Under the pieces are notes generated by a model. It saw nothing but the letters and a program-made list of their open reading frames with translations. It did not search any database and had not been told where the DNA came from. Below, one piece after another: positions 1-64,000 of a stretch of DNA of 64,000 bases; positions within the stretch are counted from its first letter, which is position 1, and each line of letters opens with the position of its first letter. The DNA is from Algisphaera agarilytica. GTDB taxonomy: Bacteria > Planctomycetota > Phycisphaerae > Phycisphaerales > Phycisphaeraceae. The stretch covers positions 434,001-498,000 of the forward strand of contig NZ_JACHGY010000001.1 of the NCBI RefSeq assembly GCF_014207595.1. The letters run 5' to 3'. The position numbers were made by a program, and so were the translations under genes.

Positions 1-32
1 ACATCAAGCTGTTCCGTAAAAAGAACAAGTAA
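1..32 (+). CDS. 3' end of a small basic protein, possibly ribosomal protein L32 (partial)
   Basis: Only the last nine codons are in the window; they read IKLFRKKNK followed by TAA. The lysine-rich end suits a small ribosomal protein, and rpmF (L32) is the usual gene directly upstream of plsX in many bacteria. That neighbour argument is the main reason for the suggestion; the visible residues do not identify the family. The gap to the plsX start is about 100 bp. Confidence 0.4.
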   Translation, partial: IKLFRKKNK

Positions 33-131
33 ACTCTTGTCGTGTTCCCGGCATTCGGCCGGGATGGTCTCGGGCGATCGGGGGGATGTACGGCTCCGAG
101 TTGCCCGCTGAACCCCCTCGGAGTTTCTCCT

Positions 132-1169
132 GTGCGAATTGCGCTTGACGTCATGGGCGGCGACAACGCCCCCGACGCGATCCTGGATGGCGGGCTGAAC
201 GCCGCGGAAGTCTTGTCCGATGACGACCAATTGGTCCTGATCGGCGACGAAGAAATTATCCGCGAAGGCCTCCGCGAAGCCGGGCTCCACAACGACTCCC
301 GCTTCGTCATCGAAGCCACCACCCAAGTCATCGAGATGGGCGACTCGCCCGTCACCGCTTTGCGTGCAAAGCCCGACAGCTCCATCGTCAAGATGGGTTG
401 GCTCGGCAGCGCCAAGAAAGCCAAAGACCAACACTGCCAGGCGATCATCTCCGCCGGCAACACCGGTGCCTGTGTCGCCGCGGCCCAGATGTCGATGCGT
501 CGCCTCCCCGGCGTCCACCGCCCGGGCATCGCGATCGTCCTGCCGACCTTCCACGGCCCGGTCGTGGTCTGCGACGTGGGCGCAAACCCCGAGCCCAAGC
601 CGTCGCACCTCTACCAGTACTCGATCATGGCTGGCGTCTACGCCGAGAAAGTCCTGGGCATCGAGAACCCTAAGGTCGGCGTGATGAACATCGGCGGCGA
701 AGAGGGCAAGGGCACCCCCCTGGTCAAGGAAACCAGCCGACTCTGCCGCGAAGACGAAACGCTCAACTACGCCGGCAACGTCGAAGGACGTGAGCTGTTC
801 AACGGCAAGGCGAACGTCGTCGTGACCGAAGGCTTCACCGGCAACGTTGTGCTGAAGCTGGCCGAGGGTTTGAGCGCCGGCATCTTCCAGACGATCACCC
901 GCGAGGCGATGGAGATCGACATGGACCTGGCCATGCGGTTCGAGCCCGTGGTCAAGAGCATCTACAAGAAGCACGACTACCACGAGTACGGCGGCGCCCC
1001 CCTCTTGGGTGCCAACGGCTTGTGCATGATCTGTCACGGCAGCTCCGAGGCCCGCACGATCACCAACGCGATCAAGAAGGCCAAGATGTATCACGAGCTG
1101 AAGGTCAACGACGCCATCATCGAAGCGCTGGCCGAGCACGAAGGCGGCGAGAAATCTGGGGATCAGTGA
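132..1169 (+). CDS. plsX: Phosphate acyltransferase PlsX
   Basis: PlsX converts acyl-ACP and phosphate to acyl-phosphate, the acyl donor for the PlsY glycerol-3-phosphate acyltransferase, and so links fatty-acid synthesis to phospholipid synthesis. The N-terminus ALDVMGGDNAP, the internal ISAGNTGA segment and GGAPLLG near the C-terminus are family signatures. An upstream in-frame ATG at 42 would add 30 residues with no family match. I chose the GTG at 132 because CGGAG lies 8 bp upstream and the family sequence starts there, giving 345 aa, a normal length. It heads plsX-fabH-fabD-fabG-acpP-fabF, and its TGA is 1 bp from the fabH ATG. Confidence 0.95.
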   Translation: MRIALDVMGGDNAPDAILDGGLNAAEVLSDDDQLVLIGDEEIIREGLREAGLHNDSRFVIEATTQVIEMGDSPVTALRAKPDSSIVKMGWLGSAKKAKDQHCQAIISAGNTGACVAAAQMSMRRLPGVHRPGIAIVLPTFHGPVVVCDVGANPEPKPSHLYQYSIMAGVYAEKVLGIENPKVGVMNIGGEEGKGTPLVKETSRLCREDETLNYAGNVEGRELFNGKANVVVTEGFTGNVVLKLAEGLSAGIFQTITREAMEIDMDLAMRFEPVVKSIYKKHDYHEYGGAPLLGANGLCMICHGSSEARTITNAIKKAKMYHELKVNDAIIEALAEHEGGEKSGDQ

Positions 1170-1170
1170 G

Positions 1171-2175
1171 ATGACCGAGCGTGGCAAGCCCCGAGCCAAG
1201 GGCGTAGCAATCGTGGGGACCGGCGTCTCGCTGCCCGACAAAGTCCTGACCAACGACGACCTGGCCAAGATCGTCGACACCAACGACGAGTGGATCACCC
1301 AACGCACCGGCATCAAGACCCGGCGCATTGTCGATAGCGATACCAACGTCCGCGATCTCGCGCGTGACGCCTTGCAGTCGGCCCTCGACGACGCCAAGCT
1401 CCCGGCGACCGAGCTCGACCTGGTCATCCTCGCCACGATCACGCCCGAGATGGTCTGCCCGAACACCGCCGCCCGCGTGGTTGCGGAACTCGGTGCCGCC
1501 CCCGCCGGCGCGATGGACCTCTCCGCCGCGTGCTCGGGTTTTGTGTATGCCCTGAACGTCGCGTCGAGCCTGATCGAGACCGGGCAGTACAAGACCATCG
1601 GTGTCGTGGGGGCCGAGACGCTGTCGAAGATCGTGGACTACGAAGACCGCCGGACGTGCATTCTGTTTGGCGACGGCGCGGGCGCCGCAGTAGTCACCGC
1701 CGTGGACGACCCGACGCGTGGCTGCCTGCACCAGTCGATGCACTCCAACGGGAACCTGTGGGGCGAGCTCTACGTGCCCGAGCAGGACGCCCACCTCCCC
1801 GAGAACAACACCTTCACCGGCGCGTTCAACACGCTGCAGATGAACGGCCGCGAGGTCTACAAGTTCGCCGTGACCACCACGTCCAAGATGATGCAGCAAA
1901 CCCTCGACGCGGCGGGCGTCAAGGCCGAAGACCTGGCGCTGGTCGTGTCGCACCAATCCAACAAACGCATCCTCGAGTCGGCCCGCGACCGCTTCGGCCT
2001 GCCCGAGGACAAGCTGTACATCAACATCGACCGCTTCGGCAACACCTCCGCCGCCAGCGCCCCCATCTGCCTGCACGAAGCGTACGAGCAAGGCAAAATC
2101 AAAGAAGGCGACCTCGTGTTGTTCTGCGCCATCGGCGGCGGGATGACGTGGACCACGTCGCTGTGGCGGATGTAG
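1171..2175 (+). CDS. fabH: 3-oxoacyl-ACP synthase III FabH
   Basis: FabH starts fatty-acid elongation by condensing acetyl-CoA with malonyl-ACP. The 334-residue product has the full catalytic triad of the KAS III family: Cys121 in SAACSGF, His261 in VVSHQSNKR and Asn291 in RFGNTSAAS. The ATG follows the plsX stop by 1 bp, so the two genes are very likely translationally coupled. The length is slightly above the typical 317-330 residues because of a short basic N-terminus. It ends in TAG, which shows that amber is used as a normal stop in this genome. Confidence 0.96.
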   Translation: MTERGKPRAKGVAIVGTGVSLPDKVLTNDDLAKIVDTNDEWITQRTGIKTRRIVDSDTNVRDLARDALQSALDDAKLPATELDLVILATITPEMVCPNTAARVVAELGAAPAGAMDLSAACSGFVYALNVASSLIETGQYKTIGVVGAETLSKIVDYEDRRTCILFGDGAGAAVVTAVDDPTRGCLHQSMHSNGNLWGELYVPEQDAHLPENNTFTGAFNTLQMNGREVYKFAVTTTSKMMQQTLDAAGVKAEDLALVVSHQSNKRILESARDRFGLPEDKLYINIDRFGNTSAASAPICLHEAYEQGKIKEGDLVLFCAIGGGMTWTTSLWRM

Positions 2176-2232
2176 ATCCATCAAGGAGGGGGTTGGGGCT
2201 TGGCTCCAACCAAAAAGAACGGAGTCAGAATT

Positions 2233-3150
2233 ATGAGCGATCAGACAACACTGCTGTGTCCTGGACAAGGCGCCCAAGCCGTCGGTATGGGTAAAGGTTG
2301 GTTCGACGCCTTCCCCGTCGCGGCTCAAACTTTCGCCGCCGCCGATGACGCGCTTGGCTTCTCGCTCAGCGGCCTCTGCTTCGAGGGCCCGGCCGAGCAA
2401 CTCAACCGCACCGACATGGCCCAGTGCGCGATCTACACCGCGTCGGTCGCCTGCTTCCAGGCCCTGCTTGAGTCCGGCGAAGTCGGCACCTTCACCGCGA
2501 CCGCCGGCCTCAGCCTCGGCGAGTTCACCGCCCTGCACCTCGCCGGCGCGTACGATTTCGTTGAAGGCCTCAACCTCGTCAAGCTGCGTGGCCAAGCCAT
2601 GCAAGACGCCGCCGAGGCCAGCGAAGGCTCGATGGTTGCCGTCACCGGCGACGTCACCGAAGACGCCATCAACGAGCTCTGCGACAAGGCACGCGGCGAC
2701 TCGGTCCTGGTCCCCGCCAACTTCAACTCGCCGATGCAGGTCGTCGTCAGCGGCTCGGTCGATGCCTGCGAGCGTGCGGTCGACGTCGCCAGCGAGATGG
2801 GCTTCAAGCCCACGCCGCTCACCGTCGCCGGCGCGTTCCACAGCCCGCTCATGCAGCCCGCCGCCGACCGCCTCAGCGAAGCGCTCGACAAGGTCCAGTG
2901 GAACACGCCCAACGTCCCGGTGATCTCCAACGTCACCGGCGAGCCGCACGACATCAACGACGTCGACTCGATCAAGGCCAACCTCGTCGCCCAGCTCACC
3001 AGCCCCGTGCGGTGGAGCCAGTCGATGCAGTGGGCCGCCGCCAACCTGCCCGGCCGCTACGTCGAGCTGGCCCCGGGTAAAGTGTTGTCCGGCCTGATGC
3101 GCCGCATCGACCGCGGCACCAAAGTCGAAAACTTCAACGAACCCAAATAA
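2233..3150 (+). CDS. fabD: Malonyl-CoA:ACP transacylase FabD
   Basis: FabD loads malonyl groups onto ACP. The nucleophile Ser94 lies in GLSLGEF and the catalytic His203 in GAFHSPLM; the N-terminal LLCPGQGAQ motif is also typical. An upstream in-frame ATG at 2200 exists, but the ATG at 2233 has GGAG 8 bp upstream and matches the family start, giving 305 aa. It lies 57 bp after fabH. A 90-bp inverted repeat (3158-3250) separates it from fabG, so co-transcription with fabG may be modulated there. Confidence 0.95.
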   Translation: MSDQTTLLCPGQGAQAVGMGKGWFDAFPVAAQTFAAADDALGFSLSGLCFEGPAEQLNRTDMAQCAIYTASVACFQALLESGEVGTFTATAGLSLGEFTALHLAGAYDFVEGLNLVKLRGQAMQDAAEASEGSMVAVTGDVTEDAINELCDKARGDSVLVPANFNSPMQVVVSGSVDACERAVDVASEMGFKPTPLTVAGAFHSPLMQPAADRLSEALDKVQWNTPNVPVISNVTGEPHDINDVDSIKANLVAQLTSPVRWSQSMQWAAANLPGRYVELAPGKVLSGLMRRIDRGTKVENFNEPK

Positions 3151-3157
3151 AACCAAC

Positions 3158-3250
3158 CACGAAGACGCGAAGGCTCAAAGACACGAAGAAGAGCCGTAAT
3201 AGTTTTGAACCTAAACCGGATAGATTTCTTTGTGCCTTCGCGTCTTCGTG
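3158..3250. repeat. Intergenic inverted repeat, CACGAAG family, copy 1
   Basis: The left arm (3158-3180) begins CACGAAGACGCGAAGGC and the right arm (3228-3250) is its reverse complement with one mismatch in 23. The arms are built from near-repeated GAAG/CAAAG words. It sits between fabD and fabG. A diverged relative lies at 48149-48287, so this is a dispersed element rather than a local terminator; there is no T-run after it. Confidence 0.85.
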
Positions 3251-3285
3251 CCTTCGTGATTAACACGCCTGAATGAAAGACCACC

Positions 3286-4035
3286 ATGACTGACTCCACC
3301 CAGCAACGCGTCGCCATCGTCACCGGCGCTTCCCGCGGCATCGGCGCCGCCATCGCCAAGGCCCTCGCCGCCGACGGCAAGCACGTCGTCTGCGTCGCCC
3401 GCAACGCCGAGAAGCTCGAAGCCGTCAAGGCCGAGATCGAAGCCGCTGGCGGTGCCGCCTCGGTCAAGACCTGCGACATCTCCGATTCCCAGTCCATCAT
3501 CGACCTCATCGAGGGCGTCGCCGAGGAACACGGCCGCCTCGACATCCTGGTCAACAACGCCGGCATCACCAAGGACAACCTGCTGATGCGGATGACCGAC
3601 GAAGAGTTCGACGACGTCATCCAGACCAACCTCCGCAGCGTCTTCGTCGCCTGCCGCGCCGCGGCCCGCACCATGGTCCGCGGCAAGTTCGGTCGGGTGA
3701 TCAACCTCGGCAGCGTCTCGGGCGTCGTCGGCAACGCCGGCCAGGCGAACTACGCCGCCGCCAAGGCCGGCCTCGCGGGCTTCACCAAGTCCTTCGGCAA
3801 GGAACTGGGCAAGAAAAACATCACCGCCAACGTCGTCGCCCCCGGCTTCATCGAAACCGACATGACCGACGTCCTCCCCGACAAGATCAAGGACGGCGTC
3901 AAGCTCGCCACCGCCGTGGGCCGCATGGGCCAGCCCGAAGAGATCGCCGCCGCCGTGGCCTTCCTCGCCTCCGACGGCGCCAGCTACGTCACCGGCCAGG
4001 TCCTCGCCGTCGACGGCGGCATGACCATGAGCTAA
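3286..4035 (+). CDS. fabG: 3-oxoacyl-ACP reductase FabG
   Basis: FabG is the NADPH-dependent ketoreductase of fatty-acid elongation and a classical short-chain dehydrogenase. The 249-aa product has the TGASRGIG cofactor loop (residues 13-20), NNAG (90-93), and the catalytic Ser143, Tyr156 and Lys160 (YAAAK). The C-terminal LAVDGGMTMS is typical of FabG. The gene lies inside the fab cluster between fabD and acpP, which favours the fatty-acid role over other SDR functions. Confidence 0.94.
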   Translation: MTDSTQQRVAIVTGASRGIGAAIAKALAADGKHVVCVARNAEKLEAVKAEIEAAGGAASVKTCDISDSQSIIDLIEGVAEEHGRLDILVNNAGITKDNLLMRMTDEEFDDVIQTNLRSVFVACRAAARTMVRGKFGRVINLGSVSGVVGNAGQANYAAAKAGLAGFTKSFGKELGKKNITANVVAPGFIETDMTDVLPDKIKDGVKLATAVGRMGQPEEIAAAVAFLASDGASYVTGQVLAVDGGMTMS

Positions 4036-4194
4036 GGCCGTCCCCCACCCCCCTCGGCTGGCACAAATCCGCCCGTAAAGCTATATTTCTGATCTGTTAA
4101 TCGCGGCCTGCACCGCTGCACCTACACCTGACCCCCGGAACACCCGGGACCCCGACACCCCCGGAATCCCGGACATCAATTAGGAGCCGACACC

Positions 4195-4440
4195 ATGGAC
4201 GAATCTGAAATCAAAGAGAAGGTCATCGCGATCGTCGCCGAGCAAATGGGCGTCGAAAAGGGCGAGATCTCCCTCGAGACCAACTTCGTGAACGACCTCA
4301 ACGCCGACAGCCTCGACACCGTCGAGCTCGTCATGGAATTCGAAGACGAATTCGAAACCTCCATCCCCGATGAAGAAGCCGAGAAGATCCAAACCGTGGG
4401 TCAGGCCGTCGACTTCATCAAGGAAAACATGGACAAGTAA
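4195..4440 (+). CDS. acpP: Acyl carrier protein
   Basis: This 81-residue acidic protein carries the growing acyl chain on a 4'-phosphopantetheine attached to Ser39 in the NADSLD motif. Helix II after that motif ([12 protein letters not shown]) is typical of bacterial ACP. The start ATG has AGGAG about 10 bp upstream. The 160-bp gap after fabG leaves room for a separate promoter, as expected for a highly expressed ACP. Confidence 0.96.
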
Positions 4441-4549
4441 TCCAGCCTCGGCTGGCTCACCCCCTCGGCCCGCCCCGCGGTGATGATGTGTTCGGCATCG
4501 GGTTCAAGGTCGCACGGCTACAATGTGAGCCTCGGCCCCGCCCCGCCGA

Positions 4550-4573
4550 CCGCCCCACCACCCGGGGCGGTTT
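4550..4573 (+). terminator. Possible terminator or hairpin after acpP
   Basis: CCGCCCC pairs with GGGGCGG across a 7-nt loop and is followed by TTTGT. The T-run is short, so it may be a weak terminator or an mRNA-stabilising hairpin between acpP and fabF. Confidence 0.4.
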
Positions 4574-4655
4574 GTATCTGGCAATGTCCGCCCGGCTCCA
4601 CGGTTGCAACCCAACCCAATACGAACCGAGGCACCCCCGCTTCCCTTTCCCCTGA

Positions 4656-5909
4656 ATGCTTATGAGCGATCGACGTGTAGTCATCACCGGGCTCGGCTGG
4701 GTCACCAGCATGGGCAACGACGTCAACGACGTCTGGCAGCAACTCCTGAACGGCACCAGCGGCATCAAGACCGTCACCCGTTTCGACACCACCGAATACC
4801 CCGTGAAGTTCGGCGGCGAGTGCACCGAATGGGACGGCCCACCGCAAATGGACCCGCCCAACCGCAAGCAAGCGACCAAGAAGATGGACCGCTTCGCCCA
4901 GTTCGCCGTCAGCGCTGCCATCGACGCGGTCAACGACGCCGGCATCGACTTCGCCAGCGAAAACCCCTGGCGCTGCGGCTCGATCATCGGCACCGGCATC
5001 GGCGGCATGGAAGAGTTCTGCGGCGGCTACCGCAAGCTCATCGCCAAGGGCCCGTCACGCGTCAGCCCGTTCATGGTGCCCAAGCTCATGTGCAACGCCG
5101 GCTCGGGCAACGTCTCGATCCACTTCGGCATCAAGGGCCCCAACTCCGCCGTCGCCTCCGCCTGCGCCTCCGCCGCCCACGCCATCGGTGAGGCCGTCGA
5201 GTGCATCCGCCACGACGCCGCCGACGTCATGATCACCGGCGGCTCCGAAGCCGCGCTCAACGACCTGGGCATGGCCTGCTTCGTCGCTCTCAAAGCCCTC
5301 TCGAAACGCAACGACGCCATCACCGAGGCCTCCCGCCCCTGGGACGCCGACCGCGACGGCTTCGTCCTCTCCGAGGGTGCCGGCATCATCCTCCTCGAGG
5401 AATACGAACACGCCAAAGCCCGCGGCGCCAAGATCTACGGCGAGCTCAAGGGCTTCGGCCAATCCGCCGACGGCTCCCACATCACCGCCCCGCTCGAAGA
5501 CGGCGCCGGTGCCTCCCACGCCATGAACCAGGCCCTCGCCGACGCCGGCCTGAGCCCCAGCGACATCGGCTACATCAACGCTCACGGCACCTCCACCGGC
5601 CTGGGCGACCTCGCCGAGACCCGCGCCATCCAAAAGTCCTTCGGCGAAGACACCAAGATACCCGTGTCCTCCACCAAGTCCATGACCGGCCACACCCTCG
5701 GCGCCTCCGGCGGCATCGAAGCCGTCATCCTCGCCAAGGTCCTTGAGACCGGCAAAGTCCCCCCCACCATCAACCTCCATAACCCCAGCGAAGGCTGCAC
5801 CCTCGACTACGTCCCCAACGAAGCCCGCGACCTGGAAGTCACCCACGCCATGTCCAACAGCTTCGGCTTCGGCGGACACAACGTGAGCCTCGTGATGAGC
5901 AAGGTGTGA
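4656..5909 (+). CDS. fabF: 3-oxoacyl-ACP synthase II FabF
   Basis: FabF carries out the elongating condensation of acyl-ACP with malonyl-ACP. The 417-aa product has the KAS II catalytic set: Cys170 in ASACASAAH, His310 in NAHGTST and His346 in KSMTGHTLGASGG, plus SNSFGFGGHN near the C-terminus. The start could also be the ATG at 4662 (MSDRRVVITG); neither has a clear Shine-Dalgarno, and 4656 is kept for length. It is the last gene of the fab cluster and is followed by a strong terminator at 5965-5995. Confidence 0.95.
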   Translation: MLMSDRRVVITGLGWVTSMGNDVNDVWQQLLNGTSGIKTVTRFDTTEYPVKFGGECTEWDGPPQMDPPNRKQATKKMDRFAQFAVSAAIDAVNDAGIDFASENPWRCGSIIGTGIGGMEEFCGGYRKLIAKGPSRVSPFMVPKLMCNAGSGNVSIHFGIKGPNSAVASACASAAHAIGEAVECIRHDAADVMITGGSEAALNDLGMACFVALKALSKRNDAITEASRPWDADRDGFVLSEGAGIILLEEYEHAKARGAKIYGELKGFGQSADGSHITAPLEDGAGASHAMNQALADAGLSPSDIGYINAHGTSTGLGDLAETRAIQKSFGEDTKIPVSSTKSMTGHTLGASGGIEAVILAKVLETGKVPPTINLHNPSEGCTLDYVPNEARDLEVTHAMSNSFGFGGHNVSLVMSKV

Positions 5910-5964
5910 AGCAGGGAGTTGGGAGTAGGCAGTAGGGAGTAGGAAAACCAAACACAAACCAAAG

Positions 5965-5995
5965 CCCGCGGATGGCAACGCCTTCCGCGGGTTTT
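5965..5995 (+). terminator. Rho-independent terminator after fabF
   Basis: CCCGCGGA and TCCGCGGG form an 8-bp stem, with a further GGC/GCC pairing inside the loop, followed by TTTTCG. It lies between fabF and the convergent SIR2-like gene. Confidence 0.8.
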
Positions 5996-6015
5996 CGTTT
6001 GCCGAACTGTCAATA

Positions 6016-6945
6016 TCAAGTTAAAGGGACTTCATTCTGCACAATACCCAAGGCATCAGAATCAACAAATCGTTGTGCCAAATGTTTAATCCCTTTCCGG
6101 GACAGGTAACTTGCCGCACGAGATTCAACAGGCTTTGGAAGTGAGAGAGCACTCGAGCAAACCGATAAATTATTCGAACATTCCTCCCAAGGCAGTTGCT
6201 CAATATTCTCCTTGTTCCAGCCAAAGCCAAGAACAAATATCCGCTTAGCCCATACAAACCAATTTCCAAGCTCTGAACTATCTTGGCGACTCCGTTCAGT
6301 CTCTGCGATAGTCCGAATACTCTCTGCAGACTTATTTATTGCATTCATCTGGTTGTAGGGGGAAGCGTGTCTTCGTATCCGCCCAAGCTCTTGAAGGTGA
6401 CCGTAAACGTGATGAACGGGAAACGGTGAGAATTCTTCCTGGTCATCGATCCCGTATTCAGCTTTAAACTTGTAATCTTGAAATCGCTCAATAAGCGTGT
6501 CGTAATTGAATGTAACAAACCGCACCTGATTCTTCGCAACCAACTCATTCACGTTTCGGCAATCTTCAGACATACGGTTAAACAAATATTGCATCCAATC
6601 GCCTTTAATTGGACCTGCCGCAGCTATCATGCTCTCGCTCTCCAATTGCTTGCCAATTAGCACACCAGCGAGAATTTTTTTTGCGTACACACCGAATTTC
6701 TCGCCATTATCGCTCGAATACAAGAACTGATCGATTGAATCGCATTTAGAAGAACTGAACCTCTCAATCAGAGTGTCAACAGCTATGCGTTCTGGGTCTT
6801 CTCCCCAGATATCATGATTCCGCGAGCGTTTAAACACACTCCAGCCATTTTGTATGATCTGACCCCTCAGAGCCAGGGTCGATGGCATCGAATAAGGGAT
6901 ACTTGCGCCTGCACCAATGATAAATAGCGTGGGCTCTTCAATCAT
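6016..6945 (-). CDS. SIR2-like domain protein in a low-GC segment
   Basis: The 309-aa product has the hallmarks of the divergent SIR2-like families: a nucleotide-loop motif FIIGAGAS (residues 9-15), FVTFNYDT (143-150, with the usual Asn147 and Asp149), HHVYGHL (178-184, supplying the His expected near the catalytic position) and VLGFGWNKEN (238-247). Relatives include NADases of anti-phage systems, but also proteins of unknown role, so the activity is an inference. There is no signal peptide or membrane segment. The gene is much poorer in GC (roughly mid-40s percent by eye) than its neighbours, which suggests recent transfer. No obvious partner gene adjoins it. Confidence 0.72.
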   Translation of the reverse strand: MIEEPTLFIIGAGASIPYSMPSTLALRGQIIQNGWSVFKRSRNHDIWGEDPERIAVDTLIERFSSSKCDSIDQFLYSSDNGEKFGVYAKKILAGVLIGKQLESESMIAAAGPIKGDWMQYLFNRMSEDCRNVNELVAKNQVRFVTFNYDTLIERFQDYKFKAEYGIDDQEEFSPFPVHHVYGHLQELGRIRRHASPYNQMNAINKSAESIRTIAETERSRQDSSELGNWFVWAKRIFVLGFGWNKENIEQLPWEECSNNLSVCSSALSLPKPVESRAASYLSRKGIKHLAQRFVDSDALGIVQNEVPLT

Positions 6946-7047
6946 TTATGATTACCTTCCCAAGTAAAATACACCCCGAACACTCCCGGCGAATTATTAG
7001 AAGTTATACCTCGTTAATTCAGCATCGCCCAATGGGGAAGAAAACGC

Positions 7048-7140
7048 CGGGTGGCCGGGGCAGTATGCCTCGGAACGGTTGATCGGGATGTCGGGGCTTT
7101 CAGATTCCGGGGCATCGCGATGCTCTGCCCCGGCCACCCG
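7048..7140. repeat. Inverted repeat with perfect 16-bp arms
   Basis: CGGGTGGCCGGGGCAG (7048-7063) is exactly repeated in inverse orientation at 7125-7140. The 61-nt centre includes GGCATCGCGATGC, itself nearly palindromic. There is no T-run, so it looks like a dispersed palindromic element and not a terminator. Confidence 0.8.
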
Positions 7141-7618
7141 AGGTGAGCGACACTTCGGTGCGCACGGCTGTTCACATTCAACTCCCTTCAATCCAAAAAA
7201 TTTTCGCGTGCTACCCAACGGCCCTGCCGCGGTTTGCGAAATCCATCGCCGATTTGGTGCGCACATCTGTGACCTGGCACCCCCTATTGGAGGGGAGGAT
7301 TTTTCGGCACCCCGCGGCGGCGGGACGGTTGCAGGCAAGGACCGTTCCGTGAGATGCGTGGGGAAGGCCGGGCTCGCGTTTTGAAGCGTGGGGGTTTCGG
7401 CGTTCGTCGGTGAGTCACCTTGCCGACAACAGACACGATGGACCGTGGCGTAATCGCGCGGCCACCCCCCGCACGCGGGTCGAGGACGTTGGCTTGAAGT
7501 GAACTTCGCGACACGGGCCGATGCGTGTGGCGGGGTTGAGCCGGGCGTTCGCTCTTTGGCAATTTGGGAATTGGGGGTTGGGGGCTTAGGGGCTTGGACT
7601 GCGTGATGAGCGTTGCTT

Positions 7619-7687
7619 GTAGGTCAGGCATGCTTGCCTGACGCCGGGCAATAGAGACTTCGCGTCAGGCAGGCATGCCTGACCTAC
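7619..7687. repeat. Inverted repeat with 26-bp arms
   Basis: The left arm begins GTAGGTCAGGCATGC (7619-7644) and the right arm (7662-7687) is its reverse complement with one mismatch in 26. The loop is 17 nt. The element lies about 70 bp upstream of the PP2C phosphatase gene. Confidence 0.85.
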
Positions 7688-7755
7688 GGGCTACGAGATC
7701 GTTGGGAATTCGTGGGGGTGTCGTCTTGCGGGAGATGGCGGGCCTATCATGGGGC

Positions 7756-9108
7756 ATGTCGTCCACGGAAAATCCATTCTTCAGCACCACGCCGAGCGAG
7801 GCCCAGGGGTCGTCGGAGGTGGAGGCGTCGGGCGAGACGCCGGACAAACTCACGGCGATGGTTGAGATGGTGCGGGAGCTGTCGGCCCAGACCGACGCTC
7901 AGCAGATGGTCAGCGACTTCGGCGACCGCTTTCGGCGGATGTTTACCTACGAGGGGTTCATCGCGCTGAGTCGGCGGGGGTTGGAGTCGCCTTGGTATCG
8001 GATCACGCGGAGTTCGCTGTGGACGACGCCGATCAATCCGTGGAAGCAGAAGGACCAACTGCCCGTGCTCAACGGCGGGTTCCTGGGCGAGCTGTTGTAC
8101 GGCGACGTGCCGGTGATCATCAACGACTTTCGGCCGAACCCCGACGACCCGGCGTACGAACACCTCAAAGACTTCCGTTCGCTGCAGGCGGTGCCGCACT
8201 ACCACGAGGGCGTGGGCACGAACATGGCGATCAACTTCAGCACCCGGCCCGGTGCGTTTGACCTCGGCAAGCTGCCGGACAACGTGCTGACGCACAACCT
8301 GTTTGGGCGGACGACCAACAACATGGTCTTGTCGCAGCAGCTCAAGGAAGCCAACGATGCGTTGGACGCGGAGCTGAAGGTGGTGGGCGATATCCAGCGG
8401 TCGCTGCTGCCGCATACGCTGCCGACGATCGAGCACATGGAGTTGGCGGCGCACTACCACACCGCGACCCGCGCGGGCGGCGACTACTACGACCTGTTCC
8501 CGCTGGCGGATGGCAAGTGGGGCATCCTCGTCGCAGACGTGTCGGGCCACGGCACGCCGGCCGCGGTGGTGATGGCGGCGACGCACGCGATTGCCCACGC
8601 GTACACCGGGCCGGACGGACACGAGCCTTGTGCGCCGTGTGCGATGTTGAGTTACCTCAACTCCCGGCTGGTCGGCAAATACGACGCAGACACGGTGATG
8701 TTCGTCACGGCGTTCTACGCCATCTTCGACCCCGCGACGCGGACGCTGACGTATTCCGCGGCCGGCCACCCCCCGCCGAGGCTGTACCGGGACGGCGAGC
8801 TGACCGCGCTGGACCAGGTCGGCGGGCTGCCGTTGGGCATCATCGATCAGTCTGACTACCACTCGGCGACGGTCCAGCTCCAGCCGGGCGACCGGATCAC
8901 GCTGTTCACCGACGGGATCACCGAGGCCTTCGACCCCAGCCGTAAGCAGTACGGCGAGGCACGCCTGGACGCGGTGCTGCAGCAGGCGGGCATGTCCCAG
9001 GCCAAGCCGGAGGACGCCATCCACGTCCTGCTGGACGACGTCCACGCCTTCGCCCACGGCATGCCCAATGACGACGATCAGACGATCCTGGCCCTGCAGG
9101 TCACCTGA
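7756..9108 (+). CDS. RsbU/SpoIIE-type PP2C serine phosphatase with N-terminal GAF-like sensor
   Basis: The C-terminal half is a PPM phosphatase of the RsbU type, with metal-binding Asp residues in RAGGDYYDLF, VADVSGHG, LFTDGITEAFD and NDDDQTI, and the typical leading GDIQRSLLP helix. The first about 190 residues resemble a GAF-like sensor, joined by a short coiled linker. Such proteins dephosphorylate anti-anti-sigma factors or similar signalling proteins; no partner gene is adjacent. I chose the ATG at 7756 (MSSTENPFF, 450 aa); an ATG at 7735 is also possible. The open frame extends back into the inverted repeat at 7619-7687, which is unlikely to be coding. Confidence 0.85.
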   Translation: MSSTENPFFSTTPSEAQGSSEVEASGETPDKLTAMVEMVRELSAQTDAQQMVSDFGDRFRRMFTYEGFIALSRRGLESPWYRITRSSLWTTPINPWKQKDQLPVLNGGFLGELLYGDVPVIINDFRPNPDDPAYEHLKDFRSLQAVPHYHEGVGTNMAINFSTRPGAFDLGKLPDNVLTHNLFGRTTNNMVLSQQLKEANDALDAELKVVGDIQRSLLPHTLPTIEHMELAAHYHTATRAGGDYYDLFPLADGKWGILVADVSGHGTPAAVVMAATHAIAHAYTGPDGHEPCAPCAMLSYLNSRLVGKYDADTVMFVTAFYAIFDPATRTLTYSAAGHPPPRLYRDGELTALDQVGGLPLGIIDQSDYHSATVQLQPGDRITLFTDGITEAFDPSRKQYGEARLDAVLQQAGMSQAKPEDAIHVLLDDVHAFAHGMPNDDDQTILALQVT

Positions 9109-9167
9109 GCCGGCCAACACCCCCGCCCGGCACCGGCATAGTCCGCAAATCTTGCCTCAACGCCCAG

Positions 9168-9189
9168 AAACGCCGATTTGAGGGGGTAA
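9168..9189 (+). promoter_or_regulatory. TGAGGGGGTWA motif upstream of tatA
   Basis: CCGATTTGAGGGGGTAA (9173-9189) and the five bases before it match, with 3 differences in 22, the sequence at 40022-40043 upstream of the GspH-like pilin gene. It lies about 75 bp before the tatA ATG, upstream of a CAATAATAT stretch at about 9214-9222 that could hold a -10 box. The function is not known. Confidence 0.35.
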
Positions 9190-9262
9190 ATCTGGCTTTC
9201 GCCGCAACGATGTGCAATAATATCCGTACAGGTTCGTAACCCCGCATAACCAAGGCCAAATC

Positions 9263-9559
9263 ATGAGCTTTTCCTCCATCCAGACCACCCTCGCTCTCGG
9301 CATGCCCGGCCCCATGGAGTGGATCATCATCGGCATCATCGGCGTGCTGATCTTCGGCAAGCGCCTGCCCTCCGTCGGCAAGTCGCTGGGCCAAGGCATC
9401 GTCGAATTCAAGAAGGGCTTGTCGGGCGTCAAAGACGAGCTCGACGACGCCGTGAACGCCACCAAGAGCCTCGACGACCCCTCGTCCAGCAACGCCTCGA
9501 CGATGGACACCCCCGAAACCAAGGCCGAGACCCCCAGCACCCCGCCCCACTCGGCTTGA
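9263..9559 (+). CDS. tatA: Sec-independent translocase subunit TatA/E
   Basis: This 98-residue protein has the TatA plan: a short N-terminal membrane helix (PMEWIIIGIIGVLIFGKRLP), the FGKRLP hinge and an amphipathic helix (GKSLGQGIVEFKKGL), followed by an acidic, Ser/Pro-rich tail. TatA oligomerises to form the passage for folded proteins through the inner membrane. tatB and tatC are not in the window. The gene ends about 60 bp before tRNA-Val. Confidence 0.88.
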   Translation: MSFSSIQTTLALGMPGPMEWIIIGIIGVLIFGKRLPSVGKSLGQGIVEFKKGLSGVKDELDDAVNATKSLDDPSSSNASTMDTPETKAETPSTPPHSA

Positions 9560-9620
9560 CCGACGCGTCGCCCTCGCTATGGTGTACGGCCGCCCCGAGT
9601 TGATCGCTCAACTCCATCAC

Positions 9621-9694
9621 GGGCGATTAGCTCAGCTGGCTAGAGCGCACGCTTCACACGCGTGAGGTCACAGGTTCGAGTCCTGTATCGCCCA
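9621..9694 (+). tRNA. tRNA-Val (anticodon CAC)
   Basis: A complete cloverleaf can be drawn: the 7-bp acceptor stem GGGCGAT/ATCGCCC, a D arm GCTC...GAGC, the anticodon stem CACGC/GCGTG with loop TTCACAC, and the T arm ACAGG-TTCGAGT-CCTGT. Anticodon CAC reads GTG (Val). CCA is not encoded. A terminator follows at once. Confidence 0.96.
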
Positions 9695-9699
9695 CTCCA

Positions 9700-9737
9700 C
9701 CGCACCCCTCTGCATCACGCGTTTGGGTGCGGTTTTT
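9700..9737 (+). terminator. Terminator after tRNA-Val
   Basis: CCGCACCC (9700-9707) pairs with GGGTGCGG (9725-9732), followed by TTTTT. It closes the tatA-tRNA direction and faces the GDPD gene on the other strand. Confidence 0.8.
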
Positions 9738-9770
9738 CTTTGGGTCTTGGGAACTCGCGCCCAGCCACCG

Positions 9771-11627
9771 CTAGCGATTCAATCCCAGGCGGGCCGTGAG
9801 GTCGAGAATCACGCGTTGGGCGAAGCCCAGGGCTTTGCGTTCTTCGAGCACCTGGCGAGCGGCCGCCGGGTCGTCGGTGATCAGGACATCGACGCCGCGG
9901 CTAATCAGAGACGACATCAACACCGGGTCGTTGACCGTCCACGCGTGGACTTCCTGGCCCCGCGTGTGAGCGCGGCGGATAAAGGTGCGGGTCGCCAAGC
10001 CGTGATGGACGGCGAAGAAATCCACGTCCGCCGTGCTCAGGTCGCCGAAGGTCTTGGCGGCGAGCAGGCCCACGGTCCAATCCGGCCGGAGCTCCCGCAC
10101 CTTCTGTACCGCGGGGGCGTGCAACGACATGATGACGATTTGGTCCACCATCTGGTGGCGCTCGACCAAATCGATGACCCGCTGCTCGAGTTCGATATCG
10201 TGGCCGTAGTACTTCAGTTCGATGTTGACCCGGATTCGATCGCGGGCCGACTCCAAGACGTCACTCAGGGCCGGGACCGAGTTGACTCGGTTGGCTGCGA
10301 TCCCGTCGCCCGTCAGGTTGACGGCTTGCAACTGCTCCAGCGTGCTGTCCCAGACCTTGGTTGCCGGCCCGCCAAACCGCAGCAGGTCCTGGTCGTGCAC
10401 CACCGCCACGACGCCGTCGCGGGTCTCCTGCACGTCTAACTCGATGAAGTCGGCGCCGGCCTCGATCGCCAATTCAAAGGCCGCCATCGTGTTTTCGGTC
10501 GCCGCCAGGGAAGCGCCGCGGTGTGCCGTAATCGTCACGCGGTCTTCGAGGTTAACGCTCTGAACCGCCCACAGCCCGGTCACGCCGGCGACCAGCGCTG
10601 CGCCGACCGCCCACCACGCCACCCGCCGAGGCCGCAGCGTGAACCATCGAGTGGCCGCGGCTTCGCGTGGCTCCTGAACCACCTGGCCCGTGCCCCCCAG
10701 CGCGCGGTAGGTCCGCAACAGACAGACCGCCAGCGACATGCTGATCACCAGCGCGATCAGTAGTTGGCCGATGAACCAGATCCCCATCGCCGTGCCCGAG
10801 AGGAGCACCACGCTCCACAGCGAGTCGCCGGCGGCGTCGAGCACCACGCGGGTCACAAAGACGGTGATCGCGGTCAGAACGCTAGACACGATCCAGATCG
10901 TCAGCAGCCAAACCCCGCCCCACCGCAGCAGCCACCACTGCCGGTCACGCGTCATGGCGGCGCTGCGGCGAAGCGATTCGAGAGGCCCGGCGGCATCGAG
11001 CATGATCAGGGGCAGGCTCATCGACCAACGCAATGCGAGCCAGAGCCAAACCAGCATCATCCCGAGGAGCAGGCCCCCGATGATGGCGGCGGCGGCATAA
11101 AACGCCGGCGGCTTTTCCGCCAGGTAGTAGTTGATGTCGTACGCGGTCAAAAGGGATTGGAACGCGACCAAGCCCCCGATCAAGAACGGTGCCGCCGTGA
11201 CCACCAGGGCCCCGATCACCGCTGCGGATACCCGAAACAGGGTGCTGCCGTGCATCACCGCCGCAACCACCGCAGCGATACCGCCGGCCATGCCCCCGCC
11301 TTCCGGCGAAGCAACGACCCGCACCATCGCCCCGAGGCCGATCCCCACGGTGGCGACCCCGACCCCACCCAGCAGCAGCAGCGCCACCCAACCTAAGGGG
11401 TGCAGAAAAAACCCCGCGATCTCGGCGTCGGTCAACAACGGCTGGCCGGTCCAAACCAGGTAAAGCCGCCAAGCCAACGCCGTCAACGGCGCCGCGACCA
11501 CCAGCACCAATGCTTTGATGAGCAAATCCACACTCAGCAAAGCGAGCCAATTACTTCTCAATTCACGAACGATCTCACTCAAAGAACGAGAGAGCGAGAT
11601 GTGTGTGTCTTCTGTCGGCATATCCAC
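9771..11627 (-). CDS. Membrane-anchored glycerophosphodiester phosphodiesterase
   Basis: GDPD enzymes hydrolyse glycerophosphodiesters to glycerol-3-phosphate and an alcohol. Residues 1-355 hold six or more hydrophobic segments and match the membrane domain found fused to some GDPDs. Residues 364-618 are the TIM-barrel catalytic domain, with ITAHRGAS (His369, Arg370), ENT (379-381), FIELDVQ (Glu396, Asp398) and VVHDQDL (His411). The product is 618 aa. It lies downstream of ppc on the same strand with an 86-bp gap. The stop codon is TAG. Confidence 0.9.
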   Translation of the reverse strand: MDMPTEDTHISLSRSLSEIVRELRSNWLALLSVDLLIKALVLVVAAPLTALAWRLYLVWTGQPLLTDAEIAGFFLHPLGWVALLLLGGVGVATVGIGLGAMVRVVASPEGGGMAGGIAAVVAAVMHGSTLFRVSAAVIGALVVTAAPFLIGGLVAFQSLLTAYDINYYLAEKPPAFYAAAAIIGGLLLGMMLVWLWLALRWSMSLPLIMLDAAGPLESLRRSAAMTRDRQWWLLRWGGVWLLTIWIVSSVLTAITVFVTRVVLDAAGDSLWSVVLLSGTAMGIWFIGQLLIALVISMSLAVCLLRTYRALGGTGQVVQEPREAAATRWFTLRPRRVAWWAVGAALVAGVTGLWAVQSVNLEDRVTITAHRGASLAATENTMAAFELAIEAGADFIELDVQETRDGVVAVVHDQDLLRFGGPATKVWDSTLEQLQAVNLTGDGIAANRVNSVPALSDVLESARDRIRVNIELKYYGHDIELEQRVIDLVERHQMVDQIVIMSLHAPAVQKVRELRPDWTVGLLAAKTFGDLSTADVDFFAVHHGLATRTFIRRAHTRGQEVHAWTVNDPVLMSSLISRGVDVLITDDPAAARQVLEERKALGFAQRVILDLTARLGLNR

Positions 11628-11713
11628 GCCCGCGTTTCACCGGCAGTGTACCTGACCGGCGCAGACGCAGGCGAAACACTTGCCTCCCCCCAACGACTTA
11701 CAACCTTTGGAGA

Positions 11714-14485
11714 CTACCCCGTCACGCCCAGGCCCGCGGCGATGGTGTTGACGCTGAGCAGGAGCGAGGGGAGCTTGGCCTTCGCCTGGTCGTCCTTGTT
11801 CTGGGCGACCAGCGACCGCCAGTGCTTCAACATCTCGATCTGGCACTGGTGCACCGGGATGAGAGCTTCGTCGCGCATCGAGAGCACCGCGTGGATGCGT
11901 GGGCGGGCTTCGGCCAAGGGGGAGCCGTAGAGGTGTTCGAGCAGCTTGCCGGTCAACGCATACTCTTGCTCGATGCATTCCAACAGCGGGTCGCGCGTCG
12001 CGGGGTCTTCGACCAAGGCGGCGTAGTCGCGGATGCGGTCGGGGGACGCCATCATCCACGCCGTCGCCACGTTGCTGACGAGGTAGTGGAACGGCGGCCA
12101 GCGGTCGTCGGTTTCGCTCTTGGCGCGGACGAGTCGCTGCATCGCGTCCGGATCGTTGGTCGCCAGTTCGTTCATCGCGCTGCCGAAGCCGAACCAGCCG
12201 GGCAGCATGAAGCGGGATTGGTTCCACGCAAAGACCCAGGGGATCGCACGCAGGTCGGCCAGGGTGCGGCGTCCGGAGCGCCGGGGCGGACGCGAGCCGA
12301 TCCGGCTGGCCTCGATGACATCGATGGGCGTCGCCGCGGCGAAGAACTGGATGAAGCCCGGCGCTTCGAGCAACCCCCGGTAGGCCTGCCGGCTGCTTTC
12401 GCTGAGCCGGTCCATCACTTCGGAAAGGCCGTCGCCAACAGAGTTGGGGTGGTGGTCCCGGATGCGGGCGGCCAGCGCACCGGCGCCGAGGAACTCGAGG
12501 TGGTGCGCCGCGGTGACGCGGTTGGCGTACTTCTGCGAGATCGTCTCGCCCTGTTCGGTCACCCGAAGCCGTCCACTCGCACTGCGACGCGGCAGCGCGC
12601 GGACAAAGCGGTGCGTCGGGCCCGATCCCCGGCCGATGGAGCCGCCCCGGCCGTGGAAGAACCGGATATCGACGCCGTGCTTGGCCGCGACTTCCACGAT
12701 CGCCTGCTGCGAGCGGTGGAGGCCCCAGAAGCTCGCGACGATGCCGCCGTCTTTGCTGCTGTCGCTGTAGCCGATCATGACCTGTTGCACGGGGCGTTCG
12801 CCGCCGCGCTCGAGGCGTTGCCGATTCAGGCTCGTCTGAACGAGTGGGTTCGTCAGGTAGTCGTCGAGGATGTCGGGCGCGGCTTCGAGGTCGTCGATGG
12901 TTTCGAACAACGGCACCACTTCGAGGGGGCACCAGTGCTCCCCCGCTTCGTCACGCAGCAAGCCGGCATCGCGGGCTAGCAGATACACCGCCAGCAGGTC
13001 TTCGGCGTTGCGGGTCATGCTGACGATCAAGGCGCCCAGGCCTTCGGTGCCGAAGCGTTCGGCGTGGCTGGACAACGCGCGATACGCCTGCAGCACCGCG
13101 TGGGCTTCGCCCTCGGGTACGTCCCGTTCGCCGGTGAAGGGCCGCACGGTGGCGAGTTCCCGATCGAGCATCGGCCGACGCTTATCGCGTGGCCAGTCCG
13201 GATACGTCTCGGCGTCGGGCACGCCGGCACGCTGCAACAACGCGGACAGCGCCCGGTCGTGGAACGCGCTGTTCTGCCGCACGTCCAGGACCGCCATGTG
13301 CAGGCCGAAGCAGTTCACCGACACGAGCACGGGATCGACTTCCCGCTCGGCCAGCCGACTCGCCCCGACTTCGACCAGGGAAGAACGCAGCCGTTGGAGG
13401 TCTTCGATCAGGTCCGACGCCCCCGCGTAGCCGCCGGCCTCGGGGTCGCGCTTCAGCCGGACCCGCATCAGGTTGATCCACTGACGCCACGGCTCTTCTG
13501 AGTTGCGGCCGCGTGCTTTCTTGCCGGCCTTGCCCAGCATTTCGACACGCTCTTCGATCGCAGCGGGCAGCGAAGACGGCACGGGTTGCCGCCCCACCGC
13601 CAGACTCAGGCGGGACGCGAGCCCGGCGAGTTCGTCGTCGAACAGATCACACGCGGTCTGGCGCAGCAGCGCCAGCGTTTCCTCGGTGACCTCGGCGGTG
13701 ACGCCCGGGTGGCCGTCGCGGTCGCCGCCGACCCAGGTGCCGAAACGGATCTTGGGCAACGCCGCGCTGCCCTCGAGCAGTTCGGGCGGCAGGCCGCAGC
13801 TCCGCCAGGCGTCGCGCACCCGCCGAGAGGCCCAGGGCAGCACGTCGGGGAAGACGTCACGCAGGAAATACAAAGCGAGGCTGCGCTCGTCGGCGAGGCG
13901 CGGCTTTTCGAGGTAGATCTCGCCGGTCCGCCACAGCCGCTCGAGGCAGCTCTCGATGCTGGCCTCGAAGTCAGCGCGTTCGGCCGGGGTCCACATGCTG
14001 TTTTCGAGTTCAACGATGTGGCGGTAGAGCTGGCGGTGTTGCTCCAACACCGTTTGGCGTTTGCTCTCGGTCGGGTGTGCGGTGAGCACCGGCTCGACCT
14101 CGATCGCCGACAGCCACTCGGCCATCTCCCGCGGCTCGACGCCGTGGGTCTTGCCCTTGACGAACGCCTGCTCCCAGCTGCCCGACTCGGTGGACTTGGC
14201 GCCGGTGACCTCGGCGTGGCGGCGTTCCTGGGCGACCGCGTTTTCCTCGGCGTGGCTCAGCAAACGGAACGCGATCGCCGCCGCCTGGAGGCAGTCCTCG
14301 ATCTTCTCGGCGGGGAAATACGGGTCAACGGCCGCCTCCGACCCGCGCCACAACGGCTGCCAGGGCAGGTGCTCGGCCACGGGACGGGCCCCGACACTCT
14401 CCAGCACACGATCAAACGCCGTCATCAGAACCCGGAGGCTCTCCAGCGCATGGTCAGATTCCTCGAACATCAGAGCGTCCCTCAA
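11714..14485 (-). CDS. ppc: Phosphoenolpyruvate carboxylase
   Basis: PEPC makes oxaloacetate from PEP and bicarbonate, replenishing the TCA cycle. The 923-aa length is normal. Signatures include VLTAHPTES with catalytic His137, FHGRGGSIGRGSGPTHR, and MIGYSDSSKDGG with the substrate-binding basic residues. The start ATG gives MRDALMFEESD. A 230-bp gap separates it from the upstream sulfatase gene. The bicarbonate substrate is of interest because an SbtA-like bicarbonate transporter lies at the far end of the window. Confidence 0.96.
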   Translation of the reverse strand: MRDALMFEESDHALESLRVLMTAFDRVLESVGARPVAEHLPWQPLWRGSEAAVDPYFPAEKIEDCLQAAAIAFRLLSHAEENAVAQERRHAEVTGAKSTESGSWEQAFVKGKTHGVEPREMAEWLSAIEVEPVLTAHPTESKRQTVLEQHRQLYRHIVELENSMWTPAERADFEASIESCLERLWRTGEIYLEKPRLADERSLALYFLRDVFPDVLPWASRRVRDAWRSCGLPPELLEGSAALPKIRFGTWVGGDRDGHPGVTAEVTEETLALLRQTACDLFDDELAGLASRLSLAVGRQPVPSSLPAAIEERVEMLGKAGKKARGRNSEEPWRQWINLMRVRLKRDPEAGGYAGASDLIEDLQRLRSSLVEVGASRLAEREVDPVLVSVNCFGLHMAVLDVRQNSAFHDRALSALLQRAGVPDAETYPDWPRDKRRPMLDRELATVRPFTGERDVPEGEAHAVLQAYRALSSHAERFGTEGLGALIVSMTRNAEDLLAVYLLARDAGLLRDEAGEHWCPLEVVPLFETIDDLEAAPDILDDYLTNPLVQTSLNRQRLERGGERPVQQVMIGYSDSSKDGGIVASFWGLHRSQQAIVEVAAKHGVDIRFFHGRGGSIGRGSGPTHRFVRALPRRSASGRLRVTEQGETISQKYANRVTAAHHLEFLGAGALAARIRDHHPNSVGDGLSEVMDRLSESSRQAYRGLLEAPGFIQFFAAATPIDVIEASRIGSRPPRRSGRRTLADLRAIPWVFAWNQSRFMLPGWFGFGSAMNELATNDPDAMQRLVRAKSETDDRWPPFHYLVSNVATAWMMASPDRIRDYAALVEDPATRDPLLECIEQEYALTGKLLEHLYGSPLAEARPRIHAVLSMRDEALIPVHQCQIEMLKHWRSLVAQNKDDQAKAKLPSLLLSVNTIAAGLGVTG

Positions 14486-14715
14486 ACGGTGGATAGATCA
14501 CACGGGCCGGCCGGGCTGGCCGCACCTGTCCCCCAGAAGACGCCACACTATATCGCTCGAATCCGTCCGCGTACGGGCCAATCGCCATCAATTTCGCACG
14601 CCCATGGGGGCCGGTGCGGTCTACAGCGTCGTGCCGGCTGTACCGGGCATCAAGGCCGCTATGCGGACACAGCGTGGGGTGGTTTCTCGGTGAAAGCGTA
14701 TTCGGCGATCGGACC

Positions 14716-16389
14716 CTACTTGTTATCGCCGGGACGGAGCTCGAGGAGCTCGCCGTACTCGACGATGCCCATGTCCTGCTTCCAGTCTTCACACATCTTC
14801 GCCAGCTTCTGCACCAGCTTCGGCTTGGCCTCGGCGAGGTTGTTCAGCTCGGCGGGGTCCTGGTCGAGGTCATAAAGCTCGTAGGCGATGCCCGGGCGGT
14901 TGAGGGTTTGGGTGTACCAGCCGGGCTCGATGAGAAGCTTCCAGCGGCCCTGGTAGATGACGCTCTGCTGGCCCTTGTCGTTGAAGAAGATGGCTTCGGC
15001 CGGCGGGCGGGGCTGGCCCTGAAGGACGGAAAGCATGTTGCGGCCGGGGAGGGTCTCGGTGGGTTGGCCGCGGAACGTCTCGGGGTACTCGACCCCCGCC
15101 AGCTCCAGGCACATCGGCAGGATGTCGCCGACCCAGACCTGTTCGTGGGACATCGACCCCGGCTCGATACGGTTCGGCCAGGAGGCGATGAAGTGGGTTT
15201 TGGTCCCGCCCTCCCAGAGCAAGGCCTTCATCCCGCGGTACGGGGTGTTGAAGATGTTGTCGAGGTGCGAGGCGTTGCCGTTGTCGGAAAAGTAGAGGAC
15301 GAGGGTGTTGTCGAGTTCGCCGGTTTGCTCGAGCGTGTCCATCAGCCGGCCGACGCCTTCGTCGACCTTTTCCATCATCGCGGCGTGGAGGGCCATCTGC
15401 AGGCGGAATTCATCTTCCTTGCCGGGGTTGATCCACGCGGGCTTGTAATCCAGGTGCTTCGCGTAGAGGCCTTGTGTTTGCACGCCTTTGTGACGCGTTG
15501 CCTCGACCGCGCGGATGTCTGCGTACTTTTTGAGGTATTTCTGAACCAGCTCTTCGGGGGCCTGCAGCGGCTTGTGGGGTGCGCGGTGGGCGACGTACAA
15601 GAAGAACGGCGGTGCATCGTCGCCGGCGGCGTCTTCGATCATCTCGATCGCGCGGTCGGTGACGCCGTCGGTGGCGTAGAAGGCTTTGCCGGTCTTGCCG
15701 TGGTTGACGTTGTAGCGCTGCTGCCACTTGGAAAAACAGTGCATCGTGTAGACGCGGTCGTAGGTGAGCTTGGCGGGCTTGTTGCCTTCACGCATCGGGT
15801 GGGGTTGGCCCGGCACGAAGAACAGGCTGTCCTGTGCACCGTAAAGCCCGAAGTATTCGTCGAAGCCGCGCTGCAGGGGCAGGGCCAGCCAATCCAACTC
15901 GATCTCTTCTTTCGTCAGCTCCCAGCCGGGGTGGTAGCGCTTCCACACTTCCTGCTGTTTGGTGTCGACCTTCATGGTGCTGCCGCCCAGGTGCCACTTG
16001 CCGGACATGAGCGTGCGGTACCCGGCGTCCTTGAGTAGTTCGGACAGCAGCGGGGTGTTGTAGGGCAGTCGGCCGCGGTGGGCGGGGTACGGCATCTCGC
16101 GCCCCCAATCACCGACGACCCCGCCGCCGAAGCCGACGCGAGCGCAATCCAGACCCGTCAGGAGCGTGGCACGCGTCGGGCTGCATCGGCCGTTGGAGTA
16201 GAAGTTGCTGAGGCGGATGCCCTGCTCGGCAAGCCGATCGAGGTGGGGCGTGTCGATCTCTCCGCCGAAGGAGCCGAGGTCGGAGTAGCCGGCGTCGTCC
16301 GTCATGATGACCACGATGTTGGGTCGGTCATCGGCACGGACCGATCCGGCCAAGACCATCAAGCAGACCAATAAAAGAGCTTTAAACAT
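14716..16389 (-). CDS. Exported formylglycine-dependent sulfatase
   Basis: The 557-aa product begins with a signal peptide ([19 protein letters not shown]) and then [19 protein letters not shown], where Asp31 and Asp32 bind calcium. The CSPTR motif (69-73) carries the Cys converted to formylglycine, followed by ATLLTG. It resembles the arylsulfatase A-type family that is greatly expanded in planctomycetes and acts on sulfated polysaccharides. The substrate cannot be told from the sequence. No sulfatase-maturing enzyme or other carbohydrate genes are adjacent. Confidence 0.92.
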
Positions 16390-16772
16390 GATGTTTTAGA
16401 GAGGGGTTGGGGGATTTTGAATCGGATCGATTCACGCAGATCGCATCAAATTACGGTTAACATTCTACAATCTTTCGCCGTTTTGGGAAGTGAAACGGCG
16501 GAAAGTGGCTCGGCGCAGCCCAGACGATTTCAGACTTCGACTCCCTATTTCAATGCTCCGGCGAGACGCCTGTCTGGATGGGATCCGACCTGCGTAGCCC
16601 CGCTCGTTTTGGCCAAGACATGTCCGGAATGGATTCCGTCTAAGAGCGAGGGGAATATTCTGCGGTAAGTTCAGCTTTGTTATTGACGTAGAGAGAGGTT
16701 GGCCTGAGCATCTTCGGTAGGATGGGCCTGCGCTTAAGCGATGCAATTATTTTTTGGCGATAGGACTGCGCG
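16390..16772. other. Divergent intergenic region, 383 bp
   Basis: The region between the divergent sulfatase and flavoprotein genes is poorer in GC than its flanks (for example around 16440-16490 and 16670-16760), as expected for promoters of both genes. I see no protein-like reading frame and no strong hairpin. Confidence 0.5.
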
Positions 16773-19208
16773 ATGACAACGAATCCACTGGCTTGGTACA
16801 CCCGCTGGCTCCACACACGCTGGCCGGCGGGGACGGTGGAGAAACTGCCCGTGGTCCAGCCCGACGGCTCGACCAACGTGCCCGGGTTTTACATCGTCGG
16901 TGACCTGACCGGGATCCCGCTCCTGAAATTCTCCGCCGACACCGGCACGCGGGCGGTGATGACCATCGCCAACGACCCGGGCTTCGCCAAGCGGACGGTG
17001 GCCGACCCGGCGGTGCGCGACATCGCGATCGTCGGCGGCGGGGTGTCGGGGTTCGCCGCAGCCAAGGAAGCGAAGAAGCGCGACCTGACGTACGAGCTGT
17101 TTGAGGCGGCCGAGCCGTTCTCGACGATCTCGAACTTCCCCAAAGGCAAGCCGATCTTCACCTACCCGACCGACATGACCCCGGCGGGCGACCTGCAGTT
17201 CCACGACAAAGCCGAGATCAAGGAAGGCCTGCTCGAAGACCTGCACGAGCAAACCCTCGACCAAGGCATCACGCCGACCTACGCCCGTATCGAAAAGATC
17301 ACCAAGTCCGGCGGCGTCTTCGAGCTGCACGTCGCGGGCGGCGAGAACATTAAAGCCCACCGCGTCATCGTCGGCATCGGGCGGTCGGGCAACTTCCGCA
17401 AGCTCAACATCCCCGGCGAAGAACTCGACAAGGTCTACAACCGCCTGCACGACCCCAAAGACTTCTGCGGCCAGGACATCCTTGTCGTCGGCGGCGGCGA
17501 CAGCGCGATGGAAACCGCGATCGCGCTGGCGACCTGCGGCAGCAAGGTCACGCTGAGCTACCGCAAGCCCGAGTTCAGCCGGCCCAAGCCCGAGAACATC
17601 GAGAAGATCCAGGCGTTGGCGGTGGACCCCGAAGCGGACATCGATGTCGAAACCGTGGACGGCGATCGCGTGACCACGCCCTCGGGCGCCTACCTCGGTC
17701 CGAAGCCGCAGCCCCCGGGCACAATCAACCTGATGATGGCTTCGCAGCCCACAGAAATCCGTGAGAACGAAGTCGTCATCAAAGACGCCAAGGGCAACGA
17801 ACAGACGATCCCCAACAACTCGGTCTTCGAGATGATCGGCCGTGAACCCCCGCTGGACTTCTTCCGCAAGTCAGGCGTGCGCATCAGCGGCGACCGCGGC
17901 GCATGGTGGTGGACGTGGCTGATCGTGTTCGTGCTGTTCTGCGCGTGGATCTACCACTGGAAGGGTGACTACAACATCCCCTTCGGCCTGAAAGATAAGT
18001 TCAACGAATCGTTCCTAGGCCTAAACCCCGGCGTGTTCTGGGACTGGGTCAAGGAATCCACCGGCGGGTACTTCAGCCGGGAAGGCTCACTCGGCCACAC
18101 GCTTGCGATCAGTGCTTCGGGGCGAAGTTTCTATTACACGTTGGCGTATGCGTCCTGCGTGGTGATCTTCGGGGTGCGTCGGATCAAGCGGCGGAAGACG
18201 CCGTACATCAAGCTGCAGACTTTGACGCTGATGGCGATCCAGGTGCTGCCATTGTTCCTGTTGCCGGAGATCTTCTTCCCGTGGATGGGGCACAACGGTT
18301 GGTTTGATGGCGGCATCGGTGCGTGGTTTGCGAACACGTTCTTCCCCGAGGTGAGCTATGGGCACGGGCGTGAGTATTGGCGGGCGTATGGCTTCGTCCT
18401 CGCCTGGCCACTCATGGCGTGGAACTGGTTCACCAACGAGCCGATCTGGGGCTGGCTGATCCTGGGCTTCCTGCAGACGTTCGTCGCGATCCCGATCATG
18501 ATCCGCTACTGGGGCAAGGGCGCGTACTGCGGCTGGATCTGCTCCTGCGGCGCTCTGGCGGAGACGCTCGGCGACACCCACCGCCACAAGATGCCGCACG
18601 GCCCGTTCTGGAACCGGCTGAACATGGTCGGGCAAGTCTTCCTGTGGTTTGCTGCCGCGATCATGCTGTTCCGCATCGCGGGCTGGGTCTTGCCCGACGG
18701 CGTTGACGCAAACGGAAAGACCGTGCCCAACTTCGCCGACGCCACGTTCAAGTACCTCGCCAAGGGCGACGGCCTGCCGCTGTTGAACTTCTCCTACATG
18801 GTCGACCTCATGTGGGCGGGCGTGCTGGGTGTTGGGTTGTACTTCCACTTTTCCGGGCGGGTGTGGTGCCGGTTTGCGTGTCCGCTGGCCGCGCTGATGC
18901 ACATCTACACGCGGCTGTTCAGCCGGTTTGCGATCATCGCCGATAAGAAGAAGTGCATCTCGTGCAACGTGTGTACGAGCGTGTGCCACCAGGGTATCGA
19001 CATCATGAACTTCGCCAACAAGGGCCTGCCGATGAAGGACGTCGAGTGCGTGCGTTGCTCGGCGTGCGTGCAGAGCTGCCCGACGGGCGTGCTGTCCTTC
19101 GGTCAGATCGACGGCGACAACAACGTGATCGCCAAAGACCCCGCGTGGTTGGCGGCGTCGCCCGTGCAGATGGCGGAGCTGACGATCAACGGGAAGAAAT
19201 CCTCGTAA
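16773..19208 (+). CDS. Fusion of a thioredoxin-reductase-like flavoprotein and a NapH-like membrane polyferredoxin
   Basis: The first about 370 residues contain two Rossmann motifs, IAIVGGGVSG (85-93) and ILVVGGGDSAMETA (about 230-245), as in the YpdA/TrxR-type pyridine-nucleotide flavoproteins, but without a CxxC redox pair there. Residues 1-75 contain GFYIVGDLTGIPLL, which resembles the C-terminal FAD-binding segment of such enzymes, so the fold may be circularly permuted. A membrane part follows with several helices, YCGWICSCGAL and finally two ferredoxin clusters (from Cys728 and Cys759). The plan suggests electron transfer between NAD(P)H and a membrane or periplasmic partner. It is 811 aa; the next gene encodes a secreted protein 60 bp downstream. 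Confidence 0.75.
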   Translation: MTTNPLAWYTRWLHTRWPAGTVEKLPVVQPDGSTNVPGFYIVGDLTGIPLLKFSADTGTRAVMTIANDPGFAKRTVADPAVRDIAIVGGGVSGFAAAKEAKKRDLTYELFEAAEPFSTISNFPKGKPIFTYPTDMTPAGDLQFHDKAEIKEGLLEDLHEQTLDQGITPTYARIEKITKSGGVFELHVAGGENIKAHRVIVGIGRSGNFRKLNIPGEELDKVYNRLHDPKDFCGQDILVVGGGDSAMETAIALATCGSKVTLSYRKPEFSRPKPENIEKIQALAVDPEADIDVETVDGDRVTTPSGAYLGPKPQPPGTINLMMASQPTEIRENEVVIKDAKGNEQTIPNNSVFEMIGREPPLDFFRKSGVRISGDRGAWWWTWLIVFVLFCAWIYHWKGDYNIPFGLKDKFNESFLGLNPGVFWDWVKESTGGYFSREGSLGHTLAISASGRSFYYTLAYASCVVIFGVRRIKRRKTPYIKLQTLTLMAIQVLPLFLLPEIFFPWMGHNGWFDGGIGAWFANTFFPEVSYGHGREYWRAYGFVLAWPLMAWNWFTNEPIWGWLILGFLQTFVAIPIMIRYWGKGAYCGWICSCGALAETLGDTHRHKMPHGPFWNRLNMVGQVFLWFAAAIMLFRIAGWVLPDGVDANGKTVPNFADATFKYLAKGDGLPLLNFSYMVDLMWAGVLGVGLYFHFSGRVWCRFACPLAALMHIYTRLFSRFAIIADKKKCISCNVCTSVCHQGIDIMNFANKGLPMKDVECVRCSACVQSCPTGVLSFGQIDGDNNVIAKDPAWLAASPVQMAELTINGKKSS

Positions 19209-19267
19209 GCGTGCCTACGATGTCGGACCCGAATGGGCTGGCCCAACCACTTCCAGGAGATTCATCG

Positions 19268-20056
19268 ATGCACCGCACCCTCACCGCACTCACCGCCCCG
19301 CTGCTGCTTGGCCTCACCGCCACCGCGTTCGCAGGCGACCACGACGCCTCGCCTTCGCACCGCATCGCGACGCTCGAGGCCACGCACGGCGGCGAAACGT
19401 ACAACGCTCAAGACGCGATCCAGGCCGACTTCGAGGTCAACTTCGGCCCGATGAACCTCGTCGGCCAGATGGCGTTTACCCCGTCGATGAGCAAGGCCAA
19501 CGTCGTGCTCAACGACGGCACGACCATGATCTTCGACGGCCAGACCGCCTGGCTTTCGCCCGCCGACGCGCAGGTGCCCGGGCCGCCCGCGCGGTTCCAC
19601 GTGTTGACCTGGCCGTACTTCGTGGCGGCACCGTTCAAGCTGGACGACCCCGGCACGAACCACAGCGACGCGGGCAAGCTCGCGGTGAAAGACACCGACG
19701 ACATGCGCATCGGCACGAAGATCGCCTTCGACGCCGGCGTGGGTGATGCGCCCGACGACTGGTACATCGCCTTCACCGACGATCAGGGCCGAATGGATGC
19801 GTTGGCGTACATCGTGTCCTACGGCAAGTCGAAGGAAGAAGCCGAGGCGCAAGCGAGCATCGTCCTCTACTCCGATTTTGTCGAGGTCGATGGCGTGTCG
19901 TTCGCCACAACGTGGGACTTCCACTTCTGGGACCCGCAGGCCGGCATTGGTGACAAGAAAGGTTCGGCCAAGCTGTCGAACATCCAGTTCGTCACCCCCG
20001 ACGCTGCGGCGTTTACCAAGCCCGAAGGGGCCGCTGAAGCCAAAGCGCCGGAGTAA
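19268..20056 (+). CDS. Secreted protein of unknown function, LolA/DUF6503-like
   Basis: An ATG with AGGAG 7 bp upstream starts a 262-aa product with a clear signal peptide (cleavage near TATAFA/GDHD). The mature part, with HGGETY near its start and long beta-rich stretches, is reminiscent of LolA-like or DUF6503 secreted proteins, but I cannot confirm the family. It follows the flavoprotein/polyferredoxin gene by 60 bp in the same direction and is probably co-transcribed with it, which hints at an envelope redox or maturation role. A bidirectional terminator follows. Confidence 0.7.
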   Translation: MHRTLTALTAPLLLGLTATAFAGDHDASPSHRIATLEATHGGETYNAQDAIQADFEVNFGPMNLVGQMAFTPSMSKANVVLNDGTTMIFDGQTAWLSPADAQVPGPPARFHVLTWPYFVAAPFKLDDPGTNHSDAGKLAVKDTDDMRIGTKIAFDAGVGDAPDDWYIAFTDDQGRMDALAYIVSYGKSKEEAEAQASIVLYSDFVEVDGVSFATTWDFHFWDPQAGIGDKKGSAKLSNIQFVTPDAAAFTKPEGAAEAKAPE

Positions 20057-20124
20057 GGCCGCTTCTCCCAACGCACGCGGGGCACTTCGTGCCGCCCGCT
20101 AAATGATTCATCACGTTTAAATGA

Positions 20125-20159
20125 AAAGCCCGCCGGTGATTCGCTCACCGGCGGGCTTT
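20125..20159. terminator. Bidirectional terminator
   Basis: AAAGCCCGCCGGTGA and TCACCGGCGGGCTTT form a perfect 15-bp stem with a 5-nt loop; A and T tracts at the two ends serve both strands. It separates the secreted-protein gene from the convergent dnaK. Confidence 0.92.
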
Positions 20160-20183
20160 GTTGGTTGTACTTAAGAGACGGCG

Positions 20184-22103
20184 TCAGTCTTTGACTTCGT
20201 ACTCGGCGTCGATCACGTCGTCGCCGTCCGCGGCACCGGCACCTTCGGCGGCACCCGCGGCCGCTCCGGCTGCAGCACCTGCCGCACCGGCTCCGCCTTC
20301 GGCGGCGGTCGCTTCATACACGGCCTTGCCGAGCTCCATGCTCTCGGTGTTGAGCGTCTCGAGCGCCTTCTTGATGGCGTCGGCGTCGTCTTCCTTGAGC
20401 TTCTCTTCGACGTTGGACACGGCCGACTCGATCTTGCCGCGGACCTCGGCGTCGATCTTGTCGCCGTGCTCTTCGAGCTGCTTGTTGGTGCCGTGCACGA
20501 CGGCCTCGGCCTGGTTCTTCAGGTCGACCAGCTCACGCTTGGCCTTGTCGGCCTCGGCGTTGGCTTCGGCGTCGGCTTTCATCTTCTCGATCTCGGCTTC
20601 GTCGAGGCCCGACGAGCCCTTGATCTCGATGTTCTGCGTCTTGCCGGTGCCCTTGTCGGTGGCGACCACGTTGAGGATGCCGTTGGCGTCGAGGGCGAAC
20701 TCGACCTCGATCTGCGGCATGCCGCGCGGGGCGGGCGGGATGTCGGCGAGGTTGAACTGACCCAGCGTGCGGTTGTCCTTGGCGAATTCGCGTTCGCCCT
20801 GGAGCACGTGGATGGTCACCTCGGTCTGGTTGTCCGCCGCCGTGGAGAAGGTTTCCTTCTTGCTGGTGGGGATGGTGGTGTTCTTCTCGATGAGCTTGGT
20901 CATCACGCCGCCCATGGTCTCGATGCCCAGCGACAGCGGGGTCACGTCGAGCAGCAGCACGTCCTTCACGTCGCCCTGTAGCACGCCGCCCTGGATCGCG
21001 GCACCGAGCGCCACGACTTCATCCGGGTTGATCGACTTGTTGGGCTCCTTGCCGAAGATCTCTTGCGCCAAGGCCTGCACCTTGGGGATACGGCTCGAGC
21101 CGCCGACGAGGACGACCTCATCGACATCGCCGGCCTTGAGCCCGGCGTCACGCAGCGCGGTCTCGCAGGGGTGGCGCAGCCGGTCGAACAGGCTCTCGCA
21201 GAGCTGCTCGAACTTGGTGCGGGTGATGGAGATCATCAGGTGCTTGGGGCCTTCGTTGGTCGCGGTGATGAACGGCAGGTTGACAGTGGTCTCCTGGCCG
21301 TTGGACAGCTCCATCTTGGCCTTCTCGGCGGCTTCCTTGAGGCGTTGCAAAGCCATCGCGTCGTCGCGGAGGTCGATGCCGTCGGACTTCTTGAACTCGT
21401 CGGCGAGGAAGTCGATGAGCGCTTGGTCCCAGTCGTCGCCGCCGAGGTGGCCGTCGCCGTTGGTCGCGAGCACTTCGAACACGCCGTCGCCGACGTCGAG
21501 GATCGACACGTCGAACGTGCCGCCGCCGAGGTCGAAAACCGCGATTTTCTCGTTGGTCTTCTTATCAAGTCCGTAGGCCAGCGCCGCGGCGGTGGGCTCG
21601 TTGATGATGCGGTCCACTTGCAGGCCCGCGATCTCGCCGGCTTCCTTGGTGGCTTGGCGCTGCGAGTCGTTGAAGTAGGCGGGCACGGTGATGACGGCCT
21701 TCTCGACCTTCTCGCCGAGGTAGTCTTCCGCGGTCTTCTTGAGGTTCTGCAGGACCATCGCCGAGATCTCTTGCGGCGTGTAGTCCTTGCCCTTGACGTT
21801 CACCTTGACGAGTTCCTCGGCGCCGCCGACGACTTCGTAGGGGACCATCTTCTGTTCGCTTTCGACCTCGCTGTGGCGACGGCCCATGAAGCGTTTGATG
21901 GAGAAGATCGTGCCCTTGGGGTTGGTGATTTGTTGTTGGCGTGCGGGTTGGCCGACGAGGCGTTCGTCCTTGTCGGTGAACGCGACGATCGACGGGGTGG
22001 TGCGGTTGCCCGAGCTGTTGATCAGCACCTTGGGGCTGCCGGCTTCCATAACGGCGACGACGGAGTTGGTCGTGCCCAGGTCGATTCCGATGGTTTTAGA
22101 CAT
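20184..22103 (-). CDS. dnaK: Molecular chaperone DnaK (Hsp70)
   Basis: The 639-aa product has all Hsp70 hallmarks: [15 protein letters not shown] at the N-terminus, the ATPase motifs [14 protein letters not shown] and [11 protein letters not shown], the linker [16 protein letters not shown] and a Gly/Ala-rich C-terminal tail before [11 protein letters not shown]. DnaK folds client proteins with DnaJ and GrpE; those genes are not adjacent here. I did not find a CIRCE-type operator in the 349 bp upstream. Confidence 0.98.
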
Positions 22104-22452
22104 CGTGTGATTCCTTATGCATTGAGTGTTGCGGTCGTATCTTGGGGGCCAAGGCGCACCTCGGCCGTAGGTATTCTGGCAAACCCGGTGCCAGTCATAC
22201 CCCCCTGGCGGGCGCTCAGGGGCGGTTTCGGGGCGGACGGGCTGCCAGCGGATCGGAGACGGGGGCGAGGTTCTGCCAATTTGGCAAGCTTCGGGGGCAG
22301 CCCTGACTTGACGCCGAACGCGGAAAAGTGCAGTATTTCAAGACAAAATCCGATTTACGGGTACCGTGCCGCGACCGGCACACGTCAATCCAACTGTCAC
22401 GGATGACCCCCGACTCGACCCGTAGTCCAACCCCCTGCTAGGAGAGCACCAC
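22104..22452. other. Divergent dnaK/HU intergenic region, 349 bp
   Basis: It must carry the promoters of dnaK (left) and the HU-like gene (right). An AGGAG at 22440-22444 is the ribosome-binding site of the HU-like gene. I see no CIRCE inverted repeat, no tRNA and no convincing ORF. Confidence 0.5.
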
Positions 22453-22794
22453 ATGGCTAAGAAGAAAGTAACCAAGAAGAAAGCCGCCGCGAAGAAGCCC
22501 CCGACGAAGAGCGAAGTCTACGCCGCCGTCGCCGACGCCACCGACCTGCCCAAGAAGAAGGTCGCCGAAGTGATGGACGCCCTGGCCGCCGAGATGGCCA
22601 AGAGCCTGAAGAAGAACGGCGTGTTCAGCCTCGTCGGTCTGGCCAAGATGACCGTCGTCAAGAAGCCCGCCGTCAAGGGCGGCAAACTCGTCCGCAACCC
22701 GTTCACCGGCGAAATGGTGCCCCAGAAGCCCAAGCCCGCCAGCAAGAACGTCCGTATCCGCCCCATGAAGGCGCTCAAGGACATGATCAACTAA
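22453..22794 (+). CDS. HU-family DNA-binding protein with lysine-rich N-terminal extension
   Basis: The 113-aa product has the HU/IHF core from about residue 17, with the dimerisation helices (KSEVYAAVADATDLPKK) and a beta-arm region including RNPFTGE, a common form of the family RNPxTG signature. A Lys/Ala-rich extension (MAKKKVTKKKAAAKK) precedes it. Such tails increase DNA affinity and are seen in several phyla. HU bends and compacts DNA as a nucleoid protein. A Rho-independent terminator follows 51 bp later. Confidence 0.9.
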   Translation: MAKKKVTKKKAAAKKPPTKSEVYAAVADATDLPKKKVAEVMDALAAEMAKSLKKNGVFSLVGLAKMTVVKKPAVKGGKLVRNPFTGEMVPQKPKPASKNVRIRPMKALKDMIN

Positions 22795-22845
22795 ACCAGG
22801 GGTTGATCACCCTTTCAGTTTTGAATCCGTGACAAAATTCGAAGA

Positions 22846-22876
22846 CCCCTGGCACGCTCCGATCGCCAGGGGTTTT
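22846..22876 (+). terminator. Terminator after the HU-like gene
   Basis: CCCCTGGC pairs with GCCAGGGG across an 11-nt loop, followed by TTTTC. Confidence 0.85.
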
Positions 22877-22929
22877 CTTATTGAAACTTTAAACTTGCAC
22901 TTGAACATATGAACGAAACCGATGTGATT

Positions 22930-23025
22930 CCCCTCCCTTGAGGGAGGGGTTAGGGGAGGGTGCCGAATACTCGAAGCCGTACGACTCCCCAGCACCCCCA
23001 CCCGGCCTCCCCCTCAAGGGGGAGG
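22930..23025. repeat. Composite inverted repeat, CCTCCC...GGGAGG family
   Basis: Each arm is itself palindromic: CCCCTCCCTTGAGGGAGGGG (22930-22949) and CCTCCCCCTCAAGGGGGAGG (23006-23025). The two arms are also approximate reverse complements of each other over about 32 nt. It fills much of the gap between the HU-like gene and the aminotransferase gene. No gene is seen in this 325-bp gap. Confidence 0.75.
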
Positions 23026-23119
23026 AGTCAAGACTTTCCCCGATCGTTGAGCCGACCGCTGTTCGGAACCGCCGACCATTCAAGTACCATACGTATCTCT
23101 TTCCGCAGGAACCCCCGCC

Positions 23120-24385
23120 GTGACCACCACCACGCCCCCCACCGATTCCACCCAGGCCATCATCGATCGGCACGACACCTTCATGTCGATCAACTACGGC
23201 CGGTACCCCATCGCCATTGCCGAAGGCCAGGGCTGCACGCTCCGCGACACGGATGGCAAGACCTACCTCGACCTGTTCGCCGGGTTCGGTGCGCCGGTGC
23301 TCGGCCACTGCCACCCCGATCTCGTGGATGCCGTCACCGAGCAAGCCAAGAAGCTCTGGCACGTCGGCAACCTGTTCCACACCGAACCACAGACCCGCGC
23401 CGCGCAAGCGATCAGCGAGCTCGGCTTCGGCGGGCGGTCGTTCTTCTGCCACAGCGGCGCGGACGCCAACGAGTCGGCCATCAAACTCGCACGTCTCTAC
23501 GGCAAAGCAAACCGCGGCAAGTCCACCGGCGAGTTCGGCCGGTACAAAGTGATCTCCTGCACCAAAAGCTTCCACGGCCGATCGTTCGCCACCATGGGCG
23601 CGACCGCCAACCCGAAAGTCCGCGAAGGCTTCGGCCCGTTCCTGCCCGGCTACGCCAACGTCGCCTACAACGACATCGACGCCGTTAAAGCCGAGTTGGA
23701 TGACGACACCGTCGCCATCATCGCCGAGCCTATCCAGGGCGAGGGCGGCGTGAACGTGCCCGACCCCGACTACTTCAAACAGCTCCGCGCCCTCTGCGAC
23801 GAGCACGACTTGCTGCTGATCTGTGACGAGGTCTGGACCGGCTGCGGCCGAACGGGCAAGGTGTTTGCCTACCAGCACTGGGGCATCGAGCCCGACATCA
23901 TGACGCTGGGCAAGGGCGTTGGCGGCGGGCTCGCGGTCGGCGTGATGTGTGCTCAGCCGCGCGTCGCCGAGCTGTACAACGCCAAGACCCAGGGCGGCGT
24001 GAAACACGCCACCACCCTCGGCGGCAACTGCCTGTCCATGGCCGTTACCGCCCGCATCTTCGAGGTGTTGCAGCGTGACAGCCTTGTGGAGCAGGCCGAG
24101 GCGCTCGGCAACGCCGCGATGGAGCGGCTGCGTGCGTTCGCCCAGTCCAACACAGCGGTGAAAGACGTGCGTGGCCGTGGATTGTTCATCGGTATCGAAC
24201 TCGATCCCTCGGCCGACGGTGCCTGGTTCGGCAGCGCCACGGACGTGGTCAACCGCTGCCTCGAGCAGGGCCTGATGATCAACGGCACGCAAGGCGATAC
24301 CCTGCGAATCGCCCCGCCGGTGACGATCACCTCGGATGAACTGGATCGCGGGCTGGATCAACTCGAACAGGTCATCGCGGGATGA
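23120..24385 (+). CDS. argD: Class III aminotransferase, acetylornithine aminotransferase-like
   Basis: The 421-aa product is a PLP enzyme of the ornithine/acetylornithine aminotransferase group. It has HSGADANESAIKLAR, the PLP-contact DEVWTGCGRTG (Asp236) and the Schiff-base Lys265 in TLGKGVGGG. The most likely role is step four of arginine synthesis, but succinylornithine or other omega-aminotransferase activity is possible. Translation starts at GTG with AGGA about 10 bp upstream. The next gene overlaps its end by 4 bp. Confidence 0.82.
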   Translation: MTTTTPPTDSTQAIIDRHDTFMSINYGRYPIAIAEGQGCTLRDTDGKTYLDLFAGFGAPVLGHCHPDLVDAVTEQAKKLWHVGNLFHTEPQTRAAQAISELGFGGRSFFCHSGADANESAIKLARLYGKANRGKSTGEFGRYKVISCTKSFHGRSFATMGATANPKVREGFGPFLPGYANVAYNDIDAVKAELDDDTVAIIAEPIQGEGGVNVPDPDYFKQLRALCDEHDLLLICDEVWTGCGRTGKVFAYQHWGIEPDIMTLGKGVGGGLAVGVMCAQPRVAELYNAKTQGGVKHATTLGGNCLSMAVTARIFEVLQRDSLVEQAEALGNAAMERLRAFAQSNTAVKDVRGRGLFIGIELDPSADGAWFGSATDVVNRCLEQGLMINGTQGDTLRIAPPVTITSDELDRGLDQLEQVIAG

Positions 24386-25386
24386 ATTCAATCACGGCTT
24401 CCATGACGAAGGGTTTGTGGTGCACGCTTGCGGCGGGCTTGCTGCTGGTGGGCTGTGCGACCGAGCCTGAGATGCCCGAGGGCACGATCCGTCCGCTCGA
24501 CCCCGGAACCGCCGAGGCGGACTCGGACATCGTGCTGCCGGGCAACAAGCCGGTGCGGTGGGTGTCCCGGCGGGTGTCGCTGCCGTTGGGGACATCGACC
24601 GAAGACGCCTGGCTGTTGGCCAACGAAGGCGTACTCGACGACCTCGCCCGGGCGGTGTGGAACGCCAACGGCCTGCGCGTCGGCGTGCTGCCCGCACCGC
24701 GTGGCCCCGAGTTCGCCAAAACGCTGGCCGACACGATCGATCAGCGCGACACGCAGATCCTCAGCTACAGCTTCCTCGAGGATGTGCGCGAGTCGCCCCC
24801 GCTGCGGGCCGAGTTCTTCGCCGACCTGACCGTGCCCCCCCGCCCGGTCACTCTGGAGTACTTCACGAAGGGCCGGCTGCGCATGCTCATGTCATCCCAA
24901 CCCCTGGGCAACGGCAGCACCCGCGTCACGCTCACGCCGCAACACTACCTGCGTAAAACCACCCTGCTGCCCCAAACCCCCCAGGAACGCGAACTCGACG
25001 GCCGGGTCTTCGATGAACTCTCGGTCGAGATCGATGTGGCCAGCAACCAGATCCTGCTGCTTGGTTTTTATCAACCGCCCCCGCCGGTGGTGGAGGGCGA
25101 AGGGGAATCGGAGCCGTCTGACGATGCCCCCGAACCGACGGGCGAAAGCAACGAGCCTACCGCCACGCCCGAGAGCTTGCCTCGCCCCGCGGATGATCTG
25201 GGTGAGTCGACCATCAGCATCGATCAGCCCGAAGCCCAACCCCCGGTTGAAGCCGAGACTCAGACCGAGACCACCGAAGAAGAAGTCGACGAAATCCCGC
25301 CGTTGAATCTGGGCCGTGGCCTGTTCACCACGGGGATCAAGGACGACGATCTGCAGATGCTGTTTCTCTTCCGGCCGCTGCGCTGA
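24382..25386 (+). CDS. Lipoprotein of unknown function
   Basis: The 334-aa product has a lipoprotein signal with lipobox LLVGC (lipidated Cys25). Residues 50-220 look globular; residues about 230-305 are Glu/Pro/Thr-rich and probably disordered; a short conserved-looking end (LFLFRPLR) follows. The ATG overlaps the aminotransferase stop by 4 bp, so the two are translationally coupled. I do not recognise the family. A 17-bp perfect inverted repeat begins at its stop codon. Confidence 0.75.
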   Translation: MNSITASMTKGLWCTLAAGLLLVGCATEPEMPEGTIRPLDPGTAEADSDIVLPGNKPVRWVSRRVSLPLGTSTEDAWLLANEGVLDDLARAVWNANGLRVGVLPAPRGPEFAKTLADTIDQRDTQILSYSFLEDVRESPPLRAEFFADLTVPPRPVTLEYFTKGRLRMLMSSQPLGNGSTRVTLTPQHYLRKTTLLPQTPQERELDGRVFDELSVEIDVASNQILLLGFYQPPPPVVEGEGESEPSDDAPEPTGESNEPTATPESLPRPADDLGESTISIDQPEAQPPVEAETQTETTEEEVDEIPPLNLGRGLFTTGIKDDDLQMLFLFRPLR

Positions 25387-25437
25387 GCCGCTTGCGGCTT
25401 AGCCCTGCGACCGGTTTCCCGCTAAGCCGCAAGCGGC
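25387..25437. repeat. Perfect 17-bp inverted repeat between convergent genes
   Basis: GCCGCTTGCGGCTTAGC (25387-25403) and its exact reverse complement (25421-25437) flank a 17-nt loop. It starts at the end of the lipoprotein gene and ends just before the metF stop. There is no T-run, so it could act as a Rho-independent stop only weakly; it resembles a dispersed palindromic element. Confidence 0.85.
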
Positions 25438-25443
25438 CGACCG

Positions 25444-26352
25444 TCACTGCCCCAGCGCCACCGAGTCGGCCGCGCCCAGGCTGCGGTAGATCTGGCGGGT
25501 CGCGTCGGACTTGTTGAGCGTGTAGAAGTGGATGCCCGCGACCTTGTTGTCCAAGAGGTCACGGCACTGCTCGGTCGCCCAGTGAACGCCGACGTTGGCC
25601 ACCGCTTCTTCGTCGTCGCCGCAACGCTTGATCGCACGCAGCAGCGACGCGGGGTAACGCGAACCCGCGGCGAGCTCGGCCATCCGCTTCATCCCCTTCG
25701 CTGAGGTGATCGGCATGATGCCCGCGATGATCGGCACGTGGATCCCCGCCAACTCGCAACGCTCGCGGAAGTCGTAGAAGTCGTGGTTGTCGAAGAACAG
25801 CTGCGTGCAGATGTAATCCGCCCCGGCGTCGACCTTGGCCTTGAGGTAATCCATCTCCAGCATCCGGTTGGGCGTGCCGGGGTGGCCTTCGGGGAAGCCT
25901 GCGACGCCGATGCCGAAGCCGCGCGGGTCGGGGTGGCCCTTGAACTCGCGGATGAATTTCACCAGGTCGGCCGCGTGTTGGAAGTAGTCGTCCGCCTTCG
26001 AGTAGTTCTCGAGGTTGCGAGGCGGGTCGCCGCCGAGGGCCAGCAGGTTGCTCACGCCGATGGAGGCGTAACGCTCGAGGACCTCCTGGATGTCGGAGTC
26101 GCTGTGGCAGACGCAGGTGAGGTGCGGCACCGCCGAGGTGTCGGTGGTGGTCTTAATGCGCTCGACCAGGTCGTGGGTCAGCTCCCGGGTCGATCCCCCC
26201 GCCCCGTAGGTCACCGACACGAAGGCCGGCTTCAGCGAGCCGAGGTCCGCGATGGTGCTATAGAGCGCCTCGGACGCTTCCGCCGACTTGGGCGGGAAGA
26301 ATTCGAACGAGAACGTGGTTGAATGCTGAGCGAAGAGGTCTTGAATGTGCAT
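25444..26352 (-). CDS. metF: Methylenetetrahydrofolate reductase
   Basis: MetF reduces 5,10-methylene-THF to 5-methyl-THF with FAD, feeding methionine synthesis. The 302-aa TIM-barrel protein has FSFEFFPPKS near the N-terminus, the SVTYGAGGS loop, LALGGDPP and QLFFDNHDFYDF, all family signatures. It stands alone between a convergent lipoprotein gene and a divergent glycosyltransferase gene. No S-adenosylmethionine riboswitch-like structure is evident in the 125 bp upstream. Confidence 0.95.
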   Translation of the reverse strand: MHIQDLFAQHSTTFSFEFFPPKSAEASEALYSTIADLGSLKPAFVSVTYGAGGSTRELTHDLVERIKTTTDTSAVPHLTCVCHSDSDIQEVLERYASIGVSNLLALGGDPPRNLENYSKADDYFQHAADLVKFIREFKGHPDPRGFGIGVAGFPEGHPGTPNRMLEMDYLKAKVDAGADYICTQLFFDNHDFYDFRERCELAGIHVPIIAGIMPITSAKGMKRMAELAAGSRYPASLLRAIKRCGDDEEAVANVGVHWATEQCRDLLDNKVAGIHFYTLNKSDATRQIYRSLGAADSVALGQ

Positions 26353-26476
26353 CGAGGTCGCCTGGGTCTATTTCATCCGTTCATCCGGATTGAATGATAT
26401 TGATTCTGCCTACCCCGTGTCAAGGACCATCGACCGATCCCGCCCCGCAGCCCGCGAATTCGACTAAGGTAACTCC

Positions 26477-27214
26477 ATGCAGACCGATTTGGTCATTCCC
26501 GCCCGCAACGAAGAAGAGAATCTGCCCGCCCTGGTCGCGGCGATCGATGCGGTCCGCGCCGAGGCGGGCCTGCGTCGCGTGGTCCTGGCGGACAACGGCT
26601 CGACCGATGCCACCGCTGAGCTCGCCCGCCAAGGCGGTTTCGAGGTGGTCTTCGAGGAACAGCCCGGCTACGGCGCGGCTTGCCTCGCGGCGTTGAGCCA
26701 CCTCCAGGCCGACCCGCCGGACATGGTCGCGTTCCTGGATGCCGACCTGGCCGACGACCCCGAACAGCTCGCCCGGCTGATCGCCCCGATCGCGCAGGGC
26801 AGTGCCGACCTAACGCTGGGGCAACGCCAGAAGTTTGCCGAGCCGGGTGCGCTCGACCCGCACCAGCGCTTCGGCAACTGGTTGGCGGTCACGCTCCTGC
26901 GGGTGATCACTGGACACGCCTACCGCGACCTCGGGCCGATGCGGGTCATCCGCTGGCGCAGCCTCGAGAAGCTCGCCATGGCCGACCGCACCTGGGGCTG
27001 GACCGTCGAGATGCAGTACAAAGCCGCACGGTATGGCCTACGCCTCGCGGAGATCGACGTGCCCTACCGAAAACGCCGAGCGGGCAAGAGCAAGATCAGC
27101 GGCTCGCTGATGGGCAGCTTCAAGGCCGGCACGAAGATCATCAGCACCCTCGCTCACCTGTGGTGGACCACGCCACGCCGACAAGCCAGCCCCGAAGCAG
27201 TTCGCGAAGGCTGA
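26477..27214 (+). CDS. Family 2 glycosyltransferase
   Basis: The 245-aa cytosolic protein has the GT-A fold signatures of the dolichol-phosphate-mannose-synthase-like group: VIPARNEEENL, VLADNGSTDAT and FLDADLADDPEQ, the last supplying the DxD-like metal site. It lacks C-terminal membrane helices. It may transfer sugar to a polyprenyl carrier for envelope glycans, but the substrate cannot be told. It has no operon partner. Confidence 0.82.
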   Translation: MQTDLVIPARNEEENLPALVAAIDAVRAEAGLRRVVLADNGSTDATAELARQGGFEVVFEEQPGYGAACLAALSHLQADPPDMVAFLDADLADDPEQLARLIAPIAQGSADLTLGQRQKFAEPGALDPHQRFGNWLAVTLLRVITGHAYRDLGPMRVIRWRSLEKLAMADRTWGWTVEMQYKAARYGLRLAEIDVPYRKRRAGKSKISGSLMGSFKAGTKIISTLAHLWWTTPRRQASPEAVREG

Positions 27215-27237
27215 TTCCTATTCCAAATCAAAAAACA

Positions 27238-27271
27238 AAGCCCACGCATAAGGGTGGTCATGCATGGGCTT
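27238..27271. terminator. Probable terminator between convergent genes
   Basis: AAGCCCACGCAT pairs with ATGCATGGGCTT with one mismatch. An A-rich stretch precedes it on the plus strand, giving a U-run for the minus strand, where it may end the DUF2203-like transcript. Confidence 0.5.
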
Positions 27272-27298
27272 CCTGATCGTTGTTTATTTCGTTTCGGC

Positions 27299-27736
27299 TT
27301 ACGCCGCTTCGTTGTCGATCAGCGAGTCGACCATGAAGTGTTCGTCGTCGTCGTTCTCGGGGTAGTACCAACGCCCCACCGACGTCTCGCCGGTCTGCCA
27401 GGCGAGCATGATCTCCTGGTTGTCGTACACCGCGGGGAAGTCGATCCGGCCCAACTCGAAGTCGCGCAGCTCCACCCCCGCCAGGTGCAGCTCATCGACC
27501 AGGCCGCCCAGGCGGTCCATGGTGGTTTCGTATTCGCGTTCGGTGAGGTTGCGCAGGTCGCCCTCGTCGAGGTTTTCCAGCTCGCTGCGTAGCTCGATCA
27601 CCTGGCTGTAGACCTCGGTAATGTCCACCGCGACACGGGAGATGTACGGCAACGCGCGGTTGGCCTCGTCCACCGAAAAGTACTTTCGGCCGGGACGCGG
27701 GGGGTTCACTGCGGGGACAACGGTGGGATCGAACAT
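27299..27736 (-). CDS. DUF2203-like protein
   Basis: The 145-aa product starts MFDPTVV, with KYFSVDEANRALPYI, a long helical middle and LAWQTGETSVGRWYYPEN near the end, the pattern of the uncharacterised DUF2203 family. An in-frame upstream ATG at 27862 would add 42 residues without family character, so I chose 27736. The fold is probably helical and cytosolic; the role is unknown. It precedes the RND efflux genes in the opposite sense of transcription order, with no evident link. Confidence 0.75.
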   Translation of the reverse strand: MFDPTVVPAVNPPRPGRKYFSVDEANRALPYISRVAVDITEVYSQVIELRSELENLDEGDLRNLTEREYETTMDRLGGLVDELHLAGVELRDFELGRIDFPAVYDNQEIMLAWQTGETSVGRWYYPENDDDEHFMVDSLIDNEAA

Positions 27737-27924
27737 GACACTTTTTCTCGTGGCTGGCCAAGCCAGCAGGCGGAAATCCCGTCGGGACAACCGCACCATC
27801 GGGCGATGCGAGAACCGAGGTGTAAAAACCGCCTCGGACGTTATCGGGGTTACAACGTTCACCCCCGGAAACCGGAATGTGCAGACCCGCCGGGCCCGCC
27901 AATGAAAACGATATCGAACCTGAA

Positions 27925-30900
27925 TCAGTAGCCACCGACCAGCCGCTGGCGGGCGCCGACCACCAGACTGAACAGCAGCGGCACGACCACGAGCGTGAAC
28001 ACTGTGGCGACCAGCAGGCCGCCCACGACGACGCTGCCGAGTCCTTTATACAGTTCGCTGCCCGATCCGCCCATCAAAACCAGGGGCAGCATGCCGCAGA
28101 CACTGGTGGTGGTGGTCATGAGGATCGGGCGGATGCGGGTACGGACCGACTCGCGGATCGCCTCCCGCGGCTCCAGAGGGTCGACGTCTTCGAACTTGCC
28201 GGGCGCGACTTCTTCCTTGCGGGGGCGCATGAAGTTCAGCGCCTGGTGCACGATCAGGATCGCGTTGTTCACGACGACGCCGATGAGGATCACAAAGCCG
28301 AGCATGGTCAGGGTGTCGAGCTGCTGGGCGGGGTTGAACGCGTGCATGATCGCCAGCCCAATAAAGCCCCCCACCGTCGCCAAAGGCACCGCGAACAAAA
28401 TCACCAGCGGGTAAAGGAAGCTCTCGAACAACGCCGCCATCACCAGGAACACGATCAGGATCGCCAGGAACATCCGGCTGCTGAGCAGGCTGCCCAGCGA
28501 CTGCATGTTGAAACCCGTCCACTCGCCGAGCAACGCCCCGCGCACCTCCGAGAGCTTGTCCGCGCTGCCCGCGGTCCGGGCGACGACGGTCGGATCGATC
28601 TGCCCGGTGCCCTCCAACCCGGCGATCGTGTCTTCGATCTCCTGCACCGCCACGGCCAACGGCACCTCAGGCGGCGGGGTCACGCTGAACGTGATCGAAC
28701 GCTGGGTGTCGATCCGGTTGATCTGCTGCGGCGCGGTGGTGGGCACAAAATCCCCCAGCGACGAGATCGGAAGCACCCGCGTCTGCCCGTCGCTGTCGAG
28801 CACCGCCAACGGCGTGGTGGGCAGCTTGTCGGTCGTCATATCGAAGTCGGGGTGCTTGGTCAGCAGCAGATCGATCGACTCGCCCGCCAAGCGGTAGTCG
28901 CCGATCTCGAGGCCATCGACCAGCGCCCGCACCGCGAGCCCTAGGTCTTGCGTGCTGATGCCCAGGTCGCCGGTGCGGATCGGGTCGGGGCGGAACTGCA
29001 CCTCGGGGCCCGACAGGTTGAAGTTCAGCGGGTCGGGCTGGACCTTGTCGAAGCCGTACCGCGGCGCCAACGTCATGTACACCGCGTCGGCGCTCTGACG
29101 CAGCCGATCGAGATCGGACCCGAGCAGTTCGACGTCGATGCCGCTGGTGCCGCTGATGCCCCGGCCGAAGATGGAGCGTTGGAACGCGAAGCCGAACGAA
29201 CCCGGGATGCCCATCATGGACTGGGTGAGGATCGTGCTCAGCGGCTGGACGAGTTCTTTGTCTTTGCTGGAAGCACCCATAAAGATGATGCTGCCGAAGC
29301 GGACGAAGAAGTAGTTGTCCACCGCGGGCACCTGCTCGTAGGGTTGCTGGGTCTGGAAGTTGATGACGGGAGCGATCGCGGAAGCCTCTTCGGTGGTGTC
29401 GACTTCCCAGTAGGGTGCAATGCCGGGCTCGATGCGTTCGCCGATGAACTGGGCCTGGTCGATGTTGTAGGCCGGAGGCGTGAGCATGATGCCGAAGATC
29501 AGGTTCTGGTTGCCGTTGGGCAGGTAGCTGGTGGGCGGCATGAGCAGCCAGGCCCCGCCGAGAGACGCGAGGGTGAACGCAACGATCACCAGGATGCGCA
29601 GCAGCACCGTGACGCCGCTGCGCTCGGTCACCGCATACACGAGGTTCGAGTAGCCGCTCGGCAACCACGAGAACGCCCCGGCAATCCGGTCGGCGAGCTG
29701 CGGCTTGAGGCTGCCGTCGGCGTGGGTCTTGATCGCCCGCAGCCACCGGGCCGACGCCGCGGGGATCACCGTGATCGAAACGATCAGCGACAACGCCACC
29801 GCCCCGCAGATCGCCAGCGAGATATCGAAGAACAGCTGCCCCGCTTCTTCCTTGACCGTCAGCACGGGGATGAACACCGCGAGGGTCGTCAGCGTCGAGG
29901 CGAGGATCGCGCCCCAGACTTCCCGGGTCGCTTCGTACGCGGCGCGGCGTGGGGCCTTGCCCATGTGGATGTGGCGGTCGATGTTTTCCAGCACCACGAT
30001 CGCGTTGTCCACGACCATGCCCACCGCGAACGCCATGCCCGCCAGGCTGATCACGTTGAGGTTGCGGTCGGCCCCGGTCATCACCACAAACGTGCCGAGC
30101 ACCGACACCGGGATCGCCAGCGCGATGATCAACGTCGGCCGAACCTTGCCCAGGAACACCAGCAAGACCAGCGCCGCGAGGGTGCCGCCGATGATGAGGT
30201 TGGACTGCACGAGGTTGATCGCGTCGGTGATGTAGATTGTCTCGTCGTAGACTTGGCGCATCTGCAGGCCGTAGCGGTCTTGTTCGTAGGTAGGCAGGAT
30301 GTTTTCGTTGCAGAAGTCGATCGCCTCGCGGAAGCCCGCCATGACGTCCATGACGTTGCTGCCGGTCTCACGGATGGCGTTGATCGCGAGGGCCGACTGG
30401 CCATTGGCCCGCACGAAGCTGCGACGTTTTTCGAGGGTCTGCACCGCGTCGCCCAGGTCCTTGATGCGGATGGGGCCGGCCTCGTCGTAGCGGACCACGG
30501 TGTTCTCGATCTGATCCAGCGCATCGAACTGCCCGATGGTGCGGACACGCACATCGCGGATACCGTCTTCGAGGTCACCCGCCGAGACGTTGACGTTTTC
30601 GAACTGCAGGGCGCTGCGGAGTTCGTTGAACGTCACGCCGCGCTCGGCGAGCGCCGCGGGGTCCACACGGACGTGAACCTCGCGCTCGCGTCCGCCGTAG
30701 ACGTTCACCCGGCTGATCCCGGGCACGCGTTCGAGCTGGGGCTTGACCCGGTCGTCCGCAAAGTCGTAGAGCGACTGCATGTCGAAGTCGGGGTCGGTCG
30801 AGTCGAAGATCACCCAGGCGATCGCCTTGGACGCGTCCGCGTCGGCGTCGGTGATGACCGGCTCGTCCACATCATCGGGGTACGCGGGCACCTCGCGGAG

Positions 30901-31257
30901 CTTGTCGGACACGCGGATGCGGGCGTCTTTGATGTCGGTGCCGATGAAGAACTCGAGGGTGATTGAGGCGCTGCCGGTGGAGGCCTCGGCGGTCATCTTC
31001 TTGAGGCCGCCCAGGCTCTTGAGGTACTCCTCCTGCTCCTCGATGATCTCGCGTTCGATCTCTTCGGGGCTCCGGCCGGTCCAGTTGGTCTCGATGGTGA
31101 TGACCGGCTCGTCGACGTTGGGCGTGAGCTGGATCGGGATCGTTGTCAGCGCGAGCACGCCGAATAACACCGTGAGGATGACGCCGACGGTGACTTTCAC
31201 CGGGTTCGAGATGGAGAATCGGATGATGTCCATGCGGAAGTTGGGTCCGGAATTCAC
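27925..31257 (-). CDS. RND-family efflux transporter (inner-membrane component)
   Basis: The 1110-aa product has the AcrB/HAE-type plan: an N-terminal helix (FSISNPVKVTVGVILTVLFG), a large periplasmic loop, a helix bundle with AFAVGMVVDNAIVVLEN carrying the proton-relay Asp, a second loop and a second bundle ending FTLVVVPLLFSLVVG. The ATG at 31257 overlaps the adaptor gene stop by 4 bp; a second ATG at 31233 is possible. It exports small hydrophobic compounds or drugs with the adaptor at 31254-32531. No outer-membrane TolC-like gene is in the window. Confidence 0.93.
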   Translation of the reverse strand: MNSGPNFRMDIIRFSISNPVKVTVGVILTVLFGVLALTTIPIQLTPNVDEPVITIETNWTGRSPEEIEREIIEEQEEYLKSLGGLKKMTAEASTGSASITLEFFIGTDIKDARIRVSDKLREVPAYPDDVDEPVITDADADASKAIAWVIFDSTDPDFDMQSLYDFADDRVKPQLERVPGISRVNVYGGREREVHVRVDPAALAERGVTFNELRSALQFENVNVSAGDLEDGIRDVRVRTIGQFDALDQIENTVVRYDEAGPIRIKDLGDAVQTLEKRRSFVRANGQSALAINAIRETGSNVMDVMAGFREAIDFCNENILPTYEQDRYGLQMRQVYDETIYITDAINLVQSNLIIGGTLAALVLLVFLGKVRPTLIIALAIPVSVLGTFVVMTGADRNLNVISLAGMAFAVGMVVDNAIVVLENIDRHIHMGKAPRRAAYEATREVWGAILASTLTTLAVFIPVLTVKEEAGQLFFDISLAICGAVALSLIVSITVIPAASARWLRAIKTHADGSLKPQLADRIAGAFSWLPSGYSNLVYAVTERSGVTVLLRILVIVAFTLASLGGAWLLMPPTSYLPNGNQNLIFGIMLTPPAYNIDQAQFIGERIEPGIAPYWEVDTTEEASAIAPVINFQTQQPYEQVPAVDNYFFVRFGSIIFMGASSKDKELVQPLSTILTQSMMGIPGSFGFAFQRSIFGRGISGTSGIDVELLGSDLDRLRQSADAVYMTLAPRYGFDKVQPDPLNFNLSGPEVQFRPDPIRTGDLGISTQDLGLAVRALVDGLEIGDYRLAGESIDLLLTKHPDFDMTTDKLPTTPLAVLDSDGQTRVLPISSLGDFVPTTAPQQINRIDTQRSITFSVTPPPEVPLAVAVQEIEDTIAGLEGTGQIDPTVVARTAGSADKLSEVRGALLGEWTGFNMQSLGSLLSSRMFLAILIVFLVMAALFESFLYPLVILFAVPLATVGGFIGLAIMHAFNPAQQLDTLTMLGFVILIGVVVNNAILIVHQALNFMRPRKEEVAPGKFEDVDPLEPREAIRESVRTRIRPILMTTTTSVCGMLPLVLMGGSGSELYKGLGSVVVGGLLVATVFTLVVVPLLFSLVVGARQRLVGGY

Positions 31258-32531
31258 GCTCCGGGCGTGGCGTCGGGGGCGACGGCGTTTTCGGTGTCCT
31301 GGGGTTGAGCGGGATCGGCCGGAGAAGCTTGTCCATCCGCAGCGGCGTTCAGGATGTTGAGCGGTTGGGTGGGGTAAAGCCGCTCGGCCCCCTCGATAAC
31401 GACCTGGGTGCCTTCGCTAAGCACCGGGCGTTCTCCACCAGGAAGCGGCGCGACGGCATATCGATCGCCGACCCCGAACAACACCTCGACGGGCTCGGAC
31501 AACGCCGCGGGCTCAGGCTTACCCATCTGTGCGGCGTACCACACCGCGGCACCTCCGCCGCCGAATAGCACCGCGTCACGCGGCACGGTAATGAACTCGC
31601 CCTCACGGCTGATGGGCACCTGCGCCATGACGCTCATCCCCGCGCGGAGTTGGCCGTCGTGGTCGGGCAGGCGGATCTTCACGGGGAAGGTGCGTGAGGC
31701 ATTGGTGCCGTCCGGCCGGACCGAGACGATCTGTCCGACCACCTCGTGCCCGGTGCTTTCGATCTTGACCTCGACCTCGTCGCCGACGTTGAGTGCATTG
31801 ACGAAGCGCTCGGGCACGTCGACGAGCGCGTCGATCTCGCCGATGGAAATCATCTCGACCACACCGTCGCCGGGGTCGACCCACTGGCCGACTTCGATCA
31901 GCGTCTGCGACACCGCGCCGTCGAACGGGGCGACGATCGCAGCGCGTTGCGATTCGGTTTGGGCGCGGTCGCGGTCGGCGATGGCGGCGTCGAGGCGAGC
32001 GAGGTTGGCGGCGACGAGCGTGCGCTGGTCGTCGACTTCCTTAGCCTTGGCCGAGCCTGCGTTGCTAAGTCGTTCGAGTTGTTCGAGATCGCTTTGGGCC
32101 TGGTCGAGTTCTGCCTGGGCCGCGGCGAGATCCGCGGTTGCGGCTTTGAGCCGGAGCTCGGCCCAGACCTCGTCGATCTGTGCCAGCTTGGTTTCCTGAC
32201 CGACCACGCGGTCACCCTCGTCCACGGCGAGTTCGGTGATCTTGCCCTCGACCTCGGCGGTCACGGTCACCCGGCGGACTTCCTGCAGCCGCCCCACCAC
32301 CGCCACGCGGTTCTGCAGCGTCTGCATCTCGACCTGCCCCACACGCACCGACGCGGGGGGCGAGCCTTCCATCTCCAGCGGACCGCCCGCTTCCTCGGCG
32401 GCGACCTGTCCACGCACCGCCCCGGCGACGAACACACCCAACGCGCCGACCACAATCCCCGCCGCCAGACCAATGGCCACAGCAGGAACCAGCAAACGAT
32501 TTGATTCGGCACTCATGGGGCTCTCACGCAA
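31254..32531 (-). CDS. RND efflux periplasmic adaptor (membrane fusion protein)
   Basis: The 425-aa product has one N-terminal membrane anchor (LLVPAVAIGLAAGIVVGALG), then the barrel-sandwich hybrid split by a long coiled-coil hairpin (about residues 110-195) and beta-barrel domains. The lipoyl-half motifs VEGKITELAVDEGD and IVAPFDGAVSQ are typical of this HlyD/MexA family. It bridges the RND pump to an outer-membrane channel. The ATG at 32516 (MSAESN) is an alternative start. The C-terminal about 30 residues are Ala/Pro-rich. Confidence 0.92.
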   Translation of the reverse strand: MRESPMSAESNRLLVPAVAIGLAAGIVVGALGVFVAGAVRGQVAAEEAGGPLEMEGSPPASVRVGQVEMQTLQNRVAVVGRLQEVRRVTVTAEVEGKITELAVDEGDRVVGQETKLAQIDEVWAELRLKAATADLAAAQAELDQAQSDLEQLERLSNAGSAKAKEVDDQRTLVAANLARLDAAIADRDRAQTESQRAAIVAPFDGAVSQTLIEVGQWVDPGDGVVEMISIGEIDALVDVPERFVNALNVGDEVEVKIESTGHEVVGQIVSVRPDGTNASRTFPVKIRLPDHDGQLRAGMSVMAQVPISREGEFITVPRDAVLFGGGGAAVWYAAQMGKPEPAALSEPVEVLFGVGDRYAVAPLPGGERPVLSEGTQVVIEGAERLYPTQPLNILNAAADGQASPADPAQPQDTENAVAPDATPGA

Positions 32532-32692
32532 CAGGCAACTCTAAATCGAGCAAAGCGTAGGACGATCTCAAAACGACTTCAACCGATGGCTCCAGAAATC
32601 ACCCTAAAGGCTGGCCCGCATCAGGTCTCACACAAAAAAATCAGCCCACCGGACTGACTCGCTCCACCGACCGCAGATTGCCAGCTCGTGAT

Positions 32693-33451
32693 CTAGTCGG
32701 CGTATTCCCAGATGGTCACGTCCAGCCGCTGCGCTCCCCACTCCAGCGCGACCTCGTGCGTGGGATACAGAAGGTCCAGACGATGCCCCTTGATCACGCC
32801 GCCGCGGTCTAGCACGGGGACGGGGCGTCCTTTGTTGTAGCCGGGCACGGTGATGATGGTGCCGAAGGGAAACAGCGAGGTGTCGGCGGCGGCGAGTTTC
32901 ATGCCGTTGGTCCACACGCTGTAACCCGAGGCGGTGATGCCATCGGCCCACTTGCCGCAGGAACGGGCGTCGGGGCTGTACGCGGTGGTGAGCATGCGAA
33001 CCGTCTGCACTGGACGGAGCGGCCGGCCGTCAAAGGTCGGGGCCGCGCCGGGGGCGATCACCGGCGTGGGCAGCGAATCGCCGAGCGCCGGGCCCTGGTC
33101 TTCGGTCGCTTCGATGAGCTGCTGCTCGCGGACGAGCAGTGCGGCGTCGGGCAAGACGACTTCGGGGATCACCAATTCAGGTGCGGGGCGAGACGGAGCC
33201 AGCGTCTCGACCGAGAGGATTTGCTCGGCCGTCGGCGTTGCCGTGGGGTCTTCGATGCTCATCAGCTCGATGCTGTCGCCGCCACGCAGGCCTGCGACCA
33301 CGCCCCAGATGAGCGTCACGGCCACGACCGTGGTGCCCGTCACCACCACCGCCGCCAACGCCAGGGCGAAGGGCTGCGTCTCGCGGCTACCGGGTTGGGG
33401 GCTGGGAATACGGGGCATAAGCAGGGATACTGACCGAGCGACAGCGTTCAT
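32693..33451 (-). CDS. Membrane-anchored 3D-domain protein
   Basis: After a short cytosolic stretch, one membrane helix (about 25-50) anchors a periplasmic protein. The last 90 residues match the 3D (Asp-Asp-Asp) domain of MltA-type and YabE/YuiC-type enzymes: MLTTAYSP, FGTIITVPGY, VLDRGGVIKGHRLDLL. Such domains cleave peptidoglycan glycan strands. The ATG at 33451 (MNAVARSV, 252 aa) is preferred over an upstream start at 33550, which would add an unlikely leader. The catalytic Asp residues in VLDRG and HRLDL are present. Confidence 0.8.
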   Translation of the reverse strand: MNAVARSVSLLMPRIPSPQPGSRETQPFALALAAVVVTGTTVVAVTLIWGVVAGLRGGDSIELMSIEDPTATPTAEQILSVETLAPSRPAPELVIPEVVLPDAALLVREQQLIEATEDQGPALGDSLPTPVIAPGAAPTFDGRPLRPVQTVRMLTTAYSPDARSCGKWADGITASGYSVWTNGMKLAAADTSLFPFGTIITVPGYNKGRPVPVLDRGGVIKGHRLDLLYPTHEVALEWGAQRLDVTIWEYAD

Positions 33452-33569
33452 TCGGACCGCGCCGCGGCGGCCGATAAGTCCAATATGATAACCAGAGCCG
33501 GTTGAGATTGGCAAAAATTCCCCGCAAAAATTAAAGGTCCGCCAAATCAAACGCCGAAATTAACGGGTT

Positions 33570-33917
33570 TTATTTCTTTCGGGCACGTTCGGTGCGAGCA
33601 GCCCCCGGGGTGGCCGGAGAGACCTTGCTGCCGTTCTGAGCACCGTTTGTATTGGATTTGGATGCCTTGGCCGAGGCATCGGGGGCCGATTTGGCGTCAT
33701 TGGAGCGGGCGACCCAGAACACCTGGTCTGCAGCGTACCACACGCCCTTGGCGTAGGAATGGTGGACCGGGCGGATGGCGACAAAGCCGAGGTCGTCCTC
33801 TTCGTAGGCGATCTCGCAGACCCGTCCGGTGGTTTGGCCGTTCACGGTCACCACGGTGTCCCCCACTTCCAGGGCTCGGCCGGCCACGTCACACACGACT
33901 TCTTCACTGCTAAGCAT
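33570..33917 (-). CDS. Small protein of unknown function
   Basis: The preferred ATG at 33917 gives 115 aa; a longer GTG start at 34001 would add 28 weakly plausible residues. Residues 1-75 are probably a small beta-barrel (EVGDTVVTVNGQTTGRVCEI); the rest is Ser/Ala/Lys-rich and likely disordered. A sequence reading TTAGGGGGTATAA on this strand lies just upstream and may be part of its promoter. I do not recognise the family. It is divergent from ndk. Confidence 0.6.
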   Translation of the reverse strand: MLSSEEVVCDVAGRALEVGDTVVTVNGQTTGRVCEIAYEEDDLGFVAIRPVHHSYAKGVWYAADQVFWVARSNDAKSAPDASAKASKSNTNGAQNGSKVSPATPGAARTERARKK

Positions 33918-34065
33918 AATAATCACAAGGGTTAAGCGGTTATACCCCCTAACACCAAACGGTAGGCGCACTGGCCGGCGATTTCTGCCGACCGGTTGCA
34001 CGAAGTCGGTATTTCATGGATAAAACCGCCCTCACCCACCCGAAACCCCACTCCCGGAGATCCCC

Positions 34066-34530
34066 ATGGAAACCACCCTGATCTTTCTCAAACCCGATGC
34101 GGTCCAGCGCGGCCTGATCGGCTCGATCGTCGGCCGCTTCGAGGCCAAGGGCCTGACCTTCGTCGGCATGAAGCTGATGAACGTCCCCAAAGACCTCGCC
34201 GAGAAGCACTACGCCGAGCACCAGGGCAAGCCGTTCTACGACGGCCTGATCGCGTTTGTCACCAGCTCACCCGTGTTCGTGATGGCGATCCGCGGCGTGA
34301 ACGCGGTCGCGGTCTGCCGCACCCTGATCGGCGCGACCAACGGCCAGAAGGCCGACCCCGGCACCATCCGCGGCGACTTCGGCATGTCCGGCGGCTACAA
34401 CATGATCCACGGCAGCGACAGCCTCGAATCCGCCGAGCGCGAACTCGCCCTGTGGTTCGACGACGGCGAACTCGCCACCATCGACAAGACCCTCGACCAG
34501 TGGGTCTACGACCCCAGCGACCTGAAGTAA
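34066..34530 (+). CDS. ndk: Nucleoside diphosphate kinase
   Basis: Ndk balances NTP and dNTP pools by transferring the gamma phosphate through a phospho-His. The 154-aa product has TLIFLKPDAVQRGLIG at the N-terminus, GTIRGDFG, and the active-site NMIHGSDS with His115. The GGAG about 9 bp before the ATG is a good ribosome-binding site. A strong terminator follows the gene. Confidence 0.97.
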   Translation: METTLIFLKPDAVQRGLIGSIVGRFEAKGLTFVGMKLMNVPKDLAEKHYAEHQGKPFYDGLIAFVTSSPVFVMAIRGVNAVAVCRTLIGATNGQKADPGTIRGDFGMSGGYNMIHGSDSLESAERELALWFDDGELATIDKTLDQWVYDPSDLK

Positions 34531-34564
34531 TTCAGAAGCGCACAACCATCGATGCCATCACACC

Positions 34565-34593
34565 AAGCGCCGCGACTTGTCGCGGCGCTTTTT
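34565..34593 (+). terminator. Terminator after ndk
   Basis: GCGCCGCGAC and GTCGCGGCGC form a 10-bp stem with a 2-nt loop (TT; inner pairs probably open), followed by TTTTT. Confidence 0.88.
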
Positions 34594-34648
34594 CGTTTGT
34601 GATCACATCTGACTTGCGGCGCTTCGCGCGCGATTTGATCGACGGGTG

Positions 34649-37600
34649 TTACGGCGACTCGATCCACTCGGCCAGATACGACAAGCCTTCCTCGCCGCCG
34701 TCGGGCGGGCCGGGCTCGTCGCCGTTGAACAGGTTGTCGGCCTGGATGCTGTTGACCGGGCCGTCCCAGATGGCCACGCGGTGCAGCGTGCCGAGCCACG
34801 GCCGACTGCCGCCGTTCTCGTTGCCCAGCAGCAGCTGGAATCCGCTATCCCAGTTGTCCAGGTCGCCGGTCCACTCCTCGGCGACCTCGAGGGTGCCGTT
34901 GCGGTATAGCCGGAGCTGCTCGCCGTCGTAGCTGAGCACCACGTGCTGCTTCACGCCTGCTTCGAGGACATCGCCCGAAGCCGCGGTGGGCGTGCCCGTG
35001 CTGTTGAACTCGGTGCGGACGCTCGCCTCGTAGGCCTGCTCCGATTGGCCGAGGTAAAAGTTGCGGCTCGAGGTGCTGCTGGCGTAGCTGACGATCCGCG
35101 CGGGGCCGTTCTGGGTGATGTTCGCGGGGGTGAACTCGGCTTCGAGGGTGAACGCGTCGCTCTCGGTCAGCGTTCCGTGCAACGGCTCAGCGCCGCTTGG
35201 GGTCACGATGGTGGTCGCTCGATCGATCTGCAGCCCGCCGCCATCGATCCAGGTGATGTCGTTGAGGTCGGAGATCATGAGGTCCAGCGGGATGGCGTTG
35301 CCCGAGGTGTCCTGCACCGTGGCGCTCTGCGCATCACCGGGCGAGTTGCCCACCAACAGGTCGGCGACCTGCTCGGTTTCCAGGTTCATGTCGTAGATGC
35401 GGATGTCGTCGAGCCGGCCCTCGAAGGGGTTGTCCCAGCCGTCGGTGGTGAGTGTGGTGCTGCGCCACTGGTCGACGCCGAACGCCCAGGGCTCGGCGTT
35501 GCCGCTACCACCCGAAGACGTGCCCAACCCGCCGTAGTAGTGGTGGGTGTCCGCGAGGACGCCGTCGATGTAGAGACGAAGCCCCTGGCCGCCGAAACCG
35601 ACCGCGACGTGGTGCCAATTGTTTTGGCTGATCGCCCCGCCGGACGACTGAACGTAGTAGCTGCTGCGGTCGCTTTGGAGCCGGACCTGAACGGTCGAGC
35701 CGTTGAGCACCACGCGGAAGTGTCCGCCGTCTTCGTAGTTGTACGCGTCCTTGCCGACCAGCCCCTGCGTGCCGCCAATACTCGTGGGGTAAACCCAGAA
35801 GGACACGGTGCCCTCGTCGAGCAGGTAGGCCGAGTTGTGGGGCACCGCGACGAAGCTGTCGGAGCCGTCGAAGTCCACGGAAGTGCCCGCGTCGGCACCG
35901 TAGCCGGACTGCCCGCCGCTGACCGAGCCGTGGTAGACGCCGTCGCTGAGGCCGGTCTCGTCCCGGGCCACAAGCCCCGAGCCGCCCGCCCCGGCGTTGA
36001 GGTGCAGCGTGGACTGGCTGTACATCTGGAATGAGTCCCCCACGGTCGCCGAGCCATACAACGCCGCCGAGTTGTTGAGCCGCAGGTCGTCTTTGGCGTA
36101 GACGTTGGCGCTGACGACCGAGGTGCTGTTGAGGGTGATGTCGCCCTTGGTGTTGTGGTAGCTGCTGAGCGTGACGCGGTCCGGGCCGGACGTGTCGGGG
36201 TTGATCGAAGAGCTGTTGTTGAGGCGAACCCCTTCTTTGACGTAAAGCGTCAGCGACGAGCCGGACGGCACGATGATGCTGCCCTCGTTCATCGTCAGCG
36301 CCTTGCTGACGGTGATCGTGACGTGGCCGCTGATCGTGATCTGGGCGTTGTTGTTGACCGTCCAGTCCTTGTATTCGCGGTTGGACGAGATCGTGTGGGT
36401 CCCGCCGTCGTGGGTCATGTTCGAGCCCGAACCGATCCCGCCCGAGGGCTCGGGGATCGAGACGTCCATGGACGACGGCAGGGTGGTCACGCTGCCGGTC
36501 ACCAACGCGCCGTTGGAGGTCTGAATGTCGACATCACTGGCGGTGTTGCCGCCGACGCCGATGAACAGGCTGCCGCCGATCCGCGATTGGCCGTGGACGC
36601 GTGCGGTGTCGCTTCCGGTGCGGTTGGTCGAAACGACCGCGGCGTCTTCGGGGGTTTGCGAGTCGTAGGTGCCCAGCTCGGCGTCGTAGCTGTCGATCTT
36701 GGCGTCGTTGCTCAGACGGATCATGCCGCCGACGGTGAGCCCGGACGACGCCGAGCCCGATTCGTCCAGCTTCCAGTGGCCGACCAGCTGCGGGGTCACG
36801 GGCTGGGGCTCGACAAACTCGTACAACGCCGCGAGCGAGGGCGCGTCGCCCCCCCCCCCGCCGCCGGAGACCGCGACGACCGCGACCTGCTCGGTGGTGT
36901 GGCTGCGGTCGCTGTCGCGGATCTGGTCTTCATCCATCGCCAGGTTGACTTGAGTCGTGCTGAGCGGGTCTGCGCCGTAGAGATACGCCCAGCCTCCGTC
37001 CGATCCGTCGAGGCCCGCGGTGGTCACAACCGCAATGGTCGGCGCCTCGTCGAACGTTTCTTCAAAGTCGCCGGTAAACGGCGGGCTGTTCTGCACGCCC
37101 CGCACCCGGTCGGCCGACACCGACGCATCGATCGTCGCGCCGCTGTATTCCCAGTGGCCCTCTTCAAAAACGATGAAGCCCACGGTCTCGTCGGCCCGGG
37201 TTTTGTCCGAGTCTTCGCAGACCGTCTTGCCGGTCTTAAGCGCGCTGCCGCTGGGCGGGTTGGTCCGCGAGTTGCCGTAGCTCCAGAACACCGACCAGTC
37301 GTCGTCGTTGGCGCTCATCACCTGGCCGATCACCACCGGCTTGGTGTACGTTTGCAAGTACGACTGCGCTTCGCCGACCCAGGACTTGTTGTTGTCGGTG
37401 CGGGTCGAGGTGTATTTCTGCGCCTCGTACTTCATGCCGTTGACCACGTGGGCCCCGGACTCGACCGCGATGAAGTACACGTCCTCGTTAGTCACCGCGG
37501 CGCCCGAGGGGTTCTCCAGCCAGACGGTGAAACCGCTGGACGAGGCTTCGTCCATCCGCACAACCACGGGCTGGGTGTTGTTGGCGTAGTTGATGGTGCA

Positions 37601-38764
37601 GACGACCACGGGGTCGGAAAAGCCGCGGAGCGAAACGGTCTGGGGCACCGCACCGACGTTGACCACCCCGGTCTGGATCTTGCCCTTGCCCGAGCCCGAT
37701 AAGCCCGCGGCCCAGGCGATGGCCTGGCGCATGATCTTCTTGCCGTCGCCGCTAACCTTGCTGAAATCAAAGCTGCTGCCGCCCCAGGGCATCGCCACCC
37801 GGCGGCCGGTGGCGACCCCGCCGCCCAGCAAGGCCTCGCCACGTTCGATGACGCCGAGCTTGGTGTAGTAGCTGCCGTAGTCCGACTGGGCCAGCGCGTT
37901 CAGCCCCGAGGCCTTGCTCCCGACAATGGCCAGCAGGTGCGAGCTCGATTCGGTCACGAAGACGTGCCCCAGGGGCAGGCCCTCGGTGACCGGGTGCGAG
38001 TTGTCGACCACCGTGATGTACGAGGCCGAGTAGTGGTAGTAGCTGCTGGACAGGCCCAGGTCATCCGAGAGCGTGCCCGCTTCGAACACCACACCCTTGG
38101 TGGCGCCCGTCAGGTCGTCCGCGACGCTGCCCGCCGAGGTGCGGTTGCTCACGTAGATCACGTCGGCGTCGCCGATCGCCGCCGAGAAGGTCGAGGCATT
38201 GGCGTTCTGTGAGATCAGCGTCACCGTGTGCCCCCACGACTCGATCAACGCCTGCCGGGCCTGGTCGTCGCTGCTGAGCGAGGTGGCATTGGGCACGACC
38301 ATGAGCACGCCCAGGCTCACCGCCGCGGCGCTGCCCTGAGGCGTGACCCGGGTAGACACGCGGTGCGTGACGCCGTCCACCCGGCCCTCGACCGTGACGG
38401 TAAAACCTTCGGACACGTCGTTGCCCAGGTCGGCGTCGTCTTCGTCTTCGAGCACCACGCGGAACGTCCCGCCGTTGAGCGGGTATTCCGCGCTCCACAC
38501 GCCGTGCGTAAAGTTGTCGCGCCACTCGGGGTCGGCGTTGGACCGGATGTGTTCCAACGCCATCTCCAAGCCGTCTTCCGCCACCGCACGGGCCTGGACC
38601 TGGCGGTTGGCGTTGTGGGCGATGGCGGTCGAGGTGGTCTGCCCCGAGAGGAATGTCAGCGCGATGACCGTGCCCACCGTCAGCGCGATCATCACCAACA
38701 CCATCGCCAAGCCGTGGCGGCGGGGTTGGGGCGTGCGATCAATCGGGCGGGGCGTTGAGGTCAT
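34649..38764 (-). CDS. Giant modular minor pilin (PilX/GspK-like N-terminus, two LamG-like domains)
   Basis: The 1371-aa product starts with a class III leader ending RRHG, followed by LAMVLVMIALTVGTVIALTFLSG. That fits PilX/GspK-type minor pilins, which lack Glu5. A domain at about 145-355 resembles the GATase-like fold seen in planctomycete surface proteins (VLMVVPN, HPVTEGLPLG). Residues 365-630 are beta-rich and unassigned. A Gly6 run at about 634-639 is encoded by an 11-G tract. A DUF7305-like repeat-rich region (about 790-930) and two LamG-like domains (about 960-1140 and 1170-1350) follow. It is the last gene of a pilV-pilW-pilX-like set. The likely role is a pilus or pseudopilus tip adhesin. 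Confidence 0.8.
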   Translation of the reverse strand: MTSTPRPIDRTPQPRRHGLAMVLVMIALTVGTVIALTFLSGQTTSTAIAHNANRQVQARAVAEDGLEMALEHIRSNADPEWRDNFTHGVWSAEYPLNGGTFRVVLEDEDDADLGNDVSEGFTVTVEGRVDGVTHRVSTRVTPQGSAAAVSLGVLMVVPNATSLSSDDQARQALIESWGHTVTLISQNANASTFSAAIGDADVIYVSNRTSAGSVADDLTGATKGVVFEAGTLSDDLGLSSSYYHYSASYITVVDNSHPVTEGLPLGHVFVTESSSHLLAIVGSKASGLNALAQSDYGSYYTKLGVIERGEALLGGGVATGRRVAMPWGGSSFDFSKVSGDGKKIMRQAIAWAAGLSGSGKGKIQTGVVNVGAVPQTVSLRGFSDPVVVCTINYANNTQPVVVRMDEASSSGFTVWLENPSGAAVTNEDVYFIAVESGAHVVNGMKYEAQKYTSTRTDNNKSWVGEAQSYLQTYTKPVVIGQVMSANDDDWSVFWSYGNSRTNPPSGSALKTGKTVCEDSDKTRADETVGFIVFEEGHWEYSGATIDASVSADRVRGVQNSPPFTGDFEETFDEAPTIAVVTTAGLDGSDGGWAYLYGADPLSTTQVNLAMDEDQIRDSDRSHTTEQVAVVAVSGGGGGGDAPSLAALYEFVEPQPVTPQLVGHWKLDESGSASSGLTVGGMIRLSNDAKIDSYDAELGTYDSQTPEDAAVVSTNRTGSDTARVHGQSRIGGSLFIGVGGNTASDVDIQTSNGALVTGSVTTLPSSMDVSIPEPSGGIGSGSNMTHDGGTHTISSNREYKDWTVNNNAQITISGHVTITVSKALTMNEGSIIVPSGSSLTLYVKEGVRLNNSSSINPDTSGPDRVTLSSYHNTKGDITLNSTSVVSANVYAKDDLRLNNSAALYGSATVGDSFQMYSQSTLHLNAGAGGSGLVARDETGLSDGVYHGSVSGGQSGYGADAGTSVDFDGSDSFVAVPHNSAYLLDEGTVSFWVYPTSIGGTQGLVGKDAYNYEDGGHFRVVLNGSTVQVRLQSDRSSYYVQSSGGAISQNNWHHVAVGFGGQGLRLYIDGVLADTHHYYGGLGTSSGGSGNAEPWAFGVDQWRSTTLTTDGWDNPFEGRLDDIRIYDMNLETEQVADLLVGNSPGDAQSATVQDTSGNAIPLDLMISDLNDITWIDGGGLQIDRATTIVTPSGAEPLHGTLTESDAFTLEAEFTPANITQNGPARIVSYASSTSSRNFYLGQSEQAYEASVRTEFNSTGTPTAASGDVLEAGVKQHVVLSYDGEQLRLYRNGTLEVAEEWTGDLDNWDSGFQLLLGNENGGSRPWLGTLHRVAIWDGPVNSIQADNLFNGDEPGPPDGGEEGLSYLAEWIESP
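36849..36859. repeat. 11-base C homopolymer inside the giant pilin gene
   Basis: A run of 11 C on the plus strand is 11 G in the coding direction and lies in the codons of a Gly6 run. A gain or loss of one base would shift the frame near residue 636 and remove the C-terminal half, including both LamG-like domains. Confidence 0.85.
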
Positions 38765-38795
38765 CGTGGGTGCGTAGGTTCGGGGTGCGGTTGAG

Positions 38796-39398
38796 TTACG
38801 GGTTGGTGCGCAGCAGAGTGGTGCCGATCACCACCTCGGTGAGGTTGCCGGCGTTCAACGACAAGCGGTAACTCGCCAGGCGAGCAGCCTGCGGGTCGGT
38901 CTGGTCGAGGGTGAATTCGAAGGCGGTCGCGTCGTTGCCCCAGCGGGTTTCGGGGAAGTCGGCCGTGCCGCGCAGCGTGTGGGTGATCGCGTCGAAATCG
39001 CTGGACGTGGAGTACAACACATCCGTCGTGCCGTCCGGCGCGGTGTACGACGACAGCGATTCTGTAGCCGCGTCGAATTCGATCAGGCGGACCTCCAGCA
39101 GGCTGGGCTCGCCGTTCTCATCGAGGTCGCGTTCCCAGAGCGCCACCCAATCGCTTCCCGCGTCGAGCACCATCCGGCTGCCACGCAGCGCAGCATCCAG
39201 ACGCATCGACACCATCTTGCCGCGTGCGACGAGCTTGCGGACGTCGCTGTCGGCACTGGTGCCGTACGCCACCGCCGAGAGCATGCCCGCGATCGCGGCG
39301 CTGATCAGCCCCATGACGCCCAGCGCCATCATCAGCTCGACCAGCGTCAGGCCGCGGCAGCCGCGGTGTCGGGTTGTCTTCACCGTGCGCGGGTTCAT
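38796..39398 (-). CDS. Minor pilin, PilW/GspJ-like
   Basis: The 200-aa product has a class III prepilin leader with the cleavage point in RGCRG/LTLVELMMALGVMGLISAAI, where Glu5 is present. The rest is a soluble domain rich in Asp and Thr. The ATG at 39398 overlaps the upstream gene stop by 4 bp, which decides the start against an ATG at 39434. Size and order after a PilV-like gene fit PilW/GspJ. It is 31 bp upstream of the giant pilin gene. Confidence 0.82.
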   Translation of the reverse strand: MNPRTVKTTRHRGCRGLTLVELMMALGVMGLISAAIAGMLSAVAYGTSADSDVRKLVARGKMVSMRLDAALRGSRMVLDAGSDWVALWERDLDENGEPSLLEVRLIEFDAATESLSSYTAPDGTTDVLYSTSSDFDAITHTLRGTADFPETRWGNDATAFEFTLDQTDPQAARLASYRLSLNAGNLTEVVIGTTLLRTNP

Positions 39399-39922
39399 TC
39401 GGCGGGCTCCGGGACAAAACGCGTAATGGTCCATTCACGCCCGCCGGCCTCCGCGACCGTCACGGTCAGCGTCATGCCGTCGATCGTTCCGCCCAGGCCC
39501 GCGATCGTGGCGGTATCCGTTGCCACCGTGACCGCTCGGCTGAAGACCTGATACGTCTCGGGGTAGAGCACGCCCGCCGGGTCGGCGAGGGTGCCTGCGT
39601 CTTCGGTGTAGCCGTGCATGTCGTCCAGGCCGTCGTAGACGGCGCGGGTGTTTTCGTCGGTATCGGGGCCGAAGGTGGTGTCGCCGCCCTGGTCGGCGTA
39701 GGACAACGCCAACGCCTCTTCCATTAAAGCCTCGGCCAACGCCAACGCCCGCTCCTCGTGCAGCGCGTTGTACGTGTGGGCCTGGCCCGACACCACGGTC
39801 TGACTCAGCCCGGCCACCACCACCGCCAACAGCGCAGACGCCAGCAACACCTCAACAAGGTTGAAGCCGCGGGCTCGCCGATGGGCACGATGGATGAATT
39901 TGGGCCTTCTCCTGGCCTGCAT
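39395..39922 (-). CDS. Minor pilin, PilV/GspI-like
   Basis: The 175-aa product has a basic leader ending in RARG followed by FNLVEVLLASALLAVVVAGLS, a typical type IV prepilin N-terminus with Glu5. Position first in a pilV-pilW-pilX-like order supports the PilV/GspI assignment. The soluble part contains many Thr, Asp and Gly. It is divergent from the GspH-like gene at 40108, and the 185-bp gap between them may hold both promoters. Confidence 0.82.
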   Translation of the reverse strand: MQARRRPKFIHRAHRRARGFNLVEVLLASALLAVVVAGLSQTVVSGQAHTYNALHEERALALAEALMEEALALSYADQGGDTTFGPDTDENTRAVYDGLDDMHGYTEDAGTLADPAGVLYPETYQVFSRAVTVATDTATIAGLGGTIDGMTLTVTVAEAGGREWTITRFVPEPAE

Positions 39923-40021
39923 GCGCAGGATCTCCTGGGTCTAAATCTCTCCCCTCCCATCGGCAGGATCCACGTGGTTTTTCAGCACAAACCCCTGCCC
40001 GCCCCGCGGATTGACGCCTCA

Positions 40022-40043
40022 AAACCCCGATCTGAGGGGGTTA
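40022..40043 (+). promoter_or_regulatory. TGAGGGGGTWA motif upstream of the GspH-like gene
   Basis: This copy, including CCGATCTGAGGGGGTTA (40027-40043), matches the one before tatA with 3 differences in 22. It is about 65 bp upstream of the GspH-like start and in the divergent gap of the pilin locus. The function is unknown. Confidence 0.35.
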
Positions 40044-40107
40044 TCGGCCCGTTTCGCCCGATTTCCCGCGCGTTCCGGCCGCTCCACGCCAAACCCCCTG
40101 CGGGCAT

Positions 40108-40644
40108 GTGTCGATGATTCAGTTGATGCATTGCGCTCGTCCAACCCGCCGATACGCCGGCTACACCATCGCGGAGATGCTCGTGATGGTGGCGGTGCTG
40201 TCGATCATCTCCGCCCTCGCGGTGCCGATGTTCCGCGGCCAGGACACCACGCAACTCCGCGAAGCCGCCAAGCTGCTCGCCGCCGACCTCGACGCGGCCA
40301 AGTTCGAGTCGATGACCCACGCCGACGACCTGCGCCTGGTTGTCTTCGACACGACCAACCACACCTACCACATCGCCGCGGCGTCCGACCCCACCACGCC
40401 GATCACCAACCCGGTGGACGGCCAGCCGTACCTCGTCGACTTCGGCGAAGGCCGAGCCTCGGCCCTGGGCATCGTCCAGATCCAGAGCGTCGACCTCGAC
40501 GGCGACGACGAACTCGGCTTCGGGCTCTACGGCCAACTCGATCAGGCCACCACCGCCACCATCACCCTCGCCGCCAACGACGCCGAGCTCACCCTCACCC
40601 TCGACCCCGCCACGGGCGAGTCCGTCATCGGGCAAATTCAGTAG
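40108..40644 (+). CDS. Minor pilin, GspH/FimT-like
   Basis: The 178-aa product has a leader ending YAG before YTIAEMLVMVAVLSIISALAVPMF, a prepilin N-terminus with a Glu at position 5 (YTIAE), followed by AKLLAADLDAAKFESM, the helix typical of GspH/FimT. GTG at 40108 and ATG at 40114 are both possible starts. It is divergent from the pilV-pilW-pilX-like genes, completing a minor-pilin set (H, I, J, K roles). The main pilin, ATPase and prepilin peptidase are not in the window. Confidence 0.82.
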   Translation: MSMIQLMHCARPTRRYAGYTIAEMLVMVAVLSIISALAVPMFRGQDTTQLREAAKLLAADLDAAKFESMTHADDLRLVVFDTTNHTYHIAAASDPTTPITNPVDGQPYLVDFGEGRASALGIVQIQSVDLDGDDELGFGLYGQLDQATTATITLAANDAELTLTLDPATGESVIGQIQ

Positions 40645-40650
40645 CCCCGC

Positions 40651-41481
40651 TCAGGCTTGCACGACCGGGTTGCGCAGCGTCCCGATCTTCTCGATCTCAA
40701 CGGTCAACTCATCCCCCGGCATCACCCACACCGCGGGTTCACGCACAAAGCCCACGCCCGGCGGCGTGCCGGTCAGGATCAACGTGCCCGGCAAGAGCGT
40801 CGTGTCCCGACTCAGAAACGCAACGATCTCGGCGACCGAAAAGATCATGTCGCTGGTGTGGCTCGACTGCATCACCGTGTCGTTGAGCTTGCCGGTGATG
40901 GACAGCTGCTGCGGGTCGGCGATATCGCCGTCGCCCTCACCCTGCGTCACGATCACCGGGCCCAGCGGGCAGAACGAATCGAACCCCTTGCCGCGGACCC
41001 ACTGACCGCCGCCGCCCTGCTTCTGCCACCGCCGGGCGGAGATGTCGCTGCCGCAGGTGTAGCCCAGGACGTAATCGAGCGCGTCGGCTTCGCTGACGTC
41101 CTTCGCGGGTTGGCCGTCTTTGGTACCCATGACGATCCCAAGCTCGGCCTCGCTGTCGACCTCGGGGCCCTTCATCTGCGAGGCGGGGATGACCACCGGG
41201 CTGCCGGGGTCGCAGAGCGTGGTCGTGGGCTTCATGAAGATCACCGGCCGCTCGGGGATCGGGGCCCCGGTCTCGGTGGCGTGCTCCCGGTAGTTCAGCC
41301 CGATGCAGAAGATGTTGGGTGGAGCGATCGGGGCGCGGCGTTGGGCGATCTCGACCACCTCGCCGGTGAGAGATTGTGGGTCGGGGAAGGCGGAATCGGC
41401 CAACAATTCGGCGGTTCCGTCGCCCCGGTCCTTCCCGTAGCGCAATCGGCCGTGGGGGTCAACAAATCGGGTCAGGTGCAT
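40651..41481 (-). CDS. Fumarylacetoacetate hydrolase family protein
   Basis: The 276-aa product (ATG at 41481, CGGAG about 9 bp upstream) has the FAH signatures NIFCIGLNYREHATE, EVDSEAELGIVMG with metal-binding acidic residues, and LILTGTPPGVGF. Family members are hydrolases, isomerases or decarboxylases of beta-diketo or 2-oxo acids, often in aromatic catabolism; the substrate is not determined. An in-frame GTG/ATG at 41637 would add 52 residues without family character. Its stop is 6 bp from that of the convergent pilin gene. Confidence 0.85.
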   Translation of the reverse strand: MHLTRFVDPHGRLRYGKDRGDGTAELLADSAFPDPQSLTGEVVEIAQRRAPIAPPNIFCIGLNYREHATETGAPIPERPVIFMKPTTTLCDPGSPVVIPASQMKGPEVDSEAELGIVMGTKDGQPAKDVSEADALDYVLGYTCGSDISARRWQKQGGGGQWVRGKGFDSFCPLGPVIVTQGEGDGDIADPQQLSITGKLNDTVMQSSHTSDMIFSVAEIVAFLSRDTTLLPGTLILTGTPPGVGFVREPAVWVMPGDELTVEIEKIGTLRNPVVQA

Positions 41482-41648
41482 CTTCGGTTTCTCCGGGGGC
41501 AAGGGTCCGGTATAATCGCCCAACTGGTATTGGGCCGCCAATCGTGCCCCGCCGGGACGGCCGACCGCCGTCGACTCTGCCCCGCCCTCGCCGAAGCCGC
41601 TGTGCTGATTGAGCTTGAGGGTCACCCGAGATTTCAAGGAGCCACCCT

Positions 41649-42593
41649 GTGGCCGACGACTCCGCCAAAACCCCTCGAGCCGCCGCCGCCTCGGCGGTCG
41701 AAGCCGCCAAAGCCGAAACCTCCGACAAAGACCTCCCGGTCAACGGCGACCGCCGCCGGACCTGGCAAGACATGACAAACGCCAACGGCGACCAACCCAA
41801 AGCCAACGTCCCGGCCGGCCTCTGGCTGCGCTGCCCCGCCTGCGCCGCTATGAGCTACCGCAAGCAGGTCGAAGCCAACCAGCACGTCTGCCCCGAATGC
41901 GACCACCACTACCGCATCGGTGCCGACCAGCGCATCAAGCTCCTGGTCGACCCCGGCAGCTTCGAGCCGCTCTGGGACAACCTCGGTCCCAAGGACACCC
42001 TCCAGTTCACCGACCGCAAGTCCTACAAAGACCGCATCGCCGCCGAGCAGAAGAAGACCGGCCACAAAGACGCGCTCGTCGCGGGCAAGGCCTTCATCAA
42101 GGGCCGCGGCGTCGTGCTCGCCGTGATGAACCCCGAGTTCATGATGGCGTCGATGGGCAGCGTCGTCGGCGAAAAGATCACCCGCGCCATCGAACTCGCC
42201 ACCGAACTCGACCGCCCGGTCATCGTTGTTTGTGCGGGCGGCGGTGCCCGGATGCAGGAAGCCACCCTCGCGGTGTCGCAGATGATCAAGACCAGCGCCG
42301 CCCTGGCCCGTCACGACGACGCGGGCGGCCTCTACATCGCCCTGCTCACCGACCCGACCACCGGCGGCACCGCCGCGTCCTTCGCCATGCTCGGCGACCT
42401 CATCCTCGCCGAACCCAAAGCCCTCATCGGCTTCACCGGCGCCCGCGTCATCGCCAACACCGTCCGCCAGGAACTGCCCGAGGGCTTCCAACGCTCCGAG
42501 TTCCTCAAGGAAAAAGGCTTCGTCGACCGCGTCATCCACCGCCAAGACCTCCGCAGCGAGATCAGCCGGATCATCGACTACGCCGGGAAATGA
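41649..42593 (+). CDS. accD: Acetyl-CoA carboxylase carboxyltransferase subunit beta
   Basis: AccD forms part of the carboxyltransferase that makes malonyl-CoA, the substrate of FabD and FabH at the other end of the window. The 314-aa product has the zinc finger CPAC (62-65) and CPEC (81-84), then the crotonase-like fold, with VVCAGGGARMQE and LLTDPTTGGTAASFA. It starts at GTG with AAGGAG 7 bp upstream. The N-terminal about 50 residues before the finger are Ala/Lys-rich and longer than usual. accA is not adjacent. Confidence 0.94.
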   Translation: MADDSAKTPRAAAASAVEAAKAETSDKDLPVNGDRRRTWQDMTNANGDQPKANVPAGLWLRCPACAAMSYRKQVEANQHVCPECDHHYRIGADQRIKLLVDPGSFEPLWDNLGPKDTLQFTDRKSYKDRIAAEQKKTGHKDALVAGKAFIKGRGVVLAVMNPEFMMASMGSVVGEKITRAIELATELDRPVIVVCAGGGARMQEATLAVSQMIKTSAALARHDDAGGLYIALLTDPTTGGTAASFAMLGDLILAEPKALIGFTGARVIANTVRQELPEGFQRSEFLKEKGFVDRVIHRQDLRSEISRIIDYAGK

Positions 42594-42600
42594 TGCTTTG

Positions 42601-42666
42601 GGTAGGGTGGGCACCGCCCACCGCCATCACCCAAAATCAATCTTGGTGGGCAGTGCTAACCCTACC
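42601..42666. repeat. GTAGGGTGGGCACC inverted repeat, copy 1
   Basis: GGTAGGGTGGGCACCGCCCA starts the left arm (42601-42622); the right arm (42645-42666) is its reverse complement with 3 mismatches in 22. It follows accD by 7 bp. A close relative is at 45531-45591. Confidence 0.85.
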
Positions 42667-42704
42667 TGACTTCAATCGAATATCGATATTCGTGGGGCCT
42701 TGGG

Positions 42705-43094
42705 ATGCGTAAGCAGTACTACTTGCAGGAAAGCAACCAAGGCTTATTGGCGTGGGATGTTGATCGGCTGATCGATCTCACCTCGGGAATCTCGCCCGAG
42801 CTTATTTAGCTAAATGAGATACGCGAGTTTGATGAGTCCCACTGGTTCAACGACGAGGGCACCCGTCCCACCTGCCGCGAGATCGCCAAGCATATGCAGC
42901 TCACCCTCGATGCAGATATGAACTACCCCATCATCTTGTCGAACGACGGCCGTGTCATGTACGGAATGCATCGGGTGGTGAAAGCGCATCTTGAAGGTCG
43001 AAGTGCAATCCAAGCCGTCCGTCTGCCCGAAACGGTCACCCCCGATTTTGTGGGCGTTGCCGAAGCCGACCTGCCCTACGAGGAAGCCACCTGA
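42705..43094 (+). pseudogene. ParB-like/nuclease-fold protein gene interrupted by an in-frame amber codon
   Basis: ATG at 42705 opens 34 codons (MRKQYYLQESNQGLLAWDVD...) and meets TAG at 42807-42809. The same frame continues without another stop to TGA at 43092-43094, reading NEIREFDESHWF, DMNYPIILSNDGRVMYGMHR and GVAEADLPYEE. Together this matches, as I recall, a common 120-130-aa family with a ParB-like fold that uses DGRVMDGMHR. One nonsense substitution therefore breaks an otherwise intact gene. An internal ATG at 42894 could make a 66-aa remnant. Its stop overlaps the ATG of the VOC gene by 1 bp. Sequencing error must be considered. Confidence 0.72.
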
Positions 43095-43492
43095 TGCCCA
43101 AACTCCTGACCAGCGCCACCGTACTCCTTGTCCGCGACGTCCACGCCTCGGCGGACTACTTCCGCGACTGCTGCGGGTTCAAGTACGACCGGTTCTGGGG
43201 TGAGCCGCCGAGCTTCTGCATGGTGTGGCGGGACCACCTCTGCCTGATGCTCAAGCAGACCGACCAGCACGACATGATCGTGCCGAACTGGAAGGTCGAG
43301 GAGAAGCTCTGGGACGCGTACTTCTGGGTCGACGATGCGGATGCGCTCTACGAAGAGTTCAAGGCCGCCGGGGCGAAGATGGACTACGGGCCGTGCGACC
43401 AGCCCTACGGCTGCCGGGAGTTCGGCATCCAGGACCTCGACGGCCACGACATCGCCTTCGGCCAGGACATGGACACCTCCGCCGCGGAGTGA
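43094..43492 (+). CDS. VOC (glyoxalase/bleomycin-resistance) family protein
   Basis: The 132-aa product has the beta-alpha-beta-beta-beta repeats of the VOC fold: LLVRDVHASADYFRDCCGF, then FCMVWRDHLCLML and CREFGIQDLDGHDIAFGQ at the end. Typical metal ligands (His, Glu) occur at the expected ends of strands. The substrate is unknown. The ATG overlaps the stop of the disrupted upstream gene (TGATG), so expression may have depended on coupling that is now impaired. Confidence 0.82.
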   Translation: MPKLLTSATVLLVRDVHASADYFRDCCGFKYDRFWGEPPSFCMVWRDHLCLMLKQTDQHDMIVPNWKVEEKLWDAYFWVDDADALYEEFKAAGAKMDYGPCDQPYGCREFGIQDLDGHDIAFGQDMDTSAAE

Positions 43493-43632
43493 TCCGGATT
43501 ACGACATACGGGATGCCCCGGAGATAAACCGGGGCGGGTGTTCCGGCTGTAACGGCTGACACCCGGCCGGTTTCAATTCACCGCCGTTTCACGCTGACCT
43601 GCCCCCGCACCCCCGACGATAGTGCTGGCAAG

Positions 43633-44898
43633 ATGCGCCTCGGTTCTGTCTCCTCCATCCTGGTTATCGGAAGCCTCACCCTGGCGGGGGCGGCGGCCGG
43701 CCAACACAGCCCAACCACCCCGGCTTCCGAACGCAAGCGGATCGTGGCCGTGGGCAACCCGGCCGACGACCTGCAGGTCTTCGCGTCGCACCACTACCAC
43801 ATCCACACGAACCTCAGCCGTGAAGAGACGGTGCCGTTCGGCCGACACATGGACGCGGTGTTCAAGCAATACGAACGCCGCTTCGCCGACTACACCCAGC
43901 GCGACGCCGGGCTGATGCCGCTGTATTTGTTCCGCCACCAGGACGAATACCTCGACTTCATGAAGCACCACGGTATCGATGCCACCGGCAGCGGCGGGAT
44001 GTTCTTCGTCACTCATTCCATCCGTGGCCTGGCCACCTGGGCCCACGGCCACAGCCGATCGCAGACCCTGCGCACCCTCCAACACGAAGGCTTCCACCAG
44101 TTCGCCTGGGACTACCTCGGCCCGAACCTGCCCACGTGGATGAACGAAGGCCTCGCCCAGTACTTCGAAGACGCGGTCATTCTCGAGCACGGCATGGAGC
44201 TGGGCCTGGGCGACCCCGACCGCATCGAACTCGTCCGCGATGCGTTGGAGTACAAGTGGGCGGTGGACATGGACGAGCTGCTGTCGCTGGACAACCGCCA
44301 ATGGTCCGCGGCACTCCGTTCCAACGGCAGCCGATCCGAACTGCTCTACGCCCAGTCGTGGTCGATGGTCTACTACATGATCCACGGCGACGACGGACGC
44401 TACCTCGGCTCGTTCGAGGTCTACCTCCGTCTGCTCTCCGAAGGACACGCCCACGACAAAGCCTTCCGCTCGGCGTTCGGGTACGGGGCTTTGGATGGCA
44501 TCGAGAAACGCTGGCGTGACTTCGCCCTGCAGCAACAGCCCGACCCGGTCAACGTCGCGGCCGAGCGTTTGGAGTTTCTGGGTTCGGCGCTCGCGTTCAA
44601 GGCCGAGCGCGACGAACGCATGCCCCGCAGCTTCAAGTCACTCCGCCACGACCTGCAGTCCCGCGGCTTCAAACTCACCCGCACCCACCACGGCCACCGC
44701 GAAGAGCTCAACGCCTCCGACGACCACCACTTCACCTACACCCGCCCCGGCGGCCAGGAATCCGAATTTCTCCTGCTCGAACCCGCGGGCTACGGCCTGC
44801 CCCCCCGCCTCGCCGCCCCCGGCCTCTCCCCCGAACCCATCCTCATGTGGGAACGCACCGACGACGGCGAACTGGTCTTCGATATCGAATACCGCTAA
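43633..44898 (+). CDS. Secreted DUF1570-like gluzincin peptidase
   Basis: The 421-aa product has an N-terminal signal peptide (cleavage near AAAGQ) and a zinc-peptidase signature HEGFH (151-155) followed by NEGLAQYFED, where Glu172 is the probable third ligand. This matches the planctomycete DUF1570 family. The C-terminal 120 residues look like a separate domain. The substrate is unknown. The gene lies between VOC and nucleotidyltransferase genes with no evident functional link. Confidence 0.8.
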   Translation: MRLGSVSSILVIGSLTLAGAAAGQHSPTTPASERKRIVAVGNPADDLQVFASHHYHIHTNLSREETVPFGRHMDAVFKQYERRFADYTQRDAGLMPLYLFRHQDEYLDFMKHHGIDATGSGGMFFVTHSIRGLATWAHGHSRSQTLRTLQHEGFHQFAWDYLGPNLPTWMNEGLAQYFEDAVILEHGMELGLGDPDRIELVRDALEYKWAVDMDELLSLDNRQWSAALRSNGSRSELLYAQSWSMVYYMIHGDDGRYLGSFEVYLRLLSEGHAHDKAFRSAFGYGALDGIEKRWRDFALQQQPDPVNVAAERLEFLGSALAFKAERDERMPRSFKSLRHDLQSRGFKLTRTHHGHREELNASDDHHFTYTRPGGQESEFLLLEPAGYGLPPRLAAPGLSPEPILMWERTDDGELVFDIEYR

Positions 44899-44937
44899 CG
44901 CGCCGGCCCCCGGTACAATGAAGTAGAGGTATCCACG

Positions 44938-45534
44938 ATGGCTGCTCCACTACTCGAAGCACTGGATCAATCGCGTCGCGGCCGGGCCTCGACCCGAGCG
45001 TTGACCATGGGCCAGTCGAAACAAAACCAACACGAGTCCGACCTGGCCGACGCGTTGCAGGACGCCGTCGCCATGTTCCGCGAGCTCAAGATCGGCTACG
45101 CCTTGATCGGCGGTCTCGCCGCGATGGTCCACGGACGATCCCGGTACACCGAAGACGTCGACTTCGTTGCCGAGCCCGGCCACGAAGACATCCTCGCCAA
45201 ACACCCCGAGGTCATGAAACGCCATCGCTTCGACCCCGCCTGCACCTGGAAGCTGTACCACACCAGCGGCATCGACATCGACCTCTGGAAAGACGACCAC
45301 GCTGCCTCCATCGTCAAACGGGCGGTACGCCGAAAGTTGGGCGATCGCTTTGCCAAGGTCGCCGAGGCCCACGATCTGATCGCGATGAAACTCCGGGCCG
45401 ACCGCCCACAAGACGATTACGACATCGCGCAGATCGTCGAAGCGCAGAAGATCGATGCCGAGCGAATCAAGTCACTGGTCAATGCCTCACAGTTCAAACG
45501 ATTCAAAACGATTGTCCAGCGCATTCAGCCGTAG
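44938..45534 (+). CDS. Nucleotidyltransferase-fold protein (MNT/AbiEii-like)
   Basis: The 198-aa product has ALIGGLAAMVHGRSRYTEDVDFV (split here only in description: GG at about 61-62, HG at 68-69, acidic DVD at 75-77), the pattern of DNA-polymerase-beta-like nucleotidyltransferases. KLYHTSGIDIDLW supplies the third acidic site. Relatives include AbiE-type toxins and tRNA-modifying transferases; no antitoxin gene adjoins, so a toxin role is not supported. AGAGGT about 8 bp upstream supports the ATG at 44938, with TACAAT at 44914-44919 as a possible -10 box. A later ATG at 45007 is possible. Confidence 0.72.
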   Translation: MAAPLLEALDQSRRGRASTRALTMGQSKQNQHESDLADALQDAVAMFRELKIGYALIGGLAAMVHGRSRYTEDVDFVAEPGHEDILAKHPEVMKRHRFDPACTWKLYHTSGIDIDLWKDDHAASIVKRAVRRKLGDRFAKVAEAHDLIAMKLRADRPQDDYDIAQIVEAQKIDAERIKSLVNASQFKRFKTIVQRIQP

Positions 45535-45591
45535 GGTGGGCACCGCCCACCGCCTGGGTTTCAAACGTCTACACGGTGGGCGGTACCCACC
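45531..45591. repeat. GTAGGGTGGGCACC inverted repeat, copy 2
   Basis: GTAGGGTGGGCACCGCCCAC starts the element at 45531; the core arms 45535-45552 and 45574-45591 are reverse complements with one mismatch in 18. It overlaps the stop codon of the nucleotidyltransferase gene and lies before the end of the convergent PIG-L gene. Confidence 0.85.
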
Positions 45592-45596
45592 CCACG

Positions 45597-46301
45597 TCAC
45601 ATCACCAACCCCTCCAACGAATTCAGCCCCAACGGCTCCTTCGTGAAGAACGGCTCGGCGTAGCGCGTGCCGATGCGGCTGCCAATGTAGCCGTTCATTT
45701 CACGCACGAATTCCACCACCCGGCGGTTCTTCTCGGGGATGACGAACTGCGTCTCGTAGGCCTTGATCGAATCAACCTTCAGGTCCATCTGCTCGGTGAT
45801 GTCCAGGCAGAACGACGGGTTGGCGACCCAGCGCAGGTGCGTGCAGTAGTAATAGATCATCCACTTGGGGTAGATCGGCTCGCCGGGCAGGTCGGTCTTG
45901 GTCAGCTTCGCATCGAAGCGTGCGTCTTCGACGATGCGTGTCACCGCGCGGTGGTCGGGGTGGGCGTCTTCCTCGAACGGCAGGAAGATCATCTCGGCCT
46001 GGTGTTCACGGATGACGCCGGCCATGGCGTGGCGGGCTTCGAGGGTGTGTTGGACTTCGCGGTTCTTCAGGCCGAGCAGTCGGCGGGTCACCTTGCCGCC
46101 GTTCGCGGCCTGGCGGTTGAGCACCTCGAGCGCTGCATTCCATTCGATCTCGCGCTGCTCGACCGAGCCGTAGGGTGTGGGCTCGCCGTTGGTCATATCG
46201 AGGACGAGCACGTTGTGCCCTTGCGAAGCGAGACGGGCGATGGTGCCGCCCATGCCGAGTTCCTGGTCGTCGGGGTGCGGGCCGGTGACGATGATGTTCA
46301 T
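45597..46301 (-). CDS. PIG-L family deacetylase
   Basis: The 234-aa product has the zinc site GPHPDDQELGMGG (His9, Asp11, Asp12) and HPDHRAVTRI, the two metal motifs of GlcNAc-type deacetylases (BshB, MshB, PIG-L). The ATG at 46301 is the family-like start; an in-frame upstream ATG at 46376 adds only 25 residues. Substrates range from GlcNAc-malate to GlcNAc-PI; the substrate here is unknown. The same-strand glycosyltransferase gene upstream suggests a glycan link. Confidence 0.85.
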   Translation of the reverse strand: MNIIVTGPHPDDQELGMGGTIARLASQGHNVLVLDMTNGEPTPYGSVEQREIEWNAALEVLNRQAANGGKVTRRLLGLKNREVQHTLEARHAMAGVIREHQAEMIFLPFEEDAHPDHRAVTRIVEDARFDAKLTKTDLPGEPIYPKWMIYYYCTHLRWVANPSFCLDITEQMDLKVDSIKAYETQFVIPEKNRRVVEFVREMNGYIGSRIGTRYAEPFFTKEPLGLNSLEGLVM

Positions 46302-46387
46302 GGCAGGTTCCGTGGAGGAAATGTTCCGCGCACACTTTAGCCCCGGGTCAATGACCCGGGGTGCCGCGGCCAACAATTAATTTGAAA

Positions 46388-46834
46388 TCACTTGGGCCGT
46401 TCGAACTTCCACGGCTTGCTCCCGCACTCCGTGCAGGACGTGGGTGGGTTCGTGCGGACGTGTTCGTCGTTGGGATCGCCCATGAGTGCCTGACACTCCG
46501 GGCAGTAGAGGAACGTGCCGTCGTCGGCCATGTGCGCGACCACGAAGCGATTGAAGTCGGTCTTGTAGTTGCGTGATGCGGTCCACAGCGCCCCGCCGAA
46601 CACCAGCACCCCGGCGACGAGCGACGCGGCCTGCACCAGCGGCAGCCCCTGCATATCGCCCACCCCCAGCCCGATCAGCATCGCCACCACGCCCGCCACG
46701 GCGATGATACGCAGCTTCATATCCCGCCGGTGGTACATGGCGTCGGCGTTCTGCTTCCACAGACCGTGGATTAGCTTGTGGGCCTGCTTCTTGTTCAGGC
46801 GGGGCGACGAGGTCAGGGCAGATGATTGGTTCAT
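46388..46834 (-). CDS. Small membrane protein with C-terminal zinc ribbon
   Basis: The 148-aa product has a basic N-terminus, two membrane helices (about 42-65 and 68-88) and a cytosolic or periplasmic tail with CPEC and CTEC pairs that could bind zinc. I do not recognise the family. The ATG overlaps the stop of the upstream glycosyltransferase gene by 4 bp, so the two are coupled. Confidence 0.65.
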   Translation of the reverse strand: MNQSSALTSSPRLNKKQAHKLIHGLWKQNADAMYHRRDMKLRIIAVAGVVAMLIGLGVGDMQGLPLVQAASLVAGVLVFGGALWTASRNYKTDFNRFVVAHMADDGTFLYCPECQALMGDPNDEHVRTNPPTSCTECGSKPWKFERPK

Positions 46835-48120
46835 GGCGATCCGCTTCCGGGGCTCGGGGGTCCCGCGGAAGGTGGGGTCAACAATGTGTCGTAGAGCTCG
46901 AGCAGCTCGCGGTTCATCTTCGTGGCGCTGAAGTGATCCATCACGTGCTGCCGCCCCCGCTCAGCCAGCCGCGCAAGATACCCCGGATCGCCCAACAGGT
47001 CGAGTAGGGCTTGTCCGAGCATGGGCGAATTCCCTAAGGGAATCAACCGGCCCGTCTCGCCATCCTTGATCACCGACGGGATCCCCCCCACGTCGTACCC
47101 CACCACCGGCACCCCGCACAGCAACGCCTCGCACAGCGTCCGGCTCTGCCCCTCCTGATACGACGGCAACGCCATCACGTCCATCGCCGCCAAACACTCC
47201 GGCACCGACGACAACGGCACCAGCCCCGTCATCACCGTCTTGCCGAGCGCCATGCTCGGATGCTTTTCCAGCTCAGCCCGATGGAAGCCGTCGCCGACAA
47301 AGAACAACCAGACATCCCGCCCCCCGCCCCCGGAAGCGTTTTCCCGGAGCCTCGGCAACTGATCCAACAGATCGGCGTGCCCCTTGAGCGGGTCGAGCCG
47401 ACCGACGTGACCCACAACCAACGCGTCCTGCGGGATGCCGTACTTCATCCGCACCGCGTCGCGTCGTTCGGGTCGCGGCGTAAACGCCTCGACATCAATC
47501 CCGCTGGGGATCACCGTGAACTTCTCGGCCGAAGCGATGTCCTTCTCGACGAACGCCTCGACCATCTCCGGCGTGATCGCGATCAAGTGATCGCATCGCT
47601 TCGCGGCGTACATCTCCAAACGGACGTAGAGGTTGTGGATGAACTTGGATTGCTCGTCGTGAAACGGGAGGCCGTGGACGGTGTGGATGACTTGCGGGCG
47701 AAATTCTCTCGGGTCGGGAGGCCTCAACCTCAACTTAATACCCTTCTTCCGGGCTTCTTCAAACCTGGCTTCACGAATAGGATTTCGACGCTCTTTCCAG
47801 GCAGCCGCCCTAACTAAAATCCCCGCCTTGCTGGAATGCGAATGCACAATATCCGGCCGAAGCTCGCGAACTAACTTCCGTACCGCTTGATAACACCGCC
47901 AATCGTTCAGCGGGCTCAACTCCCGCACCATCGGCTTGATCTCGTGCAGCGTCGCGCCGCTCGCCTTGGCTTCTTCGAGCAGCGAACCCTCGGGGCCGTG
48001 GATCGGGCCGTAGGCGAGGTGGACCTCGTGGCCCGCGTCGACCTGGGCCTTGCAGGACATCACCGTGTTCTGCTGCGCTCCGCCGAGGATGAGGCGGGTG
48101 ATGACGTGGAGGATTCGCAT
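46831..48120 (-). CDS. GT4-family glycosyltransferase
   Basis: The 429-aa product (ATG at 48120, MRILHVITRLILGGAQ) is a GT-B enzyme of family 4, with HTVHGLPFH in the N-terminal domain, GHVGRLDPLKGH and a C-terminal donor site ALPSYQEGQSRTLCEALLCG (the EGQ-E pair). Such enzymes add sugars to surface glycans or glycolipids. A charged segment of about 35 residues (KERRNPIREARFEEARKKGI and following) sits between the nucleotide-sugar fold strands, before PQVIHTVHG. Upstream in-frame starts add only 11 residues. Confidence 0.88.
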   Translation of the reverse strand: MRILHVITRLILGGAQQNTVMSCKAQVDAGHEVHLAYGPIHGPEGSLLEEAKASGATLHEIKPMVRELSPLNDWRCYQAVRKLVRELRPDIVHSHSSKAGILVRAAAWKERRNPIREARFEEARKKGIKLRLRPPDPREFRPQVIHTVHGLPFHDEQSKFIHNLYVRLEMYAAKRCDHLIAITPEMVEAFVEKDIASAEKFTVIPSGIDVEAFTPRPERRDAVRMKYGIPQDALVVGHVGRLDPLKGHADLLDQLPRLRENASGGGGRDVWLFFVGDGFHRAELEKHPSMALGKTVMTGLVPLSSVPECLAAMDVMALPSYQEGQSRTLCEALLCGVPVVGYDVGGIPSVIKDGETGRLIPLGNSPMLGQALLDLLGDPGYLARLAERGRQHVMDHFSATKMNRELLELYDTLLTPPSAGPPSPGSGSP

Positions 48121-48148
48121 GGGAGTGAGTTTACTGGGAGAGCGTTGA

Positions 48149-48287
48149 ATCACGGAGGCTCAGAGACGCAAAGACGCGGAGGAATGCGATTATCAGAAAA
48201 GATAAAACCAACTCAACACACGCATTCATTCGCCAACAATCGATCACTTGTTTTCTTAGAGCCTTCGCGTCTCCGAGTCTCCGTGAT
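48149..48287. repeat. Intergenic inverted repeat, CACGAAG family, copy 2 (diverged)
   Basis: The left arm (48149-48173, ATCACGGAGGCTCAGAGACG...) and right arm (about 48263-48287) are reverse complements with about 3 mismatches in 25. The arms share the word pattern of copy 1 at 3158-3250 (CACGAAG/CACGGAG and GACGCGAAGG). It lies between the truA and GT4 genes, and the right arm lies near the truA stop. No T-run is present. Confidence 0.75.
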
Positions 48288-48305
48288 GAAGGCCACGCCC
48301 AGAGA

Positions 48306-49151
48306 CTAACCGTACTTCACCCACTCCAGACACAACCCGTTCGGCGGCAGCGTCGGCCCCGCGATCTGGCGGTTCTGGGTCACCAAAATCTCATCGATCC
48401 GCTCCGGGGGCATCCGGCCCATGCCGACATCCAGCAGCGTGCCCGCGACGATTCGGACCATGTTGTAGAGGAAGCCGCTGCCGGAAATAACCACGTGGAT
48501 CTCACGTCCCGCCGAGGTGACGTGCGCCCCGTTGGGGAGGTCCGCATTGCTTAACGCCGTGGACTCGCCACTGCCCACCGAAAGTGGGTGTTCCTCGACA
48601 TGGCAGTTGTGGATCGTGCGCACCGTCGTCGTTCGGCCGTGCGCCGCGGCGGCGAAGCCCTCGACGTCGTGTGTGCCGATGAGCCGCCTGGCCGCGTCCT
48701 GCATCGACGCGACGTCGATGTCGGCCCACTCGTGGTGGACCAGGTGCCGAATCCCCAGCGGGCGGTGGCGGGTGTTGTAGATGCGGTAGCGGTACTGCTT
48801 GTCGGTCGCGTCGCGGATCGCATCGAACTCATCGTGCACCACCTCGGCGTGACGCACATCGATGTCCTTGGGTAGCCTGCTGTTGATCGCCCGGCTCAGC
48901 CGTTCGACCGGGATCGTCGTGTCCGAACTGAAATGACAGACCTGCCCCACCGCGTGCACGCCCGTGTCCGTCCGGCTCGCCCCGAGCAGATCAAATACCT
49001 CCGACGGCTGCCGCAACACCTGCATCATCGCGGCTTCCAGCTCACCCTGCACCGTGCGCGGCCACTCCTGATCCGGCGGCTGCTGCTTCTGCCAGCCGTG
49101 GAAGGCGCTGCCGTCGTAGGCGACGGTGAGTTTGTAGCGACGGGTTTGCAT
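48306..49151 (-). CDS. truA: tRNA pseudouridine synthase A
   Basis: TruA makes pseudouridine at positions 38-40 of the tRNA anticodon arm. The 281-aa product has YDGSAFHGWQ near the start, the catalytic Asp62 in ASRTDTGVHA and GSGFLYNMVR near the C-terminus, all family signatures. The ATG at 49151 gives MQTRRYKLTVAYDG, the usual start. Confidence 0.95.
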   Translation of the reverse strand: MQTRRYKLTVAYDGSAFHGWQKQQPPDQEWPRTVQGELEAAMMQVLRQPSEVFDLLGASRTDTGVHAVGQVCHFSSDTTIPVERLSRAINSRLPKDIDVRHAEVVHDEFDAIRDATDKQYRYRIYNTRHRPLGIRHLVHHEWADIDVASMQDAARRLIGTHDVEGFAAAAHGRTTTVRTIHNCHVEEHPLSVGSGESTALSNADLPNGAHVTSAGREIHVVISGSGFLYNMVRIVAGTLLDVGMGRMPPERIDEILVTQNRQIAGPTLPPNGLCLEWVKYG

Positions 49152-49198
49152 TAGCTTGAAATGATACCGTTGGAATCGCTTGGCTCATCTTTATATGG

Positions 49199-49326
49199 CG
49201 ATCGCCTACGCGGCGGGCGGCAGGGGATACCCCTGCACCCCAAAGGCAAAAACCCCATCTCTCGAACGCGTAAACGATATCGGGGTGTCGGGGCGGAGCC
49301 CTGACCGCCCGCCGCGCAGGCGATCG
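49199..49326. repeat. Long inverted repeat with about 45-bp arms
   Basis: Arms 49199-49241 and 49281-49326 pair at least at CGATCGCCTACGCGGCGGGC (one mismatch) and again through the inner CAGGG...CACCCC blocks. The middle 40 nt is unpaired. It fills the 218-bp gap between truA and the AsnC-like gene. No coding sequence is seen. Confidence 0.75.
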
Positions 49327-49369
49327 GCTTCAATAACCGAAATACACGAACTTACTCCGCGCAGCTGCG

Positions 49370-50500
49370 TCAGTTTTTCATCGCCTCAACATCCAACCCC
49401 CGCTCCTCGCACCACGCGCGGTACGCGATCGGGCTAATCTCGCTGGGTTTGATTTCGCTTTGGCCGCCCCAGAAGACGTTGGTGTAGCTGACGGGGATGC
49501 CGGCCTCTTCGAGGTGCTGGTCGATGGCGGCTTTGTGGGCCAGGACCTTGTCCTTCTCGGTGCCGTGGGAGACGCCCATGATGTTGACGTTGGAGAACTC
49601 CGGCCCGCCCTCGCGCCAGTAGGCGTGGGTCATGCAGAGGTGTCGGCCGACCTCTTGGCCGGCTTCGAGTTCCTTGCCTTCGGGCACACGCCAGTGGAAC
49701 AGCGCGTTGAACTTGGTGACCCGGGCGCCGTCTTTGTGTTTCTTGACGTGTTCGAGGAACGTGCTGAATCGGCCGATGACGCGGCGCTGGTTGAGGCTCT
49801 CGGCGATCTCGCAGAAGTCGGCCAAACTCTCGCCCGCTTCCTCGGCCCGCGGGGCCCAGAGGTCTTCCTGCAATTCACTCGGCTCGAACTCACGCTTGAG
49901 CGCCATGAGCACCCGCCACTCGCGATCCGTCAGCTCGACGATTTTGGTGTCCAACACCCGGCCGGGCTCTTCGGTGCGGTCGCCGGGTTGCAGTTCCTTG
50001 CGACGTACGTGGCCGACGCCGAGCGCAAACAGCTTGTTCGCGGGCAGCAGCTTGAACGCCTCGGCCCCGGTTTGCTGGCAGAGGTATTCGCAGTGCTTCT
50101 CCATGCTGTAGGGCTTGGGCACCTTGAGCGTGGTCCAGAGCTTGTACTGGCTGCCGGGGGTTTCTTTGTCGGTGGTGCGGAGGACGACGTGGCCGGAGAA
50201 CGGGTCTTCTTTGAACATGAAGTCGAAGGCCGAGAGCAGCTGCTTGGGCGGGACCTTCCAGGCGACAAGCGCGCCCGGCGCAAGGCTGGTCGCCAGCAGC
50301 GTCTGACGCACCCGGCGGATCGTGCCCGCTTCGAGCATCGCGCCGATGCGCTCGATGATCGTCTCCAGCGGGAGCTCGGCCGCCTCGGCGATCTGAGTCA
50401 GCGGGAAGCGGGTAAAGCCCTGCACGCGGTCTTCGGAGACCGCGAGGATCTGGGCGTTGATCGGATCATCGATGTTGGACGGGATCGTGGTGGCAGACAT
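49370..50500 (-). CDS. Two-domain AsnC/Lrp-type protein resembling fused siroheme decarboxylase AhbA-AhbB
   Basis: The 376-aa product holds two tandem AsnC-type units: an HTH at about 30-65 (PLTQIAEAAELPLETIIERI) and a second at about 190-240, each followed by a RAM-like alpha-beta part. Lrp/AsnC-type siroheme decarboxylases (AhbA/AhbB, NirDLGH) have this arrangement, often as pairs or fusions, and act in the siroheme route to heme or heme d1. RRVIGRFSTFLEHVK is compatible with these, but ordinary regulators are not excluded. No ahbC, ahbD or nirS-type gene adjoins. It is 35 bp downstream of a flavin reductase gene. Confidence 0.6.
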   Translation of the reverse strand: MSATTIPSNIDDPINAQILAVSEDRVQGFTRFPLTQIAEAAELPLETIIERIGAMLEAGTIRRVRQTLLATSLAPGALVAWKVPPKQLLSAFDFMFKEDPFSGHVVLRTTDKETPGSQYKLWTTLKVPKPYSMEKHCEYLCQQTGAEAFKLLPANKLFALGVGHVRRKELQPGDRTEEPGRVLDTKIVELTDREWRVLMALKREFEPSELQEDLWAPRAEEAGESLADFCEIAESLNQRRVIGRFSTFLEHVKKHKDGARVTKFNALFHWRVPEGKELEAGQEVGRHLCMTHAYWREGGPEFSNVNIMGVSHGTEKDKVLAHKAAIDQHLEEAGIPVSYTNVFWGGQSEIKPSEISPIAYRAWCEERGLDVEAMKN

Positions 50501-50535
50501 GCCCCAAGTTTAGCGGGTCGCCCCCCGGTGAGTAT

Positions 50536-51084
50536 TCACTCGCCCGCGGCGGCGGTGCTGTCCGAGGGCTCGGGTTGGGCGGCGCCCGAGGTGTAGCACA
50601 CGCGGGGGGTGCCGTCGCCCGAGCGGGCGGCGTGGACCTGGCCGACGAACAGGTCGTGGTCGCCCTCGACGTCCATGTGGCAGGACAACTCACACTCGAA
50701 GTACGCCAGCGACCCGGCCATGATCGGCACGTTGCCGAGCTTGCTGGGGTGCAGGTCAAAACCCAGGAACGGGTCGTCGCTGAGGTCGGAGTCCTGGGCG
50801 AACTTGCGGTGCATCAGGCGGTCGTCTTCGCCGAGCTGGCACAACGCGAACTTGCGCGACTCGCTGATGAGCGGCATGATGGGTTTGCCCTTGGCCACGG
50901 CGACACTGATCATCGGCGGCTGGGCACACACCTGCTGCACCCAGTGCACGAGCATGCCCGCTCGGCGGTCTTCGTGTTGCGCGGTGAGAACAAACTTGCC
51001 CGAAGGCACAAGACCCAACGCCGAGACAACCTCGGGGGTGGGCGCATCGGACGACGCGGACGAAGCAGCTTTACTCTGAGCCAT
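50536..51084 (-). CDS. Flavin reductase-like (FMN-binding split-barrel) protein
   Basis: The 182-aa product has the flavin-reductase fold: GLVPSGKFVLTAQHEDRRAGM near the start, MLVHWVQQVCAQPPMISVAVAKG, and DLFVGQVHAA in the C-terminal strand. Members reduce or bind FMN and serve flavin-dependent partners. It lies 35 bp upstream of the AsnC/siroheme decarboxylase-like gene and is probably co-transcribed with it. The partner enzyme is not evident. Confidence 0.82.
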   Translation of the reverse strand: MAQSKAASSASSDAPTPEVVSALGLVPSGKFVLTAQHEDRRAGMLVHWVQQVCAQPPMISVAVAKGKPIMPLISESRKFALCQLGEDDRLMHRKFAQDSDLSDDPFLGFDLHPSKLGNVPIMAGSLAYFECELSCHMDVEGDHDLFVGQVHAARSGDGTPRVCYTSGAAQPEPSDSTAAAGE

Positions 51085-51163
51085 GCGGACTCCAAAGGCC
51101 TAAAGAACCACAACAAAAGATAAGTGCTGGGGGGAGGTGACGCAATCACGTTACACTCCCGCC

Positions 51164-51811
51164 ATGAAATTCGACGCGGTGATGTTTGATCTGGACGGCA
51201 CGCTGGCCGATACGCTGCGTGACCTGGCCGAGGCGGGGAACCACGCGATGGCCGCCGTCGGCCGACCGGGCTACGAACTCGACCAGTACCGCACCCTCGT
51301 CGGGCAGGGCGTCGAACGCCTGATCCGCGATGCGCTGGGGCCCGACCACCAGGAACACTTTGAACCGGCTAGCGCGGCGTTCAAGGCCTACTACGCCGAG
51401 CACCGCTACGACTTCTGCGCCCCCTACCCCGGCATCGCGGAGCTACTCCACGCGTTGACCGCGCAAGGCCTGAAGCTCGCGGTCATGAGCAACAAGCCCG
51501 ACGAAGCGACCGTAGACATGGTGCGGCGTGTGTTCGGCCGATGGGACTTCGACGCGGTACGCGGTCATCGCGAAGGCTACCCCGTGAAGCCCGACCCGAA
51601 GGCGGCACTCGAGATCGCGGCGGAACTCGGGATCGCGCCCGGACGCTGGGCCTACGTCGGCGACACCAACGTGGACATGTTCACCGGCAAGGCCGCGGGC
51701 TTCTTCACCGTCGGCGTGTCGTGGGGGTTACGCTCGGTCGAGGAGATGCGCGACGCAGGCGCCGATGCGATCATCCATCAACCCAGCGAACTCCTGCCGC
51801 TACTCGGCTGA
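51164..51811 (+). CDS. gph: HAD-family phosphoglycolate phosphatase-like protein
   Basis: The 215-aa product has the HAD signatures: motif I FDLDGTLADT (Asp9, Asp11), motif II VMSNKP, a Lys in GYPVKPDPK and motif IV YVGDTNVDMFTGKAAG. The cap region is typical of Gph/PGPase-type enzymes, which dephosphorylate 2-phosphoglycolate from oxidised DNA ends or RuBisCO oxygenation. The ATG at 51164 is the family start. Its 3' end overlaps the convergent DUF1080-like gene by 12 bp. Confidence 0.83.
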   Translation: MKFDAVMFDLDGTLADTLRDLAEAGNHAMAAVGRPGYELDQYRTLVGQGVERLIRDALGPDHQEHFEPASAAFKAYYAEHRYDFCAPYPGIAELLHALTAQGLKLAVMSNKPDEATVDMVRRVFGRWDFDAVRGHREGYPVKPDPKAALEIAAELGIAPGRWAYVGDTNVDMFTGKAAGFFTVGVSWGLRSVEEMRDAGADAIIHQPSELLPLLG

Positions 51812-52720
51812 CGCGGGCTGGGCTTCTTTTATTGCTTCTTCGACCACCGGCGGGCCGTCGGCGAACGCCGCCGCGACGTTGGCGGGCAGGTCGTCTATGG
51901 TGATCGGCGTGACCGTCATGTTGCGGTAGTAGCACTCGGCCGCCTCGGACTGGATCTGGATCTGCCCGCGCACCAGCGGGTCGCCGTTGCCATCGACCGC
52001 GTCGTGCAGGACCAGCACGATCTCGCCGTTGGCCAGGTGCACCGCGTCGTTGCCAATCACGTAGAACTCCAGCGTGTTCCATTCGCCGTGCGGCGCATCG
52101 GGTTCGATGAAGGCGGAGGTGTATCCGGACGCGGTGTGGAACTCGGTGCTGTTGGGGTCGTAGCTCAGGCGTTTTTTGTTCAGCCAGGTCCCGCGCATCT
52201 GGGCCTTGGGCCCGGCGAGCGGGATGAAGTCGCCCAGGTCGGTTTCCTGGACCTGGTATTCGAGGCAGGACTTCCAGACGTTCCAGAACGAGCCGTGCTC
52301 ACCGTAGCAGTGGTAGAGGATGCCGCTGTCGCGTTTCACGTGGAGGCGTGGCTCCCACTTCTGGTCGCCCCAGCGGAACTCGGTTTTGAAGTGGTAGTTC
52401 TCGAAGGAGTCGAGCGTGGTGAGCCCGCCGTAGATCTCGCCGGTGATCGCGAGGGTGGGCTGGCCGTCTTCCTCGATCATGGTGAAGACGTTTTTGACGT
52501 CGTTGTTCAGCCCCATGGGCTCGCCCTTGTGGACGTTGTCGCTCTGGAAGGTCCCTTCGGGCAGGCCTTCAACGGTGACATGGGGGATGCCCATCCAGAC
52601 CTCCCACTGCGAGAGCTCCATGTCGAGCAACGAGACCGAGCGGTCTTCTTCATCAACGTAGGCGGCGGTTGAGCAGCCGGTGGCCATCACAACAAAGACA
52701 AGGCAGATCAAGCGAAGCAT
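51800..52720 (-). CDS. DUF1080 lipoprotein (3-keto-disaccharide hydrolase-like)
   Basis: The 306-aa product has a lipoprotein signal with Cys16 in ATGCST, then a concanavalin-like beta-sandwich with FENYHFKTEFRWG and SGILYHCYG, matching DUF1080-type proteins common in planctomycetes and Bacteroidetes. Some members hydrolyse 3-keto sugars; others are of unknown role. It follows a YkgJ-type gene by 39 bp on the same strand, so it may be the last gene of the histone-deacetylase-like operon. Confidence 0.8.
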   Translation of the reverse strand: MLRLICLVFVVMATGCSTAAYVDEEDRSVSLLDMELSQWEVWMGIPHVTVEGLPEGTFQSDNVHKGEPMGLNNDVKNVFTMIEEDGQPTLAITGEIYGGLTTLDSFENYHFKTEFRWGDQKWEPRLHVKRDSGILYHCYGEHGSFWNVWKSCLEYQVQETDLGDFIPLAGPKAQMRGTWLNKKRLSYDPNSTEFHTASGYTSAFIEPDAPHGEWNTLEFYVIGNDAVHLANGEIVLVLHDAVDGNGDPLVRGQIQIQSEAAECYYRNMTVTPITIDDLPANVAAAFADGPPVVEEAIKEAQPASAE

Positions 52721-52759
52721 GGACGCCCCTTTCGAAAAACATGAAATGAAGCCAACGAA

Positions 52760-53266
52760 TCACGCCCCGGCTTGTTCGAGCCCGGCGATCCAGTCCATGT
52801 AGCGGTACTCGATGCCGTGGGCCTGGTGCAGCGATTGTAGGCGGCCCAGGAAATCTTCGTACACATCCTGCTGCCACGCCTCGGTGCCCTGCTGACAGAA
52901 AAAGATGCGGCAGCCCAGCGGGCGGATCGCGTGGGTGCTGCACAACCCGTCGATCTGATACGGACACGCCCCGGGGTGCTCGGCGAATTGCGGCAGGCGG
53001 ATCCCACCACACGGCTCATTCGTTTCGGCATCGCCCTCCGCCGCTGTGACCCCGCCCAGAAACCACGCGATCTCCAGCCCGGTGACATACAGCCGGTGCT
53101 CAAACTCGACAAATTTGCAGCACTTCCCGCTGCTCCAACACGTCGGCCCCTTCGCCGCGATCGTCGCGTCCAGCTCGGCGTACAACCCGCGCAACGCCAC
53201 ATCGACCTCGGCCCTCGCCGACGCCTCACGCCACCCCGCCCACAATCCTGATTCGGCATCGCGCAT
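52760..53266 (-). CDS. YkgJ-type cysteine-cluster protein (second copy)
   Basis: The 168-aa product has Cys in CWSSGKCC, GACPYQIDGLCSTH and PLGCRIFFCQQG, the pattern of putative metal-chelating YkgJ-family proteins (CxxxCxxCC-like). The function is unknown, possibly binding zinc or iron. It is 35 bp downstream of the paralogous gene at 53302-53802. Its Cys arrangement differs from the paralogue, so they may bind different metals or partners. Confidence 0.75.
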   Translation of the reverse strand: MRDAESGLWAGWREASARAEVDVALRGLYAELDATIAAKGPTCWSSGKCCKFVEFEHRLYVTGLEIAWFLGGVTAAEGDAETNEPCGGIRLPQFAEHPGACPYQIDGLCSTHAIRPLGCRIFFCQQGTEAWQQDVYEDFLGRLQSLHQAHGIEYRYMDWIAGLEQAGA

Positions 53267-53301
53267 GACAGCACTCTACCTCATCCCGCAACACTCAAGC
53301 C

Positions 53302-53802
53302 TCAGAGCCCGTCGGGATTCTTCGCCAGCTCAATCCGGATGTCTTCGATCGGAACGAACTTGCCCCCCGTCTCATCGGGCAGTTTCATCCCCGGGCAGTC
53401 TTGCGCCGCCTCGGCCCACTGTCGCGGGCTCGCCAGGTTGCTGGCCCAGAACGGCCAAGTCCGGCACTGCGTCGGGCGGGTTTCGTAGATGCTGCACCGC
53501 CCCTTGCCCTGTGCGTCGCGCTCGAGGAACACACAGTCGTACTGCCCCTGGTACTTCACTTCGTCCAGCGTCCACTTGCCGAACTTGCGCTTGGCGTACC
53601 GCTGGTAGAACTCACGCTTGTCGACGCCGACCGCGTCGGCCATCGCCTGGGCCTCGTCGTCATCGAACCACACGTAGCCCGGAGCGCCGGTGCAGCAGTT
53701 GCCGCACTGGGTGCACGCAAAACTCAGGCCCGGGGCGTACCACTCCTGGGGCTCCGCCTCCGCGGTCGGTGAAGGATCCAAATTATCCGCTTCCGTGCTC
53801 AT
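53302..53802 (-). CDS. YkgJ-type cysteine-cluster protein (first copy)
   Basis: The 166-aa product has CTQCGNCC (CxxCxxCC), a CVFLERD strand and GRCSIYETRPTQCRTWPFW, the typical YkgJ-family Cys pattern. Members are thought to bind a zinc or iron ion; the role is unknown. Its ATG overlaps the stop of the histone-deacetylase-like gene by 4 bp, and the next copy follows 35 bp later. Confidence 0.8.
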   Translation of the reverse strand: MSTEADNLDPSPTAEAEPQEWYAPGLSFACTQCGNCCTGAPGYVWFDDDEAQAMADAVGVDKREFYQRYAKRKFGKWTLDEVKYQGQYDCVFLERDAQGKGRCSIYETRPTQCRTWPFWASNLASPRQWAEAAQDCPGMKLPDETGGKFVPIEDIRIELAKNPDGL

Positions 53803-54776
53803 CCACCGAGTATATCGGTCCCACCGAGGCCCGACTCCATCAGCACGCTAACGTGTCCGCACACCCCCGTCGCCAGGGCGTCCAGGTCGTACCCCCCTTC
53901 CAGCACCGACACGATCCGCCCCTGGGCGTGCCGGTCGGCGAGGCCGCGCACCTTGCGGGTGATCTCGATGAAGCCGTCGGTGCTGAGCCGCATCCCGCCG
54001 AGCGGGTCGGCCGTGCCCGCGTCGAACCCCGCCGAGAACAAGACGAACTGCGGGGCGAACGCGTCGATCTTCGGCAGAATGGTCTGATCAAACGCCGCCC
54101 GGTAGGCCGTGTCGTCACTGCCCGGCGGGAGCGGGACGTTGAGGGTCGCGCCTTCGCCGTCGCCGATGCCGGTCTCGTGTTCGTAGCCGGTGCCGGGGTA
54201 TTGGTGGTCGGGGTGTTCGTGGACGCTGACGAAGAGGATGTCGCCGCGGTGTTCGAGCAGGTGCTGGGTGCCGTTGCCGTGGTGGACGTCGAAGTCGACG
54301 ATGGCGACACGCTCCAACCCGTGGTCCGTGATGAGCGACTCGGCGGCGAGTGCGACGTTGCCGAACAGGCAGAATCCCATCGAGCGGTCGCGCTCGGCGT
54401 GGTGGCCCGGCGGACGGATCGCACAGAACGCGTTGTCCACCTCGCCCCACATCACCGCCTCGGTCGCCCGCAGCACGCCGCCCGCCGCCAGCACCGCGAT
54501 CTCGGCGCTGCCTTCGCTGATCGCCGAGTCGGGAACGTCGATGTACGGCAGCCCGGCGACACACGCGTCGTGCACCCGATCGATGTAGTCCTGCGGATGC
54601 AAGCGCTGGAGCTGCGTTGCCGTCGCGGGTTCAAACGCCAGGTGGTTTAGCTGAGCCCACAGGCCCGACGCCTGCAACGCCGACACGATCGCCCGCAACC
54701 GATCGGGCCGTTCGGGGTGGCCCGGCCCGGTGTCGTGTTCGAGGAAACGATCGTCGTAGATCAGGCCCGTGGTCAT
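53799..54776 (-). CDS. Histone-deacetylase-family protein (AcuC/HdaH-like)
   Basis: The 325-aa product is a zinc-dependent deacetylase of the HDAC fold: FLEHDTGPGHPERPDRL at the start, IRPPGHHAERD, FDVHHGNGT and SAGFDAG give the His and Asp metal and catalytic residues. Bacterial relatives act on polyamines, acetoin-related metabolites or acetylated proteins. It heads an apparent operon with two YkgJ-type genes and a DUF1080 gene. Confidence 0.9.
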   Translation of the reverse strand: MTTGLIYDDRFLEHDTGPGHPERPDRLRAIVSALQASGLWAQLNHLAFEPATATQLQRLHPQDYIDRVHDACVAGLPYIDVPDSAISEGSAEIAVLAAGGVLRATEAVMWGEVDNAFCAIRPPGHHAERDRSMGFCLFGNVALAAESLITDHGLERVAIVDFDVHHGNGTQHLLEHRGDILFVSVHEHPDHQYPGTGYEHETGIGDGEGATLNVPLPPGSDDTAYRAAFDQTILPKIDAFAPQFVLFSAGFDAGTADPLGGMRLSTDGFIEITRKVRGLADRHAQGRIVSVLEGGYDLDALATGVCGHVSVLMESGLGGTDILGG

Positions 54777-54802
54777 ACCCGGTCAGGCTAACGCAAAATA
54801 AC

Positions 54803-55768
54803 TCACGCCGCGACGATGGTAACGTCGTCGTCCAGCCCATCGTGACGGGCGGGGACCGCGGGGTTATTCAGCGTGTATTGCGCCAACGGCTTCTCACCGA
54901 AGCGGTGGCCTTTAAGGTTGTATTTCACCGGCCAGACGCTGAGCTCACCGCCATCGATGACCACGGCCCGCGGGTTGCGTGGCGTCTGGTAGGCACCGGT
55001 GTTGATGATGTAGCGCCCGCCATCGGGGACCACCACGTCGTTGCCGATGGTCAGGGGTTTGTCGTCGTGCCAGATACCCGCGCGGTGGATGTGGCCGAAG
55101 ATGAAGAACCGCGACTCGGGGGCGAAGCGTCGGGCAAAGCCCATCGCCCGGCGGGGGATCGTGTACCAGTAGTACAACGCCTTGGCGACCTTGACGCCCT
55201 GCGACGACCGCCGATTGACCTTCCGGCCGAGCCCGAAGCGTTCGAGCCCGCGACGCAACGCGTTAGCGTCTTCATGTGAATGCGGCTGGGTCACGAAGTG
55301 GTCCCACTGCACCACCGAGGCGTGCTGACACGCGGCGAGCTGGTGGTCGATGTCCCGGGCCTTCTCGGGGTCGAGCGAGAGCACCGCGTCGGCGTGCAGG
55401 GCCTGGAGGTGCTTGGCGTGGTCGGTCCAGGGCGAGATGGCCGGGTGCAGGATGTCGCCGTGGGTGACGAAGATTTCGCGGTTGGCCAGGCGGAGGTATC
55501 GCCGGTCGGTCAGCAGCGGGTCGTGGTTGCCGGAGATGAACGTGAGCTTGACGCCGTCCGCCTCGGCGAGGTCGATCAGCTCCAGGACCTGCCGTGCCGC
55601 GGGGCCGCGCAGTTTTTCGTCGGCGATCTCCGCGACGTCGCCGTTGAAGATCACCTCGCTGGTGCCCTCCCAGAGCGTGCGCAGCGCCGCCGCCGACCCC
55701 GCACCTCGGCCGGGGTTGGCCAAGTGGGTGTCCGACAGGATCACGATCCGTCCAGCGGGCGCACTCAT
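54803..55768 (-). CDS. Calcineurin-like metallophosphoesterase (LpxH-type)
   Basis: The 321-aa product has the metallophosphoesterase motifs ILSDTHLA, FNGDVAE, ISGNHDPLL, VTHGDILH and FGHIHRAGIW, which supply the two-metal site. The order resembles UDP-2,3-diacylglucosamine hydrolase LpxH but is longer, so the role is not certain. The ATG at 55768 is preceded by AGGAGG, a strong ribosome-binding site; upstream in-frame starts are not supported. Confidence 0.8.
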   Translation of the reverse strand: MSAPAGRIVILSDTHLANPGRGAGSAAALRTLWEGTSEVIFNGDVAEIADEKLRGPAARQVLELIDLAEADGVKLTFISGNHDPLLTDRRYLRLANREIFVTHGDILHPAISPWTDHAKHLQALHADAVLSLDPEKARDIDHQLAACQHASVVQWDHFVTQPHSHEDANALRRGLERFGLGRKVNRRSSQGVKVAKALYYWYTIPRRAMGFARRFAPESRFFIFGHIHRAGIWHDDKPLTIGNDVVVPDGGRYIINTGAYQTPRNPRAVVIDGGELSVWPVKYNLKGHRFGEKPLAQYTLNNPAVPARHDGLDDDVTIVAA

Positions 55769-55889
55769 CTCCCCTCCTATCGGGCAGGCCCGCAAGGCAA
55801 ATAACCGGAACCTGCCGCTCCCCGATCCCGCGAACCGTTCGCGGGGTTCTCGCAGAATCGGCACGTCCGGAGGGGTTATCCTGTGTGCG

Positions 55890-56594
55890 GTGAAAAAGGC
55901 ATCTCCCACCATCGAGCTCCGCTCCGAACGCATCGTGATGACCATCGAGCTGCTCATCGAGCGGATCGACTACCGCCTACCCGGCCGGGGCCTGGGCAAC
56001 ACCGCCCGCCTGCTACGGAGCCTCGCGGGGGAAGCGGTCAGCAAATCCGTCGACGTGCAGAAGCCCAACATGACGCTGCGGGTCATCAACGCCGTGATCG
56101 TCAGCGCGATGCTGGGCGTGCTGATGAAGATCGGGCTGTCCTACCTCCACGCCCTGCGGTTCAGCGACACCTACGAGCCCTTCTCGGTGCTCGAAGGCAT
56201 CGACGCGGCGATCAGCACCGTCGTCTACCTGGGCCTGCTCATCCTCTTTGTCTTCTCGGTCGAGACCCGGCTCAAGCGGCGCAAGGTCCTCGCGGCCGTG
56301 CAGGAGATGCGGGCCCTGGCCCACGTCATCGACATGCACCAGTTCTCCAAAGACCCCGAACGACTGGTCCACGAAGAGCTCATCGTGATCGACCCGACCA
56401 ACCCCGACGCCAAGCCCCAGGTTGACCAACTTACCCCGTTCCTCATGGGCCGATACCTCGACTACTGCAGCGAGATGCTCTCGCTCATCGGCAAGGTCGC
56501 GGCGCTCTACGCCCAGAACACCCAGGACGCGGTGGTCCTCGCCGCGGTCGACGAGATCGAGACCCTCACCACCGGGCTGTCGGGCAAGATATAG
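55890..56594 (+). CDS. Membrane protein of unknown function, two helices
   Basis: A GTG at 55890 gives 234 aa. Residues 60-85 (VINAVIVSAMLGVLMKIGLS) and 105-130 (TVVYLGLLILFVFSVETRL) are membrane helices; the C-terminal 110 residues look helical. I do not recognise the family. Reading continues in frame after the TAG for 17 codons to TAA at 56646, which could reflect a recent stop or chance. It is divergent from the metallophosphoesterase gene. Confidence 0.6.
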   Translation: MKKASPTIELRSERIVMTIELLIERIDYRLPGRGLGNTARLLRSLAGEAVSKSVDVQKPNMTLRVINAVIVSAMLGVLMKIGLSYLHALRFSDTYEPFSVLEGIDAAISTVVYLGLLILFVFSVETRLKRRKVLAAVQEMRALAHVIDMHQFSKDPERLVHEELIVIDPTNPDAKPQVDQLTPFLMGRYLDYCSEMLSLIGKVAALYAQNTQDAVVLAAVDEIETLTTGLSGKI

Positions 56595-56748
56595 CAGAAG
56601 ATCATGATCCTCGACCAGATCGTCGCGGGGCAGGCCAAGAGTTCTTAATGCGAAATTGACCTTGTGCAGACGCAGGCGGGCTATAGGATGATCTCGGTTC
56701 AATTCCGTTGATTGTTTTATTTTCCGTGGTTCTGAGGCAGGTGATTTC

Positions 56749-57762
56749 GTGGGTGGCAAGAGGTTTCGTGGTGATTCCCCAGCGGGGAGATTGAGCGTAA
56801 TTGCTAAATCCAACGCATCGAGGCGCGGCGGCGTCCTTCGATCGGCGATCCGTTGGGCGGCGGTTTCGTTGGTTCTCGGCGGACTCCTGATCGCGAACCC
56901 ATCCTCCGCCGCGCCGTCCTTCCACACCGTCAAAGACAACCAATGGGTGCACGGCAGCCATGTGTTGCGCACGCTGGTCGACCAGTGGCTGGTGGTCGAT
57001 CTCCAGAACGAAGACAAGGCCTACCTCTGGGACGTCAGCATCACGGCCGAGCAAGACCAGACCCGGATCGTGCTGGGCATGAGCAGCGAATTCATCTTCG
57101 CCGCCGTCCTCAAGGGCCAAGCTAACTGCGAAGCGGGCGTCCTCGAATCCGGCGACGTGCTGCTTCTTCGCCACCTCGGCACCACCCCGCCGGGCAAGAA
57201 TGTTTTCGCGGCGCGTGAGTTTGCTCAGACCCTGCGCGACGCCGGACGCAGCGACCTCGCCACTGATCTCGACCGCACCATCAAGGTCCAGAAGCAAAAG
57301 CGTTTCTGGGGCGTGCTTCGGCCGACCAACCTCAACGTCGGCTCGCCGATGAACGACGACGTCGAAGCCCTCCGCCAGAGCTACACCACCCCGACACTCG
57401 TCCGCCTCAAGCGCTCGGTCGACGACATCCACGAACTGCCCGAGCTCGTCGCGTTCACCTTCCTCCAGGCCGCCAACGCGAACAACGCCGAGACGATCGC
57501 CGCCCTGCTCGACCCCACGCCGTTCCGCAGCTCGGCCAAAGAGGGCCGACTCGAAGAAGACCGCCGCGCCATCGCGACCCGGGTCCTCGAGCAGAACTGG
57601 GCCAGCGGCATCGCGCTCGGCTCGATCAAAGCCACGCCCGACCCCATGCGTTTCGTCTTCCTGGCCGGCAACAAGCCCTACCAGATCCACCTCACCGTGT
57701 TCGATGGCGGCGTCTTCGTCCAACGCATCGAACCCATCACCGCCGCCACCCCAACCCCCTGA
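56749..57762 (+). CDS. Secreted or membrane-anchored protein of unknown function
   Basis: GTG at 56749 gives 337 aa with a basic N-terminus and a signal-like segment (about 36-54, ending SSAAP). The rest is soluble; FHTVKDNQWVHG and GSPMNDDVEALRQSY look like conserved cores, but I do not recognise a family. It is 14 bp upstream of the next exported protein gene, so an operon is likely. Confidence 0.65.
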   Translation: MGGKRFRGDSPAGRLSVIAKSNASRRGGVLRSAIRWAAVSLVLGGLLIANPSSAAPSFHTVKDNQWVHGSHVLRTLVDQWLVVDLQNEDKAYLWDVSITAEQDQTRIVLGMSSEFIFAAVLKGQANCEAGVLESGDVLLLRHLGTTPPGKNVFAAREFAQTLRDAGRSDLATDLDRTIKVQKQKRFWGVLRPTNLNVGSPMNDDVEALRQSYTTPTLVRLKRSVDDIHELPELVAFTFLQAANANNAETIAALLDPTPFRSSAKEGRLEEDRRAIATRVLEQNWASGIALGSIKATPDPMRFVFLAGNKPYQIHLTVFDGGVFVQRIEPITAATPTP

Positions 57763-57776
57763 TTCCGAGGCCCTCC

Positions 57777-58610
57777 ATGACCCGATCCATCCCCCGCCAC
57801 CTCGCCACAACCGCATTCGCCGCCGGCCTGCTCGCCACCCCCGCCGCCATGGCCCAGGAAGCCGACGCCTTCACGCCCCAGCAGATCGAGCAGTGGCTGA
57901 CCGAGATGCACCCGGCCATCGACGCACCCACCTCGGATTCCTCCGAGACGGTCCTGCTTTCGTTCAGCGACGGGCAAGGCAGCATCGAGGTGCCCATGGA
58001 CCCCTTCGGCACCGGCAGTTCCACCGTGGACCTGTGGTGGAATCAGCAAGCCGCCGCCGCGTCCTCCGATGCCGCGGGGGGCGAAGCACCCAACGCCGCC
58101 AACCGCATCCTGGCCCGGGGCGAAGGCCAGTCCGCAGCGCTGCAGAACCTCGCGCAACGCGAAAGCAACCTGTCGACTAATCTGGGCAACCTGCAGGCGT
58201 TCGTGTTGCAGGTCGCGTCCAACACGCAGACGCAGTCCTCCTCGTCCGGTTCTTCGTCGGGCTCCGCTTCTGATGCCTCATTGGCGGGTGTCACCCTTTA
58301 CGCGGGTGATTCCAATCTTGAAGGCTCCATTTCGGGGAGCTACACGGTCTATCAGGATAGTTTTGTCTTGGATCTCGGCGAGGACATGTCAGAGGGTCTC
58401 GTACTCGATCAAACCCAGGCCGCGTTCTTGAGTGAAAACGTTCTAAACAACTCGTCCAACGGCAGTAGCGAATGCATGTTTAACGGTACCGGATTCGTGT
58501 GCCCCAACAGCACGACAAGCCACAGTTCCTCAAGTTCGAGCTCGAGTTCAAGCTCCTCCTCCAGCGCTGGCTTTACCATCAGCAGCTCATCGGTTTCCTT
58601 TTCGCAGTAA
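57777..58610 (+). CDS. Exported serine-rich protein of unknown function
   Basis: The 277-aa product has a signal peptide (cleavage near AMAQ/EAD), an Asp/Thr/Ser-rich middle and a terminal poly-Ser stretch of about 15 residues near residues 248-264. Runs of Ser also occur at about 153-166. Cys residues are few. The Ser stretches are encoded by mixed codons, so slippage is not evident. It follows the preceding exported protein by 14 bp; the two may act together at the surface. Confidence 0.65.
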   Translation: MTRSIPRHLATTAFAAGLLATPAAMAQEADAFTPQQIEQWLTEMHPAIDAPTSDSSETVLLSFSDGQGSIEVPMDPFGTGSSTVDLWWNQQAAAASSDAAGGEAPNAANRILARGEGQSAALQNLAQRESNLSTNLGNLQAFVLQVASNTQTQSSSSGSSSGSASDASLAGVTLYAGDSNLEGSISGSYTVYQDSFVLDLGEDMSEGLVLDQTQAAFLSENVLNNSSNGSSECMFNGTGFVCPNSTTSHSSSSSSSSSSSSSSAGFTISSSSVSFSQ

Positions 58611-58752
58611 CGATGAATGCACCACTGAGCCCTTGCAACTGAAACCCATTTGAGCGAGCCACAACCGATTGGCGTTTCCAAGCCGAGATCTCCCCGGCCG
58701 CTATCGGTCTGACGCCTGCAAACGATCTCCAACCTTTGCCCCTCCGCAACCT

Positions 58753-59679
58753 ATGTGCCCATTCCGTACGTTCATCCTGATCCTCGCCCTGGTTTCGACA
58801 GGTTTACTCCCCTGCACCACACTCGCCCAGCCTGGCTCGCCCAACGAAGCCGCCCGCCAACGCGACACGGTGCCCAACCCGTTTAACCCCACCCGCACCA
58901 CCGAGGGTGACCCGGCCGTCAGCACCGACATAGACGACGATCTGCTGCTCCTGGCCGAGCACGACATCTTCTTCGCAGGCGCCACCGCCGGGGTCGAGAT
59001 CACCAACAACGCTTTCGTGGACGACACCAAAGAGAACGACCTGGTCGGCCTCGGCGAATTTTTCTTCGGGGCCGAAACACTCGTCGGCGAGCGGGTCGAT
59101 GTCACCGCCCTGATCGCGGTCGGCGGATTCCGCTACCAGGACTTCGACGAACTCGACTCGGACTACTTCACCGCCGGCCTCGTCGCATCGACCCCGGTCA
59201 AAGGCGTCACCGTGGGCGGCTTGCTCATCTACGACGACATCATGGCCCAGGGTGATAGCGCCGCCGAACTCACGCAGACCCGCATCGGCACCTACGTGCA
59301 AGACACCTGGGTGCTGGACAACGGCCTCCAACTCACCGGCCGGGTCCAAATCGCCCGCGTCCTCGCCAGCCCGAGCGACTACGAGTCGAACCAGATCTGG
59401 GCAAGGCTAACGGGCTCCTACGTCCTCTCCCCCCAGGTCGGCCTGGTCGGCGGGGTCGTCTGCGAGTACGAGGCCTACGACGACTACTTCGAAGACATCA
59501 CCGGCGAATCACGCGACGAGTTCACCGTCTCGGGCTTCCTCAACCTGCGCTACATCTTCAACCCCAACGTCGAAGCCTTCGTCGGCCTGGTCTACTCCCA
59601 AAACGAGAGCTCCCTCGACCAATTCGACTACAGCATCACCAGCCTCACCCCCAGCATCTCTATCTCGGCCCGGTTCTGA
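58753..59679 (+). CDS. Predicted outer-membrane beta-barrel protein
   Basis: The 308-aa product (ATG at 58753) has a signal peptide and many alternating hydrophobic/polar strands, and ends ISISARF with the C-terminal Phe typical of outer-membrane proteins. A charged stretch (residues 55-70) links the signal to the barrel. I do not recognise a specific family. It is the third exported gene in a row on this strand and precedes the Fur-box region by about 70 bp. Confidence 0.7.
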   Translation: MCPFRTFILILALVSTGLLPCTTLAQPGSPNEAARQRDTVPNPFNPTRTTEGDPAVSTDIDDDLLLLAEHDIFFAGATAGVEITNNAFVDDTKENDLVGLGEFFFGAETLVGERVDVTALIAVGGFRYQDFDELDSDYFTAGLVASTPVKGVTVGGLLIYDDIMAQGDSAAELTQTRIGTYVQDTWVLDNGLQLTGRVQIARVLASPSDYESNQIWARLTGSYVLSPQVGLVGGVVCEYEAYDDYFEDITGESRDEFTVSGFLNLRYIFNPNVEAFVGLVYSQNESSLDQFDYSITSLTPSISISARF

Positions 59680-59749
59680 AGCTCCGGCTTCGCATCCACA
59701 ACGGCCCCCTCGATATCAACCCTTCGAGTCCCCTCCCCTGTCAATTTAA

Positions 59750-59836
59750 TGAGAATTATTCTCAACAACATTGACAGCCCCAATTAGCACCGCTACTCTC
59801 CTGTTAATGAGAATGCGTCTCAATGATTATTGAGAC
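59750..59836. promoter_or_regulatory. Tandem Fur-box-like operators
   Basis: TGAGAATTATTCTCA (59750-59764) is a perfect 7-1-7 palindrome of the Fur type. TGAGAATGCGTCTCA (59808-59822) is a weaker copy, and GTCTCAATGATTATTGAGAC (59817-59836) has perfect 8-bp arms around 4 nt. The group lies about 180-260 bp before the PEP-CTERM gene. Fur with Fe2+ would repress transcription; the regulator gene is not in the window. Confidence 0.65.
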
Positions 59837-59891
59837 GAAAAAGTGGGCGGCTGGCGTACCTAGCAAGCAACATCCAACCGCCCGAGTTGAC

Positions 59892-59950
59892 GGCCGTGAG
59901 GTCGCCGAACCCCATCCTCCGGTATCCGGTGGGGATTGGCAATCACGGCC
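59892..59950 (+). ncRNA. Possible structured mRNA leader
   Basis: GGCCGTGA (59892-59899) pairs with TCACGGCC (59943-59950). Inside, CCCCA/TGGGG and CCGG-TAT-CCGG form a second hairpin. It lies between the Fur-box-like sites and the start of the PEP-CTERM gene. It matches no riboswitch class I recognise. Confidence 0.4.
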
Positions 59951-60011
59951 TATCCCCCACCCCACTCAGCCCAAACGCTGAGCGACTTTTGGATACCCAG
60001 GAGAACCCAAG

Positions 60012-60713
60012 ATGGGCCCCAAGTTCAGTACCCGCCTCGCTCTCGGCATGATCGCCTGCTTCGCCCCCCTGTCGGCTAGCGCCGCGTTTGTCTCCCCCAC
60101 CAGCTGGAGCCGTGGGATCGGCGGAACGACGTATCAGGAGTGGGATGTCTTCTCGACCAACAGCGGCGCCACCCCCGACGTGGGCAATGTCAACGGCAAC
60201 GGCACCGCCTCGCTCACCGAAACCGTCAGCGGGTCGTTCATCACCAGCGGCGGCAACATCTACCACGCCGGCGCGGCCTCGTCGTTCACGGTGACCACCC
60301 CCGAAGCCGACGTCACCGCCCCGGCCCCCGACCACAACGTCACCGCCATCGTGCAGATCCGCAGCCAGGGCACCGAGTTGGACTACAGCTCGGTGCTGCT
60401 CAACGGCATCGCCGCCGTGGATACCGCTGAACTCGGTCGCATCGCCCTCGGCGGCTTCGGCGGCGAGCTGGTCGACAGCTGGTTCCTCTTCAACATCCCC
60501 TACGCCGCGTTTGGTGACGGCATCCCGGGCGTGGAAGACCTGACGCTGACCTTCAACGCGACCGGCGCCCACATGAGCCTCGACCGCCTCTCGATCGACA
60601 CCGCCATCCAGCCCTTCGGCTTCTACGCCGAACCCAACCCCGTGCCCGAGCCCGCCTCGCTGGCACTGCTCGGGCTGGGCGCCATCACGATGCTCACCCG
60701 TCGTCGCGCCTAA
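60012..60713 (+). CDS. PEP-CTERM sorting-domain exported protein
   Basis: The 233-aa product has a signal peptide (cleavage near ASA/AFV), a Gly/Thr/Ser-rich beta domain and a C-terminal PVPEPASLALLGLGAI...RRRA tail, the PEP-CTERM signal recognised by exosortase. Such proteins are sorted to the outer surface or matrix. AGGAG lies 8 bp before the ATG. It is the first gene after the Fur-box-like operators and is followed by a terminator-like hairpin (60732-60764) that may reduce read-through to the next gene. The exosortase is not in the window. Confidence 0.88.
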   Translation: MGPKFSTRLALGMIACFAPLSASAAFVSPTSWSRGIGGTTYQEWDVFSTNSGATPDVGNVNGNGTASLTETVSGSFITSGGNIYHAGAASSFTVTTPEADVTAPAPDHNVTAIVQIRSQGTELDYSSVLLNGIAAVDTAELGRIALGGFGGELVDSWFLFNIPYAAFGDGIPGVEDLTLTFNATGAHMSLDRLSIDTAIQPFGFYAEPNPVPEPASLALLGLGAITMLTRRRA

Positions 60714-60731
60714 TCGCTTAGCACCCGCCTT

Positions 60732-60764
60732 CCCGCAACCGCCAAAGCGGTTGCGGGGATTTTT
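60732..60764 (+). terminator. Terminator or attenuator after the PEP-CTERM gene
   Basis: CCCGCAACCGC pairs with GCGGTTGCGGG across CAAA, followed by GATTTTT. It lies 18 bp after the stop and 26 bp before the next ATG. Confidence 0.85.
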
Positions 60765-60790
60765 CATCCTCGATCAGACGAATCACGAAT

Positions 60791-61681
60791 ATGCGTCGAC
60801 CCGTTCAATCCAAACCCAAACTCGGCTTCACGCTGATCGAGCTGCTCGTGGTGATTTCGATCATCGCGTTGCTGATGGGCATCCTGCTGCCCGCTCTGGG
60901 CAAAGCCCGCAAGGCCGCCCAACAAGCCAAAGGCCTGAGCAACCTCCGGCAGATGATGATCGGCTACAACCTGTACCAGCAGGACCACGACGGCCAGGTG
61001 CTCTGGGGATACACCCCGCCGACCATCGCGGGTAACCCCGTGCAAACGCAAACCACCACGGGCCACACATTCGGCATCCCGGTCGCCGAACGCTACGCGT
61101 GGCGTTTCGAGCGCTACGTCAACGGCGTCTGGGACATCCTGCACAGCCACCAGGCCGTGCCCGACATCCCCACCACCAGCGACTCCCCCAGCGACGCCTT
61201 CCTCAAGGCGTACAACCTCAGCCTCTACCCCAGCATCGGGATCAACTCGGTCTACGTCGGCGGGCACTACGGGCCGTTCGACGGCTTCAGGCTCTCGCCC
61301 TCCCTGGGCGATTACGTGCCCAACCGCGGACAACACGTGGTCTTCCGGGCCATCGAGGCGCAACGCCCCAGCGAACTCATCGTCTTCGCCGAGGCCCAGG
61401 CCCGGCTGGGCGACGACCCCGCGTTTTCCGACGACCCGCAGGCCGGGCTGCACTTCCTCACCCCACCCCACGCCAACGGCGAACGGTGGCGTGCCGATGG
61501 CGACCGCTTCGACAACCTGATGCCCGTGAGCATCGCCGGCATCCCCGAGGGCCGATACAGCACCGCCACGAACACCGCGTTCTTCGACGGACACGCCGCC
61601 GGCCTGTCCGCCTCCCAACTCGACGACATGCGTCTCTGGGCCAACAAGGCCAAGACCGCCGACTACGACTTCTCCCCCTAA
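60791..61681 (+). CDS. Type II secretion pseudopilin-like protein (prepilin N-terminus, H-X9-DG-like C-terminus)
   Basis: The 296-aa product has a class III leader (KPKLG/FTLIELLVVISIIALLMGIL) with Glu5, then a globular part ending in TNTAFFDGHAAGL, the form of the H-X9-DG domain found in the many prepilin-like proteins of planctomycetes. The role of these proteins is debated; they are probably surface or pseudopilus components. The gene is in line with the PEP-CTERM gene (77 bp) and the DUF6607-like gene (23 bp). Confidence 0.85.
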   Translation: MRRPVQSKPKLGFTLIELLVVISIIALLMGILLPALGKARKAAQQAKGLSNLRQMMIGYNLYQQDHDGQVLWGYTPPTIAGNPVQTQTTTGHTFGIPVAERYAWRFERYVNGVWDILHSHQAVPDIPTTSDSPSDAFLKAYNLSLYPSIGINSVYVGGHYGPFDGFRLSPSLGDYVPNRGQHVVFRAIEAQRPSELIVFAEAQARLGDDPAFSDDPQAGLHFLTPPHANGERWRADGDRFDNLMPVSIAGIPEGRYSTATNTAFFDGHAAGLSASQLDDMRLWANKAKTADYDFSP

Positions 61682-61704
61682 CCCGACCGAAAGGTATTCC
61701 GATT

Positions 61705-62814
61705 ATGTTCCGCCTGACTCTGACCGTTCTCACCGTGGTCCTCACGCTTACTTTCGCCATCGGCACCGCCAGCGCCTGCGAGCCCTGCGGCTGCGAAGGC
61801 AAAGCCGCCGACAAACTCAAAGACACGCTGACCGAAAGCGCCGCCGCACACGACCACGACCATCCGCACACCCACGGCGTCTCCCACAGCCATCACGGCG
61901 AATCGCTCGCCCCCGAAGCCGACCGCCAAGCCATCCTCGCCATGGCCGGTGAGTACAAGGTCAAGTTCCAGTTCCAGGAAACTGTCGCCATCGAGGCCGA
62001 CTACGAACTGAAAGACCCCTACAACTCCAAGGCCACCGAGTTCGTTGAGGTCATCGCCGACACCGGCGATTTCATCTCGCTCCAGCACATCCTCGTGATG
62101 CAGCCCCGCGACGAAGAAGGCAACCTCAAGGAAGACGCCGAGGCCGTGGTCGTCAAGCACTGGCGGCAGGACTGGACCTACCAGGACACCGAGCTGCTCG
62201 AGTTCCGCGGCAACCAGACCTGGGAAACCGTGACCGTCGATCCGGCCAAGGTCCAAGGCACCTGGAGCCAGGCCGTCTACCAAGTCGACGATTCGCCGCG
62301 TTACGAGGCCTACGGCACGTGGGAACACGTCGGCGAACGCTCGGCCTGGAACTCCGAAACCACTTGGCGTCCCCTGCCCCGCCGTGAATTCTCCAAGCGG
62401 TCCGACTACCAGGTCCTGGTCGCGCACAACCGCCACACCATCACGCCCGAAGGCTGGGTCCACGAGCAAGACAACCACAAGCTTGTCCTCGACGACCAAG
62501 GCCAACCGCTCAAAGTCATCGCCCACGAATCGGGCCTGAACGTCTACGACCGCACCGACGACGTCGACTTCACCGCCGGCCGGGTGTACTGGGAAAAGAC
62601 CGCGGCCTACTGGGAAGACGTCCGCGAAATCTGGGCCGACACCTTCGAGCAAAACGCTTCGTTCACGTTGGCGAAAGAAATCGACGGCGAAAAGCTGCAC
62701 AGCGCCTTGTTCAAGATCGCTTCGGACGCCAAGGACAACGGCCACTCCGAAGAAACCAAGGCCGCGGCCAACGACACCGTCCTGGCCTACCTGACCCAAC
62801 CCGCCGCAGACTAA
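61705..62814 (+). CDS. Exported DUF6607-like protein with Cys/His-rich N-terminus
   Basis: The 369-aa product (ATG at 61705, AAGG 10 bp upstream) has a signal peptide (cleavage near ASA) and a mature N-terminus CEPCGCEG followed by HDHDHPHTHG and SHSHHGE, a cluster of Cys and His that could bind metal. The rest, with DDSPRYEAYGTWEH, WRPLPRREFSKRSDYQVL and VYWEKTAAYWEDVREIW, resembles, as I recall, the DUF6607 family often near TonB-dependent receptors. A role in iron or other metal handling is an inference from the Fur-box-like operators upstream and the His/Cys cluster. Confidence 0.6.
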   Translation: MFRLTLTVLTVVLTLTFAIGTASACEPCGCEGKAADKLKDTLTESAAAHDHDHPHTHGVSHSHHGESLAPEADRQAILAMAGEYKVKFQFQETVAIEADYELKDPYNSKATEFVEVIADTGDFISLQHILVMQPRDEEGNLKEDAEAVVVKHWRQDWTYQDTELLEFRGNQTWETVTVDPAKVQGTWSQAVYQVDDSPRYEAYGTWEHVGERSAWNSETTWRPLPRREFSKRSDYQVLVAHNRHTITPEGWVHEQDNHKLVLDDQGQPLKVIAHESGLNVYDRTDDVDFTAGRVYWEKTAAYWEDVREIWADTFEQNASFTLAKEIDGEKLHSALFKIASDAKDNGHSEETKAAANDTVLAYLTQPAAD

Positions 62815-62837
62815 CACGGGGCGGAGGAAGAACCATC

Positions 62838-62876
62838 AGCCCGACGCGACACCCCGTCGCGTCGGGCTGCTTTTTT
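62838..62876 (+). terminator. Terminator after the DUF6607-like gene
   Basis: AGCCCGACGCGAC pairs perfectly with GTCGCGTCGGGCT across a 5-nt loop, followed by GCTTTTTT. It ends the Fur-box-led module. Confidence 0.92.
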
Positions 62877-62938
62877 GTGTTTCTGTAGCCGTTGCTCAAC
62901 GAGCGGATCAACTGATCTCACCGAACAGGTTGATTGAA

Positions 62939-63232
62939 TCAGTGCATGATCCACTGCGCATCGCTGACGAGACACAAGCCGCCGAAGCGTTTGAGGATGG
63001 GTTTGATCTTCTTGACCGCCGGGTCGACGAGGGATTCGTCGCAGGCCGAGATCACCATGCAGTTCTCGAACGCGCCCGACACGCCGTCGATCCGCCGGGT
63101 GCCGCGGTCGCCCGAGCCGGACACGCCGTTGATGACGGTGTAGCCGGTGACGCCGACACTTCGCAGTGCCTCGATGACCCGATCGGCGTGGACGGTGCCG
63201 ATGACGATTTCCATGCGTTTGATTGGTTTCAT
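62939..63232 (-). CDS. PII-like signalling protein, SbtB type
   Basis: The 97-aa product is a small PII-like (GlnB fold) protein: KRMEIVIGTVHADRVIEALR, a T-loop-like INGVSGSGDRGTRR and a C-terminal SDAQWIMH. It lies 4 bp after the SbtA-like gene, as in cyanobacterial sbtA-sbtB, where SbtB binds cAMP/ATP-type nucleotides and controls SbtA. It could report energy or inorganic-carbon state. Confidence 0.82.
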   Translation of the reverse strand: MKPIKRMEIVIGTVHADRVIEALRSVGVTGYTVINGVSGSGDRGTRRIDGVSGAFENCMVISACDESLVDPAVKKIKPILKRFGGLCLVSDAQWIMH

Positions 63233-63236
63233 GGGG

Positions 63237-64000
63237 TTACGCCCAGAGCGCCTCGATGATCGCCAGGTACAACGGGATCCCGACGGTGATGTTGAAGGGG
63301 AACGTCACCGCCAACGACATGGTGACATAAAGACCGGGGTTGGCTTCGGGCACCGCCAGACGCATGGCAGCCGGCACCGCGATGTAGCTCGCGCTGCCCG
63401 CCAGGACCGCCAGCAGCAACGCATCGCCCTGCCCCACGCCCAGCAGCCACGCCACCGCGATGCCCAGCGATGCGTGCAGCGGCGCACTCAGAATCGCAAA
63501 GGCGATCAGCGACGGACCACAGCGACGCAGGTCCGACAACCGCCGCGCGGCAACCAGACCCATGTCCAACAGAAACAGGCAGAGCACGCCCTTGAACGGC
63601 GTGTAGACGAACGGCTGGATACTGTCCCACCCCTTCTCGTCGATCGCGATGCCGATGAGCAGCGACCCCACCAGCACGATCACCGCGCCGTTGAAAAACG
63701 CTTCCCGCAGCAGCTCGCCCCAGTCGATCTTGCCCCGGTCCTCTTGGGGCAGCGGATCGGAGGAGGAATCGCTGTCCTTGGCGGGGGACGCGAAGTAGCG
63801 GGCGAGCAGTACGCCGACGACGATCGCCGGGCTTTCCATGAGCGCCATCGCGGCGACCATGTAGCCGCCGGGGGTGTAGGCCGGGTCGGTGCTGTTGAGC
63901 GAGTCGAGGAAGTTGGTGGCGGTGATGAAGGTGACCGCGCTGATCGAGCCGTAGGTCGCCGCCATCGCCGCGGCGTTGGGCACGTCCAGCTTCAGCCGCA
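63237..64000 (-). CDS. SbtA-type sodium/bicarbonate symporter (partial, N-terminus beyond the window)
   Basis: The visible 254 codons are hydrophobic with about seven membrane helices and the SbtA-like segments NAAAMAATYGSISAVTFI, ASYIAVPAAMRLAVPEANPGLY and FNITVGIPLYL. SbtA imports HCO3- with Na+. The frame is open to the window edge, so the N-terminus is missing. Together with the SbtB-like gene it suggests controlled inorganic-carbon uptake, perhaps for anaplerotic carboxylases such as PEPC and acetyl-CoA carboxylase. Confidence 0.82.
   Translation of the reverse strand, partial: RLKLDVPNAAAMAATYGSISAVTFITATNFLDSLNSTDPAYTPGGYMVAAMALMESPAIVVGVLLARYFASPAKDSDSSSDPLPQEDRGKIDWGELLREAFFNGAVIVLVGSLLIGIAIDEKGWDSIQPFVYTPFKGVLCLFLLDMGLVAARRLSDLRRCGPSLIAFAILSAPLHASLGIAVAWLLGVGQGDALLLAVLAGSASYIAVPAAMRLAVPEANPGLYVTMSLAVTFPFNITVGIPLYLAIIEALWA

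Follow-up and report, generated by a model that had tools for sequence, protein, structure and literature searches.

Known systems

In work on the Neisseria phasome, G/C tracts of at least nine bases are the cut-off for candidate phase-variable loci; the pilC genes carry in-frame tracts of 9–20, and the genomes of most commensal species have only 1–7 poly-G tracts (PMC5953494). In a meningococcal reporter system the median switching frequency was 1.2e-7 at G10 and 1.2e-9 at G11, and mismatch repair was without effect at G10–G13 (PMC4085013).

The G11 tract described here, in a pilin gene of the planctomycete Algisphaera agarilytica, is like those of pilC1 and pilC2 in the pathogenic Neisseria in that a poly-G run lies in frame within a pilus-associated protein of adhesin type, and slips truncate the product. 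PilC is, however, a PilY1-type protein and not a prepilin with LamG domains, and whereas the pilC tract occurs in many strains at lengths of 9–20 (PMC5953494), here there is one genome, one length and a set of homologues that are free of the tract. A second comparison is with the FimU-PilV-PilW-PilX (GspH-I-J-K) sets, with which the locus shares a divergent H-like gene followed by I-like, J-like and large PilX/K-like genes, but with the K/X position occupied by a 1371-aa protein that combines a GATase-like domain, a mobile module, DUF7305 and two LamG domains. A literature search found no paper joining LamG with minor pilins and, going by titles and the openings of abstracts, none on phase variation of planctomycete pili. 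The third comparison is with glycine-rich inter-domain linkers: six glycines stand between two domains, and their counterparts are rich in Ser, Gly and Asp, but three consecutive GGG codons here create the G11 run, whereas none of the others contains a long homopolymer. We consider that G11 is probably a homopolymer that is incidental and mutable, lying in the Gly6 linker between two domains of a giant minor (pseudo)pilin of the PilX type, and give this reading, which draws on sequence comparison, a probability of roughly three in four.

A giant prepilin-like protein

The window is the whole stretch of 64,000 nucleotides that was analysed (positions 434,001 to 498,000 of contig NZ_JACHGY010000001.1), and the features of the pilin locus within it, in window coordinates, are as follows.

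34565–34590, no strand assigned: perfect 11-bp hairpin, then a T-rich tail, between the pilin gene and ndk
34649–38764, minus strand: PilX-like prepilin or minor pilin with DUF7305 and two LamG domains, 1371 aa from ATG
34736–35170, minus strand: LamG domain 2, residues about 1199–1343; second Laminin_G_3 stretch, extent from homologue matches
35363–35869, minus strand: LamG domain 1 (PF13385, Laminin_G_3), residues 966–1134; better of the two stretches
36002–36541, minus strand: DUF7305 (PF23981), residues 742–921; E 5.3e-8, 33.4 bits against a cut-off of 27
36848–36865, minus strand: Gly6 linker, residues 634–639; codons GGC GGC GGG GGG GGG GGC
36849–36859, minus strand: G11 homopolymer (C11 on the plus strand); codons 636–638 and two bases of codon 639
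36869–37705, minus strand: mobile module of about 280 aa, residues about 354–632; without Pfam match
37703–38320, minus strand: GATase-like alpha/beta domain, residues about 149–354; AlphaFold pLDDT mostly 80–93
38330–38764, minus strand: prepilin-like N-terminal segment (RRHGLAMVLVMIAL..., residues 1–145); conserved in all full-length homologues
38796–39434, minus strand: prepilin-like gene in the GspJ/PilW position; N-methylation motif, 0.5 bit under the Pfam cut-off
39395–39922, minus strand: prepilin-like gene in the GspI/PilV position; N-methylation motif, 0.6 bit under the Pfam cut-off
40108–40644, plus strand: divergent prepilin-like gene in the GspH/FimT position; weak Pfam score

The pilin gene is the last of three minus-strand genes, following the I-like (39395–39922) and J-like (38796–39434) genes, and the hairpin at 34565–34590 is likely a terminator, with the pilin gene last in its operon. 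The three ORFs with N-methylation motifs at 38796–40644 form a layout that is repeated at many of the related loci examined, and the partner prepilin motifs RGLTLVELMM and RGFNLVEVLL are plain despite Pfam N_methyl scores just below the cut-off. The N-terminus of the 1371-aa protein has no match among the Pfam prepilin models, and PilX_N and GspK likewise do not match; it has a hydrophobic prepilin-like segment, RRHGLAMVLVMIALTVGTVIALTFL (residues 15–39), after a short basic leader, and this segment is conserved in the homologues. Gene position and N-terminus suggest that the protein is a minor pilin or pseudopilin of the PilX/GspK type, and its probable role, together with the neighbouring H-I-J partners, is to cap a type IV pilus or a type II secretion pseudopilus. 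The genome has 16 T2SSE-family matches, and pilus or pseudopilus machinery is thus available.

Foldseek gave useful matches only for the GATase-like part, the best for residues about 149–354 being glutamine amidotransferase domains (E 1.4e-4). Such a fold in a prepilin-type surface protein is odd for a pilus tip; it is conserved across the Phycisphaeraceae homologues. We also note tandem duplication of the giant pilin gene in several relatives (in G025, in G032 at L045 and L047, and at L144 and L147), with copies that differ in their middle modules.

The G11 tract and its slip products

C11 on the plus strand, G11 in the coding strand, occupies exactly 36849–36859 and starts at base 1906 of the coding sequence, in codon 636 of the minus-strand ORF at 34649–38764, 46% of the way into it. 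The original prediction had placed this run in frame within Gly6 at about residue 636 of 1371, with a DUF7305-like part and two LamG domains beyond it, and codon reading and the Pfam matches downstream of the tract agree with it on both counts. It had also claimed that a one-base slip would remove DUF7305 and both LamG domains, and this holds in silico: G10 is predicted to reach a stop at 655 aa, roughly 16 out-of-frame residues past the tract, and G12 at 743 aa, roughly 104 past it. In either product DUF7305 (742–921) and both Laminin_G_3 stretches would be gone, and the out-of-frame tails are low-complexity, Arg-rich read-through. The gene thus has a G/C tract of at least nine bases inside its ORF and a predicted frameshift with any one-base change, and the allele in the assembly is the in-frame (ON) form.

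These properties raise the possibility of a contingency locus, in which G11 would be a selected slipped-strand switch of the LamG adhesive half, as in Neisseria pilC with its in-frame G tracts. In its favor are that slips truncate the protein exactly before the conserved adhesive half, and that the gene is of surface type and the last of its cluster, so that no polar effect is expected; the run is also above the Neisseria cut-off (PMC5953494). We nevertheless find a contingency locus unlikely. A tract only 46% into the ORF leaves the prepilin part in the OFF product, which might thus still be built into a pilus, the assembled allele is ON, and the low frequency at G11 in the meningococcus means that length alone is no guarantee of a high switching rate (PMC4085013). 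The distribution of such tracts within the genome and among the homologues also bears on this.

Long G/C runs in the genome

G11 is the longest G/C run of the 4.17-Mb genome, which counts for a contingency locus and against an incidental origin; the next longest in the window are four runs of length 7. Exact counts for both strands of the genome, obtained by pattern searches, are 276 runs of length 7, 24 of 8, four of 9, two of 10 and one of 11. The drop from runs of 7 to those of at least 8 is about ten-fold (31/307), and the tail is flatter beyond, such that runs of 9–11 are somewhat commoner than a steep geometric tail predicts, a further point against the incidental reading. Using extension chances of 0.10 (the measured 31/307, from 7 to at least 8) to 0.19 (the probability of a G after G6 in a 400-kb sample of 20 evenly spaced 20-kb stretches), the 31 runs of at least 8 lead to an expectation of about 0.03–0.2 runs of at least 11. 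Synonymous recoding of the whole protein with the codon use of the genome produced a run of at least 11 in 74 of 3000 trials (2.5%), and within the linker the probability of at least 11 G, given SGGGGGGD and the same codon use, is 0.023; at 2–3%, the codon spelling is uncommon by chance, which also weighs against an incidental origin. Slippage itself tends to lengthen runs such as G11. One G11 in a whole genome is uncommon but not extraordinary, and does not demand selection.

The genome contains seven G/C runs of at least nine bases in all, four of which, on our reading of the sequences, appear to be non-coding. On the same reading the two other coding runs belong to the genes of a hybrid histidine kinase (in frame, as GGG GGG GGG) and a GH2-type enzyme (in frame), and among the six other runs there is no bias to surface genes, G11 being the only one in a gene of that type. 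There is therefore no cohort of contingency loci, no phasome-type set, which speaks against a selected switch. Loss of mismatch repair was rejected as a cause of instability, because MutS is encoded in the genome and mismatch repair has little effect at G10–G13 in the meningococcus (PMC4085013).

Compared with the seven runs of at least nine in A. agarilytica, two other genomes of similar size have 3–8, and two relatives in the same family, G007 and G005 (one and two contigs), have about 70 and 37; many of those in G007 appear intergenic. In the family MAGs G001 and G002 there are runs of G50–G60 at contig ends that look like artefacts of two-colour sequencing. We rejected family-wide counts of long G runs as evidence, because overlapping matches were counted and several MAGs have such contig ends.

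The linker and its homologues

We compared 31 distinct homologous genes from the Phycisphaeraceae and near relatives, 19 of them long ORFs of the family and order, taken from 60 relatives, and 12 from GTDB contigs. A single-protein search of genome contigs found nothing; for the GTDB contigs an alignment of five members worked, and one of 14 members was too diverse. None of the 31 genes has a G/C run of at least nine (the longest is of eight, away from the linker), and in all 31 both halves lie in one open frame, so that neither a retained tract nor an out-of-frame allele is found in any of them. At the equivalent point the homologues have linkers such as STSSGSG, SQSTGSG, GEGSSSGEG or acidic stretches, which are short, variable and without a long homopolymer.

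The segment before the linker has neither a Pfam match nor a PDB sequence match. Copies of this module are found in unrelated large ORFs from other families of the class (42–53% identity), with up to ten in one class member genome (G081), and twice in tandem in a contig of a Patescibacteria-labelled MAG (L191; 31–35% identity). The copies end in EQVAYIVFE or similar, and the module has the appearance of a mobile surface domain that has yet to be named. Module matches stop at residues about 628–633, directly before Gly634, and immediately after Gly6 (634–639) comes the conserved APSLAALYEF...LVGHWKLDE, with which the C-terminal half starts in the homologues. Where the module occurs in other proteins, linkers of Ser, Gly and Asp come after it, for example DSSSGGD and DGSGGGD, with surrounding G/C runs of at most six. 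The closest whole-pilin homologues (35–40% identity) lack the module and have instead LamG, DUF7305, other segments or nothing, which makes the middle module, as judged from these alignments, interchangeable within a modular giant pilin.

By the same alignments, Gly6 is placed as a flexible linker between domains would be, at a point where glycines would be cheap and their spelling free. In an AlphaFold model of residues 140–930 the pLDDT is about 25–40 over 355–673, the linker stretch included, and the structure model thus neither supports nor contradicts this assignment. The on/off switch of the original prediction is left unsupported, as the tract and a broken frame are absent at the linker in the 31 homologous genes, such tracts do not form a set in the surface genes of the genome, and Gly6 can be accounted for as a linker that follows a mobile module.

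Elsewhere in the order, in another family (L124, G057:C1:754700-754709), a prepilin-like ORF (MRTPPRAFTLIELLVVVAIIALL...) has a C9 run at its start, within the leader peptide and immediately ahead of the N-methylation motif; as a candidate for slipped-strand variation it is better placed than G11.

Origin and behavior of the tract

The comparison has a limited reach in time: the nearest homologues are only about 35–40% identical and the pilin gene is absent from both same-genus genomes (78% and 91% complete), which tempers the incidental reading, since a recent, species-specific switch would leave no comparative trace. We regard it as unlikely that G11 is such a switch, recently arisen and acting by strand slippage on a LamG adhesin at the pilus tip.

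It is also quite improbable that the assembled length of 11 is a sequencing or polishing error and the true length different. Homopolymers of such length are error-prone on most platforms; the assembled 11, however, keeps one frame in which each half matches homologues, and 10 or 12 would break the gene. The weakest alternative, to which we give hardly any weight, is slippage of RNA polymerase or the ribosome on G11, by which one DNA sequence would yield full-length and truncated protein in constant proportion, given that, although long homonucleotide runs are prone to slippage in general and both shifted frames stop soon after the tract (655 and 743 aa), the run is not conserved in homologues and the Arg-rich, low-complexity shifted tails are without evident function.

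We therefore return to G11 as an incidental homopolymer in a linker, Gly6 joining the mobile module of about 280 aa to the conserved DUF7305-LamG-LamG half. The run may have arisen as synonymous codons drifted to GGG, as slippage added whole glycine codons, or in both ways, and its in-frame length would be maintained by selection on the full-length protein. It could slip at a low rate, whether selected for or not, and occasional slips of one base in either direction, which are to be expected on physical grounds, would give rare products of 655 or 743 aa without the LamG half.

Implications

If the switch were real, it would be the first phase-variable pilin described for the Planctomycetota, as far as the literature search shows, and its OFF form would be a shorter pilin that keeps the GATase-like domain and the mobile module and loses LamG. 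It would extend phase variation of the kind seen in pathogens to a presumably environmental planctomycete, and switching would open the workings of a huge LamG minor pilin to study. The value of the locus is more likely to be methodological, in that the position of a linker and the choice of codons account for a homopolymer above the usual cut-off in an attractive surface gene, once its homologues are read. In the gene itself we see a giant minor pilin, conserved in the Phycisphaeraceae and modular, with interchangeable middle modules.
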